Source of the DNA: Pseudoleptotrichia goodfellowii
Lineage (GTDB): Bacteria > Fusobacteriota > Fusobacteriia > Fusobacteriales > Leptotrichiaceae
NCBI RefSeq assembly: GCF_007990505.1
Contig: NZ_AP019822.1
Coordinates: forward strand, 1,612,001 to 1,676,000
Reading direction: 5' to 3'
DNA length: 64,000 nt
The notes under the pieces were generated by a model that worked only from the letters and a program-made list of their open reading frames with translations, did not search any database and was not told the origin of the DNA. The translations under genes and the position numbers were made by a program. This document shows, one piece after another, positions 1 through 64,000 of the stretch (position 1 is the first letter of the stretch; the number at the start of each line of letters is the position of its first letter).

Positions 1-342
1 ATGTTCACTATTATAGATTAAATATTTTTTTTCAATATATTTGTCAATAATCGGAATTACATCACTTATAAAAAATATTGATTCTACTGTCGTTTTTCCA
101 ATATGATAAAAACAGGATCTTATATCTTTTTTATCACACTCCAAAAAATTTTTCAATCTTCTTTTTGCTTTTTCGTCTCTATGATTAAAATTCCCCATAG
201 GAATTGCCCAATAAATATCTGAATTATCTATTTTAAAAAGGCATACTAAAGGTCTTTCTTTAGTATCATTCCATTCCCCTCCGACTTCTTTTATTTTTTG
301 ATAAAACTCCTTTTTAGCAAAATACACCCCATAAATTTTCAT
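1..342 (-). CDS. Type III toxin-antitoxin toxin, ToxN/AbiQ/CptN-like endoribonuclease (3' end beyond window)
   Basis: An open frame starts at ATG 340-342 and runs off the left edge without a stop, so at least 114 residues are present; ToxN-type toxins are usually 150-200 aa. The start has a strong purine-rich ribosome site (AGGGGGG, 5 nt before ATG). The protein begins MKIYGVYFAKKEFYQ and contains RPLVCLFKI, YWAIPMGNFNHR and FYHIGKTTVESIFFISDVIP. The 'AIP' strand followed by an N/H-rich loop resembles the core of this RNase superfamily. The main support is context: a promoter, a 41-nt tandem-repeat RNA and a hairpin directly precede it, the hallmark order of type III systems. These toxins cleave RNA and are held inactive by the repeat RNA. 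The subfamily (ToxN, CptN or TenpN) cannot be decided by eye. Confidence 0.8.
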   Translation of the reverse strand, partial: MKIYGVYFAKKEFYQKIKEVGGEWNDTKERPLVCLFKIDNSDIYWAIPMGNFNHRDEKAKRRLKNFLECDKKDIRSCFYHIGKTTVESIFFISDVIPIIDKYIEKKYLIYNSEH

Positions 343-359
343 ATTCCCCCCTATCAAAT

Positions 360-388
360 ATGGCTTCAAGTACTAAACTCGAAGCCAT
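360..388 (-). terminator. Hairpin between antitoxin RNA repeats and toxin gene
   Basis: An 8-bp perfect stem, ATGGCTTC (360-367) with GAAGCCAT (381-388), can extend inward through AGT/ACT. In transcription order it follows the last repeat and precedes the toxin ribosome site. In type III systems a hairpin here partly terminates transcription, so that more antitoxin RNA than toxin mRNA is made. The following U-tract is poor (ATATTTGATA), fitting leaky termination or an RNA-processing role. Its loop-side sequence recurs behind rpoB. Confidence 0.7.
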
Positions 389-508
389 AATTCAATGTTA
401 TTTCCTACATTGAGAAAGGTATTTGTATCAATTCGGTGTTTTTCCCTACACCGAAAAAGGTATTTGTATCAATTCAATGTTATTTCCTACATTGAGAAAG
501 GTATTTTC
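389..508 (-). ncRNA. Type III antitoxin RNA (ToxI-like), about 2.8 repeats of 41 nt
   Basis: Transcribed right to left from the promoter at 515-543. Three units occupy 471-508 (first), 430-470 (second) and 389-429 (third, cut at its 3' end by the hairpin). Each unit has a stem of CAATGT/ACATTG type around a loop containing GGAAA. In the middle unit both stem arms change together (CGGTGT/ACACCG), so pairing is preserved. The U/C-rich ACCUUUC just before the stem could pair with the GAAA loop, giving the H-type pseudoknot known for ToxI-family antitoxins. The toxin itself is expected to cut the precursor into single units. Confidence 0.78.
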
Positions 509-511
509 TAA
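389..511 (-). repeat. Tandem repeat, 41-nt period, three units
   Basis: On the plus strand each unit begins AATTCAATG or AATTCGGTG and ends AAAGGTATTTGTATC. Units at 389-429 and 471-511 are nearly identical, while 430-470 differs mainly at paired positions. There are no variable spacers, so this is not a CRISPR array. Confidence 0.9.
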
Positions 512-514
512 TGT

Positions 515-543
515 ATTTTACCCTTTTTTTAATTTAAAGTCAA
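515..543 (-). promoter_or_regulatory. Sigma-70 promoter of the type III antitoxin RNA
   Basis: Reading the minus strand, TTGACT (538-543), a 17-nt spacer and TAAAAT (515-520) form a near-consensus promoter. The expected start site is around 508, at the edge of the first repeat. It lies in the gap just downstream of groEL, so the locus has its own promoter. Confidence 0.8.
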
Positions 544-572
544 ATAATTTTTCAAAAACCAATCTTTAGATT

Positions 573-2207
<1,635 letters not shown>

Positions 2208-2234
2208 CTATATATTTTTAAGCTCTTATTTTTC

Positions 2235-2498
2235 CTATTCAACTGTTCCCAATACGTTATCTATATCCAATATTAAATAAGTATCTTCTCCGTCTTTTAC
2301 TTCCGTTCCGGAATATTTTTCGTAAATTACTTTATCTCCTGCTTTAACATCTTCTACATCTTTACCTACTGCCAAAACTTCTCCTGTAATAGGTTTTTCT
2401 TTAGAAGCCGTTCCCGGCAATACTATCCCGCTTTTTGTAACTTCTTCCTGTTCAACCTGTTTTACTAAAACTCTTTTTCCTAAAGGTTTTATTTTCAT
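2235..2498 (-). CDS. groES: Co-chaperonin GroES (10-kDa subunit)
   Basis: An 87-residue co-chaperonin that caps the GroEL ring. It begins MKIKPLGKRVLVKQ and has the mobile-loop region (SGIVLPGTASKEKP) that contacts GroEL, followed by the typical GKDVEDVKAGDKVIYEKYSGTEV core. Length is slightly below the usual 94-97 aa but complete. It is the first gene of the groES-groEL operon, with an AGGAGG site before the ATG. It is expected to be heat-shock regulated through the HrcA operator upstream. Confidence 0.98.
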   Translation of the reverse strand: MKIKPLGKRVLVKQVEQEEVTKSGIVLPGTASKEKPITGEVLAVGKDVEDVKAGDKVIYEKYSGTEVKDGEDTYLILDIDNVLGTVE

Positions 2499-2532
2499 TA
2501 TTTCATCCTCCTGTTTATTTATATATTTTATT

Positions 2533-2554
2533 AAAGCCTTTAAATTAAGGCTTT
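2533..2554 (-). other. 5'-UTR hairpin before groES
   Basis: AAAGCCTT (2533-2540) pairs with AAGGCTTT (2547-2554) across a 6-nt loop, inside the untranslated leader between the CIRCE element and the groES ribosome site. The following sequence is not a convincing U-tract, so an mRNA stability or temperature-sensing role is as likely as attenuation. Confidence 0.45.
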
Positions 2555-2561
2555 TTAGTTT

Positions 2562-2588
2562 TTAGCACTCATCTCGTTCGATTGCTAA
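2562..2588. promoter_or_regulatory. CIRCE operator (HrcA-binding site)
   Basis: TTAGCACTC, nine bases, then GATTGCTAA. This matches the CIRCE inverted repeat (TTAGCACTC-N9-GAGTGCTAA) with a single mismatch in the second arm. It sits just downstream of the -10 box of the groES promoter, where HrcA binding would block transcription. hrcA itself is not in the window. Confidence 0.93.
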
Positions 2589-2592
2589 CTAT

Positions 2593-2621
2593 ATAATAAT
2601 ATATTTTTTTATTTTTTGCAA
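2593..2621 (-). promoter_or_regulatory. groESL sigma-70 promoter
   Basis: On the minus strand, TTGCAA (2616-2621), a 17-nt spacer and TATTAT (2593-2598) lie immediately upstream of the CIRCE operator. This is the standard vegetative promoter arrangement for HrcA-repressed chaperonin operons. Confidence 0.7.
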
Positions 2622-2632
2622 GTCTTTTTCGA

Positions 2633-3457
2633 TTATTTTTTTAAATTTTTTTCAAGTACTGAATATAACTGGTCTAAACGCCATTTTTCTTCATATTCCA
2701 TATCAGAATTTTCAAAATAGTATTTTTCAATAATCGGCATAAAAATCTCCGCCATTTCTTTGCTGCTTATCCACAAATTTATCTGATTATTAAACTCGGC
2801 ATTTTCCGAAAATGAATTATTATAATAAGTATAATCGCGAGTGTAATAATACATCATTTTCTCAAAATGCTTTAATACACTTATTTTCGTACTTTCACTT
2901 TTCCACATATCAATATCCAATAAATGCTCTGTTTTCAACCCTCCAATATTAAACATCGTAATATAAACAGAAAAATTTTCAATTCTCATCTTTCCTGGAT
3001 CAGTATCGAGTGCATCAATTATAAATTCTTTTGAAAATCGATGCATAAAATCAAGTTCTTTTTCATTCCATACATCTTTTTCAAAATGACATTTATCCAG
3101 AATAAGAGATGTATCAAGCCTTATTTCTGCACGTTTAGTAATGAACTCCAGTATTTTGGGTAAAAAGTGCTTTATCTCCAATCCTGTTTCATCATAATTT
3201 ACCGCATCAAGATACTCCCGTATCAATTCTCTCGACAACTTTCTGACAGGAGTCTCTATGAGCTTTTTTACATTCTCTTCGCTTACACAATAAGAGATAC
3301 AAACCGACAGTTTCCCGTTCAGATCATAAACAAAAAGCCCGTATGCTTCTTCTACAAGTTTTCTGAGCTTTTCATTTACGAATTTCTCATCAATTTCGCC
3401 GCCTATTGCCATTCCTGTATCTTCAGACGGTCTTGTTTTCACTTTAAACTTTTTCAT
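2633..3457 (-). CDS. Hypothetical protein, 274 aa
   Basis: A soluble, acidic/lysine-rich protein of 274 residues with no signal peptide or membrane segment. I do not recognise the family. It is rich in aromatic residues, including a Tyr-rich stretch around residues 208-218 (MMYYYTRDYTYYNN), and looks alpha-helical. It begins MKKFKVKTRPSEDTG after a weak AAGGC ribosome site and ends 12 nt before the groES -35 box region, so it is not part of that operon. Codon use resembles its neighbours. No function is proposed. Confidence 0.75.
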   Translation of the reverse strand: MKKFKVKTRPSEDTGMAIGGEIDEKFVNEKLRKLVEEAYGLFVYDLNGKLSVCISYCVSEENVKKLIETPVRKLSRELIREYLDAVNYDETGLEIKHFLPKILEFITKRAEIRLDTSLILDKCHFEKDVWNEKELDFMHRFSKEFIIDALDTDPGKMRIENFSVYITMFNIGGLKTEHLLDIDMWKSESTKISVLKHFEKMMYYYTRDYTYYNNSFSENAEFNNQINLWISSKEMAEIFMPIIEKYYFENSDMEYEEKWRLDQLYSVLEKNLKK

Positions 3458-3669
3458 TAAAAGCCTTTCTTTAAAACTGTGAATATAAATAACAGAATTT
3501 GGAAAAAATATAATATTTCCAATTTGCCCGAATCTTTTTCTTTTTAAGTAAAAATATAAGGGTATTAACAGAAAATGATCCGCTTAACCCTCATTTAAGA
3601 TAATCTATTTTACTTTTTCGAGCATCAATTTGAACAAATTTAAAAAAATATCCTACTGTATTTATTACC

Positions 3670-3775
3670 AACCTTCAAATTTTACAACGTGAAAAATGTA
3701 GCAGTGAGCGTAACAAAAACATCTTTTTTGTTTTTGTAGCGAACGGACATTTTTGAGTATGTAAAATTTGAGGTT
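3670..3775. repeat. Large hairpin repeat element, copy A
   Basis: Nested inverted repeat of 106 bp. Outer arms AACCTTCAAATTTTACA (3670-3686) and TGTAAAATTTGAGGTT (3760-3775); middle arms AAAAATGT (3692-3699) and ACATTTTT (3748-3755); inner arms ACAAAAAC (3713-3720) and GTTTTTGT (3730-3737). Unpaired bulges carry GTGAGCG- and AGCGAACG-type sequence. A deleted inverse copy is at 53932-53974 and a structural relative at 54083-54208. The rest of the gap 3458-3815 shows only AT-rich sequence and a small TCTGAGG/CCTCAGA hairpin (3786-3808). Confidence 0.8.
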
Positions 3776-3815
3776 GCGGCAGGAGTCTGAGGGCAGCAAG
3801 TCCTCAGAACAACTT

Positions 3816-4895
3816 TTATGCCTCTATTATAATCAATTCCTTATTACTTTTATTCAGAACTTCACGTCCGTCTTTTTTAACAACTACATCATCTTCTATT
3901 CTTACTCCGCCCCAACCGTCAAAGTAAAGACCGGGCTCAGACGTTACTACCATATTTTCCTTAAGTTCTATATGAGAAACACTTGATAAATAAGGCAATT
4001 CATGAATTTCTACTCCTATTCCGTGACCCAATCCGTGCCCAAAATATTCTCCGTAACCTTTTTCAGTAAGGAAATTTCTTACAACTTTGTCCACATCATC
4101 TGACATTATTCCTTCTTTTATTGTATTGATTCCGAGTATTTGAGCTTCCAATACAAGATTATATATTTCTTTATGTCTTTCTGTAATGTTGTTTCCGTAG
4201 TATACCGTTCTTGTCATATCCGAAACATATCCGTTATAATATGCTCCGAAGTCCATTGTAATAAATTCTTCTTTCTGTATTTTCTTATCCGAAGCAACTC
4301 CGTGAGGCATTGCCGATCTTACTCCGCTCGCAAGTATTGTATTGAAGGACTTATCTTCTGCTCCGTTTTTCTTTTGAACGTATTCCATATAAGCGGACAG
4401 CTCTCTTTCGGAAACTCCTTCTTTTATGACTTTTAATGCTTCACTGAATGCTATATCGCTTATTTCTATGGCTTTTTTTATCATTAAAATTTCTTCATCG
4501 GATTTTACCATTCTTTCGTACATTATTTTTTCTCCGACAGGTACTAATTCAGCCTTAAATATTTCTTTCAATTTTTGATATGTTGCAAATGTTACATTAT
4601 TATCTTCAAATCCTATTTTTTTCAATCCCAATTCTTCGGCATGTTCTCCTACATACTTCAAAGAACCTCTTGAAACTTCCTTAAATTCAAATCCCATTTT
4701 TGAAACCTGTGCTTCAGCCTGACTTCTGTATCTGAAATCCGAATAAAAGAAATTTCCTTTTTTTGTAGCAAGAGCAACTCCTGTAGTTCCTGTAAATCCT
4801 GCGAAATATCTTAAGTTATACAAATCCGTAAGAAATATCCCGTCTACATTCAACTCATTCAACAATTTCAATAATTTTTCAGATCTTTTTTCCAT
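3816..4895 (-). CDS. Xaa-Pro dipeptidase/aminopeptidase, M24 family
   Basis: A 359-residue cytoplasmic metallopeptidase that removes residues next to proline. It has an N-terminal creatinase-like domain (about residues 1-130, with LYNLRYFAGFTGTTG) and a C-terminal pita-bread catalytic domain. The dinuclear metal ligands are visible: two Asp in TMDFGAYYNGYVSDMTR, His in HGLGHGIGVEIHE, Glu in TSEPGLY and Glu in RIEDDVV. Length fits the short Xaa-Pro peptidases of Firmicutes and Fusobacteria. It starts 16 nt after the upstream flavoprotein stop and is probably co-transcribed with it. Confidence 0.93.
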   Translation of the reverse strand: MEKRSEKLLKLLNELNVDGIFLTDLYNLRYFAGFTGTTGVALATKKGNFFYSDFRYRSQAEAQVSKMGFEFKEVSRGSLKYVGEHAEELGLKKIGFEDNNVTFATYQKLKEIFKAELVPVGEKIMYERMVKSDEEILMIKKAIEISDIAFSEALKVIKEGVSERELSAYMEYVQKKNGAEDKSFNTILASGVRSAMPHGVASDKKIQKEEFITMDFGAYYNGYVSDMTRTVYYGNNITERHKEIYNLVLEAQILGINTIKEGIMSDDVDKVVRNFLTEKGYGEYFGHGLGHGIGVEIHELPYLSSVSHIELKENMVVTSEPGLYFDGWGGVRIEDDVVVKKDGREVLNKSNKELIIIEA

Positions 4896-4910
4896 AATTT
4901 TTCCTCTTTT

Positions 4911-6521
4911 CTATAGTAATTTATTTTTATAATATTCTATAACAAATTCAGCACATTTTATACCGTCTACTGCAGCGGACATTATCCCCCCCGCATAACC
5001 GGCTCCTTCTCCGCAAGGCATAAGTCCCTCAATATTTGAGAAAAACTTTTCGTTTCTCGGTATTTTCACAGGGGAAGAACTTCTGCTTTCTACAGCCGAC
5101 AAAACCGCATCGTAATTTCCGAAACCTTTTATTTTTTTATCCATTGCCTTTATTCCCTCTTTTAAAGACTCATTTATATAATCGGGAAAACATTCGTTCA
5201 AATCGGCAAATTTATAACCTTTGGCATAACTCGGCTTCACATCTCCAAGCTTTGTCGATACAATTTTTTTCACAAAATCACCGAACAGCTGAACAGGAGC
5301 TTTATAGTTGCTTCCTCCCAACTCAAATGCCTTTTCTTCAAGTTTTCTCTGAAACTCCACTCCTGCGAGAACTCCTCCTTCTCCAAAATCTTCAGGATAG
5401 ACATTTACCAAAATCGCCGAATTGGCATTTTCCATATTTCTTCCCGAATAGCTCATGCCGTTTACTACAAGCCTGTTTTCTTCACTGGCTGCAGGTACTA
5501 CAACTCCCCCCGGGCACATACAGAACGTGTATACTCCTCTTCCGTTACCGGATTTCACACTTAATTTATATTCGGCTGCAGGTAGTCTGTCTGAAAATTT
5601 CCCGTATTGCGAATGATTAATCATAGATTGTTTATGCTCTATTCTCACTCCCACAGAAAATATTTTCCTTTCCATTTTCACATTTTTTTCGTTTAACATA
5701 TAAAACGTATCTCTTGAACTATGTCCTATTGCAAGTACAATAATATCCGTATTTATTTCATAAATCTTATTTTCTTTATCGCTATTTTCCGAAACATCTT
5801 CCACAACAGCCTGAGAAATTCTCTCATTTTCATATTTTATGGAAATAAGCTTATTCTGAAATCTATACTCTCCTCCGAGATTTTCGATTTTTTTTCTTAT
5901 ATTTTTCATTATTCCTATGAGTTTGTCAGTTCCCACATGGGGTTTTGACATGTAAGCTATTTTCTTTTCAGCCCCTGCAAGAATAAATTCTTCGTAAACT
6001 TTCTGCATCCTGAAATTATTTGTATTTGTAGTCAGTTTCCCGTCGGAAAATGTTCCCGCTCCGCCTTCTCCGAACTGAACATTGGAATATTTATCAAACT
6101 TTCCGCCTTTAAAAAAATTATATACATCTTTCTGTCTTTCCTCAACTTTTTTCCCTTGCTCCAGTATAATCGGTTTTAATCCCGCCTCAGCTAAAATAAG
6201 AGCTGTAAAAAGTCCTGACGGTCCGCTTCCAACTACTACAGGTCTATTCCTGTCTTTTAATTCAATTTTTTCGGTAATATACTTCTGCTTTTCAATCTTT
6301 CTTACATTAAGAAGATTTATATATTTTTCTTCGTCATTTACCGTAATATCCACAGAATATACGTATATTATATTATTTTTATTTCTTGCATCTATTGCCT
6401 GCCCTGTTATTTCAAAGGTTTTAAATTCTTCTTCTTTTGTTTTCAATAACTTTGCCGTTATTTTTTTTAAATCCTCTGTATTATGTTTAATCGGCATTTT
6501 TATATTATTTATTCTAAGCAT
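4911..6521 (-). CDS. FAD-dependent dehydrogenase, COG2509-like
   Basis: The frame is open from 6614, but the likely start is ATG 6519-6521 (MLRINNIKMPIKHN, 536 aa). It is preceded by AGAGGG, and the longer form would overlap the upstream gene by 70 nt. The N-terminal about 100 residues form an alpha/beta domain. Next comes the FAD-binding motif VVVGSGPSGLFTALILAEAG and the GEGGAGTFSDGKLTT motif typical of this uncharacterised dehydrogenase family; the C-terminal MPCGEGAGYAGGIMSAAVDG closes the FAD fold. The substrate is unknown. It lies between another flavoprotein and a peptidase in an apparent three-gene operon. Confidence 0.88.
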   Translation of the reverse strand: MLRINNIKMPIKHNTEDLKKITAKLLKTKEEEFKTFEITGQAIDARNKNNIIYVYSVDITVNDEEKYINLLNVRKIEKQKYITEKIELKDRNRPVVVGSGPSGLFTALILAEAGLKPIILEQGKKVEERQKDVYNFFKGGKFDKYSNVQFGEGGAGTFSDGKLTTNTNNFRMQKVYEEFILAGAEKKIAYMSKPHVGTDKLIGIMKNIRKKIENLGGEYRFQNKLISIKYENERISQAVVEDVSENSDKENKIYEINTDIIVLAIGHSSRDTFYMLNEKNVKMERKIFSVGVRIEHKQSMINHSQYGKFSDRLPAAEYKLSVKSGNGRGVYTFCMCPGGVVVPAASEENRLVVNGMSYSGRNMENANSAILVNVYPEDFGEGGVLAGVEFQRKLEEKAFELGGSNYKAPVQLFGDFVKKIVSTKLGDVKPSYAKGYKFADLNECFPDYINESLKEGIKAMDKKIKGFGNYDAVLSAVESRSSSPVKIPRNEKFFSNIEGLMPCGEGAGYAGGIMSAAVDGIKCAEFVIEYYKNKLL

Positions 6522-6544
6522 ATTTCCCTCTAAATATTTACGAT

Positions 6545-7762
6545 TTAATTTCCTGCACTTTCTCCTGCTCTGTGCCCCGAAGCCCAAGCCCATTGAAGAT
6601 TGTATCCGCCGCATTCTCCGTACACATCAAGCACTTCTCCCGCAAAATAAAGTCCTTTTACTTTTTTTGATTCTAAAGTTTCGGTATTTATCTCATCTAA
6701 AGGAACTCCTCCTGCTGTTACTTGAGCATTCTTAAAGCCTGTCGTTTCAAGAACATTTACCCGATATTTTTTAAGCACATTGCAAAGGCTTCTTATTTCG
6801 CCATCACTCAATGTATTTATCGGCTTGGAAAGTTTTTCAATTCCCGATATTTTCGCAAGAAACTGTCCCAGTTTTTTATTTATCATTCCATTAAAGTACT
6901 GCTCCATTGACAAATGTCCCAATATTTCTTTTCTTCTTTTCAGTATATCATATAATTCATTATAATCAAATTTTTTCATAAAATCAATTTCAAATTCCAC
7001 GTTTTTATACAAAGGCATTACAAAAGAAATATTAAATACTACATTCCCCGAGATACCGTAATCGGTAAACAGCAATTCTCCGTTATAAGTACATATTTTC
7101 TTATTATCTCCATAGGCTGTAACTGCTGTATCAAGCTTTATGCCCTGAAGTCCCTTTACCTGATATTTTTCAGCTTTGAGCTGTACAATGGAAGGACTTA
7201 ATTTCGTTATACTATGACCTAATTCTTTTGCTATTTCATAACCTGATCCGTTTGATCCGAGTTCGGGATAAGACTGTCCTCCTGTGGCTAATATAACTCT
7301 GTTTGCTTCTATTTTTCTTTTATCTTCAGAATATATTTTAAACTTAAAGCCGTCTTTTTCGACTTTTCTTACATAAAATTCCGTTTCTGTAACGATTCCC
7401 AGTTTTTCCGCTTCAAATCTCAAAGCATCCACTATTGAAGCCGCCTGTCCGCTCAAAGGATAGACCTTACCTCTTTCTTCTTCGTTACATATAATTCCCA
7501 ATTCATTAAAAAATTCCATTGTATCTTTCGGAGTAAAACTGTTAAGTATATTTTCTATCAAGTCAATGTTTTTTCCAAAATAATGTGTTATATCGGCTTT
7601 CACATTAGTCATATTGCATCTTCCGTTTCCAGTTACAAGAACTTTTTTCAATACTCTTTCTTTTCTCTCCAAAATTACTACTTTTTTGCCTGACTTTGCT
7701 GCAGTAATTGCTGCAACAAATCCTGCCGCTCCGCCTCCGATTATTGCTATTTCAGTTGTCAT
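6545..7762 (-). CDS. HI0933/BaiN-like NAD(P)/FAD-dependent oxidoreductase
   Basis: A 405-residue flavoprotein with an N-terminal Rossmann motif (IAIIGGGAAGFVAAITAAKSGKKVVILER), the GNGRCNMTN motif diagnostic of the HI0933/YhiN family, an ATGGQSYPELGSNGSGY segment and a C-terminal FAD loop (GLYFAGEVLDVYGECGGYNLQWAWASG). The family includes BaiN, but its physiological substrate is usually unknown. It begins at ATG 7760-7762 and is first in a likely operon with the COG2509 flavoprotein (23 nt gap) and the M24 peptidase. Confidence 0.92.
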   Translation of the reverse strand: MTTEIAIIGGGAAGFVAAITAAKSGKKVVILERKERVLKKVLVTGNGRCNMTNVKADITHYFGKNIDLIENILNSFTPKDTMEFFNELGIICNEEERGKVYPLSGQAASIVDALRFEAEKLGIVTETEFYVRKVEKDGFKFKIYSEDKRKIEANRVILATGGQSYPELGSNGSGYEIAKELGHSITKLSPSIVQLKAEKYQVKGLQGIKLDTAVTAYGDNKKICTYNGELLFTDYGISGNVVFNISFVMPLYKNVEFEIDFMKKFDYNELYDILKRRKEILGHLSMEQYFNGMINKKLGQFLAKISGIEKLSKPINTLSDGEIRSLCNVLKKYRVNVLETTGFKNAQVTAGGVPLDEINTETLESKKVKGLYFAGEVLDVYGECGGYNLQWAWASGHRAGESAGN

Positions 7763-7879
7763 TCAGACTCCTTTATCGTTATTTACTTTTTATTACTGTT
7801 ATTGTATCACATATTCCGATAAAAGAGAAAAAAAATATAAGTGATAATAAGAATTTCTTAAATAACACTTATATAACTT

Positions 7880-7951
7880 AAAAAACGAGCCGTGTGCTCG
7901 TTTCTTGTATGAAAGAAGTCTAAATGTAGAGATGGGGCGTCTCTCTTAGAC
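7880..7951 (-). ncRNA. Probable small RNA with a C-rich loop, about 72 nt
   Basis: A strong promoter (7958-7986) is followed at the predicted +1 G (7951) by a two-hairpin sequence with no ORF. The 5' hairpin pairs GTCTAA with TTAGAC and AGAGA with TCTCT, leaving an apical loop CGCCCCA. The 3' hairpin AACGAGC-ACACG-GCTCGTT is followed by six U (plus 7880-7885), a textbook intrinsic terminator. C-rich apical loops pair with Shine-Dalgarno sequences in known regulatory RNAs such as RsaE. No RNA family was recognised by name. The rest of the gap 7763-8162 holds nothing clear. Confidence 0.72.
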
Positions 7952-7957
7952 AACATA

Positions 7958-7986
7958 GTTATACCACTTTTGTTAACGATTGTCAA
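7958..7986 (-). promoter_or_regulatory. Promoter of the probable small RNA
   Basis: Minus strand TTGACA (7981-7986), exactly 17 nt, then TATAAC (7958-7963). This is one of the best -35/-10 matches in the window and points away from ilvE into a region without any ORF, supporting a non-coding transcript. Confidence 0.82.
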
Positions 7987-8162
7987 CTAAAATTTTAAAA
8001 TTTTTTTTCTTTTTCTATTTTTCAAATTTCAAAATTACTTCACTTTCAGAAAATACGGGGCTTCATTTTTTTCTCTTTTTTAAAATTTATTGTTATTTTA
8101 ATTTTTATTTCATTGATTTAAACCCTTTATTTTATTATGTTTGCTCATTTATTCATATTTAT

Positions 8163-9098
8163 TTAAAATATTTCCAGCCATTTTTTAGAAAGTTCGTGTT
8201 CTCCTGAAATTACTTTTTCAAATTCAGATTTTAAAAGCTTATAATATTTTCCTGCCTGCCCTCTTGCAGAATAATCTTCCGTTCCTATCGGTCTTCCGTC
8301 AAGAGATTCTGCATATACGATTTTCATTGCAGTTCCTGTTACAAGTAACTCGTCTGCTGTCAATATCATAGATCTGTCAAGTTTTTCTCTGTGTACTTCA
8401 TAACCGTTATATTCAAGTAATTCAAGCATCGATCTTACCGTAATTCCTTCAAGAGCATCAGACCCCACATCAGGAACGACTACTTTATCTCTGTATATTA
8501 AAATTATATTTGCTACAGAGGCTTCTACAACATTTCCGTTATTATCAAACATCAGTGCTTCGTCGTAACCGTTTCTCTGAGCATCACTTGTGGCAAGGAA
8601 TGAATTAATATACGATCCTCCCGCTTTTGCTTTGGTAGGTATCGCAGCATCGCTGTATTTTCTGTATGTGGAACTCATAAATCTGATTCCGCCTTTTTCT
8701 GTACTTACATAATCTGCAAGAGGCAACAAATATATTGCCAATTCAAAGTCAAGCCCTGCTTTTTTCGGCGATATTCTCGGCTGACTGCAGAATACAAAAG
8801 GTCTCATATAAAAATCCTCTTTTATATCGTTTTTCTTAATTAACTCCGCTACTGTTTTCCGAAATTCTTCCCACGAAACAAAAAACTCGAATCCGAGCAT
8901 TTTTGATGCATTCATCAAACGTATATAATGATCTTTCAGTCTGAATACGCTTATCTTACCGTCTCTGTAATATCCTCTTATTCCCCCGAAACATGTTGTT
9001 CCGTATTGTAAACTGTGTGCGGCTATACTCACTGTCGCCTTTTCAAATTCTACTATTTCTCCTTTAAAATAGGCATATTTCATAAATTCGTTTTTCAT
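8163..9098 (-). CDS. ilvE: Branched-chain amino acid aminotransferase
   Basis: A PLP-dependent class IV aminotransferase that interconverts Leu/Ile/Val and their 2-keto acids. The catalytic lysine lies in TKAKAGGSYINSFLA; VEASVANI, GITVRSMLELL and LLVTGTAMKI are further family motifs. The open frame reaches a GTG at 9108-9110, but that codon overlaps the ribosome site GGAGG, so the start is ATG 9096-9098 (311 aa). It stands alone, between mnmA and the small RNA. D-amino acid aminotransferase or aminodeoxychorismate lyase are less likely because of the length and the FGGIRGYY motif. Confidence 0.92.
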   Translation of the reverse strand: MKNEFMKYAYFKGEIVEFEKATVSIAAHSLQYGTTCFGGIRGYYRDGKISVFRLKDHYIRLMNASKMLGFEFFVSWEEFRKTVAELIKKNDIKEDFYMRPFVFCSQPRISPKKAGLDFELAIYLLPLADYVSTEKGGIRFMSSTYRKYSDAAIPTKAKAGGSYINSFLATSDAQRNGYDEALMFDNNGNVVEASVANIILIYRDKVVVPDVGSDALEGITVRSMLELLEYNGYEVHREKLDRSMILTADELLVTGTAMKIVYAESLDGRPIGTEDYSARGQAGKYYKLLKSEFEKVISGEHELSKKWLEIF

Positions 9099-9205
9099 TA
9101 TTTCCTCCACAAATCTTTAAAATTCTTGTTTATTTTATCACTTTATCAATCATTAGTAAAATTAATTATAAATATAGAAACTATTTTTTATATAAATGAT
9201 TAGTC

Positions 9206-10300
9206 TTAAATTTTCTTTATTTCTCCTCCGCCTATAAGCTCATTATCCAAATAAAAAACTATATGCTGTCCCTCGGAATTTTCGTGTGTTTTCTTTTCAA
9301 ATTTAAAATACAGTCTTTGTTTTTGCAACTCGTCATTTTTTTCGATTTTCAGCAAAAGTTTTCCTTTCAGTCCTTTTGAAGAAAATCTCGGTCGGGCTGT
9401 AAGATCTTTTCCAATCAAATCGGCTATTTCATAATGAAATTTGTAATTTATTATTTCTATTTCATCAATAAGCAGTTCTTCAAAATCGCCTATTACTATT
9501 TCATTTGTTTCGGGTCGAATTTCCGAAATGAAAAAAGGTCTTCCTAGATTCAGTCCCAATCCCCGTCTTTGTCCCACAGTATAAAACTGATAGCCTATGT
9601 GTTCTCCGATTATTTTGCCGTTTTTATCTATAAAATTTCCTTTTTTTACTGAATCTCCAAGCATTTTTTTCAGAAAGGATATATAGCCGTCAGGAGCAAA
9701 GCATATTCCCTGACTGTCAGGCTTTGCATGTGTATGAATGCCGTTCTCTTTGGCAATTTGTCTGACTCTAGGTTTTTCATATTCCGACAAAGGAAACAGA
9801 AATCTTTCAATTACCGATTTATCCAAGCGATATAGCATATAAGACTGATCTTTGGTATTGTCTTCATCCCATAAAAGCAGATTATTTATACTCTTTTTGG
9901 AATAATGTCCTGTCGCTATATACTTTACTCCTGTTTTATTCGCAAAATCCACAAGTTTTTTTATTTTCACTTTTTCATCGCAAATTATACAGGGAGAAGG
10001 CGTTTTCCCTTCATTATACATTTTTATAAAATAGTCCATTACTTCTCTTTGAAATTCTTCCACTACATTTATCGTATAATGAGGAATACCTAAAGTATAG
10101 CAGGTCATTTTTGCATCGGATATATCGTCCAGCGAGCAGCATGTTTTTCCAGGATTTTCAGACAGTTCGTCAGGCAAATGTTTAAGCGTTACACCTATCA
10201 CTTCATATCCCTCATTTTTTAGCAAAAGAGCGGCAACAGAACTGTCTATGCCGCCGCTCATTCCTACTATTACTTTTTTATTATCTTTATTGTTGATCAT
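9206..10300 (-). CDS. mnmA: tRNA-specific 2-thiouridylase MnmA
   Basis: A 364-residue enzyme that adds sulfur to the wobble uridine (U34) of Lys, Glu and Gln tRNAs. The PP-loop ATP-binding motif is VIVGMSGGIDSSVAALLL near the N-terminus. Catalytic cysteines are visible in TPSPCIICDEKVK and SQGICFAPDGY. YTVGQRRGLGLNLGRPFF marks the central domain. Length and motif order match the family. It begins MINNKDNKKVIVG after a weak GAGAG ribosome site, 34 nt behind a small ORF that may be a gene remnant. Confidence 0.96.
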   Translation of the reverse strand: MINNKDNKKVIVGMSGGIDSSVAALLLKNEGYEVIGVTLKHLPDELSENPGKTCCSLDDISDAKMTCYTLGIPHYTINVVEEFQREVMDYFIKMYNEGKTPSPCIICDEKVKIKKLVDFANKTGVKYIATGHYSKKSINNLLLWDEDNTKDQSYMLYRLDKSVIERFLFPLSEYEKPRVRQIAKENGIHTHAKPDSQGICFAPDGYISFLKKMLGDSVKKGNFIDKNGKIIGEHIGYQFYTVGQRRGLGLNLGRPFFISEIRPETNEIVIGDFEELLIDEIEIINYKFHYEIADLIGKDLTARPRFSSKGLKGKLLLKIEKNDELQKQRLYFKFEKKTHENSEGQHIVFYLDNELIGGGEIKKI

Positions 10301-10334
10301 TTTTCTCTCTTTCAGGTTTTTCTGCTTTTGATTT

Positions 10335-10514
10335 TTATTGTAATGTTTCTTTTCCTATTACGCTGTCCCAATCTAAATCAATTTTTTCATAATTTCCATT
10401 GTATTTTTCAAACAACTTTTTTATACTGATTTTATTATCTTTTATTTTTTTTAATTCATCTTCAAGTTTTAGTCCTGATTTTTTATTTTGTTCATATATT
10501 TTAACTGTTTTCAT
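10335..10514 (-). CDS. Small ORF, 59 aa, with MazE-like C-terminal tail; possibly a remnant
   Basis: Reads MKTVKIYEQNKKSG at its start and KLFEKYNGNYEKIDLDW...VIGKE at its end. The tail resembles the toxin-binding end of AbrB/MazE antitoxins (ELFEGYNGEY...EIDWGKPVGKE). The usual N-terminal swapped-hairpin DNA-binding domain is not apparent, there is no ribosome site before the ATG, and a terminator (10551-10593) separates it from the gene upstream. No toxin gene is adjacent. The similarity is recalled, not computed; it may be a decayed antitoxin or a chance ORF. Confidence 0.35.
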   Translation of the reverse strand: MKTVKIYEQNKKSGLKLEDELKKIKDNKISIKKLFEKYNGNYEKIDLDWDSVIGKETLQ

Positions 10515-10550
10515 AATAGTCCAATCTTTTAATAATCTTTGACATTCCCC

Positions 10551-10593
10551 AAAAAGAGTCTCAAAATATAATTTTTAGATTCTGAAACTCTTT
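10551..10593 (-). terminator. Intrinsic terminator behind the LprI-like gene
   Basis: On the minus strand AAAGAGTTTCA pairs (with one wobble) with TGAGACTCTTT across an AT-rich loop and runs into TTTTT. It is placed 13 nt after the stop codon of the LprI-like gene. Confidence 0.7.
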
Positions 10594-10605
10594 CCATTCT
10601 TTTTT

Positions 10606-11043
10606 CTAAAATTCCGAAACTTCATCATAATATTCTGCAAGTTCCAAAGTTCTGTCTTTTGTCATTTCAGATCTTGTTCCTGCACGGACTACTCTTCCCA
10701 TACTTCCTCTGCCGAATGGTCTTTGACTGAAGTCCGCTTCATTATCTCTGAACTCTATCCATGATTTCTGAGTTTTGATAAGGGAAGCCTTAAATCCTTT
10801 GTATTCCTCACCGTATTTTTTCTCTATTTCTTCAATTTTATTTATAAGTTTTTTATAAACAATATTCAGTTCTTTATCCCATGCTTCATATAGTTTTACT
10901 TGTTCATCAACAGCTTCGGCAGTACTTCCTGTATCTTTATTAATACCTTTTTCTATCATTTTCATTCTTTTTTCCAAATTTTCCTTATATCCTCCAAAAG
11001 ATACCAAAGAAAACACTAAAAACAACAAAAACATTTTTTTCAT
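10606..11043 (-). CDS. LprI/DUF1311-like secreted protein
   Basis: A 145-residue exported protein with an N-terminal signal peptide (MKKMFLLFLVFSLVSFGG) and no cysteine for lipidation. The mature part matches the lysozyme-inhibitor LprI N-terminal/DUF1311 pattern: AWDKELNIVYKKL, then LIKTQKSWIEFRDNEAD, then RTLELAEYYDE. In this family paired helices with a W-x3-RD motif are typical; some members inhibit host lysozyme. Whether this one does is unknown. It follows leuS by 25 nt and ends in an intrinsic terminator, so it may be co-transcribed with leuS. Confidence 0.8.
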   Translation of the reverse strand: MKKMFLLFLVFSLVSFGGYKENLEKRMKMIEKGINKDTGSTAEAVDEQVKLYEAWDKELNIVYKKLINKIEEIEKKYGEEYKGFKASLIKTQKSWIEFRDNEADFSQRPFGRGSMGRVVRAGTRSEMTKDRTLELAEYYDEVSEF

Positions 11044-11068
11044 GTCAATTCGCCTCTTTATTATATTT

Positions 11069-13753
11069 TTATTTCACTACAATATTTACAAGTTTATTCG
11101 GCACAACTATTACTTTCACAATTTCTTTTCCTTCAGTAAATTTTTTCGTTTTTTCCGAAGCAAAAGCCAGTTTCTCACTTTCCTCTTTAGAAAGCCCTAT
11201 CGTTACAGGCACCATATCCCGTACTTTTCCATTTATCTGAATTACAAGATTTATTTTATTTTCTTTTGTCAGTTCTTCATTAAATTCAGGCCATTCTTCT
11301 TCAAAAGTGAAAGTTTTTTTTCCTGTTATTTCCCACAACTCATCAGCTATATGAGGAGCAAAAGGTGAAATTAACAGTATGACTTTATCAAGAACTTCTT
11401 TCCATATTTTTTTAGATTCGGAAGATATATTATTTTTATCGATCACTTCCTGTTTATATGCAGTCATATCGTTCAGCAATTCCATAACAGCTGCTATCGC
11501 TGTATTAAAATGGAAATCATCTTCTATACTTTCGGTAACTTTTTTAATTGTCTGATGTAATTTTTTCTGTATTTCTTCGTCTTTTTCGTTTCTTTTACTC
11601 AAATCAATACCGTAATTATTTTCTTTTTCTGCACTTTTATCGGCAAACTCAAAACTGTCCGATATCAATAAATACAATCTGTTTATAAATCTGTATGCTC
11701 CCGCAAGTCCGTTCATATTCCATTCCAGTTCTTTTTCAGGCGGTGCCGCAAACAGTGTAAACACTCTCGCAGGGTCGGCCCCATAATCTTTAACTATTTC
11801 TTCAGGATCTACCCCGTTATTTTTGGATTTACTCATTTTTTCGACTTTTGTTGCAAGTTCTTCTCCTGTTTCTTTGGAGAATGCTTTTCCGTCTTTCACT
11901 TCCACATCTTTAGGGAAATAATATTTTCTTTCATTTTGAGAATAATAAGAAGGTCCCAACACCATTCCCTGAGTGAGCAGTCTTTTGAACGGCTCATTTG
12001 TACTTACATAGCCCATATCTCTCAATGCTTTATGGAAAAATCTCGCATAAAGCAGGTGCATTACGGCATGCTCTATTCCCCCTATATATTGATTTACAGG
12101 AGTCCAGCTGTCAGCATTTTCCTTTGTAAAAGGTTTTTCGGCATTGTGTGAATCCAAATATCTCAAATAATACCACGAAGAATCCACAAAAGTATCCATT
12201 GTATCGGTTTCTCTTCTTCCTTTTTTCCCGTTAGGCAAAATTACATTTTTAAATTCTTCGGAAGTTTCAAGAGGATTTCCTTTTCCGCTAAACTCAATGT
12301 CTGTCGGTAATTTTACAGGAAGATTTTCTTTTTCTTCTAAATAAATATTTCCGTCTTCATCATAAATTACAGGAATAGGTGTTCCCCAGTATCTCTGTCT
12401 GCTTATTAACCAATCGTGCAGTCTATAATTTACAGTCTTTTTACCTTTTCCCTCTTTTTCAAGTTTTTCCGTAATTTTTACTTTCGCTTCTTTATTTTTT
12501 ACTCCGTCAAATTCTCCTGAATTAACCATTATTCCCTCAAATGTAAATGCCTTTTCCATGCCTTCAACACTTAATTTTTCAACATTTCCGTCTTTATCTA
12601 CAGGATTTATAACGATTCTTATCGGAAGATCATACTTTTTCGCGAAAAGAAAATCTCTCTCGTCATGAGCAGGAACTGCCATAACTGCTCCTGTTCCGTA
12701 ATCCATTAAAACGTAGTTTCCTATCCACAAAGGTATTTTTTCATTGTTAACAGGATTTATAACATAAAGCCCTGTAAACATTCCCTCTTTTTCTTTGTCT
12801 TCGGCTGTACGGTTTATTTTATCCTCGTTTATCATTTTATCAATCTGTTCTTTTAAAGACGGATTTTTTTTCAGTATAATTTCCTCTACAACAGGATGTT
12901 CAGGTGCTACAACAGCATAAGTTACTCCATATAAGGTATCTGCTCTCGTTGTAAATACAGGCAACAGTATTTCTCCGTTTTCCCCTATATTAAGGTTGCT
13001 TTCTTTATCCTGTTTTTCCACATCGAATTTATAATCAAGAACAAAATCCACTTCACTTCCTGTAGACTTTCCTATCCAGTTTTTCTGCATTGCAAGAACC
13101 TGTTCAGGCCAATGTCCTCTTAATTCCTCATGCCCTGTCAGTAACTCTTCCGCATAATCGGTAATTTTTAAATACCATTGGGATAATTCTTTCTGAATTA
13201 CGTCTGTTTTCGAGTGTCTCCAACATTTTCCGTTTTCCACCTGTTCATTTGCCAATACTGTATTACAATCAGGACACCAGTTTACATAAGATTTTTTCTT
13301 ATACACAAGTCCTTTTTTATACATTTCTATAAAAAATAACTGATTCCATTTATAATATTCAGGGGTATACGTACTTATTTCTCTATCCCAGTCATAAGAA
13401 AGTCCCATTAATTTCATTTGTCTTCTCATATTGTCAATATTGGCTTTTGTCCATTTTCCCGGATGAGCTCCATTATCAATAGCCGCATTTTCAGCAGGAA
13501 GTCCGAAACTGTCCCAGCCGAAAGGATGCAAAATATTAAATCCTCTCATTTTCTTATATCTCGCAACTGCATCTCCTATGGCATAATTTCTCAAATGCCC
13601 CACATGCAGTTTCCCTGACGGATATGCAAACATTTCCAGTACGTAATAATTTTCTTTTCCGTCAACTTTATTTTCACTTTTAAACAAATTTTTTTCTTGC
13701 CATTTTTCCTGCCACTTTTTTTCAATTTCCTCAGGTTTATACTCCTTTATCAT
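11069..13753 (-). CDS. leuS: Leucyl-tRNA synthetase
   Basis: An 894-residue class I synthetase charging tRNA-Leu. It carries the HIGH-type motif (KLHVGHLRNYAIGDAVARY), the editing CP1 domain (TTRADTLYGVTYAVVAPEH and GTGAVMAVPAHDERD), a zinc-finger-like CPDC segment, the KMSKS loop (VEKMSKSKNNGVDPE) and the C-terminal anticodon region. Length is slightly above the typical bacterial size. The start has GGAGG seven nt upstream. No T-box is visible in the short leader; a small hairpin at 13794-13823 overlaps the promoter zone. Confidence 0.98.
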   Translation of the reverse strand: MIKEYKPEEIEKKWQEKWQEKNLFKSENKVDGKENYYVLEMFAYPSGKLHVGHLRNYAIGDAVARYKKMRGFNILHPFGWDSFGLPAENAAIDNGAHPGKWTKANIDNMRRQMKLMGLSYDWDREISTYTPEYYKWNQLFFIEMYKKGLVYKKKSYVNWCPDCNTVLANEQVENGKCWRHSKTDVIQKELSQWYLKITDYAEELLTGHEELRGHWPEQVLAMQKNWIGKSTGSEVDFVLDYKFDVEKQDKESNLNIGENGEILLPVFTTRADTLYGVTYAVVAPEHPVVEEIILKKNPSLKEQIDKMINEDKINRTAEDKEKEGMFTGLYVINPVNNEKIPLWIGNYVLMDYGTGAVMAVPAHDERDFLFAKKYDLPIRIVINPVDKDGNVEKLSVEGMEKAFTFEGIMVNSGEFDGVKNKEAKVKITEKLEKEGKGKKTVNYRLHDWLISRQRYWGTPIPVIYDEDGNIYLEEKENLPVKLPTDIEFSGKGNPLETSEEFKNVILPNGKKGRRETDTMDTFVDSSWYYLRYLDSHNAEKPFTKENADSWTPVNQYIGGIEHAVMHLLYARFFHKALRDMGYVSTNEPFKRLLTQGMVLGPSYYSQNERKYYFPKDVEVKDGKAFSKETGEELATKVEKMSKSKNNGVDPEEIVKDYGADPARVFTLFAAPPEKELEWNMNGLAGAYRFINRLYLLISDSFEFADKSAEKENNYGIDLSKRNEKDEEIQKKLHQTIKKVTESIEDDFHFNTAIAAVMELLNDMTAYKQEVIDKNNISSESKKIWKEVLDKVILLISPFAPHIADELWEITGKKTFTFEEEWPEFNEELTKENKINLVIQINGKVRDMVPVTIGLSKEESEKLAFASEKTKKFTEGKEIVKVIVVPNKLVNIVVK

Positions 13754-13793
13754 TGTTTTCCTCCGTTATTTTCATTTATAATAACATTATACT

Positions 13794-13823
13794 AAAAAAG
13801 ACTGGATTTTTCCAGACTTTTTT
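13794..13823. terminator. Small inverted repeat between leuS and the methyltransferase gene
   Basis: CTGGA (13802-13806) pairs with TCCAG (13811-13815), extended by AAAG/CTTT on either side of a mismatch, with A- and T-runs flanking. It resembles an intrinsic terminator but sits between divergent promoters, so it may instead be a leader or operator hairpin. TATAAT on the minus strand just inside it could be the leuS -10 box. Confidence 0.4.
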
Positions 13824-13842
13824 AAAGACTATAAAATAATTA

Positions 13843-13871
13843 TTGACATATTATATATTGCAAAGTAAAAT
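13843..13871 (+). promoter_or_regulatory. Promoter of the DNA methyltransferase gene
   Basis: TTGACA (13843-13848), 17 nt, TAAAAT (13866-13871), then AGAAAGGGA before ATG 13902. It is a strong promoter without the direct repeats seen before the controller gene, consistent with early, constitutive methyltransferase expression. Confidence 0.8.
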
Positions 13872-13901
13872 AATATTATATAAATTAGAAAGGGAATAAT
13901 T

Positions 13902-15176
13902 ATGACACAACATAAAATAATATTTGGTGATAGTAGAACTCTAAATCAAGTTTCTGATAAGTCTGTCCAATTAATCATTACTTCACCTCCTTATTGGCAA
14001 CTGAAAGATTACGGAACTTTGGAGCAAATAGGATTTAATGATAGTTACGAAGAATATATAAATAATCTTAATTTAGTTTGGAAAGAATGTTACAGAGTTT
14101 TATCTGATGGTTGTAGAATGTGTATAAATATAGGAGATCAATTCGCACGTTCGGTTTATTACGGAAGATATAAAGTAATTCCCATTCGAACTGAAATTAT
14201 ACGATTTTGTGAAACATTAGGAATGGATTATATGGGTGCTATAATTTGGCAAAAAACTACAACTATGAATACAACTGGCGGTGGAGCAATTATGGGAAGT
14301 TTCCCTTATCCAAGAAATGGTATTTTAAAAATGGATTATGAATTTATCTTAATATTCAAAAAATTAGGGAATGCTCCTAAACCTATGCCTAAGCAAAAGG
14401 AAAATTCATTATTAACGAAAGAAGAATGGAAAGAATATTTTTCTTCACATTGGTATTTTAAAGGCGTTAAACAAAAAGAACATATAGCAATGTTTCCTGA
14501 AGAACTTCCAAAAAGATTAATCAAAATGTTTTCATTTGAAGGCGAAACTGTTTTAGATCCTTTTCTTGGGAGTGGAACTACTTCTTTAGCTGCAAAAAAC
14601 CTAAATAGAAATTCAATAGGCTACGAAATTAATACTGAATTTGCTTCAATTATAAAAGAAAAATTAGAAAATAACAAAATGAAAATTTATGATCAAGATG
14701 AAATTATCTTTTTTGAAGATGAAATAAATAACGATGTTTCATTTAAAGAACTTCCATATCTATTTTTTGACCCACATAATTTAGATAAAAAAATAGATAT
14801 CAAAAAGATTCAATTTGGCTCAAAAATTGATAATCAACTTAAAATAAAGAAACAATATTTTAATGTAAAAAAAATAATATCACCTGAAAAATTAATGCTA
14901 AATAATGGTCAAATTATCAAATTAATAGGAATAAAAGAAAATAAGGCTTTTATTGAAGATGCAGTAAATTTTTTAAAAAATAAATTTAATAAAAGAAAAA
15001 TATATTTACAATATGATGAAATTAAATATGATACAAAAAATAATCTTCTTTGTTATGTTTATCTTGATAATAAAACATTTATAAATAATCATTTAATTAG
15101 AAGTGGATTTGTAAATATAGATTTAAGCTATGATTATATACATAAAACCAAATTCCTAAAATCTTTAAAAGTATAA
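13902..15176 (+). CDS. DNA (cytosine-N4 type) methyltransferase with C-terminal SNase-like domain, CTAG-type R-M system
   Basis: A 424-residue protein. Residues 27-32 (TSPPYW) are catalytic motif IV of an amino-methyltransferase, typical of m4C enzymes. The SAM motif (VLDPFLGSGTTSLAAKNL) comes later, near residue 217, giving the beta-class order. From about residue 322 a second domain follows, with IIKLIGI, an AVNFLKNKF helix, LLCYVYLDN and FINNHLIRSGFVNIDL, the pattern of staphylococcal-nuclease OB folds. The usual catalytic Arg/Glu/Arg positions are not conserved, suggesting a binding role. It faces the MjaI-type endonuclease operon across a shared terminator. Specificity for CTAG is inferred from that partner. 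Confidence 0.85.
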   Translation: MTQHKIIFGDSRTLNQVSDKSVQLIITSPPYWQLKDYGTLEQIGFNDSYEEYINNLNLVWKECYRVLSDGCRMCINIGDQFARSVYYGRYKVIPIRTEIIRFCETLGMDYMGAIIWQKTTTMNTTGGGAIMGSFPYPRNGILKMDYEFILIFKKLGNAPKPMPKQKENSLLTKEEWKEYFSSHWYFKGVKQKEHIAMFPEELPKRLIKMFSFEGETVLDPFLGSGTTSLAAKNLNRNSIGYEINTEFASIIKEKLENNKMKIYDQDEIIFFEDEINNDVSFKELPYLFFDPHNLDKKIDIKKIQFGSKIDNQLKIKKQYFNVKKIISPEKLMLNNGQIIKLIGIKENKAFIEDAVNFLKNKFNKRKIYLQYDEIKYDTKNNLLCYVYLDNKTFINNHLIRSGFVNIDLSYDYIHKTKFLKSLKV

Positions 15177-15183
15177 TATTGAC

Positions 15184-15242
15184 AAGGGGTTATCTTATAA
15201 TCCGAATTTCTTCTATTTTTTTGTATTTTGAGATAACCCTTT
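15184..15242. terminator. Bidirectional terminator between convergent methyltransferase and endonuclease genes
   Basis: AAGGGGTTATCT (15184-15195) pairs with AGATAACCCTT (15231-15241) across a long T-rich loop. It lies 8 nt after the methyltransferase stop and 12 nt after the endonuclease stop on the opposite strand. Confidence 0.6.
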
Positions 15243-15253
15243 GTTTTATTTTC

Positions 15254-15844
15254 TCAATCTTCAACTTCAATATATAAACCATCCTTTTTCTTTTCGTAAT
15301 AGATTATTTTTACATTTATAGTTTCAGATAATTGTTCCATATTTTTATAAGAAGTTGGTTTTATAGAATATGGAGTATTTCCCACATAACCATCTATATT
15401 TTTTGATTCTTCATGTGAGTCAGCTAATCTATATTTAACATTGTTTTTTTCTGCAATAGTTGCAAGTATAGCTTTTTGAATATACATACCATTATAAGTT
15501 TTATTTATAACTAAATCTTTAACCCATTTTTTTATCATATTTCTATCTATGAGAGTTATCACTTCTTTTAATTTATTAATCTGAGCAAAAATTTTATCCG
15601 TTGCTTCTTCTATTGCATTTGGATAGTGACTGCAATACCAATTTTCCCAACTTTCAATTGAGATATTGTCATTATCTTCCCTATATTCAGGAAAAAGTTC
15701 AGACAATTGCCCAACTACTTTAGGACGAGTACCTTGAGCATTTTGATTTGCACAATTAATTAGTTGAGTTACATATTTAGGAAACTCTGTTTTTATATTT
15801 TCATTAATTTTTTGAATTTTTTCATTTTTTATAGTAAATTTCAT
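15254..15844 (-). CDS. MjaI-family type II restriction endonuclease (predicted CTAG)
   Basis: A 196-residue protein with the MjaI-family signature LINCANQNAQGTRPKVVGQ near the N-terminus and KDLVINKTYNGMYIQKAIL in the middle. A PD-(D/E)XK-like active site is formed by D151 and K162 within IDGYVGNTPYSIKP, with acidic residues just before it. MjaI itself cleaves CTAG; the same specificity here is inference from family resemblance. It begins immediately after the stop of the small gene before it (TGAATG), so translation is probably coupled. The cognate methyltransferase is convergent. Confidence 0.82.
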   Translation of the reverse strand: MKFTIKNEKIQKINENIKTEFPKYVTQLINCANQNAQGTRPKVVGQLSELFPEYREDNDNISIESWENWYCSHYPNAIEEATDKIFAQINKLKEVITLIDRNMIKKWVKDLVINKTYNGMYIQKAILATIAEKNNVKYRLADSHEESKNIDGYVGNTPYSIKPTSYKNMEQLSETINVKIIYYEKKKDGLYIEVED

Positions 15845-16153
15845 TCAAGCTCCTTTAAAATTTTGCTTTGCAATATTTAGGTTTTTCTTCATTCCATTAA
15901 TTCTTTTTTGAATATTATCCTCATATTCTTTTAATTCTTCGTCGCTACTTGTAATAAAATAACCTTTACTACAAGAACATACAGATAATTCAAACCTTTC
16001 AGCTGTCTCATGTATTTTATCCCTACATAAGGATTGAGTATCTTCCATAGGAAAACCTAATGATTTGCTGATTTTTTTTGCTGAAATTACATTACTTTTC
16101 CCACTATGTTGTAATAAAATATCTCTTATTTTTTCTAAGTCTGATGTTTCCAT
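15845..16153 (-). CDS. Small winged-helix-like protein in the R-M operon
   Basis: A 102-residue protein lying between the controller and endonuclease genes. Residues about 20-75 look like a winged helix: an ISAKKISKSLGF helix-turn-helix, a second helix, then a hairpin (SVCSCSKGYFIT). The C-terminus is a charged helix (EYEDNIQKRINGMKKN). Similar small proteins occur in phage and R-M loci, but I do not know a tested function. Its ATG overlaps the controller stop by one base (TAATG) and its own stop abuts the endonuclease ATG. It could be a second regulator or a DNA-binding accessory subunit. Confidence 0.7.
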   Translation of the reverse strand: METSDLEKIRDILLQHSGKSNVISAKKISKSLGFPMEDTQSLCRDKIHETAERFELSVCSCSKGYFITSSDEELKEYEDNIQKRINGMKKNLNIAKQNFKGA

Positions 16154-16371
16154 TATTTTTTTTCCTCCTTTAAAAAAAGTTGATAAGTCTCTACTCCTAA
16201 AGCATTAGAAATAAGTTGAATGTTCTTTAGAGATATACTTCGTCGACAACATTCAATATCACTGATATAAGTACGATGTAATCCTGTTTTTTCTGCTAAT
16301 TTTTCTTGAGAAAATCCTGATTTTATCCTATATTTTTTTACATTAGAAGCAAATGTTTCCAAAATTTCCAT
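16153..16371 (-). CDS. XRE-type controller (C) protein of the R-M system
   Basis: A 72-residue helix-turn-helix protein: FASNVKKYRIKSGFSQEKLAEKTGLHRTYISDIECCRRS, ending in an all-helical tail. Size and sequence fit restriction-modification C proteins, which act as dimers to activate, then repress, their own operon. That delays the endonuclease until host DNA is methylated. It is first in the controller, winged-helix, endonuclease operon and is preceded by GGAGG. A pair of direct repeats overlapping its promoter is the probable binding site. Confidence 0.88.
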   Translation of the reverse strand: MEILETFASNVKKYRIKSGFSQEKLAEKTGLHRTYISDIECCRRSISLKNIQLISNALGVETYQLFLKEEKK

Positions 16372-16397
16372 AATAATTAACCTCCAAAAGTATTCAT

Positions 16398-16438
16398 ATT
16401 ATAATTTTATTTATACAATTAGTCTACATACAATAAGT
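16398..16438 (-). promoter_or_regulatory. Controller-gene promoter with direct-repeat operator (C-box candidate)
   Basis: On the minus strand, TAGACT (16421-16426), 17 nt, TATAAT (16398-16403). Two 11-nt repeats differing at one base, ACTTATTGTAT (16428-16438) and ACTAATTGTAT (16413-16423), are spaced 15 nt start to start and overlap the -35 box. Repeats on one helix face at the -35 are what C-protein autoregulation needs. Confidence 0.6.
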
Positions 16439-16461
16439 TTCAATTTTGCTTTCATATTAAA

Positions 16462-16507
16462 AATAACAGTAAAAGAAAATTTAATTCCTCTACTGTTATT
16501 ATTTTTT
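16462..16507. terminator. Bidirectional terminator upstream of the R-M controller operon
   Basis: AATAACAGTA (16462-16471) pairs with TACTGTTATT (16491-16500), with T-runs on both strands. It insulates the controller promoter from transcription coming from the remnant zone. The stretch 16508-16757 beyond it holds only stop-interrupted coding fragments. Confidence 0.65.
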
Positions 16508-16757
16508 AAGCCTATTTAGTCTTAGAATATTATATTTTGAATATATCTTTTATATCTTCTATATGAATTTTATAATTGATTTTCGATATTTTTTTATAAA
16601 TTCCAATCAATAGAAAGTCTATAATTTTTATCAGATTTCAGTCTTTTATAATTCTGAATAATATACAGCTTAAATTATAGCGAAATCTACAAAGCAAATT
16701 ACATAGCAATTACTATTTTAAATGTATCAAATTGCACGCAGTTAAAAATCGGGTTAT

Positions 16758-16955
16758 TTAAAATCTTCTATAAGCTATGTATTCTAGCGTATTTCTGTTT
16801 CTCATCCAATTTCTAATCACATCATTGGGTTCATCACTTTTATATTTCGTAATATCCGTAAGACTTATATGATCATTTCTGAAATCTTCGGTATAAACTT
16901 GAATTAAAATTCCTTTTACTCCAATATTTTCTTTTTTAACTTTTGATAATTTAAT
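16758..16955 (-). pseudogene. KilA-N domain protein remnant
   Basis: The 65-codon frame encodes a KilA-N domain N-terminus: GVKGILIQVY, then DHISLTDITKYKSDEPNDV, then IRNWMRNRNTLEYI. It stops after AYRRF, where intact proteins continue for over 150 residues. There is no ATG, although GGAGGGAG lies just before the first codon (ATT), as if the start had mutated. KilA-N proteins are phage- and mobile-DNA-associated. Downstream fragments at 16508-16757 (for example RLSIDWNL, then a stop) look similarly decayed. Confidence 0.65.
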
Positions 16956-17003
16956 CTCCCTCCCCCTTTTTATTTCAGTTAATTTAAATTCTCAACTTCA
17001 AAT

Positions 17004-17318
17004 TTATTTACTTTTTTCCATTCTTAAAAACGGATAAATTCCTCCGTTACTTTTCTGATTAAATATTTCAACATCTCTAAAGCCACATGAATGATACACT
17101 TTTATAGCTCCATTTAAAATCAATTTATCAAATTCAAAATTTTTATAAACAAAATTTACTAATTGCGTTACAAATCCTTTACCTAATCCTCTATTTTTAC
17201 CGCACAAATCCGGTTTTAATCCTAACCCGATTTCTATTATTTCCCCATTTCTTGTTAAACAAAAATATCCAGATAATTCATTATCTAAAATAGCCTAAAA
17301 ACATTCATTTTTACCCAT
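17004..17318 (-). pseudogene. GNAT acetyltransferase remnant
   Basis: Reading from an ATG directly after the rlmB stop codon, the frame gives MGKNECF, an in-frame TAG (17295-17297), then AILDNELSGYFCLTRNGEI, GLGLKPDLCGKNRGLGKGFV and AIKVYHSCGFRDVEIF. This is the C-terminal two-thirds of a GNAT domain with its acetyl-CoA loop. Between LILN and AIKVY about eight residues expected in GNATs (normally V-A-x-F-N-x-R) are missing. The nonsense codon plus internal deletion indicate a broken gene. Confidence 0.75.
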
Positions 17319-18017
17319 CTATTTACTCATTTCAGCCAGTATTATTCCTCCTGCAACAGATACATTCAGCGAGTTTATTTGCCCTTTTAAATGTATTTTT
17401 AGTGTTTTATCACAATGTTCTCTTACTTTTTTTCTCATTCCGTTTCCTTCACTTCCCAAAACAAGACACACTTTCTTAGGATAACTTTCCTCATAATAAA
17501 GATTTTCTCCGTCTGCTTCCGCTCCATAGACTTTATATCCGTACTTTTTAAATTTGTCTATTGTATCGGAAATATTTGTAACTTTTATAATATCTACATG
17601 TTCTATTGCTCCTGTAGATGATTTTACTACGGTTTCTGTTACTTTTACATTGTTTCTGTCCTGTATTACAATTCCGTCTACTCCGAAACACTCGGCACTT
17701 CTTATTATCGCTCCGAAATTTCTCGGATCCTGTATTTGATCCAAAATTACTACTATGGACTTATCTTTTGCCAATACTTTTTCAAAAAATTCAGTTAATT
17801 CCAAATAATAGTCAAATTCAGAAACCAATGCAACTACACCTTGAGAATTTTCCGTTCTTCTGTCTGTATAAAATATTTTTATATTTCTTTTACTCGCAAG
17901 ATTCAGTATTTCTTTTATCGTATCTTTTTTAATTCCTTTATACACTTCTATTTTTTCAATATTTTTATCCGATTTCAAAACTTCCATTACCGGATTTATT
18001 CCTATTATTTTTTCCAT
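17319..18017 (-). CDS. rlmB: 23S rRNA/tRNA 2'-O-methyltransferase, TrmH/RlmB family
   Basis: A SPOUT-class methyltransferase. It has an N-terminal L30e-like RNA-binding domain (about residues 1-75, beginning MEKIIGINPVMEVLKS) and a C-terminal knotted domain with VVILDQIQDPRNFGAIIRSA, LGSEGNGMRKKV and INSLNVSVAGGIIL (motifs 1-3). The frame extends to 18053, but ATG 18015-18017 lies 7 nt after GGGAG and fits family length (232 aa). RlmB methylates G2251 of 23S rRNA; a tRNA target cannot be excluded. It is followed immediately by a broken GNAT gene. Confidence 0.92.
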   Translation of the reverse strand: MEKIIGINPVMEVLKSDKNIEKIEVYKGIKKDTIKEILNLASKRNIKIFYTDRRTENSQGVVALVSEFDYYLELTEFFEKVLAKDKSIVVILDQIQDPRNFGAIIRSAECFGVDGIVIQDRNNVKVTETVVKSSTGAIEHVDIIKVTNISDTIDKFKKYGYKVYGAEADGENLYYEESYPKKVCLVLGSEGNGMRKKVREHCDKTLKIHLKGQINSLNVSVAGGIILAEMSK

Positions 18018-18122
18018 CATATTTCTCCCTGCTTTTTCTTTATTATAATTCATTTCCTACTTTTTTTCTACTATATTTTTAAATACTTAAAAAGGGCATA
18101 TATTTCACCACCCTTACTTTGT

Positions 18123-19055
18123 TTATATAATTATTTCCCCCATTTTCTCCAATTCTTTTATCAGCAACTCTTTATCAATCTCCGGACCTATGAAAACAAC
18201 ACTGTTTTCAGCTTCTTCCTGAGAAAAATACATACTGTAGTTTTTATCGACCAAATCAAAATGTATATTATAATCAGGAGTTTTAAAAACACCTTTTCCC
18301 CTGTTTATTTCACCGTAATAATTAAATATTATTTTATCAAGAAAAAACAATGCCGCTCTCATATCTCTTATATGTGCATCTCTAAAAGTAACATTTTTCA
18401 TTTTACTTTTTACAATTTTTATCTCATCAGAATCAGGTTTTATAAGCTCTCCGCTGAACAATCCGTTCCAATAATCAGTATCAGCTTTATGATAATCCCC
18501 TATGTAAATATTTGCAGTATTATTTATCGTTTTTATATCATCAGCTATTAATTTCAGTTCATCATCGGACAAATTTTCTATTTTTGACAGCTGAATATGG
18601 GTAGATACACTTATCTGATCCAAAAATACTTCAGCATATTTACTTTTATATTTAAAATATGTCTGAGCATCAATTACAGTAATCGGAGCAAGTAATTCTA
18701 TTCTTTCGTATCCGATTTTTTTCACATTATTCAGTATATTGCTCAACAATGCTATTCCTGAAGGCTCGACAATAAGAAAGTCAGGATTTAAAGTATTATC
18801 AATTACTAAAAGCGATGACATAAAATCGGCTTTTGTACTGCAACAGGCACATCCACTGGATAATTCCCAAACATTTATCTCTTCATTTTCAGTTTTGTCC
18901 TGATTTACCGACTTTTTCAATATTTCTCCGTCTATGTTCACATCTCCGAACTCATTTTCAAAAATGACATATTCTCTGTTTGTAGCTTTTATCATCTGTT
19001 TTATAAATGTCGTTTTTCCGGCTCCCAGAAAACCTGAAATTACAAGTACTTTCAT
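18123..19055 (-). CDS. CobW/COG0523-family GTPase (metal chaperone)
   Basis: A 311-residue G3E GTPase. It has Walker A VISGFLGAGKTTF at residues 5-17, ENEFGDVNIDGE switch region, the metal-binding ELSSGCACC (CxCC) motif, and VEPSGIA. The C-terminal domain is short. COG0523 proteins deliver zinc, cobalt or iron to client enzymes; which metal is used here is unknown. The frame continues upstream to 19187, but ATG 19053-19055 follows GGAG and starts the domain directly, while the extension covers a terminator hairpin. The nearest gene is a zinc-type alcohol dehydrogenase, which may be coincidental. Confidence 0.88.
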   Translation of the reverse strand: MKVLVISGFLGAGKTTFIKQMIKATNREYVIFENEFGDVNIDGEILKKSVNQDKTENEEINVWELSSGCACCSTKADFMSSLLVIDNTLNPDFLIVEPSGIALLSNILNNVKKIGYERIELLAPITVIDAQTYFKYKSKYAEVFLDQISVSTHIQLSKIENLSDDELKLIADDIKTINNTANIYIGDYHKADTDYWNGLFSGELIKPDSDEIKIVKSKMKNVTFRDAHIRDMRAALFFLDKIIFNYYGEINRGKGVFKTPDYNIHFDLVDKNYSMYFSQEEAENSVVFIGPEIDKELLIKELEKMGEIII

Positions 19056-19104
19056 ATTTTTCTCCGTTAATATAAGTGGTATTTTTTTAATAAAATAATA
19101 TTTT

Positions 19105-19162
19105 AAAAAACTCCCGTTACTGCAGTTTTGGCTTCTACGACTACTACGATAAAACGGGAGTT
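19105..19162 (-). terminator. Intrinsic terminator behind the alcohol dehydrogenase gene
   Basis: AACTCCCGTT pairs with AACGGGAGTT (stem arms 19108-19117 and 19153-19162) across a 35-nt loop, followed on the minus strand by TTTTTT. It is one of three CCCGTT/CGGGAG-type long-loop terminators in the window. Confidence 0.75.
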
Positions 19163-19239
19163 CGGGATTAATATTATTTCCCGCCATAATAATTATAAAA
19201 TTATAATCTGTCGAAATACAATCCCTTATTTAAAAACTA

Positions 19240-20328
19240 TTATTCATTTACTCTTTGTGATGTCATATAAACAACAGGTTTGATTACTCCGTCCGCTTTA
19301 GTTCTCATTAATTCCAATGCTTTTTCTACATTTTCAAATCCGTCGAATCTGTGAGTAATCATTAATCCCGGATCCAATTTACCGAATTCGATTAATCTTG
19401 CAAGTTTTTCAAGTCTTAATCTTCCGCCCGGCATTAATCCTCCGTGAATAAATTTATGTCCCATTCCTGCTCCCCATTCCACTCTCGGAACCTGAATGTA
19501 TTCTCCGCTTCCCAAATAGTTCACATTTCCTAATCTTCCCCCCGGTTTTAGGATTTTCATTGCTGTTTCAAATAATCTTTGATCTCCTCCGGCAATAATA
19601 ACTTTATCTACACCTTTTCCATCTGTCAATTCCATAATCTGATCTTCTGTAGGTGCTTTTTTAAAGTCTATAATATCAGTTGCTCCGTAGGCTTTTGCAA
19701 TAGGAATTACCTGTTCTCTTGAATCTACCGCAAATATTCTTCCTGCACCTTTCAATGCCGCTCCTGCAACTCCCATAAGTCCGACAGGACCTAATCCGAA
19801 TACTGCAACAACATCTCCGAACTGAACATCAGCCAATTCCGCAGCATGAAATCCTGTAGGCACCATATCACTAAGCATGCAGGCTACACCGTAATCCATT
19901 CCTTTAGGTATCAATGCCAAGTTTCCGTCAGCATCATTTACATGAAAATATTCTCCGAACATTCCGTCTTTAACATTTGAGAATTTCCATCCTGCCAACA
20001 TTCCTCCCGAATGCATTGAATATCCTGCCTGAGCTTCAACAGAATTCCAGTCGGGAGTTATAGCCGTAACCAAAACTCTGTCTCCAGGTTTAAAGTCTTT
20101 AACCAACTCTCCCACTTCAACTACTTCTCCGCAACCTTCATGTCCCAATACCATATCAAAACGTTCTCCGACTCCGCCTTCATATACTGTGTGAATATCG
20201 GATGTACAAGGAGCCAATGCCAAAGGTTTTATAATTGCATCCAACGGACCGCACGCAGGTCTGTCTTTTTCAATCCACCCTACTTCTCCTATTTTTTTCA
20301 TTACGAACGCTTTCATCTTCTCTGCCAT
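19240..20328 (-). CDS. Zinc-dependent secondary alcohol dehydrogenase (Thermoanaerobacter/Clostridium ADH type)
   Basis: A medium-chain dehydrogenase/reductase of 362 aa (MAEKMKAFVMKKIG), very similar in layout to NADP-dependent secondary ADHs that interconvert ketones and secondary alcohols. Catalytic zinc ligands are in APCTSDIHT (Cys), GHEGCGE (His, Glu) and HVNDADGN (Asp); the structural-zinc four-Cys loop is absent, as in that subfamily. The cofactor motif is VFGLGPVGLMG, and a Ser follows in VDSRE. The frame extends to 20418, but ATG 20326-20328 with AGGAGG upstream is the clear start. It is monocistronic, with its own promoter and terminator. Confidence 0.92.
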   Translation of the reverse strand: MAEKMKAFVMKKIGEVGWIEKDRPACGPLDAIIKPLALAPCTSDIHTVYEGGVGERFDMVLGHEGCGEVVEVGELVKDFKPGDRVLVTAITPDWNSVEAQAGYSMHSGGMLAGWKFSNVKDGMFGEYFHVNDADGNLALIPKGMDYGVACMLSDMVPTGFHAAELADVQFGDVVAVFGLGPVGLMGVAGAALKGAGRIFAVDSREQVIPIAKAYGATDIIDFKKAPTEDQIMELTDGKGVDKVIIAGGDQRLFETAMKILKPGGRLGNVNYLGSGEYIQVPRVEWGAGMGHKFIHGGLMPGGRLRLEKLARLIEFGKLDPGLMITHRFDGFENVEKALELMRTKADGVIKPVVYMTSQRVNE

Positions 20329-20385
20329 AGTCAATCCTCCTAATAAATTATTTGAATGTATGAACATTTTTGTTTTCTTATTTGA

Positions 20386-20413
20386 AGTATACCTCATTTT
20401 TTTAATAAAGCAA
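20386..20413 (-). promoter_or_regulatory. Promoter of the secondary alcohol dehydrogenase gene
   Basis: Minus strand TTGCTT (20408-20413), 16 nt, TATACT (20386-20391), about 58 nt before the ATG. The rest of the 20329-20695 gap is extremely AT-rich and holds the divergent nuclease promoter; TATAAT at 20655-20660 on the plus strand is its likely -10 box. Confidence 0.6.
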
Positions 20414-20695
20414 GTCAAAATGTTTAATTTTTATAAATTACTTTAATCACTTTATTATTAATAATAGTTATTTTATTAACTTAGTTATTTTTATATTTTT
20501 TTGTTTATTATTTTAATTTTCTCGGTTTTATGTTCTGATTTTTGTTATTTATAATCCTAATAATAAGGTTTACAGAACAATTTAAAGTGTTAATTTTTAT
20601 GTTTATAAATCAAAATTTAATTATTAATTATTATAAAAAATTATATTTTCGGGATATAATATATAAGATAAAAAATCAAGGAGATGATGAATCAA

Positions 20696-22492
20696 ATGAA
20701 AAGAAAAATTATATTCTTAACTTTGTTTACTATTTTAGCCGGAGTTTCTCTTGGAGAAACGATTTCCGAAATACAGGGAGATAATATGTATTCGACTATG
20801 GAAAATAAGAGAGTTACAAAAGTGGAAGGTGTAGTAACTGCCGTGAAAAAAAGTAAAGACAACAACGGATTTTTTATACAGTCCCGAAAACCTGATAAAG
20901 ATGACAGAACTTCTGAAGGAATTTATATTGAAAACAAAACCGATGTTGAAGTAAAAAGAGGTGATTTAGTGAGACTGGAAGGAGAGGTAAAAGAAATATA
21001 TTTCGGTAAAATCGACAAATCCCAACCTGCTACGACTTCCATACAAGCTGATAAAATCAAAGTTTTAAAAGAAAATGTCAAAGTTACTCCTGTTATTCTT
21101 ACAGGAAAAGAAATTCCCAAAACTGTAAGAAACGGCAATAATCCTGTACTTGACATAAAAAATAATGCTATGGATTATTATGAATCACTGGAAGGAACTT
21201 TAGTAAAAATTAAAGATCCTGTAATAACAGGATTTAAAGAAAAATACGGAGATATAACAGTTGTTCCGAGTAACGGAATGTATGCTGAAACAAGAAGTAT
21301 TAACGGAGGAGTTGTATATAATAATTATGAAAAAGAACAGACTCAAAGAATAACAATAAATACAACCTCATGGAACTTAGTTGAAAACGGAAAATTTAAA
21401 AATAATCTGACTCCTAATCCCGGAGATAAATTTAACGGAGATATAGAAGGTGTTATTTATTTTGAAAACAGTGAATACAGACTGTATCCTGTATCGGCTT
21501 TTCCGGGAATAACAGATGGAAAAACTGCAAGAGAAACAAATAAATACAAATATGACAAAGAAATGCTGAATGTTGTTTCTTATAATATCGAAAATTTTTC
21601 TCATGTTGACGGTCCCGAAAGAGTAAAAGAACTGGCAAATCAGGTTGCAACAGTGCTTCAAACTCCTGATATACTAGGTTTAATAGAAGTCGGAGATGAC
21701 GACGGTCAGAAAAAAAGCGAAGTCGTAACTGCCAAAAATAATGTAGAAGCTATTGTAAATGCAATAAAAGAAAAAACGGGCATAGATTACGGATATATGA
21801 CTGTAAATCCTACTGACGGAAAAGACGGAGGATGGCCTGAAATGCACATCCGTAATGTAATATTATACAGAAAAGACAGAGTAAAACCTGTTAAATTCAA
21901 TCAGGGAAATTCTCAAAAAGATACGGAAGTTGTAAAAAAAGGAAATAAAGTCCAACTCACATACAATCCTGGAAGAATAGGAAACAATGATGAAATATGG
22001 ACTGATGTCAGAAAACCTGTAATTGCACAATTTGAGTTTAAAGGACAAAATCTGTTTGTATTGGCAAACCATTTAAAATCAAAAAGATTTGACGAGAAAA
22101 TTTACGGAACTTCCCATCCTGTAATTAGAAAATCCGAAGAAGTGAGAAATCCTCAGGGAAAACAGATTAACAATTTTGTAAAAAGTATCTTGAATAACGA
22201 TCCGAAAGCTACTGTAATAGTTCTCGGAGATATGAATGATTTTGAATTTTCTCAAACAATAAAAAACATAAACGGCGATGAATTGATAGACACTATATCC
22301 GAATTGCCCGTGAATGAAAGATATTCTTACGTTTATCAGGGAGCTTCCCAAACACTTGACAATATTATGATTAACAAAAAATACAAAGGTCAGGTCAATG
22401 TAGATGTTATAAGAATAAACTCGGAATTTACGATAGATCAGGGTTCATTCAGCGATCACGATCCTGTATTTATACAATTTAAAATTCAATAA
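20696..22492 (+). CDS. Secreted endonuclease/exonuclease/phosphatase-family nuclease (ExeM-like)
   Basis: About 598 aa with a signal peptide (MKRKIIFLTLFTILAGVSLG). An N-terminal OB-fold region (about 20-270) is followed by an EEP nuclease domain: VVSYNIENF, LIEVGDDDG, RNVILYRKDRV, LANHLKSK, VIVLGDMNDFEFS and FSDHDPVFI, the ordered metal-binding and catalytic motifs of DNase I-like enzymes. The layout matches extracellular nucleases such as ExeM and NucH, which degrade external DNA. Three in-frame ATGs (20684, 20687, 20696) follow AAGGAG; the third starts the signal peptide cleanly, but the exact start is uncertain. It is a single gene with its own terminator. Confidence 0.88.
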   Translation: MKRKIIFLTLFTILAGVSLGETISEIQGDNMYSTMENKRVTKVEGVVTAVKKSKDNNGFFIQSRKPDKDDRTSEGIYIENKTDVEVKRGDLVRLEGEVKEIYFGKIDKSQPATTSIQADKIKVLKENVKVTPVILTGKEIPKTVRNGNNPVLDIKNNAMDYYESLEGTLVKIKDPVITGFKEKYGDITVVPSNGMYAETRSINGGVVYNNYEKEQTQRITINTTSWNLVENGKFKNNLTPNPGDKFNGDIEGVIYFENSEYRLYPVSAFPGITDGKTARETNKYKYDKEMLNVVSYNIENFSHVDGPERVKELANQVATVLQTPDILGLIEVGDDDGQKKSEVVTAKNNVEAIVNAIKEKTGIDYGYMTVNPTDGKDGGWPEMHIRNVILYRKDRVKPVKFNQGNSQKDTEVVKKGNKVQLTYNPGRIGNNDEIWTDVRKPVIAQFEFKGQNLFVLANHLKSKRFDEKIYGTSHPVIRKSEEVRNPQGKQINNFVKSILNNDPKATVIVLGDMNDFEFSQTIKNINGDELIDTISELPVNERYSYVYQGASQTLDNIMINKKYKGQVNVDVIRINSEFTIDQGSFSDHDPVFIQFKIQ

Positions 22493-22503
22493 ATATTATA
22501 AAA

Positions 22504-22546
22504 GAGGGCTTACTGAAACAATGTTTTAGTTGCCCTCATTTTTTTA
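22504..22546. terminator. Terminator between convergent nuclease and murA genes
   Basis: GAGGGC (22504-22509) pairs with GCCCTC (22532-22537), with an inner ACTGAAACA/TGTTTTAGT stem, followed by a T-run to 22546. A-rich sequence precedes it on the plus strand, so it can work in both directions. Confidence 0.85.
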
Positions 22547-22626
22547 TCCGAATTTTTAAAAATTGACTAAATAAATAGCCGATTTTCATAAGCTTTATCT
22601 ATTCGATAAAATTTCTAATTTCTTTC

Positions 22627-23895
22627 CTATATATCCAACTTAACTCTCTCAATTTTTGCACCTACTGCATTAAGTTTTTCTTCAAGTTTGTCATATCCTC
22701 TGTCTATATGATATACTCTGTTTACAGTAGTTTCTCCGTCTGCTGCAAGTCCCGCAAGTACAAGTGCCGCTCCCGCTCTCAAATCAGAAGACATAACTTC
22801 CGCTCCTGTTAAAGGTAAGCCTCCGTTGATTACAGCTACTCCGTGTCTTATACTTATATCGGCTCCCATTCTATTAAACTCAGGCACATGCATAAATCTG
22901 TTTTCAAACACAGTTTCTTCCATTGAGCTTACTCCGTTTACCAATGTCTGCAACAACATCATTTGAGGCTGCATATCCGTAGGAAATCCCGGATGAGGCA
23001 TTGTTCTTATTTTTGAAGGTTTCAATTCTTTTAAATTACCCGTTACAGTCAAAACATTTCCGTTATACTCGAATTTTACACCCATAGCTTCCAATTCGGA
23101 TCTGAATACTCCCAAATCTTCAAGATTTATATTTTCAATTTTCAAATCTCCTTCGGTAATAAGTGAAGCTATAACATATGTTCCCGCTTCAATTCTATCA
23201 GGCATTATGGAATATTCCACTCCGTGAAGATCATCTACTCCTTCTATTTCAATATTCGGTGTTCCAAGCCCGTTTATTTTCGCTCCCATCTTGATTAAAA
23301 AGTTCCCTAAATCAATAATCTCAGGCTCTCTTGCAGCATTTGAAATCACAGTTTTTCCCGGAATTTTAACTGCTGCCATCATTAAGTTTTGTGTTGCTCC
23401 TACGCTCGGAAAAGTCAAAGGTATTTCCGCACCTTTTAATTTATCGGATTTTGCATGAATATATCCGTGAACTCTTGTTATTTCAGCTCCTAAAGCTTCA
23501 AATCCTTTCAAATGAAGATCTACAGGTCTTGAACCTATCGCACATCCTCCCGGAAGTGAAACTACAGACTCTTCAAGATTTGCAATCATAGGTCCCATCA
23601 CTAAAAAAGAAGCTCTCATCTGTTTTACTATTTCATAACTTGCTTCATTTCTCTTAAATCCGTTATTTATTATTTTATAAGTTGTTTCATCAACTTTTTC
23701 AGTTTTCATTCCCAAATCTTCCAAAAGTTTCATTAATATTCTGATATCTCTAAGATTAGGAACATTTTTTAAAGTATATTCTCCTCTTGCTACCAATGTA
23801 GCTATTATTATCGGAAGAGCTGCATTTTTAGCTCCACTGACTTTTATCGTTCCGTTTAAAGGTGTTTTTCCTTTGATTTTAAATCCGTCAACCAC
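22627..23895 (-). CDS. murA: UDP-N-acetylglucosamine 1-carboxyvinyltransferase
   Basis: A 422-residue cytoplasmic enzyme for the first committed step of peptidoglycan synthesis, transferring enolpyruvate from PEP to UDP-GlcNAc. The [13 protein letters not shown] motif, the catalytic cysteine in [13 protein letters not shown] (target of fosfomycin), [13 protein letters not shown] and [13 protein letters not shown] are all present. Its start overlaps the stop of the DUF1694 gene by 8 nt, suggesting translational coupling. Confidence 0.98.
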
Positions 23896-24490
23896 GTTTC
23901 TTTCCTCCTAATTTTTCGCAAATCGGACATCTCGTTCCGAGAAGAGAGTCCATAAATCCTATTTCTTTATAACTGTGTTCATATTCAGGTAACTCGTTTT
24001 TTATTATTTCTCTGTGAAATTCGCATATTTTACTGCCTATGGATTTATAATAAATCGGCGGCAAATTTTTTTCTTTAAATTTTTCCTCTTTAGTCTTTAC
24101 AACCGGATTTTCAAGCGGCTCACTCAAAGCATCGTCAGAAGCTACTACAAGACCTATTTCTCCTGTATATAACAGACTGTCTATCATTTTATAAGGTATA
24201 TTTTTACTTTTAGCAAGATTTATATATTTTTTTATATCATTAAAATCCATTTCCCTTGAAATAATCATTTTTTTAGCTTCTTTACTTTCCAAAGCTTTTT
24301 CTATTTCAGGATAAATTCCTTTTTCCTTCACCTGTTCTCTTGTCAAAGCAGCCAATACTCTTTCTTTAAACTCTCCCAAAAATATATTTTTTTCGAGTTT
24401 TATTTCTCTTACTCTGTCTTTGAAATTCTCAATATTTTTCATCAACTCTGCTTTTGACTCATTACCATTACTTTTCATTTTTTTCTCCAT
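23888..24490 (-). CDS. DUF1694/YueI-like protein with C-terminal CxxC motif
   Basis: A 200-residue soluble protein. The middle (about residues 45-120) matches the YueI/DUF1694 pattern: [30 protein letters not shown], and [17 protein letters not shown] with [10 protein letters not shown], an L7Ae-like alpha/beta fold. Beyond it is an extra C-terminal region with CEFHRE and RCPICEK that could bind metal. The family has no established function. It is placed upstream of and overlapping murA, 90 nt after a small membrane-protein gene. Confidence 0.8.
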
Positions 24491-24580
24491 TCACACTAGG
24501 CATTTTACCATAAAATCCGAATTTTTTAAATAAAAATTTTTATTATCCGAATTTTTTATTTTTGATAAAATTTTTTAATA

Positions 24581-24991
24581 TTACAACAATACAAACATAG
24601 AAATAAATATTATTTTAAGTATCGTGTAAAACCCTGAAAATCCGAGTATTTTAGGCAATTCATTTCTTCCTTCGTCTTTCATTATAAGGTAGATTAAAAT
24701 TGCCATTGCCACAAAATATATTAATATGGAAAAAAGACTGAATGACTCTCTCAGCAGATAAATCAAATCAAGCAACATAAAAATATATATTTTAAAAGTT
24801 GTTCTTTTACTTACAAAATAGAGATTTATGAGGTTAAAATTTAAGTATAAATAAAGTAGAATCAATATTAACATTCCCGAATAGACACCTATTATATGCA
24901 TCTTCATGAGAAGAAATATACTTCCCCACAGAACGATCAATATCGTCAGCATTATATTTTTTTTATTTTCTTCTTTTTTTTGTGCAGCCAT
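24581..24991 (-). CDS. Small integral membrane protein, hypothetical
   Basis: A 136-residue protein with a short charged N-terminus (MAAQKKEENKK) and about five hydrophobic segments, near residues 13-32, 36-57, 66-84, 86-104 and 115-135. No recognised motif. It starts after GGAGG in the gap behind the recombinase gene and may be co-transcribed with recN, xer and murA. The function is unknown. Confidence 0.7.
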   Translation of the reverse strand: MAAQKKEENKKNIMLTILIVLWGSIFLLMKMHIIGVYSGMLILILLYLYLNFNLINLYFVSKRTTFKIYIFMLLDLIYLLRESFSLFSILIYFVAMAILIYLIMKDEGRNELPKILGFSGFYTILKIIFISMFVLL

Positions 24992-25023
24992 TTTTCCTCC
25001 TGACCGTTTATATCAATGATTTT

Positions 25024-25971
25024 TTATTCATCTCCGATTTTAATTTTATTGTAAATCCTTTTCAAATCGGACTTTTCTACATGTGTATATATTTCTGTAG
25101 TGCTTATATTTGCATGTCCTAATATTTCCTGAACAATTCTTATATCGGCTCCGTTACTCAAAAGAACTGTCGCAACCGAATGTCTGAATATATGGGGATA
25201 TACATTTTTCTCTATTCCTGCATCTTTTGCAGTTTTTTTTAATCTTTTCCAGAAATTTTCCCTTCTCGTATCGGAAAAAAGTTTAAAAGAATTTTCACTT
25301 CCTTTAAGTTTAGGTCTGTAATTGGATATATAGTCTTTTATTTCATTTTCCAGACTCTCATAAATAGGTACTATCCTATATTTAGAACCTTTTCCCAAAA
25401 CTTTTATAAACTCATATCCCTGATTTTCTACATCTTTTATGTTCAAATTGAGTATTTCCGAAACCCTTGCCCCTGTCGCAATCAGAAATTTTATAATAAG
25501 TCTGTCCCTCATTCCTTCAGGAGTATGTCCAATATTATCTATAATAGTTTTCACTTCTTTCAGATTCAGAACTTCAGGAAGTCTTTTCTCTCTTTTCAGA
25601 CTTTTTATCATTCCTGTCGGATCTTCTTTCACCATTTTATTTAAATAACAGAATTTGTAAAAAGTCCTTATCGAAGCTATTTTTCTAAGTACCGAATTCC
25701 TTTTCAGTTCTCTGCTTATTTCTTCAATATACTCATAAATATCTTCTTCCTTTATGTCTGTTGCCGATTTTTGAATATAATCAAAAAATATTTTCAGATC
25801 TCTTTCGTATCCTGCAACAGTATTTTTCGAGCTTCCTTTTTCAAAAGAAAGATAATCAGAAAACTCTTTTATAAACAGATTATTTTCTCTTTCAATTTTA
25901 CTTTCTTTCTCATTTTCTTTCTTATTTTTTTTTTCAATTTCTTCAACGATTATTTTATTGTTATTTTCCAT
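25024..25971 (-). CDS. Tyrosine recombinase, XerC/XerD type
   Basis: A 315-residue site-specific recombinase. The first about 30 residues are a Lys/Glu-rich extension. A SAM-like core-binding domain follows (FSDYLSFEKGSSKNTVAGY), then the catalytic domain with Arg in ATGARVSEILNL, HIFRHSVATVLLS, LGHANISTTEIYTHV (His and nucleophilic Tyr). It resembles chromosome-dimer resolvases rather than phage integrases, and sits in a housekeeping operon: its ATG overlaps the recN stop (TAATG). XerC versus XerD cannot be told from one copy. Confidence 0.9.
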   Translation of the reverse strand: MENNNKIIVEEIEKKNKKENEKESKIERENNLFIKEFSDYLSFEKGSSKNTVAGYERDLKIFFDYIQKSATDIKEEDIYEYIEEISRELKRNSVLRKIASIRTFYKFCYLNKMVKEDPTGMIKSLKREKRLPEVLNLKEVKTIIDNIGHTPEGMRDRLIIKFLIATGARVSEILNLNIKDVENQGYEFIKVLGKGSKYRIVPIYESLENEIKDYISNYRPKLKGSENSFKLFSDTRRENFWKRLKKTAKDAGIEKNVYPHIFRHSVATVLLSNGADIRIVQEILGHANISTTEIYTHVEKSDLKRIYNKIKIGDE

Positions 25972-27629
25972 TACAACCCCATAATTTCTTTAGCGTGAAC
26001 AATAGATGCTTCGGTTATATTATCTCCGGATATTATTCTCGCTATTTCTCTTATACGTTCTTCGGTATTCAGTTCTCTGACTTTCGTTTCAGTCAGATTA
26101 TTTTCGATTTCTTTTTTTATGAAAAATTGCTGCTCTGCTTTGGCTGCAATTTGCGGCGAATGAGTAACACAGATTACCTGAACATTTGCCGACAGTTCTT
26201 TCAGTTTTTCTGCTACTTTTCTCACTGTTTCCCCTGAAATTCCCGTATCAATCTCGTCAAATATCAATACCGATATATTGTCGACTTTTGAAAATACTGT
26301 TTTTAATGCAAGCATTATACGGGAAACTTCTCCTCCTGAAGCTATTTTGGATAATGGCTTGAAACTTTCTCCCGGATTGGTTGTCATCATAAATTCCGCA
26401 TCATCTTTTCCTTTAGGACTTATAGCGGATTTCTCACTAAATTCCACTTTAAACTGTGCATTTCCCATATTAAGATCTTTTAACTGAGTATCTATAGTGC
26501 TTTCCATTTTTTTCGCAATATTTTTTCTCAATTTACTTAACTTTTCACAATCTTTATAATATTCTTCGATTTTTTCTCTTTTTTGTTTTTTAAGTTCTTC
26601 CAATTCATTATTTTCAAAACTTATAAAAGCAAGTTTTTTCTGAATCTCATCTCTATAAGAAAGAATTTCTTCAATCGTAGAACCGTATTTTAATTTCAAT
26701 TTATTTATCTCGTCTATTCTGTGAACAACGGCTTCCAATCTCATATCATCCGTCTTTGTTTCCTGGGAAAAAGCCTCGATAGAATAAGATATATCTTCCA
26801 CATCATATACTATACTCTCTATTTTTTCTTTTAATTCCGAATATGTTTCTGATATACCCGATAATTGTTCAAGATTTTTTCTCACTCTGCCTAAAGAGTT
26901 TAAAACTGAATATTCCCCGTCTTTCAGGCTTTGAAGAGAATTCCCCAGTTTTTCACCTATTTTTCCTGAATTAAACAATATTTTATATTCTTCTTCCAGT
27001 TCATTATCTTCATTTTCTTTTAAGTCAAGATTATTTATTTCATTGACTTGAAATTCAAATATATCCTTTTTTTCGATTATTTTTGATTTTTCTGCTTCCA
27101 TTTCGGATATTTTTTCATTTAAACTTTTTAACCCCATTACGTTTTTTCTTATTTTTTTATATAATTCTATTCCGTCTTTATCCAAAAATTTATCAAGCAG
27201 ATTCAAATGGTAACTTTTATTCAATAAATACTGATGTTCATGCTGTCCTACCAAATCCAGCACATTTCCCATAAGTTCCTTTAATTTGGTAACAGTTATT
27301 CTCATTCCGTTCACTGTTACTTTGGACTTTGAGTTTCTGTCAAAATATCTTGAAATTATAAGTTCATTATCTTCTATTTCAAATCCTAATTTATTAAGCC
27401 TTTTAATCTGATTTTCATTCAAATCAAAAACACCTTCTGCAAAAAGGCTTTCTTCTCCTGTTCTTATCATCTCGGCTTGATTTCTTTCTCCTATAAGAAG
27501 AGAGATTCCGTCCAGTATTATTGACTTCCCGGCTCCTGTTTCTCCTGTCAGAGTAATCATATTACTGTTAAATTCCAAATCCATATTTTTTATTATTGCC
27601 AAATTATTTAATCTTAACTCTCTCAGCAT
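25971..27629 (-). CDS. recN: DNA repair protein RecN
   Basis: An SMC-like ATPase that helps repair double-strand breaks. Walker A is LTGETGAGKSIILDGISLLIG near the N-terminus; two coiled-coil arms flank residues about 150-370; signature ASGGEVSRIMLALK and Walker B VLIFDEIDTGISG follow, ending with VTHSPQIAAKA. The frame reaches a GTG at 27644, but that overlaps the ribosome site GAGAGGA; ATG 27627-27629 (MLRELRLNNLAI, 552 aa) is the family start. It is coupled to the recombinase gene by a TAATG overlap and follows nadK by 41 nt. Confidence 0.96.
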   Translation of the reverse strand: MLRELRLNNLAIIKNMDLEFNSNMITLTGETGAGKSIILDGISLLIGERNQAEMIRTGEESLFAEGVFDLNENQIKRLNKLGFEIEDNELIISRYFDRNSKSKVTVNGMRITVTKLKELMGNVLDLVGQHEHQYLLNKSYHLNLLDKFLDKDGIELYKKIRKNVMGLKSLNEKISEMEAEKSKIIEKKDIFEFQVNEINNLDLKENEDNELEEEYKILFNSGKIGEKLGNSLQSLKDGEYSVLNSLGRVRKNLEQLSGISETYSELKEKIESIVYDVEDISYSIEAFSQETKTDDMRLEAVVHRIDEINKLKLKYGSTIEEILSYRDEIQKKLAFISFENNELEELKKQKREKIEEYYKDCEKLSKLRKNIAKKMESTIDTQLKDLNMGNAQFKVEFSEKSAISPKGKDDAEFMMTTNPGESFKPLSKIASGGEVSRIMLALKTVFSKVDNISVLIFDEIDTGISGETVRKVAEKLKELSANVQVICVTHSPQIAAKAEQQFFIKKEIENNLTETKVRELNTEERIREIARIISGDNITEASIVHAKEIMGL

Positions 27630-27669
27630 TTCAAATCCTCTCACCTTATTTTTTAAATTCCCCTTATTT

Positions 27670-28518
27670 TTAAAATGTATCTCCCCATTTAAGTTTTTCT
27701 CTTAATATATTATAATAATCGCTATTTTCACTTCTTATTATTTTTACTTTTTTTTCGGATAATGTTGCTTTTATTTCATCTGTATCTGTAACTCTGAAAC
27801 ATTCACTCCCGTCAATATTCAAATGAGCATCATTATCTCTCGTGTATACTTTGAAACTCAGTTTATCATTTCCGTTTACTATAATCGGTCTTGCTGTAAG
27901 ACTTTGAGGCAATAACGGTGTTATTGACAAAGCATTCAGTTTAGGATGAACTATAGACCCTCCTGCCGAAAGCGAATAAGCTGTAGATCCTGTAGGTGTC
28001 GCAACAATTACTCCGTCTGCCCTATATTTATTCACAATAATATCATTGGCATAAACTTCCACATTTATAAGATGAGAAACAAGCCCTCCTTTTATAATCA
28101 GAAGCTCATTCAGTGCATAAAAAATTTCACCGTTATATTCTACTTCCAGAAATGCTCTTTCATCTATTATACACTTGTTTTCCTGATAATTTTCAAGCAT
28201 TTCTACAGCATTTTCAGGCTTTATTTCCGCCATATAGCCTACTGTACCCATATTTACCGCTAATACAGGTATATCTTTTTTCACAGTTTCTTTTGCAGCT
28301 ACGAGAATAGTTCCGTCTCCTCCGAAAGATACTATCAAATCCGCATTTTTTACATTCACTACTTCTATTATATTATTTCTTTTTATATATTCATAAAAAC
28401 CTGTCAGTAATTCTTCTTTTACATATCTGTTTTTCACTATTTTTATTTTTCTTACGATATTTACTGTTTTTTTGTCTTTTTGAATGCTGTTCTCAGAATC
28501 TTTCAAAATCGCCTTCAT
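27670..28518 (-). CDS. nadK: NAD kinase
   Basis: A 282-residue enzyme phosphorylating NAD to NADP. The catalytic GGDGT motif lies in LIVSFGGDGTILVAAKE; other family segments are NMGTVGYMAEI, the NE-D region in ALNELLI, and the glycine-rich DGVIVATPTGSTAYSLSAGG. Length fits bacterial PpnK. The nadK-recN order is common in many bacteria. SD AGAGG precedes the ATG. A 140-nt gap separates it from RNase P RNA upstream. Confidence 0.96.
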   Translation of the reverse strand: MKAILKDSENSIQKDKKTVNIVRKIKIVKNRYVKEELLTGFYEYIKRNNIIEVVNVKNADLIVSFGGDGTILVAAKETVKKDIPVLAVNMGTVGYMAEIKPENAVEMLENYQENKCIIDERAFLEVEYNGEIFYALNELLIIKGGLVSHLINVEVYANDIIVNKYRADGVIVATPTGSTAYSLSAGGSIVHPKLNALSITPLLPQSLTARPIIVNGNDKLSFKVYTRDNDAHLNIDGSECFRVTDTDEIKATLSEKKVKIIRSENSDYYNILREKLKWGDTF

Positions 28519-28660
28519 CTTTGCCTCTTAACTATAATTTATTTATGCTCATTGTATCATTTTTAATAAATTTTTTCTACTAAATATTTATTTTTCTTTT
28601 TCTAAATACAAAAAACTGTTCTTCAATAAATATTACTATTTATTTAAAACAGTTATTTTA

Positions 28661-28996
28661 AAAGGTCCCGGTATAAGCCGGATTCTGTATTTGCCAATCA
28701 TTTATCTAAGTTGATAATCATCTGTCAACTTTAGCGAATTACCATTAAGCGAAGACGGGCAGCCTTTAATCGCTTTCTACTTATTCTTGCTTCGGGAGGG
28801 GTTTACCCGGCTGAACTAATCTCTTAGCCCACCGGTAGTCTCTTACACTACCTTTTCACCCTTACCTTTACAGGCGGTTTATTTTCTGTGGCACTTTCCT
28901 TAGGATTTCTCCCAACAGTCGTTAGCTGTCTCCCTTGCCCTGTGAAGTCCGGACTTTCCTCTTGAATTAATCCAAGCGACTGGCTCCGAAACCTTT
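28661..28996 (-). ncRNA. rnpB: RNase P RNA
   Basis: The catalytic RNA that removes 5' leaders from tRNA precursors. Read on the minus strand it contains GAGGAAAGTCCGGACT with a following CACAGGGCA (P4/J regions near the 5' end), a central GGTAAACCC segment, and the 3' universal ACAGAATCCGGCTTATA that closes P4. Ends were set where the terminal pairing (AAGGTTTCGG with CCGGGACCTT-like sequence) runs out, and may be off by a few bases. About 336 nt, normal for a bacterial RNase P RNA. Confidence 0.96.
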
Positions 28997-29094
28997 TTTA
29001 TAAGAAAATCTTTACATCTCTTTCATTCACAACATTCACATCATTTGTATCCTGCATAATTTGTCAACTATGAAGATAAATAATTCGGAATTTA

Positions 29095-29217
29095 TTATTT
29101 GTTTTTGACATAATAACCTGTAGCCGCACCTGCCGCTGCTCCTGCTGCTACTGCTAAACATGAATTTAAACTTAAAATCATTCCGAATACTAATATTAAA
29201 AATCTTTTTTTTGTCAT
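29095..29217 (-). CDS. Small lipoprotein, 40 aa
   Basis: The ORF encodes a type II signal peptide (MTKKRFLILVFGMILSLNSC) whose lipobox is LNSC. The predicted mature peptide is about 20 residues, mostly an Ala/Gly run and a YYVKNK tail. A GAGGT ribosome site lies 7 nt before the ATG, and TATAAT on the minus strand (29255-29260) may be its -10 box. Gly/Ala-rich tails like this occur in glycine-zipper membrane peptides. It lies between nif3 and rnpB; function unknown. Confidence 0.7.
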   Translation of the reverse strand: MTKKRFLILVFGMILSLNSCLAVAAGAAAGAATGYYVKNK

Positions 29218-29320
29218 ATCTCTACCTCGAATCTTTATTTTTTTAATTAAAAAAATTATACCTTCGAGATTTTTTATTAATATTAGTTATGCCTTTATTT
29301 TATCTTATTCTGTCTATCTA

Positions 29321-30130
29321 CTACCCTAATTTAAAAACAGGGCTATCAAAATATTTTATAATTTCACCGTCAAAAAATCGGGATAACTGTATTTCCATTA
29401 AATCTGCAAATAAATATTCACTTTCATAATGTCCTACATCTATAAGAATTCCGCCTTCTTCTCTCGTATCGAGAGCTTCATGATACCTTAAGTCTCCTGT
29501 AAGAAAAACATCTATATGTTCTTTTACATTTTGTATAAAAGAACTTCCTCCTCCTGTTACCAGTCCTATTTTTCGGATTTTTCTATTCTCTCCTACATAT
29601 CTTACATATTCAATTCCTAACCCTTTTTTTATCCTGCTGATCAAATCTTCCAATTCCATTTCTTCATCAAGTATTTTTATTCTTGCAGTTCCCCCTTTAA
29701 CTTTTTCATTTTCATTTTTTATATAATTATAATCATAAAAATCGGCTTCAGCAAGTATTTCGGTTTTGCCGTTTAAATTCAGTTTATCCATAATAAAATC
29801 GTTTAATCCGTTTATTGCAAAGTCTGCATTTGTATGTATGGAATATACTGCGATTTTATTTTCAATCAGCTTTAATATTTTTCTCCCCAAAACAGTTTCA
29901 CTCGTTATTCTTTTCAAATCTGAAAATATAAAAGGATGATGAGAAATTATTAAATTGACATTTTCTTTTACGGCTTTTTCCACAGTTTCTTTTGTTATAT
30001 CAAGACAGACAAGTATTTTTTTTATTTCGTAATTTTCATCTCCTAATAGCAATCCTACATTATCCCAATTTTCAGCAATTTTAGGATTATATATCGAGTA
30101 AAGTTCTCCTGCTATATCTCTCAGTTTCAT
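29321..30130 (-). CDS. Nif3-like dinuclear metal centre protein (DUF34/YqfO family)
   Basis: A 269-residue protein of the widely conserved Nif3/YbgI family, which forms a toroidal hexamer with a dinuclear metal site. Family motifs are AENWDNVGLLLGD, NLIISHHPFIF (paired His), YSIHTNADFAINGLND, and the C-terminal DVGHYESE supplying metal ligands. It is the short form, without the inserted PII-like domain of Bacillus YqfO. Linked to the sigma-like gene by 10 nt. The biochemical role is unsettled; a metal-insertion or hydrolase function has been suggested. Confidence 0.92.
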   Translation of the reverse strand: MKLRDIAGELYSIYNPKIAENWDNVGLLLGDENYEIKKILVCLDITKETVEKAVKENVNLIISHHPFIFSDLKRITSETVLGRKILKLIENKIAVYSIHTNADFAINGLNDFIMDKLNLNGKTEILAEADFYDYNYIKNENEKVKGGTARIKILDEEMELEDLISRIKKGLGIEYVRYVGENRKIRKIGLVTGGGSSFIQNVKEHIDVFLTGDLRYHEALDTREEGGILIDVGHYESEYLFADLMEIQLSRFFDGEIIKYFDSPVFKLG

Positions 30131-30140
30131 TTATTTCTCC

Positions 30141-31085
30141 TTAATTAATCATATACTCCATTTTTTCACTGTTTTTCGTAAACTCATTTTTCAATAAATC
30201 AATAGACAGTTTATTTATAGCTTTTTCTTTTAAAATATTTACATTATGTAAAGAAATATTTAAAGTTTTTGCTATTTCTTTTTCTGTATAAACTTTATCA
30301 TCCAGTCCGTAAGCCATAACAAGAATTTTTTCATCCAGATAGCTTAACTTTTTAGGAATATTTTCCAAAATATAAAGTTGTGTTATTTTATCGGCTTTTT
30401 CGAGAATCTGCTCATTCTGAATCAATTCTTCAGGCTCCACTCCGTCAAAAAGCTTTTCCAAATCCTCTATATATTCAGGTGTTACATTCATCTGTTTGCT
30501 TATTTCGTCTATACTGTGTCCCATTTCTTTGTCAACTTTTACTTTCAAGTATAAAACATAAGAAAGCTCGGATGCTTTTATATCTTTTAAAAGATTTTTC
30601 TGAAATTCCAGAATGTATTTTACAGCAAAACTTTTAATAAAAAATTCCGGATCTTTGGATATTTCTTTTATTCTGTCATAGTAATTAATTCCCGACAATA
30701 CTCCCAAAGTTGCTTCCTGTACTGTATCCAAAAATGAAAAACCGAATTTCGAGTAAAGAAGACTTTCTCTTACTGCCACTTTTAGATATTCGTCTATTAA
30801 TTCTCTGCTTTCATTTTTCATTTTTTTATCAAACTCTTCATATTTTTCTTTTATATCTTCCAAATAAGCTTTTATTATATCTTTTTCTTCTACATAGTAA
30901 TTTTCATCTTCCAAAACGATAAAATCATTGTTTTCTGTAGATGTTCTTATTTCTGAAATCTTCTCCGAATAAATAAACTTTAAAAGTTCAAAAAAGTCAT
31001 CATCGGACATATTATTATCTTCTATTATTTTTTCAAAACTGTAATTTTCTTTTTTCTTTATATCTTCTATTATTCTTTTTAACAT
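30141..31085 (-). CDS. Divergent sigma-70-like protein encoded directly behind rpoD
   Basis: A 314-residue acidic protein with a faint sigma-factor layout. Residues about 97-170 resemble region 2 (LKVAVRESLLYSKFGFSFLDTVQEA, then FFIKSFAVKYILEFQ). Residues about 190-212 look like a region 3 helix-turn-helix (SIDEISKQMNVTPEYI). Residues 247-293 resemble region 4 (LSYLDEKILVMAYGLDD, TEKEIAKTLNISLHNVNILKEKAINKL). The tryptophan-rich -10 melting motif of RpoD is absent. It follows rpoD by 53 nt in the dnaG-rpoD operon. It could be an alternative sigma factor, an RNA-polymerase-binding regulator, or a degenerate rpoD duplicate. Confidence 0.72.
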   Translation of the reverse strand: MLKRIIEDIKKKENYSFEKIIEDNNMSDDDFFELLKFIYSEKISEIRTSTENNDFIVLEDENYYVEEKDIIKAYLEDIKEKYEEFDKKMKNESRELIDEYLKVAVRESLLYSKFGFSFLDTVQEATLGVLSGINYYDRIKEISKDPEFFIKSFAVKYILEFQKNLLKDIKASELSYVLYLKVKVDKEMGHSIDEISKQMNVTPEYIEDLEKLFDGVEPEELIQNEQILEKADKITQLYILENIPKKLSYLDEKILVMAYGLDDKVYTEKEIAKTLNISLHNVNILKEKAINKLSIDLLKNEFTKNSEKMEYMIN

Positions 31086-31138
31086 CTTTTCCCCTCATTT
31101 TTTTATTTATTATTAATTACAGGAGCTTGTGTAATCAC

Positions 31139-32320
31139 TTAGCTCCTGTAATCTTCCAATTTTTTTCTTCTACTAGGGTGTCTTAATTTTCTCAATGCTT
31201 TTACTTCTATCTGTCTGATACGTTCTCTCGTAACATTGAATATTTTTCCTACTTCTTCCAGTGTCTTTTGAGAGCCGTCATCCAAACCGTATCTGTATCT
31301 GAGAACCATTTCTTCTCTTTCGTTCAGAGTTTTCAATATTTCATCCAACTGTTCTTTTAACAATACTCTTGTAGTCGCATCATAAGGATTTAAAAATTTA
31401 TCGTCTTCGACAAAATCTCCCAATTCACTGTCCTCTTCACTTCCTACAGGAGTTTCAAGGGATATAGGATCCTGATTCATTTCAAGTATATTTTTTACTT
31501 TATCCACAGGAATTTCAAGCTTTTTGGAAAGTTCTTCCGCAGTAGGTTCTTTACCTGTTTCCTGTAAAATAATTCTACTCTCTTTTTTTATTTTATTTAT
31601 AGTTTCTATCATATGAACAGGTATTCTTATGGTTCTTCCCTGATCGGCTATGGCACGGGTAATTGCCTGTCTGATCCACCATGTTGCGTATGTGGAAAAT
31701 TTGAATCCTTTTTCATACTCAAATTTTTCTACAGCTTTCATAAGCCCCATATTTCCTTCCTGTATCAAATCGAGCATTTTAAGTCCCCTGTTTGTATGCT
31801 TTTTGGCTATACTTACAACAAGTCTTAAGTTAGATTCTATAAGTTTCTGTTTTGCTTCTTCATCGCCTTTTAAAACTCTCTGAGCATAGTCAATCTCCTC
31901 TTCATAACTAAGCAGAGGAATTTGACCTATTTCTCTCAGATACATTTTTATAGGCTCATCCACATCCATGCTTTCAGCCATTTTAAGTAAATCTGTCTGA
32001 AGCAGTTTGTCGACTTCCGAATCATCTATTTCATTTTCAACAAATTCATCTTCCGAATCATCGAAATCAACAACTTCAACTTTTTCCAAATCCTCAGACA
32101 AAATCTTGTTCACTTTAAGCAATTCCTGTTTATCTTTTAAAGTATCTACAATATTTACCCCGTCATCCTGAAGTTTTTTTATTAACTGATCTATTTTTTG
32201 TGTAGAAAATCCGACCGATAAAATCGAATTTATCTCCTCATAGCTGACTATCTTTTCTTCTTTTGCCTGTTTCATTAAATTTGCGAGACGTTTTTTTAAA
32301 TCTTCTTTTTTCTCAGACAT
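31139..32320 (-). CDS. rpoD: Primary RNA polymerase sigma factor RpoD (SigA)
   Basis: A 393-residue vegetative sigma factor. It has region 1.1-like N-terminus, region 1.2 ([22 protein letters not shown]), region 2 with [19 protein letters not shown] (-10 recognition and melting), region 3 ([15 protein letters not shown]) and region 4 ([20 protein letters not shown], -35 binding). The SigA-type short region 1 matches Gram-positive-like sigma factors. Its ATG overlaps the dnaG stop by 8 nt, giving the classic dnaG-rpoD macromolecular-synthesis operon. Confidence 0.98.
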
Positions 32321-34121
32321 AATCTGATCTCCTTATCAATTTAAATTCTTCGTATTCTTTTTCAATTTCATTAATATCATATCGGCTTTTTAAATCGGTC
32401 TTTATTCTCTGTAATTTTGTTTTATATAATACATCTTTTTTATCCGTCAAGTCAAGTGCATTATTTAATTCTCTGTCAAACCAGCCTTTAAAATGATCTT
32501 TATATTCTTTTTCCGCATTAACGGGCTGCGTATTGGCATTTAATATCATTGTCGTTATCATTTCTGTTTCTTCTTCTTCAAATATTGAGTTATTCAAATT
32601 TTTCATATCAAATTCTATTTTTTTAAGTTTTTCCAATATTTCTCCATATATGATATTAGTAAAATTTTTACTTTCGAGTTTCTCACAATATTTTCTATAT
32701 TCAGAATTTCCGTTTTCTCTGTATCTTAATATAAATTCCAATGTTTCTTTTTCAAGAAGATCGTTTAATTCTTCTTTTGTTTTTTTTGTTGCTACAGTTT
32801 CATGTCTTTTTTTCCTTATCGGATTTCTATCGGAAAAATCTTTCTTTTTCATAACAAATTCTTCCGATAAAATGTCTTTATCTATCCCCAATTCTACAGA
32901 CAGTTTATTAATATAGAGATTTCTTTCTGTTTTGTTAATTACATTTGAAAAGAATCCTTTAAATTTTTGTATAAACTCTTTTTTTCCCGATATTTCATTT
33001 AAGTTCAGATCTTCCGAATAATAATCGTATAAAAAATCAAAATAATTTTTTGAAGTTTTCAGAATTTCAAGAAAATCTTTTCTGCCATGTTTTCTTAAAT
33101 ATTCATCAGGATCTTTTTCTTTTCCTTCAATAGAAAGACATCTTACATTAAAATCCTGCTTTTTTAAAATATTCCCGGCTTTTATTATTGCATTTTTCCC
33201 TGCCTCATCATTATCGTATGCTATTATTACGTTATTCGTATATTTTTTCAGCAGTTGTGCCTGTTCTTCGGTGAAAGCTGTTCCCAAACTTGCTACCGAA
33301 TTAATAAAACCGTTTTTCTGAGCCGTCAATACATCCAGATAACCTTCCATCAATATTGCAAGCCCTTTTTTCTTTATATTTTCTCCCCTATTGGATAATC
33401 CGTAAAGTTCTTTTCCTTTTTTAAAGATTTTTGAATCAGGAGAATTTAGATATTTCGGTATGTCGGAATTATTTTCTACAGTTCTTCCTCCGAAACCGAT
33501 CAACTTCATTGTATCGTTATAAATCGGAAACATTATTCTGTTTCTGAAATAATCAAATACATTTCCTTCATCATTTTTCCTTATAAGTCCCAATTCCAAA
33601 AGGTCGCTTTCGTTATAACCTTTTTCTTTTAGATGTTTAAGCAATGAATCCCATGAATTAAAAGAAAAACCTATATCAAATTTTTGTATTTCTTCTCGGG
33701 AATAACCCCTATTTTCCATATATTTCAAAGCTTCTTCCGAGTTTATTATATTGTTTTTAAAGAAAGTTTGTGCTTCTCTCATTATTTCATAATATTTTGT
33801 ATTGGGATTATCAATATTTTTATTTATATTCAGTTTTTTTATCGATACATTATATTTTCTCGATAATTCCTCAACAGCTTCATAGAAACTTATATTATTT
33901 ATTTTCATATAGAAAGAAATTGCATTTCCGCCTATACCTGTACTGAAATCTTTAAAAATATTTTTTACGGGACTCACCACAAAGGAAGGTGTTTTCTCAT
34001 CTTTAAAAGGAGAAAAACCCTTGTAATTTACACCCGCTTTTTTCAATGTTACATATTCTCCGATAACCTGAACAATATCAAGATTATCAATAAGTTTTTG
34101 TATTTCGGTATCTTTATACAT
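32313..34121 (-). CDS. dnaG: DNA primase DnaG lacking the canonical zinc ligands
   Basis: A 602-residue primase that lays RNA primers at the replication fork. The N-terminal zinc-ribbon fold is recognisable by spacing and by [10 protein letters not shown], but the usual C-x2-H-x17-C-x2-C ligands are replaced by Ser37, Lys40, Asp58 and Thr61. The catalytic core is intact: [23 protein letters not shown], toprim [12 protein letters not shown] and [11 protein letters not shown]. The C-terminal helicase-binding domain is less conserved. It is coupled to rpoD by overlap, and a short gap separates it from rpoZ. Confidence 0.95.
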
Positions 34122-34200
34122 TTAAGATCTCCAAATATTAACTTCCATTATAAGTATATTTTATATTTTTAAATAGTCAATGACCTTAATTCAAAATTAT

Positions 34201-34380
34201 TTATTTTTTTACTTCGATTTCATCGTCCATAATATCTCTGAAAACATTGTCCATTATTCTAAATTTATCATGTCCTTTTATAAATTCTTCTTTGGCAACT
34301 TTTCCGGCAACTATTGCCAGTTCATATTTATTAGGTATTTTTGTCAATAAATCATCAATAGTTATTTTATCTTTTTTCAT
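34201..34380 (-). CDS. rpoZ: RNA polymerase omega subunit
   Basis: A 59-residue omega subunit starting MKKDKITIDDLLTKIPNKYELAIVAG, with the helix that latches onto the beta-prime C-terminus. The frame is open to 34401, but the upstream MSKKED codons overlap the gmk stop and contain the AAGGAGG ribosome site, so ATG 34378-34380 is the start. Omega is usually 65-90 aa; this one is short at the C-terminus. It stabilises RNA polymerase assembly and is directly downstream of gmk, as in many Firmicutes. Confidence 0.9.
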   Translation of the reverse strand: MKKDKITIDDLLTKIPNKYELAIVAGKVAKEEFIKGHDKFRIMDNVFRDIMDDEIEVKK

Positions 34381-34393
34381 TTTATCCTCCTTT

Positions 34394-34939
34394 TTACTCA
34401 TTAATTATTTCAATAAGCTTTTGACAGGAATCTTCTATATCTTCGTTTATGACAGTATAATCATACTTATTTTCAAATTCCAATTCTTTTAATGCATTTT
34501 CAAGTCTTTTCTTTATGACTTCTTCGGAATCGGTTTTTCTTCCTCTCAATCTTTCTTCCAGTATTTTAGTATCCTTAGTTTTGAAAAACACAAGAACTGC
34601 ATCTTTTTTCTTATCTTTGGCTATTAATGCTCCCTGTACATCTATTTCCAAAATGACATTAAGACCTTTTTCAAGGTTTTCTTCTACAGTCTTTTTGAGT
34701 GTTCCGTAATAATTGCCGTGAACATTGGCATATTCGTAAAATTCGTCATTTGAAATTTTTCTTTTAAACTCGTCTTCTGAAAGAAAATAATAATCTATTC
34801 CTTCGACTTCTCCCTCTCTCGGTTTTCTTGTAGTTGCCGAAATTGAAAGAGGGATATTCAACCTGTCTTTTACTATTTTAGTCACTGTAGATTTCCCCGA
34901 TCCGCTTGGACCCGATACTATAATAAGCTTACCTTTCAT
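34394..34939 (-). CDS. gmk: Guanylate kinase
   Basis: An essential enzyme converting GMP to GDP. The P-loop is LIIVSGPSGSGKSTV at the N-terminus. GMP-binding and lid segments are SATTRKPREGEVEGIDYYF, EYANVHGNYYGTLK and EERLRGRKTDSEEVI. The frame opens at TTG 34958-34960, but ATG 34937-34939 (MKGKLIIVSG, 181 aa) fits family length and has GGCGG upstream. Situated in a remA-gmk-rpoZ cluster like that of Bacillus. Confidence 0.96.
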   Translation of the reverse strand: MKGKLIIVSGPSGSGKSTVTKIVKDRLNIPLSISATTRKPREGEVEGIDYYFLSEDEFKRKISNDEFYEYANVHGNYYGTLKKTVEENLEKGLNVILEIDVQGALIAKDKKKDAVLVFFKTKDTKILEERLRGRKTDSEEVIKKRLENALKELEFENKYDYTVINEDIEDSCQKLIEIINE

Positions 34940-34974
34940 AATTCGACCGCCTTTCAGCAAATACTTTTTATTTC

Positions 34975-35217
34975 CTAATCATTATTCTGCTCTATTCTTT
35001 GAATCAATGTTTCCACATTGACTGCAGACAGAATGACAAAACCGTTATCCATTATTATTATTGCTCTCGTTTTTCTTCCGGCAGTAGCATCTATTAACGA
35101 ATCCCGATTTTTGGCATCCTCTCTCAGTCTTCTTGCCGGAGCAGTGTCCGGCACTATTATACTTATCACATGTTCATCAATAACAAAATTATTAAATCCT
35201 ATATTTAAGGTTTTCAT
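34975..35217 (-). CDS. RemA/DUF370-family DNA-binding regulator
   Basis: An 80-residue protein with the DUF370 pattern: LNIGFNNFVIDEHVISIIVPDTAPARRLREDA, then LIDATAGRKTRAIIIMDNGFVILSAV, split here for clarity. Bacillus RemA is an atypical DNA-binding ring protein activating biofilm matrix and osmoprotection genes. The position (between rpoC and gmk, the latter usual) supports orthology. It starts one base after the rpoC stop region in the order of transcription, so it is likely co-transcribed. Confidence 0.9.
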   Translation of the reverse strand: MKTLNIGFNNFVIDEHVISIIVPDTAPARRLREDAKNRDSLIDATAGRKTRAIIIMDNGFVILSAVNVETLIQRIEQNND

Positions 35218-35218
35218 A

Positions 35219-38200
35219 CTATTCCTCTACAATTTCAGCTTCTTCTATAACCTCAACTTCGGGCTTTGCTTCTTTATTTATAACAGGAACTTTATTTCCC
35301 TGATTTTTGATTTCAACTTTTATATGTTTATAATCTTTAAATCCTGTTCCTCCCGGTATTTTCTTACCGATAATTACATTTTCCTTCAAGCCTTCAAGTC
35401 TGTCTATTTTTCCTTCAATAGCCGCATTTGCAAGAACTTTTGTTGTTTCCTGGAATGAAGATGCCGAAATAAAGCTTTCTGTATTTACTGCAGCTTTAGT
35501 TATTCCTTGTATAATCGGTTCGTATATTGCAGGTCTTTTACCTTTGGCAATCAATTTTTCATTTTCTCTTTCCACTAATTTCTTATCGATTAATTCATCT
35601 TCAAGGAATAATGTATCTCCTGCTTCTTTTATCTTCACTTTCTGGAACATCTGTTTTACTATTATTTCAATATGTTTATCGTTTATAGGAACTCCCTGTT
35701 CTCTATATACCTGTTGTACCGATTCCAATATAAACTGCTGAGCTGCAACAAGTCCTTTTATTTTAAGTATATCGTGCGGTGATACAGGTCCGTCGGTAAT
35801 TTTTGCTCCTTTTTCAATAAGCATTTCATTAGTTACAACCAAATGTTCTCCCACAGGAACAGTGTATTCTTTTATAGGTTTTCCTGTTTCAGGATCTTCA
35901 ATAGTAATTAGTCTCATACCTTTTTTCTTTTTATCAGAGAAAATTACACGTCCCGATACCTCAGATAACGTAGCTTTTCCTTTAGGATTACGTGCTTCAA
36001 ACAATTCCTGCACTCTAGGAAGACCTCCCGTAATATCTTTGTTTCCTTCTCCTGTTTTAAGGATTTTTGTTATTATCTGACCTTTTTTTACAGTTTCTCC
36101 TTCTTTTACCATCAGATATGCTCCGTAAGGCACATTATATTCAGCGACTTTTTTATTTTTATTGTAAATTATAATTCTAGGGTTTACATCACTGCTTTCC
36201 ACAGGTTTTATGGCGATTCTTTCTGTAACTCCGTATTTTACATCTATATTTTCTCTCACGTAAATATCTCTAAATTCCACTTTTCCTGATTCTGAAGTAA
36301 TTATCGGCACTTGATAAGGATCAAATTCAACCAGTACTTGACCTTTTTTCACGCTTTCTCCGTCTTTTACTTTAAGTACGGAACCTGAAGGAACTTCATA
36401 TCTGTGTTTTCCTACAATTATTCTTCCTGTTTGTGAAACGACTACTTCTATTCCTTTTTCATTTTCAAGAGTAGTAATATCTTTCAATTTTACTTTTCCC
36501 GATACGTCGGCTTTATAGTCGGACTGAACTGCAGCTGCAGTAGCAACTCCTCCTGTATGGAACGTACGCATTGTAAGCTGTGTTCCCGGCTCTCCTATCG
36601 ATTGTGCTGCAATAACTCCTACAGCTTCTCCTTTAAGTATTTCTTTATGGTTGGATAAATCAAGACCGTAACATTTTTTACATACCCCTTTTTCAAGTTT
36701 ACATGTAAGAGGAGTTCTTATTTTTACTTCTTTTATATCCAATTCTTCGATTTTTTTAATTAAATCGTCCATTATCATTGTATTTCTTTCAGCGATAACT
36801 TCACCTTCATGAACTAAATCTTCGGCAAGGTATCTACCGTATATTCTTTCACTTAATTTCTCAATAACATTTCCTGCATCTACAAGATCAGAAACTACTA
36901 TTCCTTCTTCACATCCGCAGTCATCATGATTAACTATAACTTCATGGGAAATATCTACAAGTCTTCTTGTCAAATATCCCGAATCGGCAGTTCTTAATGC
37001 CGTATCCGCCAATCCTTTTCTGGCTCCGTGAGATGACATGAAAAATTCCAGTATGTTAAGACCTTCTCTAAAGTTGGCTTTTATAGGTATTTCTATGATA
37101 CGTCCCTGGGTATCCGCCATAAGACCTCTCATTCCTCCGAGCTGTCTCATCTGAGCTACGGATCCTCTGGCTCCCGAGTTCGCCATCATGTAAACCGGGT
37201 TAAATTCATCAAGGTTGTCCATCATTTCATGAGTTACTCTGTCCACAGCTTCAGACCATATTGCCACAGTTCTTCTGTATCTTTCGGCATCTATTATTTC
37301 TCCTGATTTATACTGTTCTTCAACTTCGGCAACATCACTTTCGGCTTTCTCCAGAATAGCTTTTTTAGTAACAGGTATTTCCAAGTCTTCTATACCTACT
37401 GTAATCCCTGCAGTTGTTCCGTAATGGAATCCGAAATTTTTAATTTTATCTATTAATTCGGAAGTTTTTTCAAATCCGAATTTTTTATATAATTCCGCTA
37501 TCAACTTTGCCAATTCACCTTTTCCGAAAGTTTTTGAATAATTTCTCACTTCTTTAGGAAGCATCGTATTAAACATAAGTCTTCCCGGAGTAGTTTCTAT
37601 AAGCTCTCCGTCAATTCTGACTTTTACAAGGGCATGAGTATCCACCTGTTTACTTTGGTACGCTGTAATTAACTGATTCTTATTGGAGAAATATTTTCCT
37701 TCTCCTTTTTCGCCTTTTCTTTCTTTAGTCATATAATAGCATCCCATGACCATATCCTGTGAAGGAACGGCTATCGGTTTTCCACTTGAAGGGGCTAATA
37801 TATTATTTGTCGCAAGCATCAAAAGTTTTGCTTCCATTTGTGCTTCATTTGACAATACAAGGTGAACCGCCATCTGGTCACCGTCAAAATCGGCGTTAAA
37901 TGCCGAACATACCAACGGATGAAGTCTTATGGCTTTTCCTTCTATAAGTGTAGGCTCAAACGCCTGTATAGAAAGTCTGTGTAATGTGGGAGCACGGTTT
38001 AAAAGTACAGGGTGATTTTTTATAATTTCTTCTATCAATTCCCATACATTCTCGTCTTCTTCCTCAACCATTTTCTTTGCAGTTTTTATATTTGTAGCTA
38101 ATTCTCTTTTAACAAGTTCTCTCATTAAAAACGGCTTATAAAGCTCAAGTGCCATTTTTTTAGGAAGTCCGCACTGATTCATTTTAAGATTCGGTCCTAC

Positions 38201-39235
38201 TACGATAACCGATCTTCCCGAATAGTCAACCCTTTTTCCCAAAAGGTTCTGTCTGAATCTTCCCTGTTTTCCTTTAAGCATATCCGACAGAGATTTCAGT
38301 TCTCTGTTATTTTGAGTTACTACCGGTTTTCCTCTTCTACCGTTATCTATCAATGCGTCTACAGCTTCCTGCAACATTCTTTTTTCATTTTTTATTACTA
38401 TTTCGGGAGCTTTTATAGACATAAGTTTGTTCAATCTTATATTTCTGTTTATAACTCTTCTGTACAAATCATTCAAGTCGGACGTTGCAAATCTTCCTCC
38501 GTCCAACTGCACCATTGGTCTTAAATCTGCCGGTATAACGGGCAGAATAGTTAAAATCATCCATTCCGGTCTGTTTCCTGCCAATATCAAATCTCTTACA
38601 ATTTTAAGTCTTTTTATTATTTTTTTTCTTTTTTGAGAAGAATTTACACTTTCCATTTCTTTTTCAAGTTCTTTTTCCAATTCCTGTAAATCTATCTCCT
38701 GAAGAAGTTTTAACACTCCTTCGGCACCCATTTTTGCAGTAAAGCCGTTTTTATACTGGCTTTCATACATTTTATATTCTCTGTCTGTTAGTATCTGTCC
38801 TTTTTCAAGTTCAGTATCTCCCTTATCTGTAACTATATATCTTGAAAAATACAGAACTGATTCAAGTTCTTTCGTACTTATCCCTAATAAAAGACTCATT
38901 TTATTAGGTGTTCCTTTAGAATACCAAATATGTGCAATAGGTGTTGCAAGTTGAATATGACCCATTCTTTCTCTTCTTACTTTAGAAGTAGTTACTTCCA
39001 CTCCGCATTTTTCACAAGTCATACCTTTGTATCTCATTCTTTTGTATTTTCCGCATGAACATTCATAATCTTTAGACGGTCCGAATATTCTTTCACAGAA
39101 TAATCCGTCCATTTCAGGTTTCAATGTTCTGTAGTTTATTGTTTCGGCTTTTGTTATTTCACCATGTGACCACTCAAGAATTTTCTCGGGCGATGCCAAT
39201 TTAATTTGAATACTGTCAAAATCTCTTATACTCAT
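35219..39235 (-). CDS. rpoC: DNA-directed RNA polymerase beta-prime subunit
   Basis: 1338 residues. It has the N-terminal zinc site ([13 protein letters not shown] followed by CEKCG), rudder/lid region, the catalytic NADFDGDQM triad of aspartates, bridge helix and trigger-loop region (TGGVATAA nearby), and the second zinc cluster ([17 protein letters not shown]). Length is in the fusobacterial/Gram-positive range, without the large proteobacterial insertion. It follows rpoB by 122 nt containing two hairpins. Confidence 0.99.
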
Positions 39236-39257
39236 TAATAAGAGCCTCCTCGATACA

Positions 39258-39291
39258 TTTTTTCCGCTTTTTAGAGAAAAAGCGGGAAAAC
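39258..39291. other. Perfect hairpin in the rpoB-rpoC spacer
   Basis: TTCCGCTTTTT pairs with AAAAAGCGGGAA around an AGAG loop (one bulged base), 25 nt upstream of the rpoC start in the transcript. On the minus strand it is preceded, not followed, by T-rich sequence, so it may be an RNase III processing site or a mild attenuator rather than a terminator. Confidence 0.5.
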
Positions 39292-39336
39292 TTTATTTAC
39301 ATTTACTAATAATCACTTATTTTATACTCTGAACGT

Positions 39337-39357
39337 GCTTCAAGTACTAAATCCAAG
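39337..39357 (-). other. Hairpin directly after the rpoB stop codon
   Basis: GCTTGGATTTAGTACTTGAAGC on the minus strand forms a GCTT/AAGC-based stem. The 15-nt core TTTAGTACTTGAAGC (plus 39337-39351) is identical to part of the hairpin between the type III antitoxin RNA and its toxin (363-377). Confidence 0.5.
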
Positions 39358-42300
39358 CTACATATCTACATTTTTATCCAATTCTATTGCTTCGCCTTCT
39401 CTGTCATAAAGAGTTACATCAAGTCCTAAAGACTGGAATTCTTTTATTAATACTCTGAATGATTCAGGTGCGTCAGCTTCAGGCATTGACTGACCTTTAA
39501 CTATAGCTTCATACGTTTTCGTTCTTCCACTTATATCATCCGATTTAACCGTAAGCATTTCCTGTAGAATATTTGATGCTCCATATGCTTCAAGAGCCCA
39601 AACTTCCATTTCTCCAAGTCTTTGTCCACCGAATTGTGCTTTCCCTCCTAAAGGCTGCTGCGTCACAAGGGAATAAGGTCCTATTGCTCTTGCATGCATT
39701 TTGTCTTCAACCAGATGGTGAAGTTTAAGCATATACATTCTTCCTACCGTTACAGGATTATCAAAAGGCTCTCCTGTTCTTCCGTCTATCAGTTTTACTT
39801 TTCCCGTTCTGCTGTATCCCGCTTCTTCAAGGTAGTCTTTCACGTCATTTTCTTTCGCTCCGTCAAATACCGGTGTTGCTATATATTTATCTATATCACC
39901 TATAGCAAGTCCCAAATGTACTTCCAATACTTGTCCTATATTCATACGCGAAGGCACTCCTAATGGATTTATACATACATCTATCGGAGTTCCGTTTTCA
40001 AGGTGAGGCATATCTTCGACAGGTAATACTCTCGAAACAACTCCTTTATTTCCATGTCTTCCCGACATTTTATCTCCAACCATTATTTTTCTTTTTTCAG
40101 CGATATACACTCTAACCAGTTTATTTACTCCCGCTTTCAGATCGTCTCCGTTTTCTTTGGAAAGTACCAATACATCTACAACTGTTCCCTTTACTCCGTG
40201 AGGCAGTCTTAATGATGTATCTCTTACATCTTTAGCTTTTTCTCCGAAAATCGCTCTTAATAATTTTTCTTCAGCAGGCGGTTCACTCTCTCCCTTAGGA
40301 GTTACCTTTCCGACAAGTATATCGTCAGGATTTACGTGAGCTCCTATTCTTATAATTCCGTTTTCATCAAGGTTTCTCAATGCTTCTTCGGAAACATTAG
40401 GTATTTCTCTCGTTATTTCCTCGTCTCCAAGTTTTGTAGTTCTCGCTTCAATATCAAATTCTTCTATATGCAGCGAAGTAAATACGTCGTCTTTTCTAAG
40501 TCTTTCAGATATCAGAATCGCATCCTCGAAATTATATCCTTCCCAAGGCATAAATGCCAAGAGTATATTTTTTCCTAATGCCAAATCTCCACCTGCAGTT
40601 GACGGTCCGTCAGCAATTATATCTCCTTTTTTAACTTTATCTCCTAAATCAATAATAGGTTTTTGATGTAGACACATTGACTGGTTGGATTTTTCAAAAT
40701 TCAGCAGTCTGTGAACAAACTCTTTTCCTGATTTATCAGTTACTATTATTCTGTTTGCATCTACATATGTTACTTTCCCTGTTGCTTTAGACGTTATAAC
40801 TGCTCCCGAATCTATAGCCACTTTTCTTTCAAGTCCTGTTCCCACATAAGGAGCCTCTGTTTTCAATAAAGGTACCGCTTGACGTTGCATGTTCGATCCC
40901 ATCAACGCTCTGTTGGCATCATCGTGTTCAAGGAAAGGTATCAATCCGGCAGACACTGACACAAGCTGCTTAGGCGACACATCAAGCAAGTCAACTTTCG
41001 ATTTATCAATATGTACGATTTCTTCACCGTATCTGCATACAACTTCATCAGTCAGGAAGTTTCCATCTTCATCTATAAGCGTATCAGCCTGAGCGATAAA
41101 CAATCCTTCTTCTTCATCTGCACCTAAGTATTCTATTTCGTCAAAATTTGCTTTTCCGTTTTCTATTTTTACAAAAGGTGTTTCTATAAATCCGTATTTA
41201 TTTACTTTTCCGTAAGTTGATAATGACCCTATCAATCCTATATTCGGTCCTTCCGGAGTTTCTATCGGACAAATTCTTCCATAATGTGAATTATGAACGT
41301 CCCGCACTTCAAATCCGGCTCTTTCTCTCGAAAGCCCTCCGGGTCCCAATGCAGATATTCTTCTTTTATGAGTTAATTCTGCCAAAGGATTCGACTGATC
41401 CATAAACTGCGACAACTGTCCGCTTCCGAAAAATTCCAGAATCAAAGCATTCAAAGGTTTTGTATTCAATAAACTTTGAGGTGTCAATGTAGTGATGTCC
41501 TGAATAGTCATTTTTTCTTTGACCATTTTAGCCATTTTCAACATTCCGCCTTTTACCTGAATCGAAAGCAACTCTCCGACTCCTCTTACCCTTCTGTTTG
41601 AAAGATTGTCTATATCATCTGTAAATCCTTCACCGTTTACAAGATTTCTCACATAATTGATCGTTTGAAGAACATCTTCCTTAGTCAGAACAATTTCATC
41701 TTCAGGCAAATCAAGTTTAAGTCTTTTATTTATTTTATATCTTCCTACATTAGCCAAATCGTATCTTTGAGGATTAAAGAACATCTGTTTTACCAGTGAT
41801 CTCGCACTTTCTACAGTAACCAAATCTCCCGGTCTCAATTTTTTAAATACTTCTATAACAGCTTCATCATTGGTTTTTGTATTATCATGTATAAGCGAAT
41901 TGGCAATTATTCTATCCTCAGGCTTTACTTCCCATATTGTTATTTTATCAATTTTATTTTCTATCAGTTTTTCAATAACTATATTATCTATAAGCTCTTC
42001 GGATTCTACTATAAACTCTCCTGTTTCTTCGTCAAGAATATCCTCTTTATTGAAACTTCCTTCAAGTCTGTTTTTCAATACATCTTCAAGTTCTTCATCT
42101 TTATATTTTTTATATAAAGGTTTTAAATCTACTTCTTTTTCTTCAAAAAATTCATCCATTATTTCGGCATTATTCGCGAAGAAATCCACAGCTTTTAAAA
42201 ACACTGTAGATAATACTTTCTTTCTTCTATCAATTTTTACATTTAAAATATCATTTTTATCGGTTTCAAATTCCAACCATGTTCCTTTATAAGGAATTAT

Positions 42301-42804
42301 TTTCCCAATAAACATATCTTTACCTGTTTGAATATTCAATTCTTTATTGAATGTAACACCCGGTGATCTATGCAGTTGTGAAACGACAACTCTTTCAGCT
42401 CCGTTAATTACAAACGTAGCCTGTTCAGTCATTAAAGGTATATCTCCGAAATGAACCAATGTTTCCTGTATTTCCTGTGTTCTTTTATTAGTCAATTTCA
42501 GTCTTACTTTTAATTGTCCCGAATAAGTTTTTCCTCTTTTTTTACATTCCAATTCGTCATTAAGAGGTTCGTCGTTATCATGTATTTCATACCACAAATA
42601 CTCCAGTTTTAATAAACCGTTACTTGATTCAATCGGAAAAATTTCATTGAAAATTCCTTCCAATCCTTTATTTTCTCTTTTTTGAGGCGGTACTTTAGCC
42701 TGCAAAAAATCTTCATAAGAATTTATTTGAAATTCCAAAAAATGAGGCATTTCTCCTCTATCTACTATTTTTCCGAAACTATATCTTTCAATAAGTTTGT
42801 TCAT
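39358..42804 (-). CDS. rpoB: DNA-directed RNA polymerase beta subunit
   Basis: 1148 residues forming one pincer of RNA polymerase. Conserved segments include the rifampicin region ([22 protein letters not shown], interrupted for length, and [23 protein letters not shown]), [15 protein letters not shown], the active-site [13 protein letters not shown] and the C-terminal [22 protein letters not shown]. Rifampicin-contact residues look wild type. It is separated from rplL by a terminator/attenuator hairpin and followed by rpoC. Confidence 0.99.
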
Positions 42805-42956
42805 TTAAAAAATTCCTCCCTACATTCAAAGAACATATTCCTAAAATTAATTAAAATTTAAAAATTAATACAATCAAGAATAAATTCTGTCATCTTCAAA
42901 ACCTTTAAAATAAAGGTTTTCAGCTTTTCCTATTATAACATTGGATTTTATAGTGG

Positions 42957-42987
42957 AAAAAGACACTCTCTCAAAAAGAGTGTCTTT
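42957..42987 (-). terminator. Terminator/attenuator between rplL and rpoB
   Basis: AAAGACACTCT (42959-42969) pairs with AGAGTGTCTTT (42977-42987) with a short AT-rich loop, followed on the minus strand by TTTTTCC. As in other bacteria it probably lowers rpoBC expression relative to rplJL. A second stem, AACCTTT/AAAGGTT around 42900-42920, lies just downstream. Confidence 0.8.
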
Positions 42988-43007
42988 ACTATAAATTGTT
43001 TTTATTA

Positions 43008-43382
43008 CTATTTCAATTCTACAGTTGCTCCTGCACCTTCCAATTGTGCTTTTAAAGCTTCTGCTTCTTCTTTGGAAACTCCTTCTTTAACTGCTTTTCC
43101 TCCTGCTTCAACTAATTCTTTAGCTTCTTTCAATCCTAATCCTGTGATTGCTCTTACTTCTTTAATTACTCCTAATTTTGCAGCTCCTGCAGATACAAGA
43201 ATTACATCAAATTCTGATTTTTCTTCAGCAGCTCCTGCTCCTGCTCCTGCAGCTCCTCCTGCTACTGCTACCGGTTGTGCAGAAACTCCGAATGTTTCTT
43301 CAATAGCTTCTACTACTTCTTTTAATTCCAATACTGTCATATTTTTCAAATCTTCTATAAATTGATCTTTATTAAATGCCAT
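43008..43382 (-). CDS. rplL: 50S ribosomal protein L7/L12
   Basis: 124 residues; the stalk protein recruiting translation factors. It has the N-terminal dimerisation helix ([26 protein letters not shown]), an Ala/Gly-rich hinge ([16 protein letters not shown]) and the C-terminal factor-binding domain ([21 protein letters not shown]). Partner of L10; co-transcribed with rplJ 60 nt upstream. Confidence 0.99.
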
Positions 43383-43442
43383 TATTTCTATCCTCCTAAT
43401 TATATTTAATTATTTTTTATTGTTAAATTTTATTATTAAAAT

Positions 43443-43991
43443 TTATTCAGCAGTTTCTGCTGTTTCTTCAGCTTTTGCTTCCAACGGTTGTCCTGATTCA
43501 ACTTTTTCAGCCAAATTTGATAATCCCACAGCTAACATTCTTACTGGAGATAACAATCCGTATGCGATTTGACTAAGCAATTCTTCTCTTGAAGGCAACT
43601 TAGCCAATGCTTCAACAGTTTTTGTGTCAACTCTGTCTCCGCTTAACATTCCACCTTTAATGATTAGTTTGTCTTTTAACTTTTTACCGAAGTCAAAAAC
43701 TAATTTTGACGGTGCTACTCCATCTTCATAACCTACTGCGAAAGATGTAGTTCCTTCCAATAAATCATCAAAGTTTGTATCGATACCTACTGATTTTAAA
43801 GCTATTTTCATCAATCTGTTTTTAGCAACAAAGTATTCAACTCCTGATTCCCTAGCCTGTTTTCTCAATTCAGTATCTTCATTTACGCTGATTCCTCTAT
43901 AATCAACAAAAACCATTGCTTTAGCATCTTTTAATTTAGCAGTCAATTTTTCAACCGCTTCCAATTTTGATTGTGCCGGCAATTTATTCAC
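43443..43991 (-). CDS. rplJ: 50S ribosomal protein L10
   Basis: 182 residues; anchors L7/L12 dimers on the ribosome. Typical start KLEAVEKLTAKLKDAKAMVFVDYRGI, then KNRLMKIALKSVG, and a C-terminal helix for L12 binding with an acidic/alanine tail (KAEETAETAE). The start has GAGGAGG upstream. It is preceded by an L10 leader RNA for feedback control by the L10-L12 complex. Confidence 0.98.
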   Translation of the reverse strand: MNKLPAQSKLEAVEKLTAKLKDAKAMVFVDYRGISVNEDTELRKQARESGVEYFVAKNRLMKIALKSVGIDTNFDDLLEGTTSFAVGYEDGVAPSKLVFDFGKKLKDKLIIKGGMLSGDRVDTKTVEALAKLPSREELLSQIAYGLLSPVRMLAVGLSNLAEKVESGQPLEAKAEETAETAE

Positions 43992-43995
43992 CTCC

Positions 43996-44132
43996 TCATA
44001 TTAAAAACCTCTGAAACAAAAACAATAAGCCCAGAGGTACATATCTAACAAATGTCTAATTTACTATCATTTATCATTGATGATTATTACCTCGGTAGGG
44101 TTTATAGAACAAGTCTACCTACTGTCTTTGGT
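43996..44132 (-). promoter_or_regulatory. L10 leader RNA controlling rplJL
   Basis: The untranslated leader before rplJ contains paired GTAGGT/ACCTAC-type and GAGGT segments (minus strand AGTAGGTAGACTTG...CCCTACCGAGG), the pattern of the bacterial ribosomal L10 leader. Near its 3' end ACCTCTG pairs with CAGAGGT followed by TTTTTA (43996-44033), a terminator-like hairpin next to the rplJ ribosome site. Binding by L10(L12)4 would reduce rplJL expression. Confidence 0.82.
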
Positions 44133-44180
44133 TATTTATTCAAAAATATTTTGAAACAATTTACTACCTTTCAACGAATT

Positions 44181-44209
44181 ATTATATACTATTTTTCTAA
44201 AAAAATCAA
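44181..44209 (-). promoter_or_regulatory. rplJL promoter
   Basis: Minus strand TTGATT (44204-44209), 17 nt, TATAAT (44181-44186), just past the rplA stop. It starts a transcript that would include the whole L10 leader. Confidence 0.7.
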
Positions 44210-44216
44210 GTAATTT

Positions 44217-44924
44217 TTATTTTGTTGCAAAAGTTCCTGCCAATAAAGGATCTATTTTAATTCCAGGTCCCATAGTCAATGAAATTGCAACTGTTCTCAA
44301 ATATTGACCTTTTGATGCAGAAGGTTTCAATTTTATAATTTGATCCAAGGCAACTTTAAAGTTATCTACAATAGCCTGTTTATCAAAATTAACTTTACCT
44401 ATAGGTAAATGAATCGAACCTAATTTATCTACTTTAAATGCTACTTTACCTTTTTTAAATTCTTCAACTGTTTTTTCAACGTCTGTTGTAACAGTTCCCG
44501 ATTTAGGGTTAGGCATTAATCCTTTAGTTCCTAAAGTTTTTCCTAATTTTCCTAATTTAGGCATCATGTCAGGAGTTGCTATTACTAAATCAAAGTCCAT
44601 CCATCCGCCTTGAATTTTTGATATATATTCATCATCACCTGCATAGTCAGCCCCTGCATTCAATGCTTTTTGGATATTTTCTCCTGAAGTGATTGCTAAT
44701 ATTTTAATTGTTTTTCCTGTTCCATGAGGTAAAACTACAGTTCCTCTAACTTGTTGATCGGCATGTCTCGGATCTACTCCCAATCTTATTGCCAACTCTA
44801 CAGTTTCAACGAATTTAGCACTTTTAGTGTCAAAAACTAAATCCAACGCTTCCTCTGGAGTGTATACTTTCATTTTATCTACTTTTTGAGAGATATCACT
44901 ATATCTTTTTCCTCTTTTTGCCAT
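44217..44924 (-). CDS. rplA: 50S ribosomal protein L1
   Basis: 235 residues; stalk-base protein also acting as translational repressor of its operon. Family segments: VELAIRLGVDPRHADQQVRG, VLPHGTGK, ATPDMMPKLGKLGKTLGTKGLMPNPKSGT (split over the motif) and SLTMGPGIKID. Downstream of rplK by 76 nt, in the usual rplK-rplA order. Confidence 0.99.
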   Translation of the reverse strand: MAKRGKRYSDISQKVDKMKVYTPEEALDLVFDTKSAKFVETVELAIRLGVDPRHADQQVRGTVVLPHGTGKTIKILAITSGENIQKALNAGADYAGDDEYISKIQGGWMDFDLVIATPDMMPKLGKLGKTLGTKGLMPNPKSGTVTTDVEKTVEEFKKGKVAFKVDKLGSIHLPIGKVNFDKQAIVDNFKVALDQIIKLKPSASKGQYLRTVAISLTMGPGIKIDPLLAGTFATK

Positions 44925-45000
44925 TTATTATTTCCTCCTCTGTGGTAATCGGCTTTACAAACCTTCCACTTAATATAATAATTATTCACTTTGTAAGTTA

Positions 45001-45426
45001 TTATTCTTCTATTTTTATTCCCATACTTCTTGCAGTTCCTGCTATTATATTCATAGCAGCTTCAACGCTTCCCGCATTTAAATCGGGCATTTTAGTTTCG
45101 GCAATTTCTTTTAACTGAGCTTTTGTAATTTTTCCTGCTACATCTTTTTTGGAATTAGCAGCGCCTTTTTGAGTTTTTGCAGCTTTCTTCAACAAGTCTG
45201 ATGCAGGCGGTGTTTTAAGTATAAATGTAAAACTTCTGTCTGCGTAAACCGATATTTCAACCGGAATTACAAATCCCATTTTATCTTGTGTTTGTGCATT
45301 AAACGCTTTACAGAACTCCGGAATGTTTACTCCGTGTTGTCCTAATGCAGGTCCTACCGGTGGAGCCGGATTTGCTTTTCCTGCTTCTAACTGTAATTTA
45401 ATTTTTCCGATTACTTCTTTAGCCAT
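45001..45426 (-). CDS. rplK: 50S ribosomal protein L11
   Basis: 141 residues; binds the GTPase centre of 23S rRNA. Visible motifs: [26 protein letters not shown] at the N-terminus, [18 protein letters not shown], and the C-terminal RNA-binding [25 protein letters not shown]. Follows nusG by 91 nt. Confidence 0.99.
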
Positions 45427-45517
45427 TTTTCCTCCTCTGTGGTAATTGAATTTTTTAAATCTCCCACTTTTCTTTAATTAAAATTTTGCTAACATTATTC
45501 TTTAAATACTCTCGGCT

Positions 45518-46135
45518 TTATCTTTTTTGGATTTCATTATATTCAAACTCTACAGGAGTAAGTCTTCCGAAAACTTCAAGCAACACTTTAACTCTTCCGT
45601 GCTCATAATCAATTTCAGCTACTTCGCCTTCCTGATCCAAAAACGAGTCTTTTTTTACAATTACTTTTTCACCGATTTCTACATCGATGTTGAATTTGTT
45701 TTCATTTTCAAAACCGTTAATTCCTATTTTAGACAGTAAATTAGATGCCTCTTCATCGGATAAAGGTATAGGATCGCTTCCTACCCCTACAAATCCTGTA
45801 ACACCGTTGGTATTTCTTATTACATACCACGCTTCACTGTCTACACGGTATCCCAGTCCTAAATCATTTTCTTCTTTAACCGAAAGCATTTCCACCATAA
45901 CATAGCTCGGAAAGAGTTTTCTCGGAACTTTTACCATTTTACCTCTTTTTTCTTCCAAAACTTCTTCTTCAGGAACTAATATTCTGAAAACTCTGTCGGT
46001 CAAATTCAATGATTCGATTCTTTTTTCCAAGTCGGTTGCTACTTTCTTTTCATAACCCGAATAAGTATGAATTATATACCATTTTTTTTCATATTTAACT
46101 TCATCATTCACAACTTCTTCCATTTTTTCACTCAC
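45518..46135 (-). CDS. nusG: Transcription termination/antitermination factor NusG
   Basis: 205 residues. The NGN domain starts KKWYIIHTYSGYEKKVATDLEKR and includes KLFPSYVMVEM and WYVIRNTNGVTGFVG; the KOW domain (GEKVIVKKDSFLDQEGEVAEID) is C-terminal. The N-terminus has a short acidic extension (MSEKMEEVVNDEVK). It starts one base after the secE stop, so the pair is translationally linked. It couples RNA polymerase to ribosomes or to Rho. Confidence 0.98.
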   Translation of the reverse strand: MSEKMEEVVNDEVKYEKKWYIIHTYSGYEKKVATDLEKRIESLNLTDRVFRILVPEEEVLEEKRGKMVKVPRKLFPSYVMVEMLSVKEENDLGLGYRVDSEAWYVIRNTNGVTGFVGVGSDPIPLSDEEASNLLSKIGINGFENENKFNIDVEIGEKVIVKKDSFLDQEGEVAEIDYEHGRVKVLLEVFGRLTPVEFEYNEIQKR

Positions 46136-46136
46136 T

Positions 46137-46364
46137 TTATCTGCCTCCTAAAAAGCTTTTTAAAATTTGAGTCAGTCTGTTTAACAAAAGATCAAACACA
46201 TTGTCAAACACCAATATGTATAAAGCTATAAACAAAGTTATTAATAATACTATTATTGTTACATGAAAAACTTCCGATCTGTTCGGCCAGTATATTTTTT
46301 TATACTCATCAATCATATTCTTAATAGCATCCGATACATTAAATTTGCTCATAAATATCTCCAT
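46137..46364 (-). CDS. secE: Preprotein translocase subunit SecE
   Basis: 75 residues, single membrane span (about 37-58, HVTIIVLLITLFIALYILVFD) preceded by the amphipathic helix with the conserved EYKKIYWPNRSEV motif. It clamps SecY in the translocon. Start could be MEIFMSK or MSKFN four codons later; AGATATTT gives weak guidance. The secE-nusG order downstream of tRNA-Trp is typical. Confidence 0.95.
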   Translation of the reverse strand: MEIFMSKFNVSDAIKNMIDEYKKIYWPNRSEVFHVTIIVLLITLFIALYILVFDNVFDLLLNRLTQILKSFLGGR

Positions 46365-46374
46365 AAAATTAAAA

Positions 46375-46450
46375 TGGCAGGTCAGACAGGAATTGAACCC
46401 GTAACCCTCGGTTTTGGAGACCGATGCTCTACCAATTGAGCTACTGACCT
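46375..46450 (-). tRNA. tRNA-Trp (CCA anticodon)
   Basis: A 76-nt cloverleaf on the minus strand: acceptor AGGTCAG with CTGACCT, D-arm AGCTCAATTGGTAGAGC, anticodon arm CGGTCTCCAAAACCG with CCA anticodon, TPsiC arm GGGTTCAATTCC, and an encoded CCA end. It sits between rpmG and secE, a common arrangement for tRNA-Trp. Confidence 0.97.
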
Positions 46451-46477
46451 ATTTCATATAACGTATTTCTACTACTA

Positions 46478-46627
46478 TTACTTAACTTCTCTATATAGAG
46501 AATGTCTTTTAAGCACAGGATTGTATTTTCTCATTTCCAGTCTTTCAGGATGAGTTTTTTTGTTTTTAGTTGTAACATAATGTCTCAACTTAGTTTCTGT
46601 GCATTCTAAAATAACTTGTACTCTCAT
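46478..46627 (-). CDS. rpmG: 50S ribosomal protein L33
   Basis: 49 residues starting [20 protein letters not shown] and ending in [17 protein letters not shown]. Only one cysteine remains where zinc-binding forms have two CxxC pairs, so it is the zinc-independent C- type. The frame reads back to 46711, but ATG 46625-46627 with GGGAGGG upstream gives the family length. It heads the rpmG, tRNA-Trp, secE, nusG run. Confidence 0.96.
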
Positions 46628-46740
46628 GTCTTCTATCCCTCCCAATAAAATATTGGTATTACCAGAATAAACTAGCTTGCTAATTCTATCATAAGTATAT
46701 ATTATTGTCAAGTGCTTTTTTTGGTTTTTTAATTATCTGT

Positions 46741-47799
46741 TTATATTGAAATAAAATCATCTATTATTTCTATGCTTTTATTATAAATTTCAGTAAAATT
46801 ACATTCTTCGTTTTTAATCGTAAAATATTTTATATTATATTTCTCAAGCAATTTTTTTAAAATTTTATCGTACTCTTTGTTTCTATCTTTTTCTATATAA
46901 ATTATTATATTAAATTTTGAATTTTTTATAAAATCTTTTATTACAGGATGTTCTTCTCCTGTATTTATAATTGAAAATACCTGCAACGAAGTATATTCAG
47001 TATCTATAAAAGTCAGTTTATCTGCATTTGCTCCGGAATCGGTTATTTCACGATTATGTTCATAAGCTATACGACTGTAATCTTCGTATTGCATATTATC
47101 GGATTTTCCCGCCAACACTTCTTCTATATATTTTTTTCTGTACTCACGGACACATGATGTATTGTAATAATTTGCCAGTTTATTTGTCAAATTTGTTTTT
47201 CCCGAATTTTCAGAGCCTATTATCGCAACTTTCAATACAAAAAACTCCCTTACATATTTAGGGATATATTGCCAGTTATGATAAGGATTTTTTCTTACTT
47301 CAGTAGCACTTATATGAAAATTGTTTCTTAAAGTATCTATTGTTTCGACTTTCAGTTCTCTATCGAAAACTTCATAAGAATTGTCCGAATCAACAAAATT
47401 TTTTTTATAATTTTCTACATCCTGCGTTTCATTAGTAAAAATCGTATCTATTTTCAAATGATTTTCCGAAAGAAGTTCTTTTACTCTTTTTGTCCATTCT
47501 TTCCAACCGTTAGGATAAGGTGGTATATTATCTTCGGATAAATGCAGTATTTTTATATTATCCTGATATTTGAATGTCTGCTCGGCAAATCTTATTCTGT
47601 CTTTTTCAGTAGGCATTTTTTTCATTTGAGATTTTTCAAACAGCTCAATATCCCGTTTTTTATCCGTACACACTATTACATAAAGATTTTCTGAAAGTCC
47701 GCTTGCTCTCTGGATAAAATCAACGTGTCCCGTGTGAAGCGGATAAAATTTCCCGAAAATTATTCCGTTTTTTATTTGTTTTTTATTATTTTTTCCCAA
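46741..47799 (-). CDS. nadR: NadR-type NMN adenylyltransferase/ribosylnicotinamide kinase
   Basis: 352 residues with two catalytic domains. The nucleotidyltransferase domain has GIIFGKFYPLHTGHVDFI and FHISATEVRKNP (the ISxTxxR motif). From about residue 190 a P-loop kinase begins (VAIIGSENSGKTNLTNKLA), which phosphorylates nicotinamide riboside. The N-terminal repressor helix-turn-helix of enterobacterial NadR is absent, so this version is probably enzymatic only. It links nicotinamide riboside salvage to NAD; the nadK gene elsewhere in the window uses the product. Confidence 0.93.
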   Translation of the reverse strand: MGKNNKKQIKNGIIFGKFYPLHTGHVDFIQRASGLSENLYVIVCTDKKRDIELFEKSQMKKMPTEKDRIRFAEQTFKYQDNIKILHLSEDNIPPYPNGWKEWTKRVKELLSENHLKIDTIFTNETQDVENYKKNFVDSDNSYEVFDRELKVETIDTLRNNFHISATEVRKNPYHNWQYIPKYVREFFVLKVAIIGSENSGKTNLTNKLANYYNTSCVREYRKKYIEEVLAGKSDNMQYEDYSRIAYEHNREITDSGANADKLTFIDTEYTSLQVFSIINTGEEHPVIKDFIKNSKFNIIIYIEKDRNKEYDKILKKLLEKYNIKYFTIKNEECNFTEIYNKSIEIIDDFISI

Positions 47800-47831
47800 T
47801 TTTTGCTCCTATCCGATTTTCGTTATATTTT

Positions 47832-47890
47832 TAAAAACTCCCGCATTTACAGCAGTCGAAAATCACGAAAACTGCTTTCAGCGGGAGTAT
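47832..47890 (-). terminator. Intrinsic terminator behind the porin gene
   Basis: AACTCCCGC pairs with GCGGGAGT, and inside the loop AGCAGT pairs with ACTGCT, forming a long double stem followed by TTTTTAA on the minus strand. Of the same CCCG/CGGG type as those at 19105 and 62896. Confidence 0.8.
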
Positions 47891-47927
47891 TAAATCCATA
47901 ACAAATTCTTACCTTGAACAATTTTTA

Positions 47928-49220
47928 TTAAAATTTATGTGTGTATCCCAATGTGAATACATTTATTGATTTATCATATTTCACTTTTGATTTATCAAGA
48001 CTGACTCCCGGTAGTGCAGTTTTTTCCTTTTCTCCGTTTGAAGAATTATATGAAACATGTGCTATCCCGAATTTCCATTCAGAACTTTCAGTCGGTTTAT
48101 AAGTCAATCCTGCTGCATATATTTGTGAATTTACTGCATATTCAACATCCGTGAATGTATTTCTCGGAGCTCCTGTATCTGCATAGTTAAATCCTGCATG
48201 CAATGTGAATTTTTCATTCAGTCTGTAATCTACTCCGAAATTATATTCATGTCCGTCTTTATATTTGAATCTGTCTAATTTAGCAGCTTTATTGAAATAA
48301 TGTACGTATCCTGCAGAATATGTGAACTTGCCGAAATCTTTAGAAACTCCCAATGACAATACTCCCGGCAAATCTCTTCTGTATTCGGCTCCGTCAGCGT
48401 ACTCAGGATAGAAAAGAGAAATTCCTACAGGTCTTCCTGCTACTGACATTCCTTTATATTCAGTTGCTTTTGCTTTAAATTTCAATTTTACAGGTGTATC
48501 GTATTTTACTGCAAAATTCAATGTGTCTGTAGGTTTATAATCAAATCCTATTGTTCCTCCTACACCGCTTGCAGTTCTTTCAGAATCAAGATGTAATTCA
48601 TTTCCTGTCAGTCCTATAGCTCTTCCTACAAGAGGATTGTAGCTGTAAGTGGCATTTCCTTTAAGTTTTCTCACTCCCAAAACATATTTCAATCCTCCCG
48701 ATACCGAGAATTGATCATTCACTTTGTAAGCTCCGCCTACCATTAACTGATAATATCTGTTTTGTCCTTTAAAACTGTTTTCAGTAAGTTTTGCTCCTAA
48801 ACGTCCTCTTGTCAACTCATTAAAAGCATCTCCCGCAAGTTGAACTCCCACTACACCGTCTTTATATTTTAATGTAGCTCCTCCTGCTATAACACTTGCA
48901 TTTCCGAATAACGAGAAATTATTTTTTTTATACAAAAGATTGAATGAAGGGGCTCCTGCATAGTTATTTGATTTATATTTTTTACCGTTCAATGTCATTG
49001 ATTCTTCTATTAAAGAGTTCTGCATATTTAAATTCAAATATGTTCCATCTTCCAGAAACGCTGTCCCTGCAGGATTATAAAATATTCCTTCTACTGATAT
49101 TTTTCCTGTTTGTGAAGGATTTTGAAAGAATGAAGCAGAGTTATTTGATAAATAATCAATACTTGCTGCACTTAAAATTGTACTTGCCAGTAATGACAAG
49201 ATGGCTATTTTTAATTTCAT
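47928..49220 (-). CDS. Outer membrane protein, OmpP1/FadL/TodX family
   Basis: 430 residues. Signal peptide MKLKIAILSLLASTILSAAS, then the family N-terminus with the plug-like NNSASFFQNPSQTG and FYNPAGTAFL. Alternating beta-strands continue to a C-terminal aromatic (GYTHKF), the signature for outer-membrane assembly. FadL-type channels import hydrophobic compounds such as fatty acids; the substrate here is unknown. It demonstrates a diderm cell envelope. It is monocistronic with its own promoter and a strong terminator, and probably abundant. Confidence 0.9.
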   Translation of the reverse strand: MKLKIAILSLLASTILSAASIDYLSNNSASFFQNPSQTGKISVEGIFYNPAGTAFLEDGTYLNLNMQNSLIEESMTLNGKKYKSNNYAGAPSFNLLYKKNNFSLFGNASVIAGGATLKYKDGVVGVQLAGDAFNELTRGRLGAKLTENSFKGQNRYYQLMVGGAYKVNDQFSVSGGLKYVLGVRKLKGNATYSYNPLVGRAIGLTGNELHLDSERTASGVGGTIGFDYKPTDTLNFAVKYDTPVKLKFKAKATEYKGMSVAGRPVGISLFYPEYADGAEYRRDLPGVLSLGVSKDFGKFTYSAGYVHYFNKAAKLDRFKYKDGHEYNFGVDYRLNEKFTLHAGFNYADTGAPRNTFTDVEYAVNSQIYAAGLTYKPTESSEWKFGIAHVSYNSSNGEKEKTALPGVSLDKSKVKYDKSINVFTLGYTHKF

Positions 49221-49276
49221 ATTTCTCCTTTTCCTTTTCTTAATATTGTATATTATAAAATTTGAAATTCAATAAT

Positions 49277-49305
49277 AATATAACACTAGTTTTTTCATTT
49301 GTCAA
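49277..49305 (-). promoter_or_regulatory. Promoter of the porin gene
   Basis: Minus strand TTGACA (49300-49305), 17 nt, TATATT (49277-49282). Perfect -35 box, about 55 nt upstream of the ATG. Confidence 0.8.
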
Positions 49306-49413
49306 ATTTATTTTGGAAAATTTTTTTATTTTTTCAAAATAAAATCGGAAAGTTCTTTCAATATACAGAATTTACCGATTTTAAGATTTACTTTAATACT
49401 GACTTTCACTTTT

Positions 49414-49629
49414 CTATCCTTGTTCCTGCTGTTTTTCCAATATCATATTTACTTCTTCAATGATAATATCCGGATTTAATCCGTGTGCCGCAATTCCCTC
49501 TCCCAAAGTTTCAGCACTGGAAATTATACAACCTACGCATCCCAATCCGTATCTCATAAGAACTTGTGCTATTATCGGAAATCTTTCTACAGCTTCCATT
49601 ATATTCATATCTTTATCTACTTTTTCCAT
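49414..49629 (-). CDS. DUF1858-domain small protein
   Basis: 71 residues: DMNIMEAVERFPIIAQVLMRYGLGCVGC, then SSAETLGEGIAAHGLNPDIIIEEVN. This is the full DUF1858 domain with its CxxC-like CVGC motif, which suggests redox or metal/heme-ligand chemistry. The family is common in anaerobes and unassigned. It has AGGAGG before the ATG and its own promoter, divergent from malQ. A partial multi-copy relative is at the right end of the window. Confidence 0.88.
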   Translation of the reverse strand: MEKVDKDMNIMEAVERFPIIAQVLMRYGLGCVGCIISSAETLGEGIAAHGLNPDIIIEEVNMILEKQQEQG

Positions 49630-49656
49630 TATACACCTCCTGAGTTATCTGTGTTA

Positions 49657-49685
49657 AGTATAGCAAATAATATATATCAAGTCAA
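49657..49685 (-). promoter_or_regulatory. Promoter of the DUF1858 gene
   Basis: Minus strand TTGACT (49680-49685), 17 nt, TATACT (49657-49662), 28 nt before the ATG. Confidence 0.75.
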
Positions 49686-49725
49686 TGTTTTTATATACAA
49701 CTTATATTACTTTCAAAAATTTAAA

Positions 49726-49754
49726 TAGACTTTTTATTCAATATAATGTATATT
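49726..49754 (+). promoter_or_regulatory. malQ promoter
   Basis: TAGACT (49726-49731), 17 nt, TATATT (49749-49754), divergent from the DUF1858 promoter. No catabolite-repression site was recognised. Confidence 0.6.
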
Positions 49755-49791
49755 ATAGATATAAAATAATTTTAAATTTAGGAGGAAAAAT

Positions 49792-51282
49792 ATGTTTGAA
49801 AGAAGTTCGGGAATTTTGCTTCATCCTACATCTTTACCGGGAAAATACGGTATAGGTACTTTAGGATATGAAGCTCGTAAATTTATAGACTTTCTGAAAA
49901 AATCTAATCAGAAATTATGGCAAATATTTCCTTTAGGCCCTACAGGATACGGAGATTCTCCTTATCAGTCCTTTTCGTCTTTTGCGGGAAATCCTTATCT
50001 GATTGATTTCGATATATTAATTTCGGACGGTTTACTTCAAAATGAAGATTTTGAAAATATATTCTGGGGAGAAAATCCTGAATACATTGACTACGGAGTA
50101 ATATATAATCAAAAATTTCCGTTATTAAAAAAAGCATATGACAGTTTCAAAAGCGGAAATTTCAATCATCTGGAAGAAGAGTTTACAGGATTTAAAGAAA
50201 AAAACAATTCATGGCTTGAGGATTATTCACTTTTTATTTCTTTGAAAAATCATTTTAACGGACTTCCCTGGATTCAATGGCCTGAAGATATAAAATTAAG
50301 AAAATCTTCAGCATTGGAAAGTTATAAAAAAGAACTTAGTGATGAAACAGAATTTCAAAAATTTATTCAGTTTTTATTTTTTAAACAATGGTATGAAATT
50401 AAAAAATATGCTGAAGAGAATAATGTTAAAATTATCGGCGATATTCCTATATTTGTCGCAGCAGATAGTGCCGACACATGGGCAAATCCTGAAATATTTT
50501 TATTTGACGATGAACTTAATCCGGTAAAAGTTGCAGGTGTTCCGCCTGATTATTTCAGCGAAACAGGGCAACTATGGGGAAATCCTTTATATAACTGGGA
50601 AAAATTAAAAGAAACTGATTATAAGTGGTGGATAGAAAGAATTAAAACCAATTTATCCCTTTACGATATTATCAGAATTGATCATTTCAGAGGTTTTGAA
50701 GCATACTGGGCAGTGCCTTTCGGCGATGAAACTGCTCAAAACGGAACATGGCAGAAAGGTCCGGGAATCGACTTATTCAATGCAATAAAAAAAGAATTGG
50801 GAGATTTGCCTATTATTGCTGAAGATTTAGGACATTTAACCGAAGAAGTTATCACTTTAAGAGAAGATACAGGCTTTCCGGGAATGAAAATTTTAGGTTT
50901 TGCCTTTGATTCCAACGAAGAAAACGACTATCTTCCGCACACTTATATTAAAAACTGTGTTGTTTATACAGGTACTCATGACAACGATACATTAATCGGA
51001 TGGTTTGAAAAAGCAAATGAAAGTGACAGAAACTTTACGAGAGAATATTTGAATATAGCCGATCATTCGGAAATAAACTGGGCAATTTTAAAAGGAGCAT
51101 GGCGTTCCGTGGCAAGTATTGCAATAGCACCTGTTCAGGATTTTTTAGGACTGGGCAGTGAAGCAAGAATAAATACTCCGGGAGTTGCTTCAGGCAACTG
51201 GCAATGGAGATTGAAAGACGGTTTATTAACTGATGAGCTTGCTCAAAGAATTGGAAGAATAACTAAAATATACGGAAGATGA
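49792..51282 (+). CDS. malQ: 4-alpha-glucanotransferase (amylomaltase)
   Basis: 496 residues, GH77. It transfers glucan segments between maltodextrins, feeding longer chains to GlgP. Motifs: LLHPTSLPGKYGIGTLG, IRIDHFRGFEAYW (catalytic Asp), IIAEDLGHLTEEV (Glu) and YTGTHDNDTLIGW (His-Asp). Length matches bacterial short MalQ. AGGAGG precedes the ATG. It is convergent with glgP, with a shared terminator between them. Confidence 0.97.
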   Translation: MFERSSGILLHPTSLPGKYGIGTLGYEARKFIDFLKKSNQKLWQIFPLGPTGYGDSPYQSFSSFAGNPYLIDFDILISDGLLQNEDFENIFWGENPEYIDYGVIYNQKFPLLKKAYDSFKSGNFNHLEEEFTGFKEKNNSWLEDYSLFISLKNHFNGLPWIQWPEDIKLRKSSALESYKKELSDETEFQKFIQFLFFKQWYEIKKYAEENNVKIIGDIPIFVAADSADTWANPEIFLFDDELNPVKVAGVPPDYFSETGQLWGNPLYNWEKLKETDYKWWIERIKTNLSLYDIIRIDHFRGFEAYWAVPFGDETAQNGTWQKGPGIDLFNAIKKELGDLPIIAEDLGHLTEEVITLREDTGFPGMKILGFAFDSNEENDYLPHTYIKNCVVYTGTHDNDTLIGWFEKANESDRNFTREYLNIADHSEINWAILKGAWRSVASIAIAPVQDFLGLGSEARINTPGVASGNWQWRLKDGLLTDELAQRIGRITKIYGR

Positions 51283-51284
51283 TT

Positions 51285-51313
51285 AAAAAGGAGTGCTGCT
51301 ACACTCCTTTTTT
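51285..51313. terminator. Bidirectional terminator between malQ and glgP
   Basis: AAAAAGGAGTG (51285-51295) pairs with CACTCCTTTTT (51302-51312) around CTGCTA. Runs on both sides let it act in both directions. It is nearly identical to the terminator of the type I toxin-antitoxin locus at 60033-60061. Confidence 0.9.
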
Positions 51314-51336
51314 CTCAGTTTAAAAATTTTACTTTA

Positions 51337-53799
51337 CTAATCTATATAATCCTCAACTTTTACAGGATGAATATTCCAAATATCTTTCGCATATTCGGCT
51401 ATTGTTCTGTCTGAACTGAATTTTCCTGCATTTGCTATATTTTTCAACATTTTTTTTGCCCAGTTTCTTTTATCTTTGTATGCTTTTTGAAGTTCCGTCT
51501 GTGCATTTCTGTATGAAGAAAAATCTCTCAATACAAAGTAAACATCAGGTCTTCCTCCGTCCACTCCGTATAAAAGTGATGCCTGCAGTTCTCTGAATAT
51601 TCCTGTATGATTATCATCGTAAGTTCCGTCAGACAACTGATCTATAACTTTTGTCAAACCTTCAACTACATTATATTCTTCCATTGGATTATATTTACCG
51701 TATCCTTCAAGCCTTACAACTTCATCTGCTTTAAGTCCGAATATAAATTCATTTTCAGCTCCTGCTTCTTCCACTATTTCAACATTTGCACCGTCTAAAG
51801 TACCCATTGTTATTGCTCCGTTTAACATAAACTTCATATTTCCCGTTCCCGAAGCCTCTTTACTCGCTGTAGAAATTTGCTCGGAAACATCTGCAGCAGG
51901 GAATATTTTTTCTGCAAGAGAAACTCTGTAATTTTCCAAAAACACTACTTTTATTTTACCGTTAATATCAGGATCGTTATTTACTCTTTCTGCAACGGCA
52001 TTTATTAATTTTATTATTCCTTTAGCTCTTCTGTATCCGGCTGCCGCTTTAGCTCCGAATATAAATGTTCTCGGCTCTACATCAAGCAAAGGATTTTCTT
52101 TAAGTTTATTATATAAATCCATTATATGCAGCACATTCAATAACTGTCTTTTATACTCGTGAAGTCTTTTTACCTGAACGTCAAATATGGAATGAGGATT
52201 TACATCAATTCCTGTAGTTTCTTTTATATATTCTGCCAATTTCTGTTTGTTACTGAATTTTATCTCAGTCAGTCTGTTCAACACATTATCATCATCAATA
52301 AACTGTTCAAGTTTTTTCAACTCATACAAATCAGTAATCCATTTGTCACCTATCAGCTCTGTAATCAATCCTGCCAATTCAGGATTTGATTTTAACAGCC
52401 ATCTTCTTTGAGTAATTCCGTTTGTTTTGTTTTGGAATTTTTCAGGGTATAATTCATACCATTCTTTCAATTCAGAATTTTTTAAAATTTCAGTATGTAA
52501 AGCTGCAACTCCGTTTACAGTGTGAGACCCTACTATTGCAAGCCACGCCATTCTGATTTGTCCGTTTCCGATAATTGCCATTTCCTGCTTTTTCTGCCAG
52601 TCATCAGGATATTTTTCGTTAAGTTCTTCCATAAATCTTCTGTTAATTTCTTCAACAATCTGATATATTCTCGGCAATAACGGCTGAAATAACGAAATTT
52701 CCCATTTTTCCAATGCTTCGGATAAAATCGTATGGTTTGTATAAGAGAATACATTTTTACAAATATTCCATGCTTCTCCCCAATTCAATTTTTCATAATC
52801 CAAAAGGATTCTCATTAATTCCGGTATTGATACTACAGGATGTGTATCGTTCAGCTGTATTGCAACTTTTTCATGGAATTTTGAAAAATCATTTCCGTAT
52901 AATGATTTATATCTTCTTACTATATCCTGTAATGATGCCGAAGTAAAGAAAAACTGCTGTTTAAGTCTTAACAGTTTTCCGTCTTTTTCAGTATCATTAG
53001 GATAAAGAACTCTCGATATATCTTCAGCCTGTACTGCATTTTCCGAGGCAAGCAGATATTTCTGGTCATTAAATAATTTCAAGTCAAATCCTTCAGGCGA
53101 TCTTGCTTCCCAAAGTCTCAAAGTATTTACAGTGTCATTTCCGTATCCTATAATAGGAATATCATACGCTACAGCATTTACATTTTCAGTATTCACTCTT
53201 TTAAAATATTCTTTTCCTACTTCATCTCTATGTACTTCTATCTGTCCGCCGAATTTTATTTCAAAAACTCTGTCCATTCTTTTTATTGACCAAGGATCTC
53301 CGAATTTTGTCCAATCATCGGGATATTCTACCTGGAATCCGTTTTCTATTCTCTGATCAAACATTCCGTATTTATATCTTAAGCCGTAACCGTGCCCCGG
53401 AAGTTCAAGGGTAGCAAGTGAATCAAGAAAACATGCAGCAAGTCTTCCTAAACCTCCGTTTCCAAGTCCTGCGTCCATTTCCTGATCTTCTACTTTATTA
53501 ATATCAACTCCCAATTCCTCAAGAGTTTCTTTCACAGCATCATTTATCTGCAAATTAATCAGATTATTCCCCAAATATCGCCCCATTAAAAACTCTGCAG
53601 AAAAATAATACATTTGTTTTACCTGTTTTTTCGCATAAGTTTTTTTTGTGTTGTACCAGTTTTCCACTATATAGTCAAGAGTTGCTCTTGATGCTGCATA
53701 ATATATTTCATATTCATGAGCTTCTTCTATAGTTTTACCGTACTGTCTTCTCAACTTTCTGAGAATACTGTCTTTTAACTGAGATTTATCAATCTTCAT
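51337..53799 (-). CDS. glgP: Glycogen/maltodextrin phosphorylase
   Basis: 820 residues, GT35. It releases glucose-1-phosphate from alpha-glucans using PLP. The PLP lysine lies in EASGTGNMKFMLNGAIT; others are EDQEMDAGLGNGGLGRLAACFLDS (split), HPVVSIPELMRILLD, and QVKRLHEYKRQLLN. Length is that of the bacterial GlgP/MalP family. Together with convergent malQ and the TrmB-type gene upstream it forms a glucan-use neighbourhood. The start MKIDKSQLKDSILRK follows AGGA. Confidence 0.97.
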   Translation of the reverse strand: MKIDKSQLKDSILRKLRRQYGKTIEEAHEYEIYYAASRATLDYIVENWYNTKKTYAKKQVKQMYYFSAEFLMGRYLGNNLINLQINDAVKETLEELGVDINKVEDQEMDAGLGNGGLGRLAACFLDSLATLELPGHGYGLRYKYGMFDQRIENGFQVEYPDDWTKFGDPWSIKRMDRVFEIKFGGQIEVHRDEVGKEYFKRVNTENVNAVAYDIPIIGYGNDTVNTLRLWEARSPEGFDLKLFNDQKYLLASENAVQAEDISRVLYPNDTEKDGKLLRLKQQFFFTSASLQDIVRRYKSLYGNDFSKFHEKVAIQLNDTHPVVSIPELMRILLDYEKLNWGEAWNICKNVFSYTNHTILSEALEKWEISLFQPLLPRIYQIVEEINRRFMEELNEKYPDDWQKKQEMAIIGNGQIRMAWLAIVGSHTVNGVAALHTEILKNSELKEWYELYPEKFQNKTNGITQRRWLLKSNPELAGLITELIGDKWITDLYELKKLEQFIDDDNVLNRLTEIKFSNKQKLAEYIKETTGIDVNPHSIFDVQVKRLHEYKRQLLNVLHIMDLYNKLKENPLLDVEPRTFIFGAKAAAGYRRAKGIIKLINAVAERVNNDPDINGKIKVVFLENYRVSLAEKIFPAADVSEQISTASKEASGTGNMKFMLNGAITMGTLDGANVEIVEEAGAENEFIFGLKADEVVRLEGYGKYNPMEEYNVVEGLTKVIDQLSDGTYDDNHTGIFRELQASLLYGVDGGRPDVYFVLRDFSSYRNAQTELQKAYKDKRNWAKKMLKNIANAGKFSSDRTIAEYAKDIWNIHPVKVEDYID

Positions 53800-53893
53800 C
53801 TTTCCTCCTACAATTTTTGTTATTCCCCGTATATTATTTTTGTATTATCATGTTATTATACACATTTTTTATAAATATTTCAATTTATTTATC

Positions 53894-53916
53894 TTCCTTT
53901 TTTACAAAAAAGGAAA
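53894..53916. repeat. 23-nt palindromic repeat, left copy
   Basis: TTCC-TTTTTT-AC-AAAAAA-GGAAA, identical to 54228-54250. CC-T6 and A6-GG can pair as a hairpin. Confidence 0.7.
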
Positions 53917-53931
53917 GGAAAAAACGGGCAA

Positions 53932-53974
53932 TTCAAATTTTACATATTCAAAAATGTACGTTGTAAAATCTGAA
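53932..53974. repeat. Hairpin repeat element, copy B (internally deleted)
   Basis: TTCAAATTTTACA (53932-53944) pairs with TGTAAAATCTGAA (53962-53974). Compared with the reverse complement of the element at 3670-3775 it keeps both outer arms (ACATA-TTCAAAAATGT then ACGTTGTAAAAT) but lacks the central about 55 nt. The gap 53800-54291 otherwise contains AT-rich sequence and copies of the other repeats listed here. Confidence 0.7.
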
Positions 53975-54082
53975 TATTACTATTTTAATATAATTTAATA
54001 ATTTATAGTTTATAAGAATTAAAACTTTTTAAAAATATTTATTAAAATCGAACTTTAATAATCTATCTCATTTCTCAACATT

Positions 54083-54208
54083 AAAATTTTACTTCGAGAA
54101 ATACAATCCGGAACGTTATAAAAACAACTGTCTGAGCGAGGATTTTTAATCCGAAACGAGTTTGTTGTTTTTATAGTGGAGCGAGTTATTTCGAGTTAGT
54201 AAAATTTT
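54083..54208. repeat. Large hairpin repeat element, copy C
   Basis: Nested inverted repeat of 126 bp: outer AAAATTTTACT (54083-54093)/AGTAAAATTTT (54198-54208), middle TATAAAAACAAC (54117-54128)/GTTGTTTTTATA (54164-54175, perfect), inner GGATT (54140-54144)/AATCC (54148-54152). GAGCGAG- and CGAAACGAG-type bulges recall those of copy A. Confidence 0.75.
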
Positions 54209-54227
54209 AGTCAGACGGTTTTTTCGT

Positions 54228-54250
54228 TTCCTTTTTTACAAAAAAGGAAA
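54228..54250. repeat. 23-nt palindromic repeat, right copy
   Basis: Identical to 53894-53916. Together they bracket both hairpin elements in the glgP-trmB gap. Confidence 0.7.
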
Positions 54251-54291
54251 ATAAAAATTTTTACCTACTTTAATTTAAAAAGTAGAAGATT

Positions 54292-55116
54292 TTACTTTTT
54301 CTTCTCAAAAACCGATTCTATAAATGTTTCTTCAAACACTTCTTCTCCGTACACTCTCTCAATTTTATTGACATATATATTGTTATGAATATTTTCCGCC
54401 AACACTTTTACAAGTATTTTGTTTTCTGTCGACATACCTACAAATCCTTCTCCTGCCTCTTCACAGGAAAATCCTTTTACAATGTCCGAAACCATTATAA
54501 TTTCTTTTTCCTCTTTTTTGAAAAATTTATTATAGGCATTGTATATTTTAAGATTATATACATTATAATTCTCAAAAATATTTCCTGATTCGCTTACTTC
54601 CTTATTAAAATCAACTATCATTTCCCCGTAATTAAAAATAAATATTTTTATTCCTGCTTTTACCATTTTCAAAATTTCTTCTCTAAACAGATAAATATCT
54701 ATGTTTGTGCTTATATACACCTCATCTGAAGCATTTAGTATCATCTCTTTTATTTTTAAAATCAGACTTTCTTCACTATAAAGTTCATAGAATCTTGTTT
54801 CACCTGTTTTATTTCTTATTTTCAAAAATTCCTTTTCCAAAAACTCGGCTTTATTCTGCCATTCTTCTTTCAATTTTGAAATTATTTCCATCGGCTCTGT
54901 TGCCATATAGTTTTTCTTGTCCTCTTCAGTAGGAACCGTATAAATATAACCTTTTTCACAAAGCCTCTCAAGAGCATTATAAATAGCACTTCTGGAAATA
55001 TCTGTTTTCTTTGAAATTTGTGTTCCGTTGGACATAGGAACATTTAAAACTTCCATATATACTTCGGCTTCAACTTTGGAAAAGCCGAATTTTTGCAACT
55101 CGGAAATTATATCCAT
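54292..55116 (-). CDS. TrmB-family transcriptional regulator
   Basis: 274 residues. The N-terminal winged helix (about 1-75) reads LQKFGFSKVEAEVYMEVL, ISKKTDISRSAIYNALERL and KGYIYTVPTE. A coiled segment follows, then a C-terminal phospholipase-D-like/TrmB effector region (VYISTNIDIYLF, VKAGIKIFIFNYGE). TrmB proteins regulate sugar and maltodextrin genes in archaea and some bacteria. Its placement upstream of glgP fits control of glucan metabolism, but the repeat-filled gap separates them and no operator was identified. Confidence 0.85.
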   Translation of the reverse strand: MDIISELQKFGFSKVEAEVYMEVLNVPMSNGTQISKKTDISRSAIYNALERLCEKGYIYTVPTEEDKKNYMATEPMEIISKLKEEWQNKAEFLEKEFLKIRNKTGETRFYELYSEESLILKIKEMILNASDEVYISTNIDIYLFREEILKMVKAGIKIFIFNYGEMIVDFNKEVSESGNIFENYNVYNLKIYNAYNKFFKKEEKEIIMVSDIVKGFSCEEAGEGFVGMSTENKILVKVLAENIHNNIYVNKIERVYGEEVFEETFIESVFEKKK

Positions 55117-55166
55117 AAAATTCCTTTCATTAATCTTTAGATTTTCATAAAAATTTCAAACTGCTC

Positions 55167-56714
55167 TTAATCTATTCCAGTCAGCTCCTGATAAAGAGTT
55201 TTTATAAAGCTGTCAGTCATTCCCGAAATATAGTCTGTTACAAGGAGCAACCTCAAATAAAGTTTATAGGCAAAAATTTCTTCCTTTTTATCGGCTTTTA
55301 AATCCTGTGATTTTATATTTTTTTCAAATAATTCACTGTAATATTTGTAAATATGTCTTTGATTTTCCGATAAAATAGCTATATATTTGGAATCTATCCC
55401 TGCCATTTCATCTTCATAAGGAGTATCCCAGTACAAGACCGAATTTACAAAATTTGTCAGAAAATAGTTAATTATATTATTTGCCGCAATTTCCATTTTT
55501 AAAATGGCTTTAGACTCGAAAACTTCTTCAAACGCCAAGTTTTTTAAGACTTTCAACAGTTTTTCAGCTTCTGTTCCTTTAAATAAATCGGTTTTAAATT
55601 CACCATTCATTATCTGCTCATAATTTTCGATAAAAGAATTTACAACAGAACTTATAAATATTCCCTGTATGGACACTATCCATCTTTGAACTGCATACAA
55701 TTCAGGGCTGTCATAGGATTTTTCTTTTGCATATTTTTTATAAGTTATAAGATTTTTATAAAGCCGTTCGTCCTCAGGAACATTTACTTTCAGGCTCTCG
55801 ATTAAATTTTCAAAAGAAATAAAACCTTTTTTCATACCGTCTTCAATATCCGCAGTACAATAAGCTATATCATCTGCAGCTTCGAGAAGAAAAGTCAAAG
55901 GATGTCTGTAAATTTCTCCTGTTTCTTCATTATAAGTTCCGGTACTTTTCACTATATTTTCAAACAACTCTTTTTCCGAATAATAATATCCCATTTTTTT
56001 CGTTTTTATATCGCCGCTTTTTTTATCGATATGCAGCGAATCCACAGGATATTTTATAAGTGTATTCAACAGTGCAAAAGTAAGATTCATACCGTTTTCA
56101 TCTACTAAAAAATGCAGTTTAGAAACTACTCTTATCGCCTGTGCATTTCCTTCAAAATTTATGAAATCATGACACATCTGTGTATTAAGTATTTCGTTTA
56201 ATTTTTTGTATTCGCCCTGACTGTCTTTTATTTTTATTTCTTCAAGATTTTTTATAAACCAGGCTCTTACAGTATCTTCTCCGAAATGCCCAAAAGGAGG
56301 ATTTCCTATATCATGAAGTAAGCCCGAACTTGCGAGAATATTTGTTATCCCATTGGCTTCTTCATGCCCGAAATTATTATCCAGATTTCTTCTTATTATC
56401 TCATCTGCGACCGACTGGGCAAGAGATCTAGCAAAAGATGAAACCTCTATAGAGTGAGTAAGTCTCGTTCTTATAAAATCATTTTTTTCAAGGGGAAAAA
56501 CCTGAGTTTTATCTTGAAGTCTTCTGAAAGAAGCACTGCTGAGTATTCTGTGATAATCTCTTTCAAAATCACTTCTCAAATCGCTGTAAGGCTTTTCTTT
56601 ACTCCTGTTAAATGCCTCTTCCGGTTCTTCCTGTCTGTTTCCTCTCTTGTTACTTCTCGGTCTTTGGCTATTTACCGACAGTAAATTTTTCCAGTTCATT
56701 TTATATTTTTTCAT
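55167..56714 (-). CDS. dgt: Deoxyguanosinetriphosphate triphosphohydrolase
   Basis: 515 residues, HD-domain enzyme that hydrolyses dGTP to deoxyguanosine and triphosphate. Family motifs: RSDFERDYHRILSSASFRRLQ, DKTQVFPL, RTRLTHSIEVSSFAR, the metal site LLHDIGNPPFGHFGE and EAADDIAYCTADIEDG. The frame opens at 56759, but that part lies in a terminator hairpin; ATG 56712-56714 follows AAGGAAAA with good spacing (MKKYKMNWKNLL). Length matches the Dgt type rather than short HD proteins. Confidence 0.93.
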   Translation of the reverse strand: MKKYKMNWKNLLSVNSQRPRSNKRGNRQEEPEEAFNRSKEKPYSDLRSDFERDYHRILSSASFRRLQDKTQVFPLEKNDFIRTRLTHSIEVSSFARSLAQSVADEIIRRNLDNNFGHEEANGITNILASSGLLHDIGNPPFGHFGEDTVRAWFIKNLEEIKIKDSQGEYKKLNEILNTQMCHDFINFEGNAQAIRVVSKLHFLVDENGMNLTFALLNTLIKYPVDSLHIDKKSGDIKTKKMGYYYSEKELFENIVKSTGTYNEETGEIYRHPLTFLLEAADDIAYCTADIEDGMKKGFISFENLIESLKVNVPEDERLYKNLITYKKYAKEKSYDSPELYAVQRWIVSIQGIFISSVVNSFIENYEQIMNGEFKTDLFKGTEAEKLLKVLKNLAFEEVFESKAILKMEIAANNIINYFLTNFVNSVLYWDTPYEDEMAGIDSKYIAILSENQRHIYKYYSELFEKNIKSQDLKADKKEEIFAYKLYLRLLLVTDYISGMTDSFIKTLYQELTGID

Positions 56715-56741
56715 AAAATTTTCCTTTCCCGTTACAAAAAC

Positions 56742-56784
56742 AGGTTGTCCCAAAAGCAATAATATACTTTTATTGAGACAACCT
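56742..56784 (-). terminator. Terminator between yggT and dgt
   Basis: AGGTTGTC (56742-56749) pairs with GACAACCT (56777-56784), with an inner AAAAG/CTTTT extension. On the minus strand it is followed by TGTTTTTG, 5 nt after the yggT stop. Confidence 0.75.
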
Positions 56785-56789
56785 TTATT

Positions 56790-57059
56790 TTAAACAACTG
56801 AAAAATAATAAAGTCTTCCTATTATTGATTTTAATAAATTCAATACAGTTATTCCTATTATCGGCGATATATCAATATTCATATTCCCTGCAGGAATTAT
56901 TATTCTGAATAATCTCAAATAAGGATCCGTCAGTTTATTTATAAATCTGAAAAACGGACTTTGATTTCTTCCGTCAACCCACGAACCTAAAACCGATATT
57001 AATATAATGATAGAATACAAATCTATAACTTTATAGCATAAAAATAAAACCGTTTCCAT
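56790..57059 (-). CDS. YggT-family membrane protein
   Basis: 89 residues with two hydrophobic segments (about 3-23 and 60-82) around a SWVDGRNQSPFFRFINKLTDPYLRLFR loop (split), typical for YggT. It ends with IDISPIIGITVLNLLKSI. Family members contribute to osmotic/ionic stress resistance or cell-division region placement (YlmG). It follows pgsA by 27 nt in one operon. Confidence 0.88.
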   Translation of the reverse strand: METVLFLCYKVIDLYSIIILISVLGSWVDGRNQSPFFRFINKLTDPYLRLFRIIIPAGNMNIDISPIIGITVLNLLKSIIGRLYYFSVV

Positions 57060-57086
57060 TTTTCTCCTTTACTTTCCGAATAATTA

Positions 57087-57632
57087 TTATTTATTAAGTA
57101 CATCTTTAGATTTTAACACATATTCAGCTCCCGACAAAATCGTAAGTATTAACGGAATTATCATTAAAATATTATTCACTGTATAACTTAAAGGAAAAAG
57201 AATAATTATCGTCAATGCAACCATTTGTGAGGCAGTTTTCCATTTCCCCAAAGTTTCCGCAGCAATAACGGTACCGTCAGCAGCTACTATGGCTCTAAGT
57301 CCTGTTATCATAAGCTCTCTGAATATTATTATCAGTACTATCCACAAACTTATTTTATCATATTTAGTCAATACAGTCAGTGCCGATATAACAAGCAGTT
57401 TATCTGCTAAAGGATCTATCAGTTTTCCCAAATTTGTTACGAGATTATACTTTCTCGCAATCTGTCCGTCATAATAATCGGTTATCGATGCACCGACAAA
57501 TATAATGCAGGCTAAAATCCTCATAAATATAGACAAAACCTCATTATCCGTAGACAAAGCCACTCCCATTACTATTACAAAAGGAATTATAAGTATCATT
57601 CTTAATGTCGCAAGTTTATTGGGCAGATTCAT
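57087..57632 (-). CDS. pgsA: CDP-diacylglycerol-glycerol-3-phosphate 3-phosphatidyltransferase
   Basis: 181 residues, integral membrane enzyme committing to phosphatidylglycerol. The CDP-alcohol phosphotransferase signature DG-x2-AR-x8-G-x3-D-x3-D is seen in [26 protein letters not shown] (divided). Five to six hydrophobic segments. The frame opens at a GTG (57641), but ATG 57630-57632 ([13 protein letters not shown]) is better placed after AAGGTG. It overlaps the 3' end of pnp by 17 nt, so translation is probably coupled. Confidence 0.95.
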
Positions 57633-59751
57633 CCCTAACACCTTCTTCTTTAGAAATTAATGCTTTCATACTAAGGTTAAATTTATTTTCGTCTTCCATT
57701 GTTATTACTTTTACTTTTATTTCCTGTCCTTCTTTTAATACATCTTCTACTTTCGCTACTCTTTTATGACTGATTTCCGAAATATGTAATAATCCTTCTT
57801 TTCCCGGAAGAACTTCCACAAAAGCCCCGAATTTCATCAATTTTGTAACTTTCCCGTCGTAAATACCGTTCAATTCTACCGACTGCGTCTGTCTTTTTAC
57901 AAGCTCTATAGCCTTTTTCATCATTTCCGGATCTTTTCCGAATATTGAAACACTTCCGTCATCTTCTATATCTATAGACACTCCTGTTTCTTCAATTATA
58001 GCTTTTATAACTTTTCCGGCAGGCCCTATTAATCCTGCTATTTTAGAAGGATCTATTTTCATAAGTTCGATTTTCGGTGCATTTTCGGCAATTTCAGGAC
58101 GAGGCTCACTTATAACTTCTTCCATTTTGTCAATGATGAAGTATCTTCCTTCTAATGCCTGTTTTAGAGCTATATCCATTATTTCTCTTGTAATTCCTTC
58201 TATCTTAATATCCATTTGGATAGCAGTTATACCTTTTTTAGTCCCTGCAACTTTAAAGTCCATATCTCCCAAGTGATCTTCAAGCCCTTGAATATCAGTC
58301 AATACAGTAAATGTATCTCCTTCTTTTATAAGTCCCATTGCAATTCCTGCAACTGTAGATTTTATAGGAACTCCTGCAGCCATCAATGCCAACGAACCTC
58401 CACATATACTTGCCTGAGAAGATGATCCGTTTGATTCGGTAATTTCCGAAACAAGTCTTACAGTATAAGGGAATGTTTCCTGATCAGGCATTACATATTT
58501 CAATGCTCTTTCAGCAAGATTTCCGTGTCCTAACTCTCTTCTTCCTGGTGCTCTTAAAAAGCCCGCTTCTCCCACAGAATAAGGTGGGAAATTATAATGA
58601 AGGAAGAATTTTTTTCTTGATTCGTCTTCTATTCCGTCTACAATCTGCTCATCGGCTTTACTTCCCAAAGTTACAGTTACCAATGCCTGTGTTTCTCCTC
58701 TTGTGAAAAGAGCCGATCCGTGCGGCACAGGAAGAGTATCCACTTCCACATCCAAAGGTCTTATTTCTGTAGTAGTTCTTCCGTCAGCTCTGTATTTTTT
58801 GTATAAAATCGCATCTCTTACTACTTTCTTTTCTATTTCACGATAGTAATTTTTAAATTCTTTTTCAAGATTTTCATCTATTTCTTTTGCTTCACTTTCA
58901 AGTTTGGCAACATATTTTTCAAATAATTCTATTTCAAGATTATCAATAGCTTCGTACTTTTCAAGTTTTCCCGGCGTCATTACCGCTTCTTCGACATTTT
59001 TTTCAAAGCTGTCTATAAATTCTTTTATTTCAGGAACTACTTCTTTTTTCTCAAATTCGTATTTTTTTACATCAAATTGGGATAAAAATTTATCCTGTTC
59101 ACTACAGATTTCTTTTATTCTTTCATGCCCGAACATTATAGCTTCGAGCATTACTTCTTCAGATACTTCTTTGGCTCCGGCTTCTACCATTGTTACCGCA
59201 TCTTTTGTTCCCGCAACAGACAGATGAATTTCACTTTTTTCAAGCTGTTCAGCAGTAGGATTTAATACATATTCTCCGTCAACATATCCTACAGTTACTC
59301 CTGCAACAGTTCCGGCAAAAGGAATATCCGACAATCCCAATGATGCAGAAACTCCTATTGTAGCAAGATTTTCAGGCTGATTTATCTCATCATAAGAAAC
59401 TACCGTAATAACGATATGTACTGCATTTAAAAATCCTTCAGGAAATAAAGGTCTTATCGGTCTGTCCACGAGTCTTGATATTAAAATCTCATCTGTAGAC
59501 GGTCTTGATTCTCTCTTTACAAATCCTCCCGGAAATTTTCCCGAAGCATAAAATTTTTCAATATAATCCACTGTTAAAGGGAAAAAATCCTGTCCTTCTT
59601 TTACATCCTTACTTCTTGTAGCAGTTACAAGCAATACCGTTCCTCCGCATTGAACCATTACAGAGCCTCCTGCCTGTCTTGCTATTTTTCCTGTACTTAT
59701 TTTTACCTGTTGTGTCCCTAAATTGAACCCGTAAGTTCTTTCATCAAACAT
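57616..59751 (-). CDS. pnp: Polyribonucleotide nucleotidyltransferase (PNPase)
   Basis: 711 residues, phosphorolytic 3'-5' exoribonuclease. Two RNase PH domains (first at about 12-140 with [14 protein letters not shown], second at about 320-540 with [18 protein letters not shown] and [20 protein letters not shown]), then KH ([21 protein letters not shown]) and S1 ([22 protein letters not shown]) domains. Complete and typical. It is first in a pnp-pgsA-yggT operon. Confidence 0.98.
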
Positions 59752-59975
59752 TTGTTTCCTCCTAATTTTTTTATATATTAAGAAGGGAGCAAATAATAGT
59801 AAAAACTTTTACTATTAATAAAAATCTTTACAATTACTTACTCTGATACCTTCTTAAATTTTTAATAATTATAGCATTTTTACGGGATATTTACAAGAAA
59901 ATTATATTTTTTCGGCATACAATTCAGCTAAATTATTTTCCATTTAAATGTTTATATTTTTGAAAAAAATTACTG

Positions 59976-60004
59976 TTCCATTTAATCAGAAAATATGCTA
60001 TAAT
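59976..60004 (+). promoter_or_regulatory. Promoter of the type I antitoxin RNA
   Basis: Extended -10: TGC-TATAAT (TATAAT at 59999-60004, TG at 59996-59997); weak -35 TTCCAT (59976-59981) at 17 nt. Start expected near 60011, just before the first direct repeat. Confidence 0.7.
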
Positions 60005-60016
60005 AATTTCATAAAT

Positions 60017-60027
60017 CCACAAGAACA
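60017..60027 (+). repeat. Direct repeat, antisense-side copy (CCACAAGAACA)
   Basis: The 11-nt sequence recurs at 60141-60151 across the toxin start codon. Because the two genes are convergent, it gives the two RNAs perfect complementarity in trans. Confidence 0.85.
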
Positions 60028-60032
60028 AACTA

Positions 60033-60061
60033 AAAAAGGAGTGGTGCTAACACTCCTTTTT
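60033..60061. terminator. Shared bidirectional terminator of the type I toxin-antitoxin pair
   Basis: AAAAAGGAGTG (60033-60043) pairs with CACTCCTTTTT (60051-60061) around GTGCTAA. It ends both the plus antisense RNA and the minus toxin mRNA, 3 nt after the toxin stop codon. Confidence 0.88.
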
Positions 60062-60063
60062 CA

Positions 60064-60144
60064 TTATTTCAAAAATTCTTCAACAAGTAGAATCAAAAGT
60101 TGTAAAATTAAAATAATGAAGAATTTTATCCATTTTTTAGCCAC
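60064..60144 (-). CDS. Small hydrophobic toxin peptide, type I (Fst/Ldr-like), 26 aa
   Basis: GTG (60142-60144) starts a peptide MAKKWIKFFI followed by ILILQLLILLVEEFLK: basic N-terminus, one membrane span, charged tail, the classic layout of membrane-acting type I toxins. A strong GGAGG lies 7 nt before the GTG. The ribosome site is held in a 10-bp hairpin at the mRNA 5' end, AACACCTCCT (60148-60157)/AGAAGGTGTT (60164-60173). The convergent antisense RNA covers the start codon. Too short for ordinary ORF calling; sequence similarity to known Fst peptides is not obvious, so the family call rests on layout. Confidence 0.75.
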   Translation of the reverse strand: MAKKWIKFFIILILQLLILLVEEFLK

Positions 60145-60151
60145 AAGAACA
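60141..60151 (-). repeat. Direct repeat, toxin-side copy (spans the start codon)
   Basis: Plus-strand CCACAAGAACA, that is TGTTCTTGTGG in the toxin mRNA, running from just behind the ribosome site through the GTG start. Pairing with the antisense RNA here would block initiation. Confidence 0.85.
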
Positions 60152-60175
60152 CCTCCTTTCTTTAGAAGGTGTTTT

Positions 60176-60204
60176 ATTATATCATATTCATTAAAATTAT
60201 TTAA
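60176..60204 (-). promoter_or_regulatory. Promoter of the type I toxin mRNA
   Basis: Minus strand TATAAT (60176-60181) with TTAAAT (60199-60204) at 17 nt; the -35 box is weak. Transcription would begin near 60169-60174, so the SD-sequestering hairpin forms the very 5' end. Confidence 0.55.
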
Positions 60205-60272
60205 CTATTTTTAAATAAAAATCAAAAAAATCATATTTATAAACTCAACATACACATATTACTCAAAAAAAT

Positions 60273-61790
60273 TTACTTAATAATTCCGTTCTTTTTCAAG
60301 TATTCTTTTGCTACATCTTCAGCTCTTTTTCCGTTTACACCTACTTCATAGTTCATTTCTCTCATATCAGCGTCGGTTATTCTGTCTTTAAGCATTCCCA
60401 AAATCTTTTCCAATTCTGGATATTTCTCCAATATTTCTTTTCTTAAAAGAGGTGCTCCCTGATAAGGAGGAAACAATTTTCTGTCATCTTCCAACACAGC
60501 TAAATCATATTTTTCAAGTTCACTGTCTGTAGAATAAGCATCTATCAGATTAATCTCACCGTTTTGAATCGCAGTATATCTGAGTTTAGGCTCCAGTTCT
60601 TTCACATCGGGAATTTCAAAATTATAAAGTTTTTTCAAACCTTTATATCCGTCTTCCCTGTCATTAAACTCCCTTGTAAATCCTGCTTTTATTTTATCTT
60701 TCACTTTTTCCAGATCGGAAATTTTCATCAAATTATTATCTTCGGCAAATTTTCTTGGAACAGCTAAAGCATAAGTATTATTGTATTTCATAGGTTCGAG
60801 CAGTATCATATTGTATTTCTCTGCCAGTCCTTTTTTTGCCTGATTGTAAACTTCGATTTCATTATTGCTTACAGGCTTTTCCTTGAGAAAAGTAAATACG
60901 GCTGTTCCTGTAAATTCAGGATAAATGTCCACTTCTCTCGATTTCAGAGCATTGAAAACGAAAGAAGTCTTTCCGAATCCGGGTTTTAATTCTACATGAA
61001 TATTTTTCATATTTTCTTCAACCAGAATTTTATACATATTTATGAGTATTTCAGGTTCAGTTCCCAATTTACCTGCTATTACAAGTTTATCTTTATACAT
61101 CATTTTATCTGCACCGAAATTCCCTGCAAAAAACAACGTCATTGCAGCAAACATGTAAATTAGAGTTTTTTTCCAATCTTTCTTTTCCAGTCTTTTCAGT
61201 ACCTGATCAAAGAAAACTGCAAGTAATGCAGCAGGCACGGCTCCAAGTAATATAAGATTATTATTGTTTCTGTCCAATCCGAGCAATATAAGGCTTCCCA
61301 ATCCCCCGGCACCTATCAGAGAAGCAAGTGTAGCCGTTCCGATAATCAGTACAGTAGCTGTACGTATTCCTGCCATAATTACAGGCATTGCAAGAGGAAT
61401 CTGTATTTTTAACAACTGTTGGACTTTATTCATTCCTAATGCTCTTGAGGCAAGAAGGTAGACAGGATCGACTTCGGAGATTCCCGTGTAAGTATTTCTT
61501 AAAATCGGTAAAAGAGCATAAATTACAAGGGCAATAACTGCCGGTACTGTACCTATTCCTACAAAAGGTATTAACAGACCAAGCAATGCCAAAGACGGCA
61601 CTGTTTGTAAAACGGCTGTTACTCCTATTACAATTTCGGCTATCTTTTTATGATAACTTAAATATATTCCTAAAGGTACTGCTATTAAAAGAGCAATAAC
61701 AAGAGCCAGAAAAGAAATTTCAATATGTTCCGTTATAGATTTTATAATATCTTCTTTTCTCTCAAGCAAAGTAACAAAAAAATTATTCAT
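60273..61790 (-). CDS. Osmoprotectant ABC transporter permease fused to substrate-binding domain (OpuCB/OpuCC type)
   Basis: 505 residues. The first about 215 residues are a permease with five to six hydrophobic segments and the EAA-type LLASRALGMNKVQQLLKIQIPLAMP (divided). A further span then leads to an extracytoplasmic glycine-betaine/choline-binding domain: LVIAGKLGTEPEILINMYKIL, EFTGTAVFTFL, YPELEKILGML. Fusions of this kind are common in Firmicutes and Fusobacteria. The frame opens at GTG 61797-61799, but ATG 61788-61790 is better spaced from AGGAG. It overlaps the ATPase gene by 8 nt. Confidence 0.92.
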   Translation of the reverse strand: MNNFFVTLLERKEDIIKSITEHIEISFLALVIALLIAVPLGIYLSYHKKIAEIVIGVTAVLQTVPSLALLGLLIPFVGIGTVPAVIALVIYALLPILRNTYTGISEVDPVYLLASRALGMNKVQQLLKIQIPLAMPVIMAGIRTATVLIIGTATLASLIGAGGLGSLILLGLDRNNNNLILLGAVPAALLAVFFDQVLKRLEKKDWKKTLIYMFAAMTLFFAGNFGADKMMYKDKLVIAGKLGTEPEILINMYKILVEENMKNIHVELKPGFGKTSFVFNALKSREVDIYPEFTGTAVFTFLKEKPVSNNEIEVYNQAKKGLAEKYNMILLEPMKYNNTYALAVPRKFAEDNNLMKISDLEKVKDKIKAGFTREFNDREDGYKGLKKLYNFEIPDVKELEPKLRYTAIQNGEINLIDAYSTDSELEKYDLAVLEDDRKLFPPYQGAPLLRKEILEKYPELEKILGMLKDRITDADMREMNYEVGVNGKRAEDVAKEYLKKNGIIK

Positions 61791-62742
61791 TTTTATCACT
61801 CTCCTGACTCAAACACGAAAACACATTTTTTCTTTTTACCATTAATTTTTCATTAATAATTATTACATACTCATTTTTTTCAAGTATTTTGAAAAGTTTA
61901 TCTGAAGAATCATTTATTTTCATTGTTATTTCGTTATTTTCTTTTTCAAAATCATCAATCTTCTTATAAAATCCGTTTTTAAGTATATCTTTTACTATAT
62001 CGTCACATATTGTATGATTTCTTCCCGAAGCAAGAAATTCTCTGACGAAATTGTTTACAGGATGTTCGGTTAAATCTTTTTTTGTACCGCATTGGATTAA
62101 TTCTCCGTCTTTAATAATACAGATTTTATTCCCCAACAACAGAGCTTCTTCTATGTCATGGGTTACAAACACTACCGTTTTGTTTATTTTTTCCTGTAAT
62201 TTTTTTATATCCGCCTGAAGACCTGTTCTCGTTACGGGATCCAAAGCACTGAAAGGCTCGTCCATTAGAATAATACGGGGATTTGCCGCCAATGCTCTTG
62301 CTATTCCTATCCTTTGTGCTTCTCCCCCGGACAGTTCCGCCGGCATTCTTTTCCTGTACTTTTCAGCTTCCAGTCCGACTGTATTTAATAACTCGTCAAT
62401 TCTTTTATCAGTCTGATCTTTTTTCCAACCTTTTAATTCGGGAACAATAGAGATATTTTGCTCTACATTCATATGAGGAAACAATGCAACCTGTTGAAGA
62501 ACATATCCCATATCCCAACGCAACTCATGAATATTATATTCCATAATATTTTTCCCCGATATTCTTATTTCCCCCGAAGTAGCATCTTCCAGTCTGTTTA
62601 TCATTTTGAGAGCCGTTGTTTTTCCGCTTCCGCTCGGTCCTATAAATACTGTAATTTTGCCTTCTTCTATATTCAGATTCATATTTTTAATACCTTTATT
62701 TCCGTTAGGATATGTCTTTTCGACATTCAAAAACTCTATCAT
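61783..62742 (-). CDS. Osmoprotectant ABC transporter ATP-binding protein (OpuCA type)
   Basis: 319 residues. Walker A FIGPSGSGKTTALKMINRL, Q-loop YVLQQVALFPHMNV, signature ELSGGEAQRIGIARALA, Walker B IILMDEPFSALDP and switch His VTHDIEEAL are intact. After the NBD there is an about 80-residue C-terminal region without a clear CBS pair. ATG 62740-62742 (MIEFLNVEKTYPNG) follows AGAGGA; the longer frame to 62763 includes the ribosome site. First gene of a two-gene operon, expected to respond to osmotic stress. Confidence 0.94.
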   Translation of the reverse strand: MIEFLNVEKTYPNGNKGIKNMNLNIEEGKITVFIGPSGSGKTTALKMINRLEDATSGEIRISGKNIMEYNIHELRWDMGYVLQQVALFPHMNVEQNISIVPELKGWKKDQTDKRIDELLNTVGLEAEKYRKRMPAELSGGEAQRIGIARALAANPRIILMDEPFSALDPVTRTGLQADIKKLQEKINKTVVFVTHDIEEALLLGNKICIIKDGELIQCGTKKDLTEHPVNNFVREFLASGRNHTICDDIVKDILKNGFYKKIDDFEKENNEITMKINDSSDKLFKILEKNEYVIIINEKLMVKRKNVFSCLSQESDKNE

Positions 62743-62787
62743 TTTAAATCCTCTTTTCTTCATTCCCGAATTTCACTTCATTTAAAA

Positions 62788-62815
62788 TATATACTATAAA
62801 AAGCGTTTCTGTCAA
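62788..62815 (-). promoter_or_regulatory. Promoter of the osmoprotectant transporter operon
   Basis: Minus strand TTGACA (62810-62815), 16 nt, TATATA (62788-62793), about 46 nt before the ATG. Confidence 0.65.
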
Positions 62816-62895
62816 TTATATTTTAATCACATTTTTTTATAATTAAAGTATCTATAATTTTATCCTGAAACAATTAAGTAATCTTAAACAATTTC

Positions 62896-62948
62896 AAAAA
62901 TTCCCGTTATCGCAAAAAGGTTTATCTCCACTGCAATTAACGGGAATA
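62896..62948 (-). terminator. Intrinsic terminator behind the adenosyltransferase gene
   Basis: ATTCCCGTTA pairs with TAACGGGAAT across a 28-nt loop, followed on the minus strand by TTTTTGAAA. Third member of the CCCGTT/AACGGG long-loop group. Confidence 0.75.
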
Positions 62949-62964
62949 TATTTTTAAAAAACTT

Positions 62965-63540
62965 TTATTTAGTATCTCTGAAAACTTTCGCACTTCTTTT
63001 ATAAATCGTTTCGGGTTTTCCTAAACGAAGATTTATAAGGCATGAAATTACAAAGAAATAATCCGAAAGTCTGTTTATATATCTGAGTCCTGCTTCATTC
63101 ACGGCTTCATCAGCCTCGATTACTGCTATTATACGTCGCTCAAGTCTTCTCGCTACAGTTCTTAATATGTGAAATTCTGCCGCTATTTTACTTCCTCCGG
63201 GTATAACAAAGCACTGTAATTTAGGTAATAGGGGAATATACTGATCCATTCTCTCTTCAAGCCATTTTACGTCTTCTTCTGTCTGCTTGTAAGGTCTTAA
63301 TTCTCTCGGTGTAGCCAAATCACTTCCGCAATCAAACAATTGCTGTTGAATATTTTCGCACTCTTCCCTTATATCCGACATTTCTTTATAATTTTCGAGT
63401 TTTGCAATAGTCGATCCCAACAAAGCCGATAATTCGTCCAATGTTCCATATGCTTCCACACGAACATGAGTTTTACTCACACGATCACCGCCATATAATC
63501 TTGTAAATCCTTTATCTCCGTATTTTGTATATATTTTCAT
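62965..63540 (-). CDS. Cob(I)alamin adenosyltransferase, PduO type
   Basis: 191 residues converting cob(I)alamin to adenosylcobalamin with ATP. N-terminal ATP-binding motif YTKYGDKGFTRLYGGDRVSK, then VEAYGTLDELSALLG, and the substrate-site VIPGGSKIAAEFHILRTVARRLERR (divided). It starts at ATG 63538-63540 after GGAGG; the longer frame to 63567 includes the ribosome site. No cobalamin-dependent enzyme is visible in the window, so its client lies elsewhere. Confidence 0.93.
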   Translation of the reverse strand: MKIYTKYGDKGFTRLYGGDRVSKTHVRVEAYGTLDELSALLGSTIAKLENYKEMSDIREECENIQQQLFDCGSDLATPRELRPYKQTEEDVKWLEERMDQYIPLLPKLQCFVIPGGSKIAAEFHILRTVARRLERRIIAVIEADEAVNEAGLRYINRLSDYFFVISCLINLRLGKPETIYKRSAKVFRDTK

Positions 63541-63604
63541 TTTACCTCCGTTCCAAAATTCAGGCAAAGACTAGTCAGTTCCTGTCAATCAGTCCCTATC
63601 AAAT

Positions 63605-64000
63605 TTATTTATTTTCTTCTTCTTTTATTTTATCCTCTATTTTCTTAATCAAATCGGCAACTTCAAATCCCCCTCTTGCAGCAATCATATCAAGTGTAGC
63701 CACTTTGGACATGATCATATACTGAACAGGATTAAGAAGTCTGTTGTACACAGGTGATAATGTCGGCATAAATTCCTTTATATACGGATACTTGTCTATA
63801 ATATTTCCTATTATCGAATCACTTGTAAGCCCGTAAGCACTTTCACCTGAAATATCTTCGGTTTTATTTTCTTCTCTTTTTATTCTTTCTTCTATTTTGC
63901 CGATTAATTCAGGTACTGTAAATCCTCCTCTTTCAGCAATCATATCAAGAGTCGCTACTTTAGACATAATCATATACTGAACAGGATCAAGAAGTTTAGT
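63605..64000 (-). CDS. Tandem-repeat DUF1858-like protein (5' end beyond window)
   Basis: At least 131 residues, open through the right edge. Two about 45-residue copies begin LLDPVQYMIMSKVATLDMIA and LLNPVQYMIMSKVATLDMIA, each ending in a charged helix (KIEERIKREENK and KIEDKIKEEENK). Between them lies a DUF1858-like segment (DSIIGNIIDKYPYIKEFMPTLSPVYNRL, divided). It differs from the 71-aa DUF1858 protein at 49414 by lacking CVGC. The internal ATG at 63971 is not a start: the frame continues in repeat sequence. The function is unknown. Confidence 0.75.
   Translation of the reverse strand, partial: TKLLDPVQYMIMSKVATLDMIAERGGFTVPELIGKIEERIKREENKTEDISGESAYGLTSDSIIGNIIDKYPYIKEFMPTLSPVYNRLLNPVQYMIMSKVATLDMIAARGGFEVADLIKKIEDKIKEEENK

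What the first reader, a model, noticed from the sequence alone, without database searches (positions are those of the whole stretch)
1..543. Complete-looking type III (RNA) toxin-antitoxin locus at the left edge
Promoter, about 2.8 copies of a 41-nt repeat, a hairpin and an RNase-like toxin gene occur in exactly the order of ToxIN/CptIN/TenpIN loci. The toxin is cut by the window edge and has no stop codon, so ORF calling misses it. Chromosomal type III loci defend against phage. The 41-nt period and the protein motifs do not let me assign it to a known subfamily, so it may be a new branch.
Basis: partly seen in the sequence, partly recalled or inferred. Interest (0 to 1): 0.88.

Follow-up and report, generated by a model that had tools for sequence, protein, structure and literature searches.

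The report
New CptIN-like RNA toxin-antitoxin branch
The left edge of the window holds a complete bacterial toxin-antitoxin locus in which a short repeated RNA most likely neutralises an RNA-cutting toxin; it is a distinct branch of the known CptIN type III systems, and its RNA is one that the Rfam database lists only as the 'Fusobacteriales-1' cis-regulatory RNA.

Summary
On the minus strand, a promoter (543-515), three ~41-nt units (506-392), a hairpin (389-359) and a toxin ORF (162 aa, intact, ending 146 bases left of the window) lie in type III order. The toxin's closest relative of known structure is CptN of Eubacterium rectale (4RMO), by sequence (E 4.8e-10) and predicted fold (Foldseek E 1e-6), but it scores 57 bits in NCBIfam's CptIN model (cut-off 90). 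With ten relatives it forms a 100/100-supported branch in which the [ST][ST][KRQ] motif of CptN is replaced by G..HR. The array is Rfam RF02920, filed as cis-regulatory. In 496 sampled Fusobacteriota and Bacillota genomes, this RNA and this toxin branch occur in the same four genomes, side by side. A pseudoknot stem missing from the Rfam model is paired in 78 of 78 cells over 26 distinct units, with compensatory changes. In one Fusobacteriales contig the array lies tail-to-tail with the toxin, arguing for action in trans. Two phage contigs carry a unit with no toxin nearby. I call it a new subfamily of the CptIN kind. Toxicity, neutralisation and phage defence are inferred, not tested.

The parts
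515..543 (-). Promoter of the array: TTGACT, 17-nt spacer, TAAAAT
   Evidence: Consensus scan, 10 of 12
392..506 (-). RNA antitoxin array, three units (Rfam RF02920)
   Evidence: 115.5 bits, E 1.8e-15; direct repeats at 41-nt spacing
475..501 (-). Unit 1 pseudoknot core: S1 (CCU x AGG) and S2 (CAAUGU x ACAUUG)
   Evidence: Covariation over 26 distinct units
434..460 (-). Unit 2 pseudoknot core: S1 (CCU x AGG) and S2 (CGGUGU x ACACCG)
   Evidence: Covariation
393..419 (-). Unit 3 pseudoknot core, identical to unit 1
   Evidence: Covariation
359..389 (-). Hairpin between array and toxin gene, 13 bp, weak U tract: presumed leaky terminator
   Evidence: RNA fold; inferred function
1..342 (-). Toxin gene, CptN-like, 162 aa; the last 146 bases lie left of the window (L003:13854-14342 minus)
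   Evidence: ORF; homology; fold

Best explanation
This is a complete type III toxin-antitoxin locus of a distinct subfamily of the CptIN kind. One promoter transcribes three pseudoknot-forming RNA units. The hairpin behind them ends most transcripts, so more antitoxin than toxin mRNA is made. The toxin is a MazF/Kid-fold ribonuclease that most likely cuts its own precursor in the conserved CAAA-containing linkers into ~41-nt pseudoknots, stays bound to them and is held inactive. When the RNA supply falls, free toxin cuts cellular RNA and stops growth. Shown here: gene order, homology and fold, the exclusive pairing of this RNA with this toxin branch, the pseudoknot by covariation, purifying selection. 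Inferred: toxicity, cleavage site, neutralisation, trigger and any phage defence.
For: Architecture. Homology to CptN: NCBIfam E 1.6e-15 over the full length, 4RMO E 4.8e-10, Foldseek best hit 4RMO E 1e-6, profile comparison 99.4%. RNA and toxin branch co-occur in the same 4 of 496 genomes and in a Clostridioides phage and IMG/VR contigs. Pseudoknot stem paired in 78 of 78 cells, 0 of 20,000 shuffles reach this. Tail-to-tail locus in G024 argues for action in trans. dN/dS 0.02-0.27. One branch with 100/100 support.
Against: No experiment. The canonical CptN active-site motif is replaced, so ribonuclease activity is not guaranteed. The AlphaFold model is of medium confidence (pLDDT 72). The U tract behind the hairpin is weak, and the terminator scan did not list the hairpin.
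Confidence: 0.87

Rival explanations
1. RF02920 is a cis-regulatory leader, as Rfam files it: it binds the protein or a ligand and controls read-through into the downstream gene, with no toxin-antitoxin function.
For: Rfam type 'Cis-reg'. In 10 of the 11 toxin loci compared the RNA is directly upstream of the gene with a hairpin between. Autoregulation could coexist with an antitoxin role.
Against: In G024 the array lies behind the toxin gene on the other strand with its own terminator. Repeated near-identical pseudoknots next to a CptN homologue are the known type III plan (PMC5086642).
Confidence: 0.07
2. An ordinary CptIN system, only divergent, with no separate subfamily.
For: Same gene order and fold; CptIN is the best match in NCBIfam and PDB.
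Against: Long branch with 100/100 support; 51-64 bits in all six members scored against 87-164 in four canonical CptN; units of 40-44 nt against 45-47; RF02920 not found at canonical CptN loci. This differs from the main reading only in rank.
Confidence: 0.04
3. The locus is a decayed or catalytically dead relic, or an RNA-protein pair with another role.
For: The catalytic triad reported for CptN is not kept in the aligned stretch.
Against: ORF intact, active-region residues G50, H54, R55, S88 invariant in the branch, purifying selection, pseudoknot kept in all units.
Confidence: 0.02

Closest known systems
CptIN of Eubacterium rectale (PDB 4RMO; NCBIfam NF047359)
   Same: Gene order, MazF/Kid-like fold, homologous toxin, tandem H-type pseudoknot antitoxins
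   Different: Toxin 57 bits against cut-off 90; G..HR in place of the [ST][ST][KRQ] motif; 40-44-nt units instead of 45-47; pseudoknot with L1 of about 4 nt and short L2 instead of 1 nt and a long A-rich L2
Rfam RF02920 Fusobacteriales-1 RNA
   Same: The array is a full-length member (115.5 bits)
   Different: Rfam types it as cis-regulatory and models hairpins only; here it is linked to a CptN-like toxin and has an added pseudoknot stem
ToxIN and TenpIN
   Same: Type III gene order and RNA pseudoknot principle
   Different: Repeat lengths 34-36 and 50 nt (PMC5086642, PMC12373285); no ToxN chain among PDB sequence hits
AbiF/RCd22 of Clostridioides difficile (Rfam RF03085; PMC12373285)
   Same: An Rfam motif upstream of a toxin gene, reported to neutralise the protein by direct binding
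   Different: AbiF is an Abi_2, Cas13-related protein, and the RCd22 motifs are not cut apart

Membership tests
Type III toxin-antitoxin | Tandem repeat array, then hairpin/terminator, then toxin gene, one promoter | tested here: met
   hairpin has a weak U tract
Type III toxin-antitoxin | Toxin homologous to ToxN/CptN/TenpN with MazF/Kid-like fold | tested here: met
Type III toxin-antitoxin | Antitoxin units form H-type pseudoknots | tested here: met
   78 of 78 cells paired, compensatory changes, 0 of 20,000 shuffles; covariation, no structure solved
Type III toxin-antitoxin | RNA neutralises the toxin by direct binding; toxin cuts its precursor | not testable with these tools
   Needs expression and RNA assays
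CptIN | NCBIfam NF047359 score at or above 90 bits | tested here: not met
   57.2 bits; all six branch members scored 51-64
CptIN | Active-site triad [Ser]-[Ser/Thr]-[Arg] (PMC4627078) | tested here: not met
   G[NDK]xxHR at the aligned place in all 11 members; the place of the triad is inferred by alignment
CptIN | 45-nt unit with 1-nt L1 and long A-rich L2 (PMC4627078) | tested here: not met
   40-44-nt units, L1 about 4 nt, short L2
CptIN | Heterotetrameric complex | not testable with these tools
   Needs purification or a structure
Rfam RF02920 | Score above gathering cut-off 52.1 | tested here: met
   115.5 bits

The most novel reading that the evidence does not exclude
The RF02920-linked toxins are a separate type III lineage with a rebuilt, histidine-based ribonuclease site. 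Their antitoxin RNAs work in trans and can be uncoupled from the toxin gene (tail-to-tail in G024), and phages carry stand-alone units as natural decoy antitoxins, comparable to the pseudo-ToxI of phage PhiTE.
Probability: 0.2. Interest if true: 0.68.

Novelty: new variant of a known kind. Interest (0 to 1): 0.52.

Why it matters
It gives a likely function to an Rfam RNA family filed as cis-regulatory, joins Fusobacteriota, Bacillota and phage loci into one testable toxin-antitoxin subfamily, and supplies a type III toxin whose known catalytic residues are replaced. Catalytic mechanism, antitoxin specificity and phage-borne antitoxins become directly testable. It also suggests that phrog_33519 ('unknown function') consists of CptN-type toxins.

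Tried and rejected
Toxin against Pfam and PADLOC: nothing significant. Two papers I looked up by DOI (meant as the source of the RNA motif and the 2012 type III survey) are not held, and neither 'Fusobacteriales-1' nor 'RF02920' occurs in any held paper, so I cannot exclude that an antitoxin role was proposed elsewhere. My first pseudoknot idea (UUUC x GAAA in the loop) was dropped: the register -7..-5 x loop 1-3 is the only one paired in every unit. A transposon-like origin from the CAATCTTTAGATTTTACAT motif at 560-578 was dropped, as no matching inverted end lies near the locus. L016 (Tenericutes MAG) was a false hit, a short match inside an unrelated long ORF. The solo unit in L040 looks like a decayed array (unit before it broken); L035 (one intact unit plus hairpin) stays open. 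Plasmid records hold no relative of the tail-to-tail locus.

Full report
WHAT IS THERE. The window starts inside a gene. The held genome is one contig of 2,290,729 bases and the window is its stretch 1612001-1676000, so I read 14 kb to the left (L003). The toxin ORF is complete: L003:13854-14342 minus, 162 aa, ATG at window 342, last base 146 bases outside the window. Reading in its direction from groEL (573-2198 minus): promoter TTGACT-17-TAAAAT at 543-515, three units at 41-nt spacing, a 13-bp hairpin at 389-359, GGGGGG before the ATG, the toxin, and a terminator-like hairpin after it. Beyond lies a convergent HTH regulator.

THE PROTEIN. NCBIfam's CptIN model matches the whole length at E 1.6e-15 but with 57 bits against a curated cut-off of 90. 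The only PDB chain with a significant sequence match is CptN of Eubacterium rectale, 4RMO (E 4.8e-10 with one sequence, 3e-10 with a profile). An AlphaFold2 model from nine family members (pLDDT 72, pTM 0.69) has 4RMO as its best Foldseek match (E 1e-6, probability 1.0, TM 0.62), followed by MazF proteins. Profile comparison with CptN of other Fusobacteriales and Bacillota gives probability 99.4%.

A DISTINCT BRANCH. Relatives at about 48-65% identity turned up in another Fusobacteriales genome (G024, unnamed), Lysinibacillus fusiformis (G098), another genome of the same phylum (G127), Clostridioides phage pCD1602_4 and several IMG/VR contigs. In a maximum-likelihood tree all 11 members fall on one side of a long branch with 100/100 support and six canonical CptN on the other. 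Six members scored in NCBIfam get 51-64 bits; four canonical ones get 87-164. Where canonical CptN has IP-x-[ST][ST]-[KRQ], the branch has IP[MV]G[NDK]xxHR with a short insertion (3 or 7 residues, depending on the alignment). Gly50, His54 and Arg55 are invariant. The E. rectale paper reports a catalytic triad [Ser]-[Ser/Thr]-[Arg] in CptN (PMC4627078); that it corresponds to this stretch is my inference from the alignment. dN/dS is 0.02-0.27 in the three pairs that could be scored: purifying selection.

THE RNA. The array is Rfam RF02920 'Fusobacteriales-1', typed cis-regulatory. RNA and toxin branch occur together exactly: among 98 Fusobacteriota genomes the RNA is in two and the subfamily toxin in the same two; among 398 genomes of the Lysinibacillus phylum likewise, in G098 and G127. 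These scans use filters that can lose weak matches. Canonical CptN loci (L009, L010, L014, L033) have other repeats of 46-47 nt and no RF02920 match. From 11 loci I took 33 units, 26 of them distinct. Besides the known hairpin (S2), the three bases at -7 to -5 before S2 pair with the first three bases of its loop in every unit: 78 of 78 cells, with three or four standard pair types at each position. None of 20,000 shuffles of partners reaches this, and slid registers give 8-49. Units within an array and in close phages are not independent, but the changes are spread over several lineages. This is an H-type pseudoknot, a hallmark of type III antitoxins, and it is not in the Rfam model as printed. 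L1 is about 4 nt and L2 short, unlike CptI of E. rectale (1 nt and a long A-rich L2; PMC4627078).

TRANS, NOT ONLY CIS. In G024 the array (contig C47:1772-1883, plus) points at the 3' end of the toxin gene (1927-2415, minus), with a terminator-like hairpin between them; the toxin follows a small ORF on its own strand. The contig also carries a MobA-type relaxase gene. An RNA placed like this cannot be a leader of the toxin mRNA. It is a single case from a draft assembly.

SOLO UNITS IN PHAGES. A scan of IMG/VR with the repeat alone found six loci with the toxin and two with none in the stretch fetched (12 kb and 7 kb): L035 (one intact unit followed by a hairpin, behind a small gene; large ORFs that look like head and packaging genes, though Pfam gave no match) and L040 (one intact unit, a broken one before it, beside a terminase gene). 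Phage PhiTE carries pseudo-ToxI repeats that, once expanded, let it escape ToxIN (PMC3475682). L035 could be such a decoy or a remnant; L040 looks like a remnant.

HOW IT MOST LIKELY WORKS. By homology with CptIN, the toxin cuts the precursor in the linkers (CAAA is conserved in most), stays bound to the pseudoknots, and is freed when RNA supply stops. Cleavage site, toxicity, complex shape and trigger are inferred. Phage defence is possible but not shown; CptIN of E. rectale stabilised plasmids but did not stop over 200 coliphages (PMC4627078).

KNOWN OR NEW. Published repeat lengths are 34-36 nt (ToxI), 45 (CptI) and 50 (TenpI) (PMC5086642, PMC12373285); here they are 40-44. The locus meets the architectural and pseudoknot criteria of type III systems and is homologous to CptIN, but three CptIN features tested here are not met: NCBIfam cut-off, active-site motif, RNA loop plan. 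I therefore call it a new variant of a known kind. No held paper mentions RF02920, but the motif's source paper is not held. There is a precedent: the Rfam abiF motif was later reported to be an RNA antitoxin (PMC12373285).

Noticed in passing
L008:1337-1448 (+) and 1492-1980 (-): Tail-to-tail antitoxin array and toxin gene with a terminator-like hairpin between, on a relaxase-bearing contig (G024:C47): an uncoupled type III architecture.
   Followed up: partly
L035:2255-2290 (-); L040:6048-6153 (-): Single RF02920-type units in two phage contigs with no toxin gene in the fetched stretch: decoy antitoxin or remnant.
   Followed up: partly
L023:1-650: In a genome of the same genus (G085), groEL is followed by a CRISPR array (repeat ATTGAATAGAAACATATGATGTATTTAAAT) where this genome has the toxin-antitoxin locus.
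   Followed up: no
L009:1300-2043 and 2309-3080: Two canonical CptIN loci in tandem in G039, each with its own 47-nt repeat array.
   Followed up: no
L014:2771-3852 and 4110-5173: A Fusobacterium polymorphum plasmid carries a CptIN-like locus (toxin annotated hypothetical) directly before an annotated ToxN/AbiQ-family toxin with 37-nt repeats.
   Followed up: no
L004:1090-1200; window 560-578: About 110-bp inverted-repeat element (CAACCTTTAGATTTTACAT ... ATGTAAAATTTAAGGTTG) elsewhere in the genome; one end-like motif sits just behind groEL in the window.
   Followed up: partly
L017:648-850: HEARO RNA (RF02033) on the same IMG/VR contig as the toxin-antitoxin locus.
   Followed up: no
PHROGs family phrog_33519: Listed as unknown function; all ten CptN-type toxins tested match it, so it is probably a type III toxin family.
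   Followed up: yes
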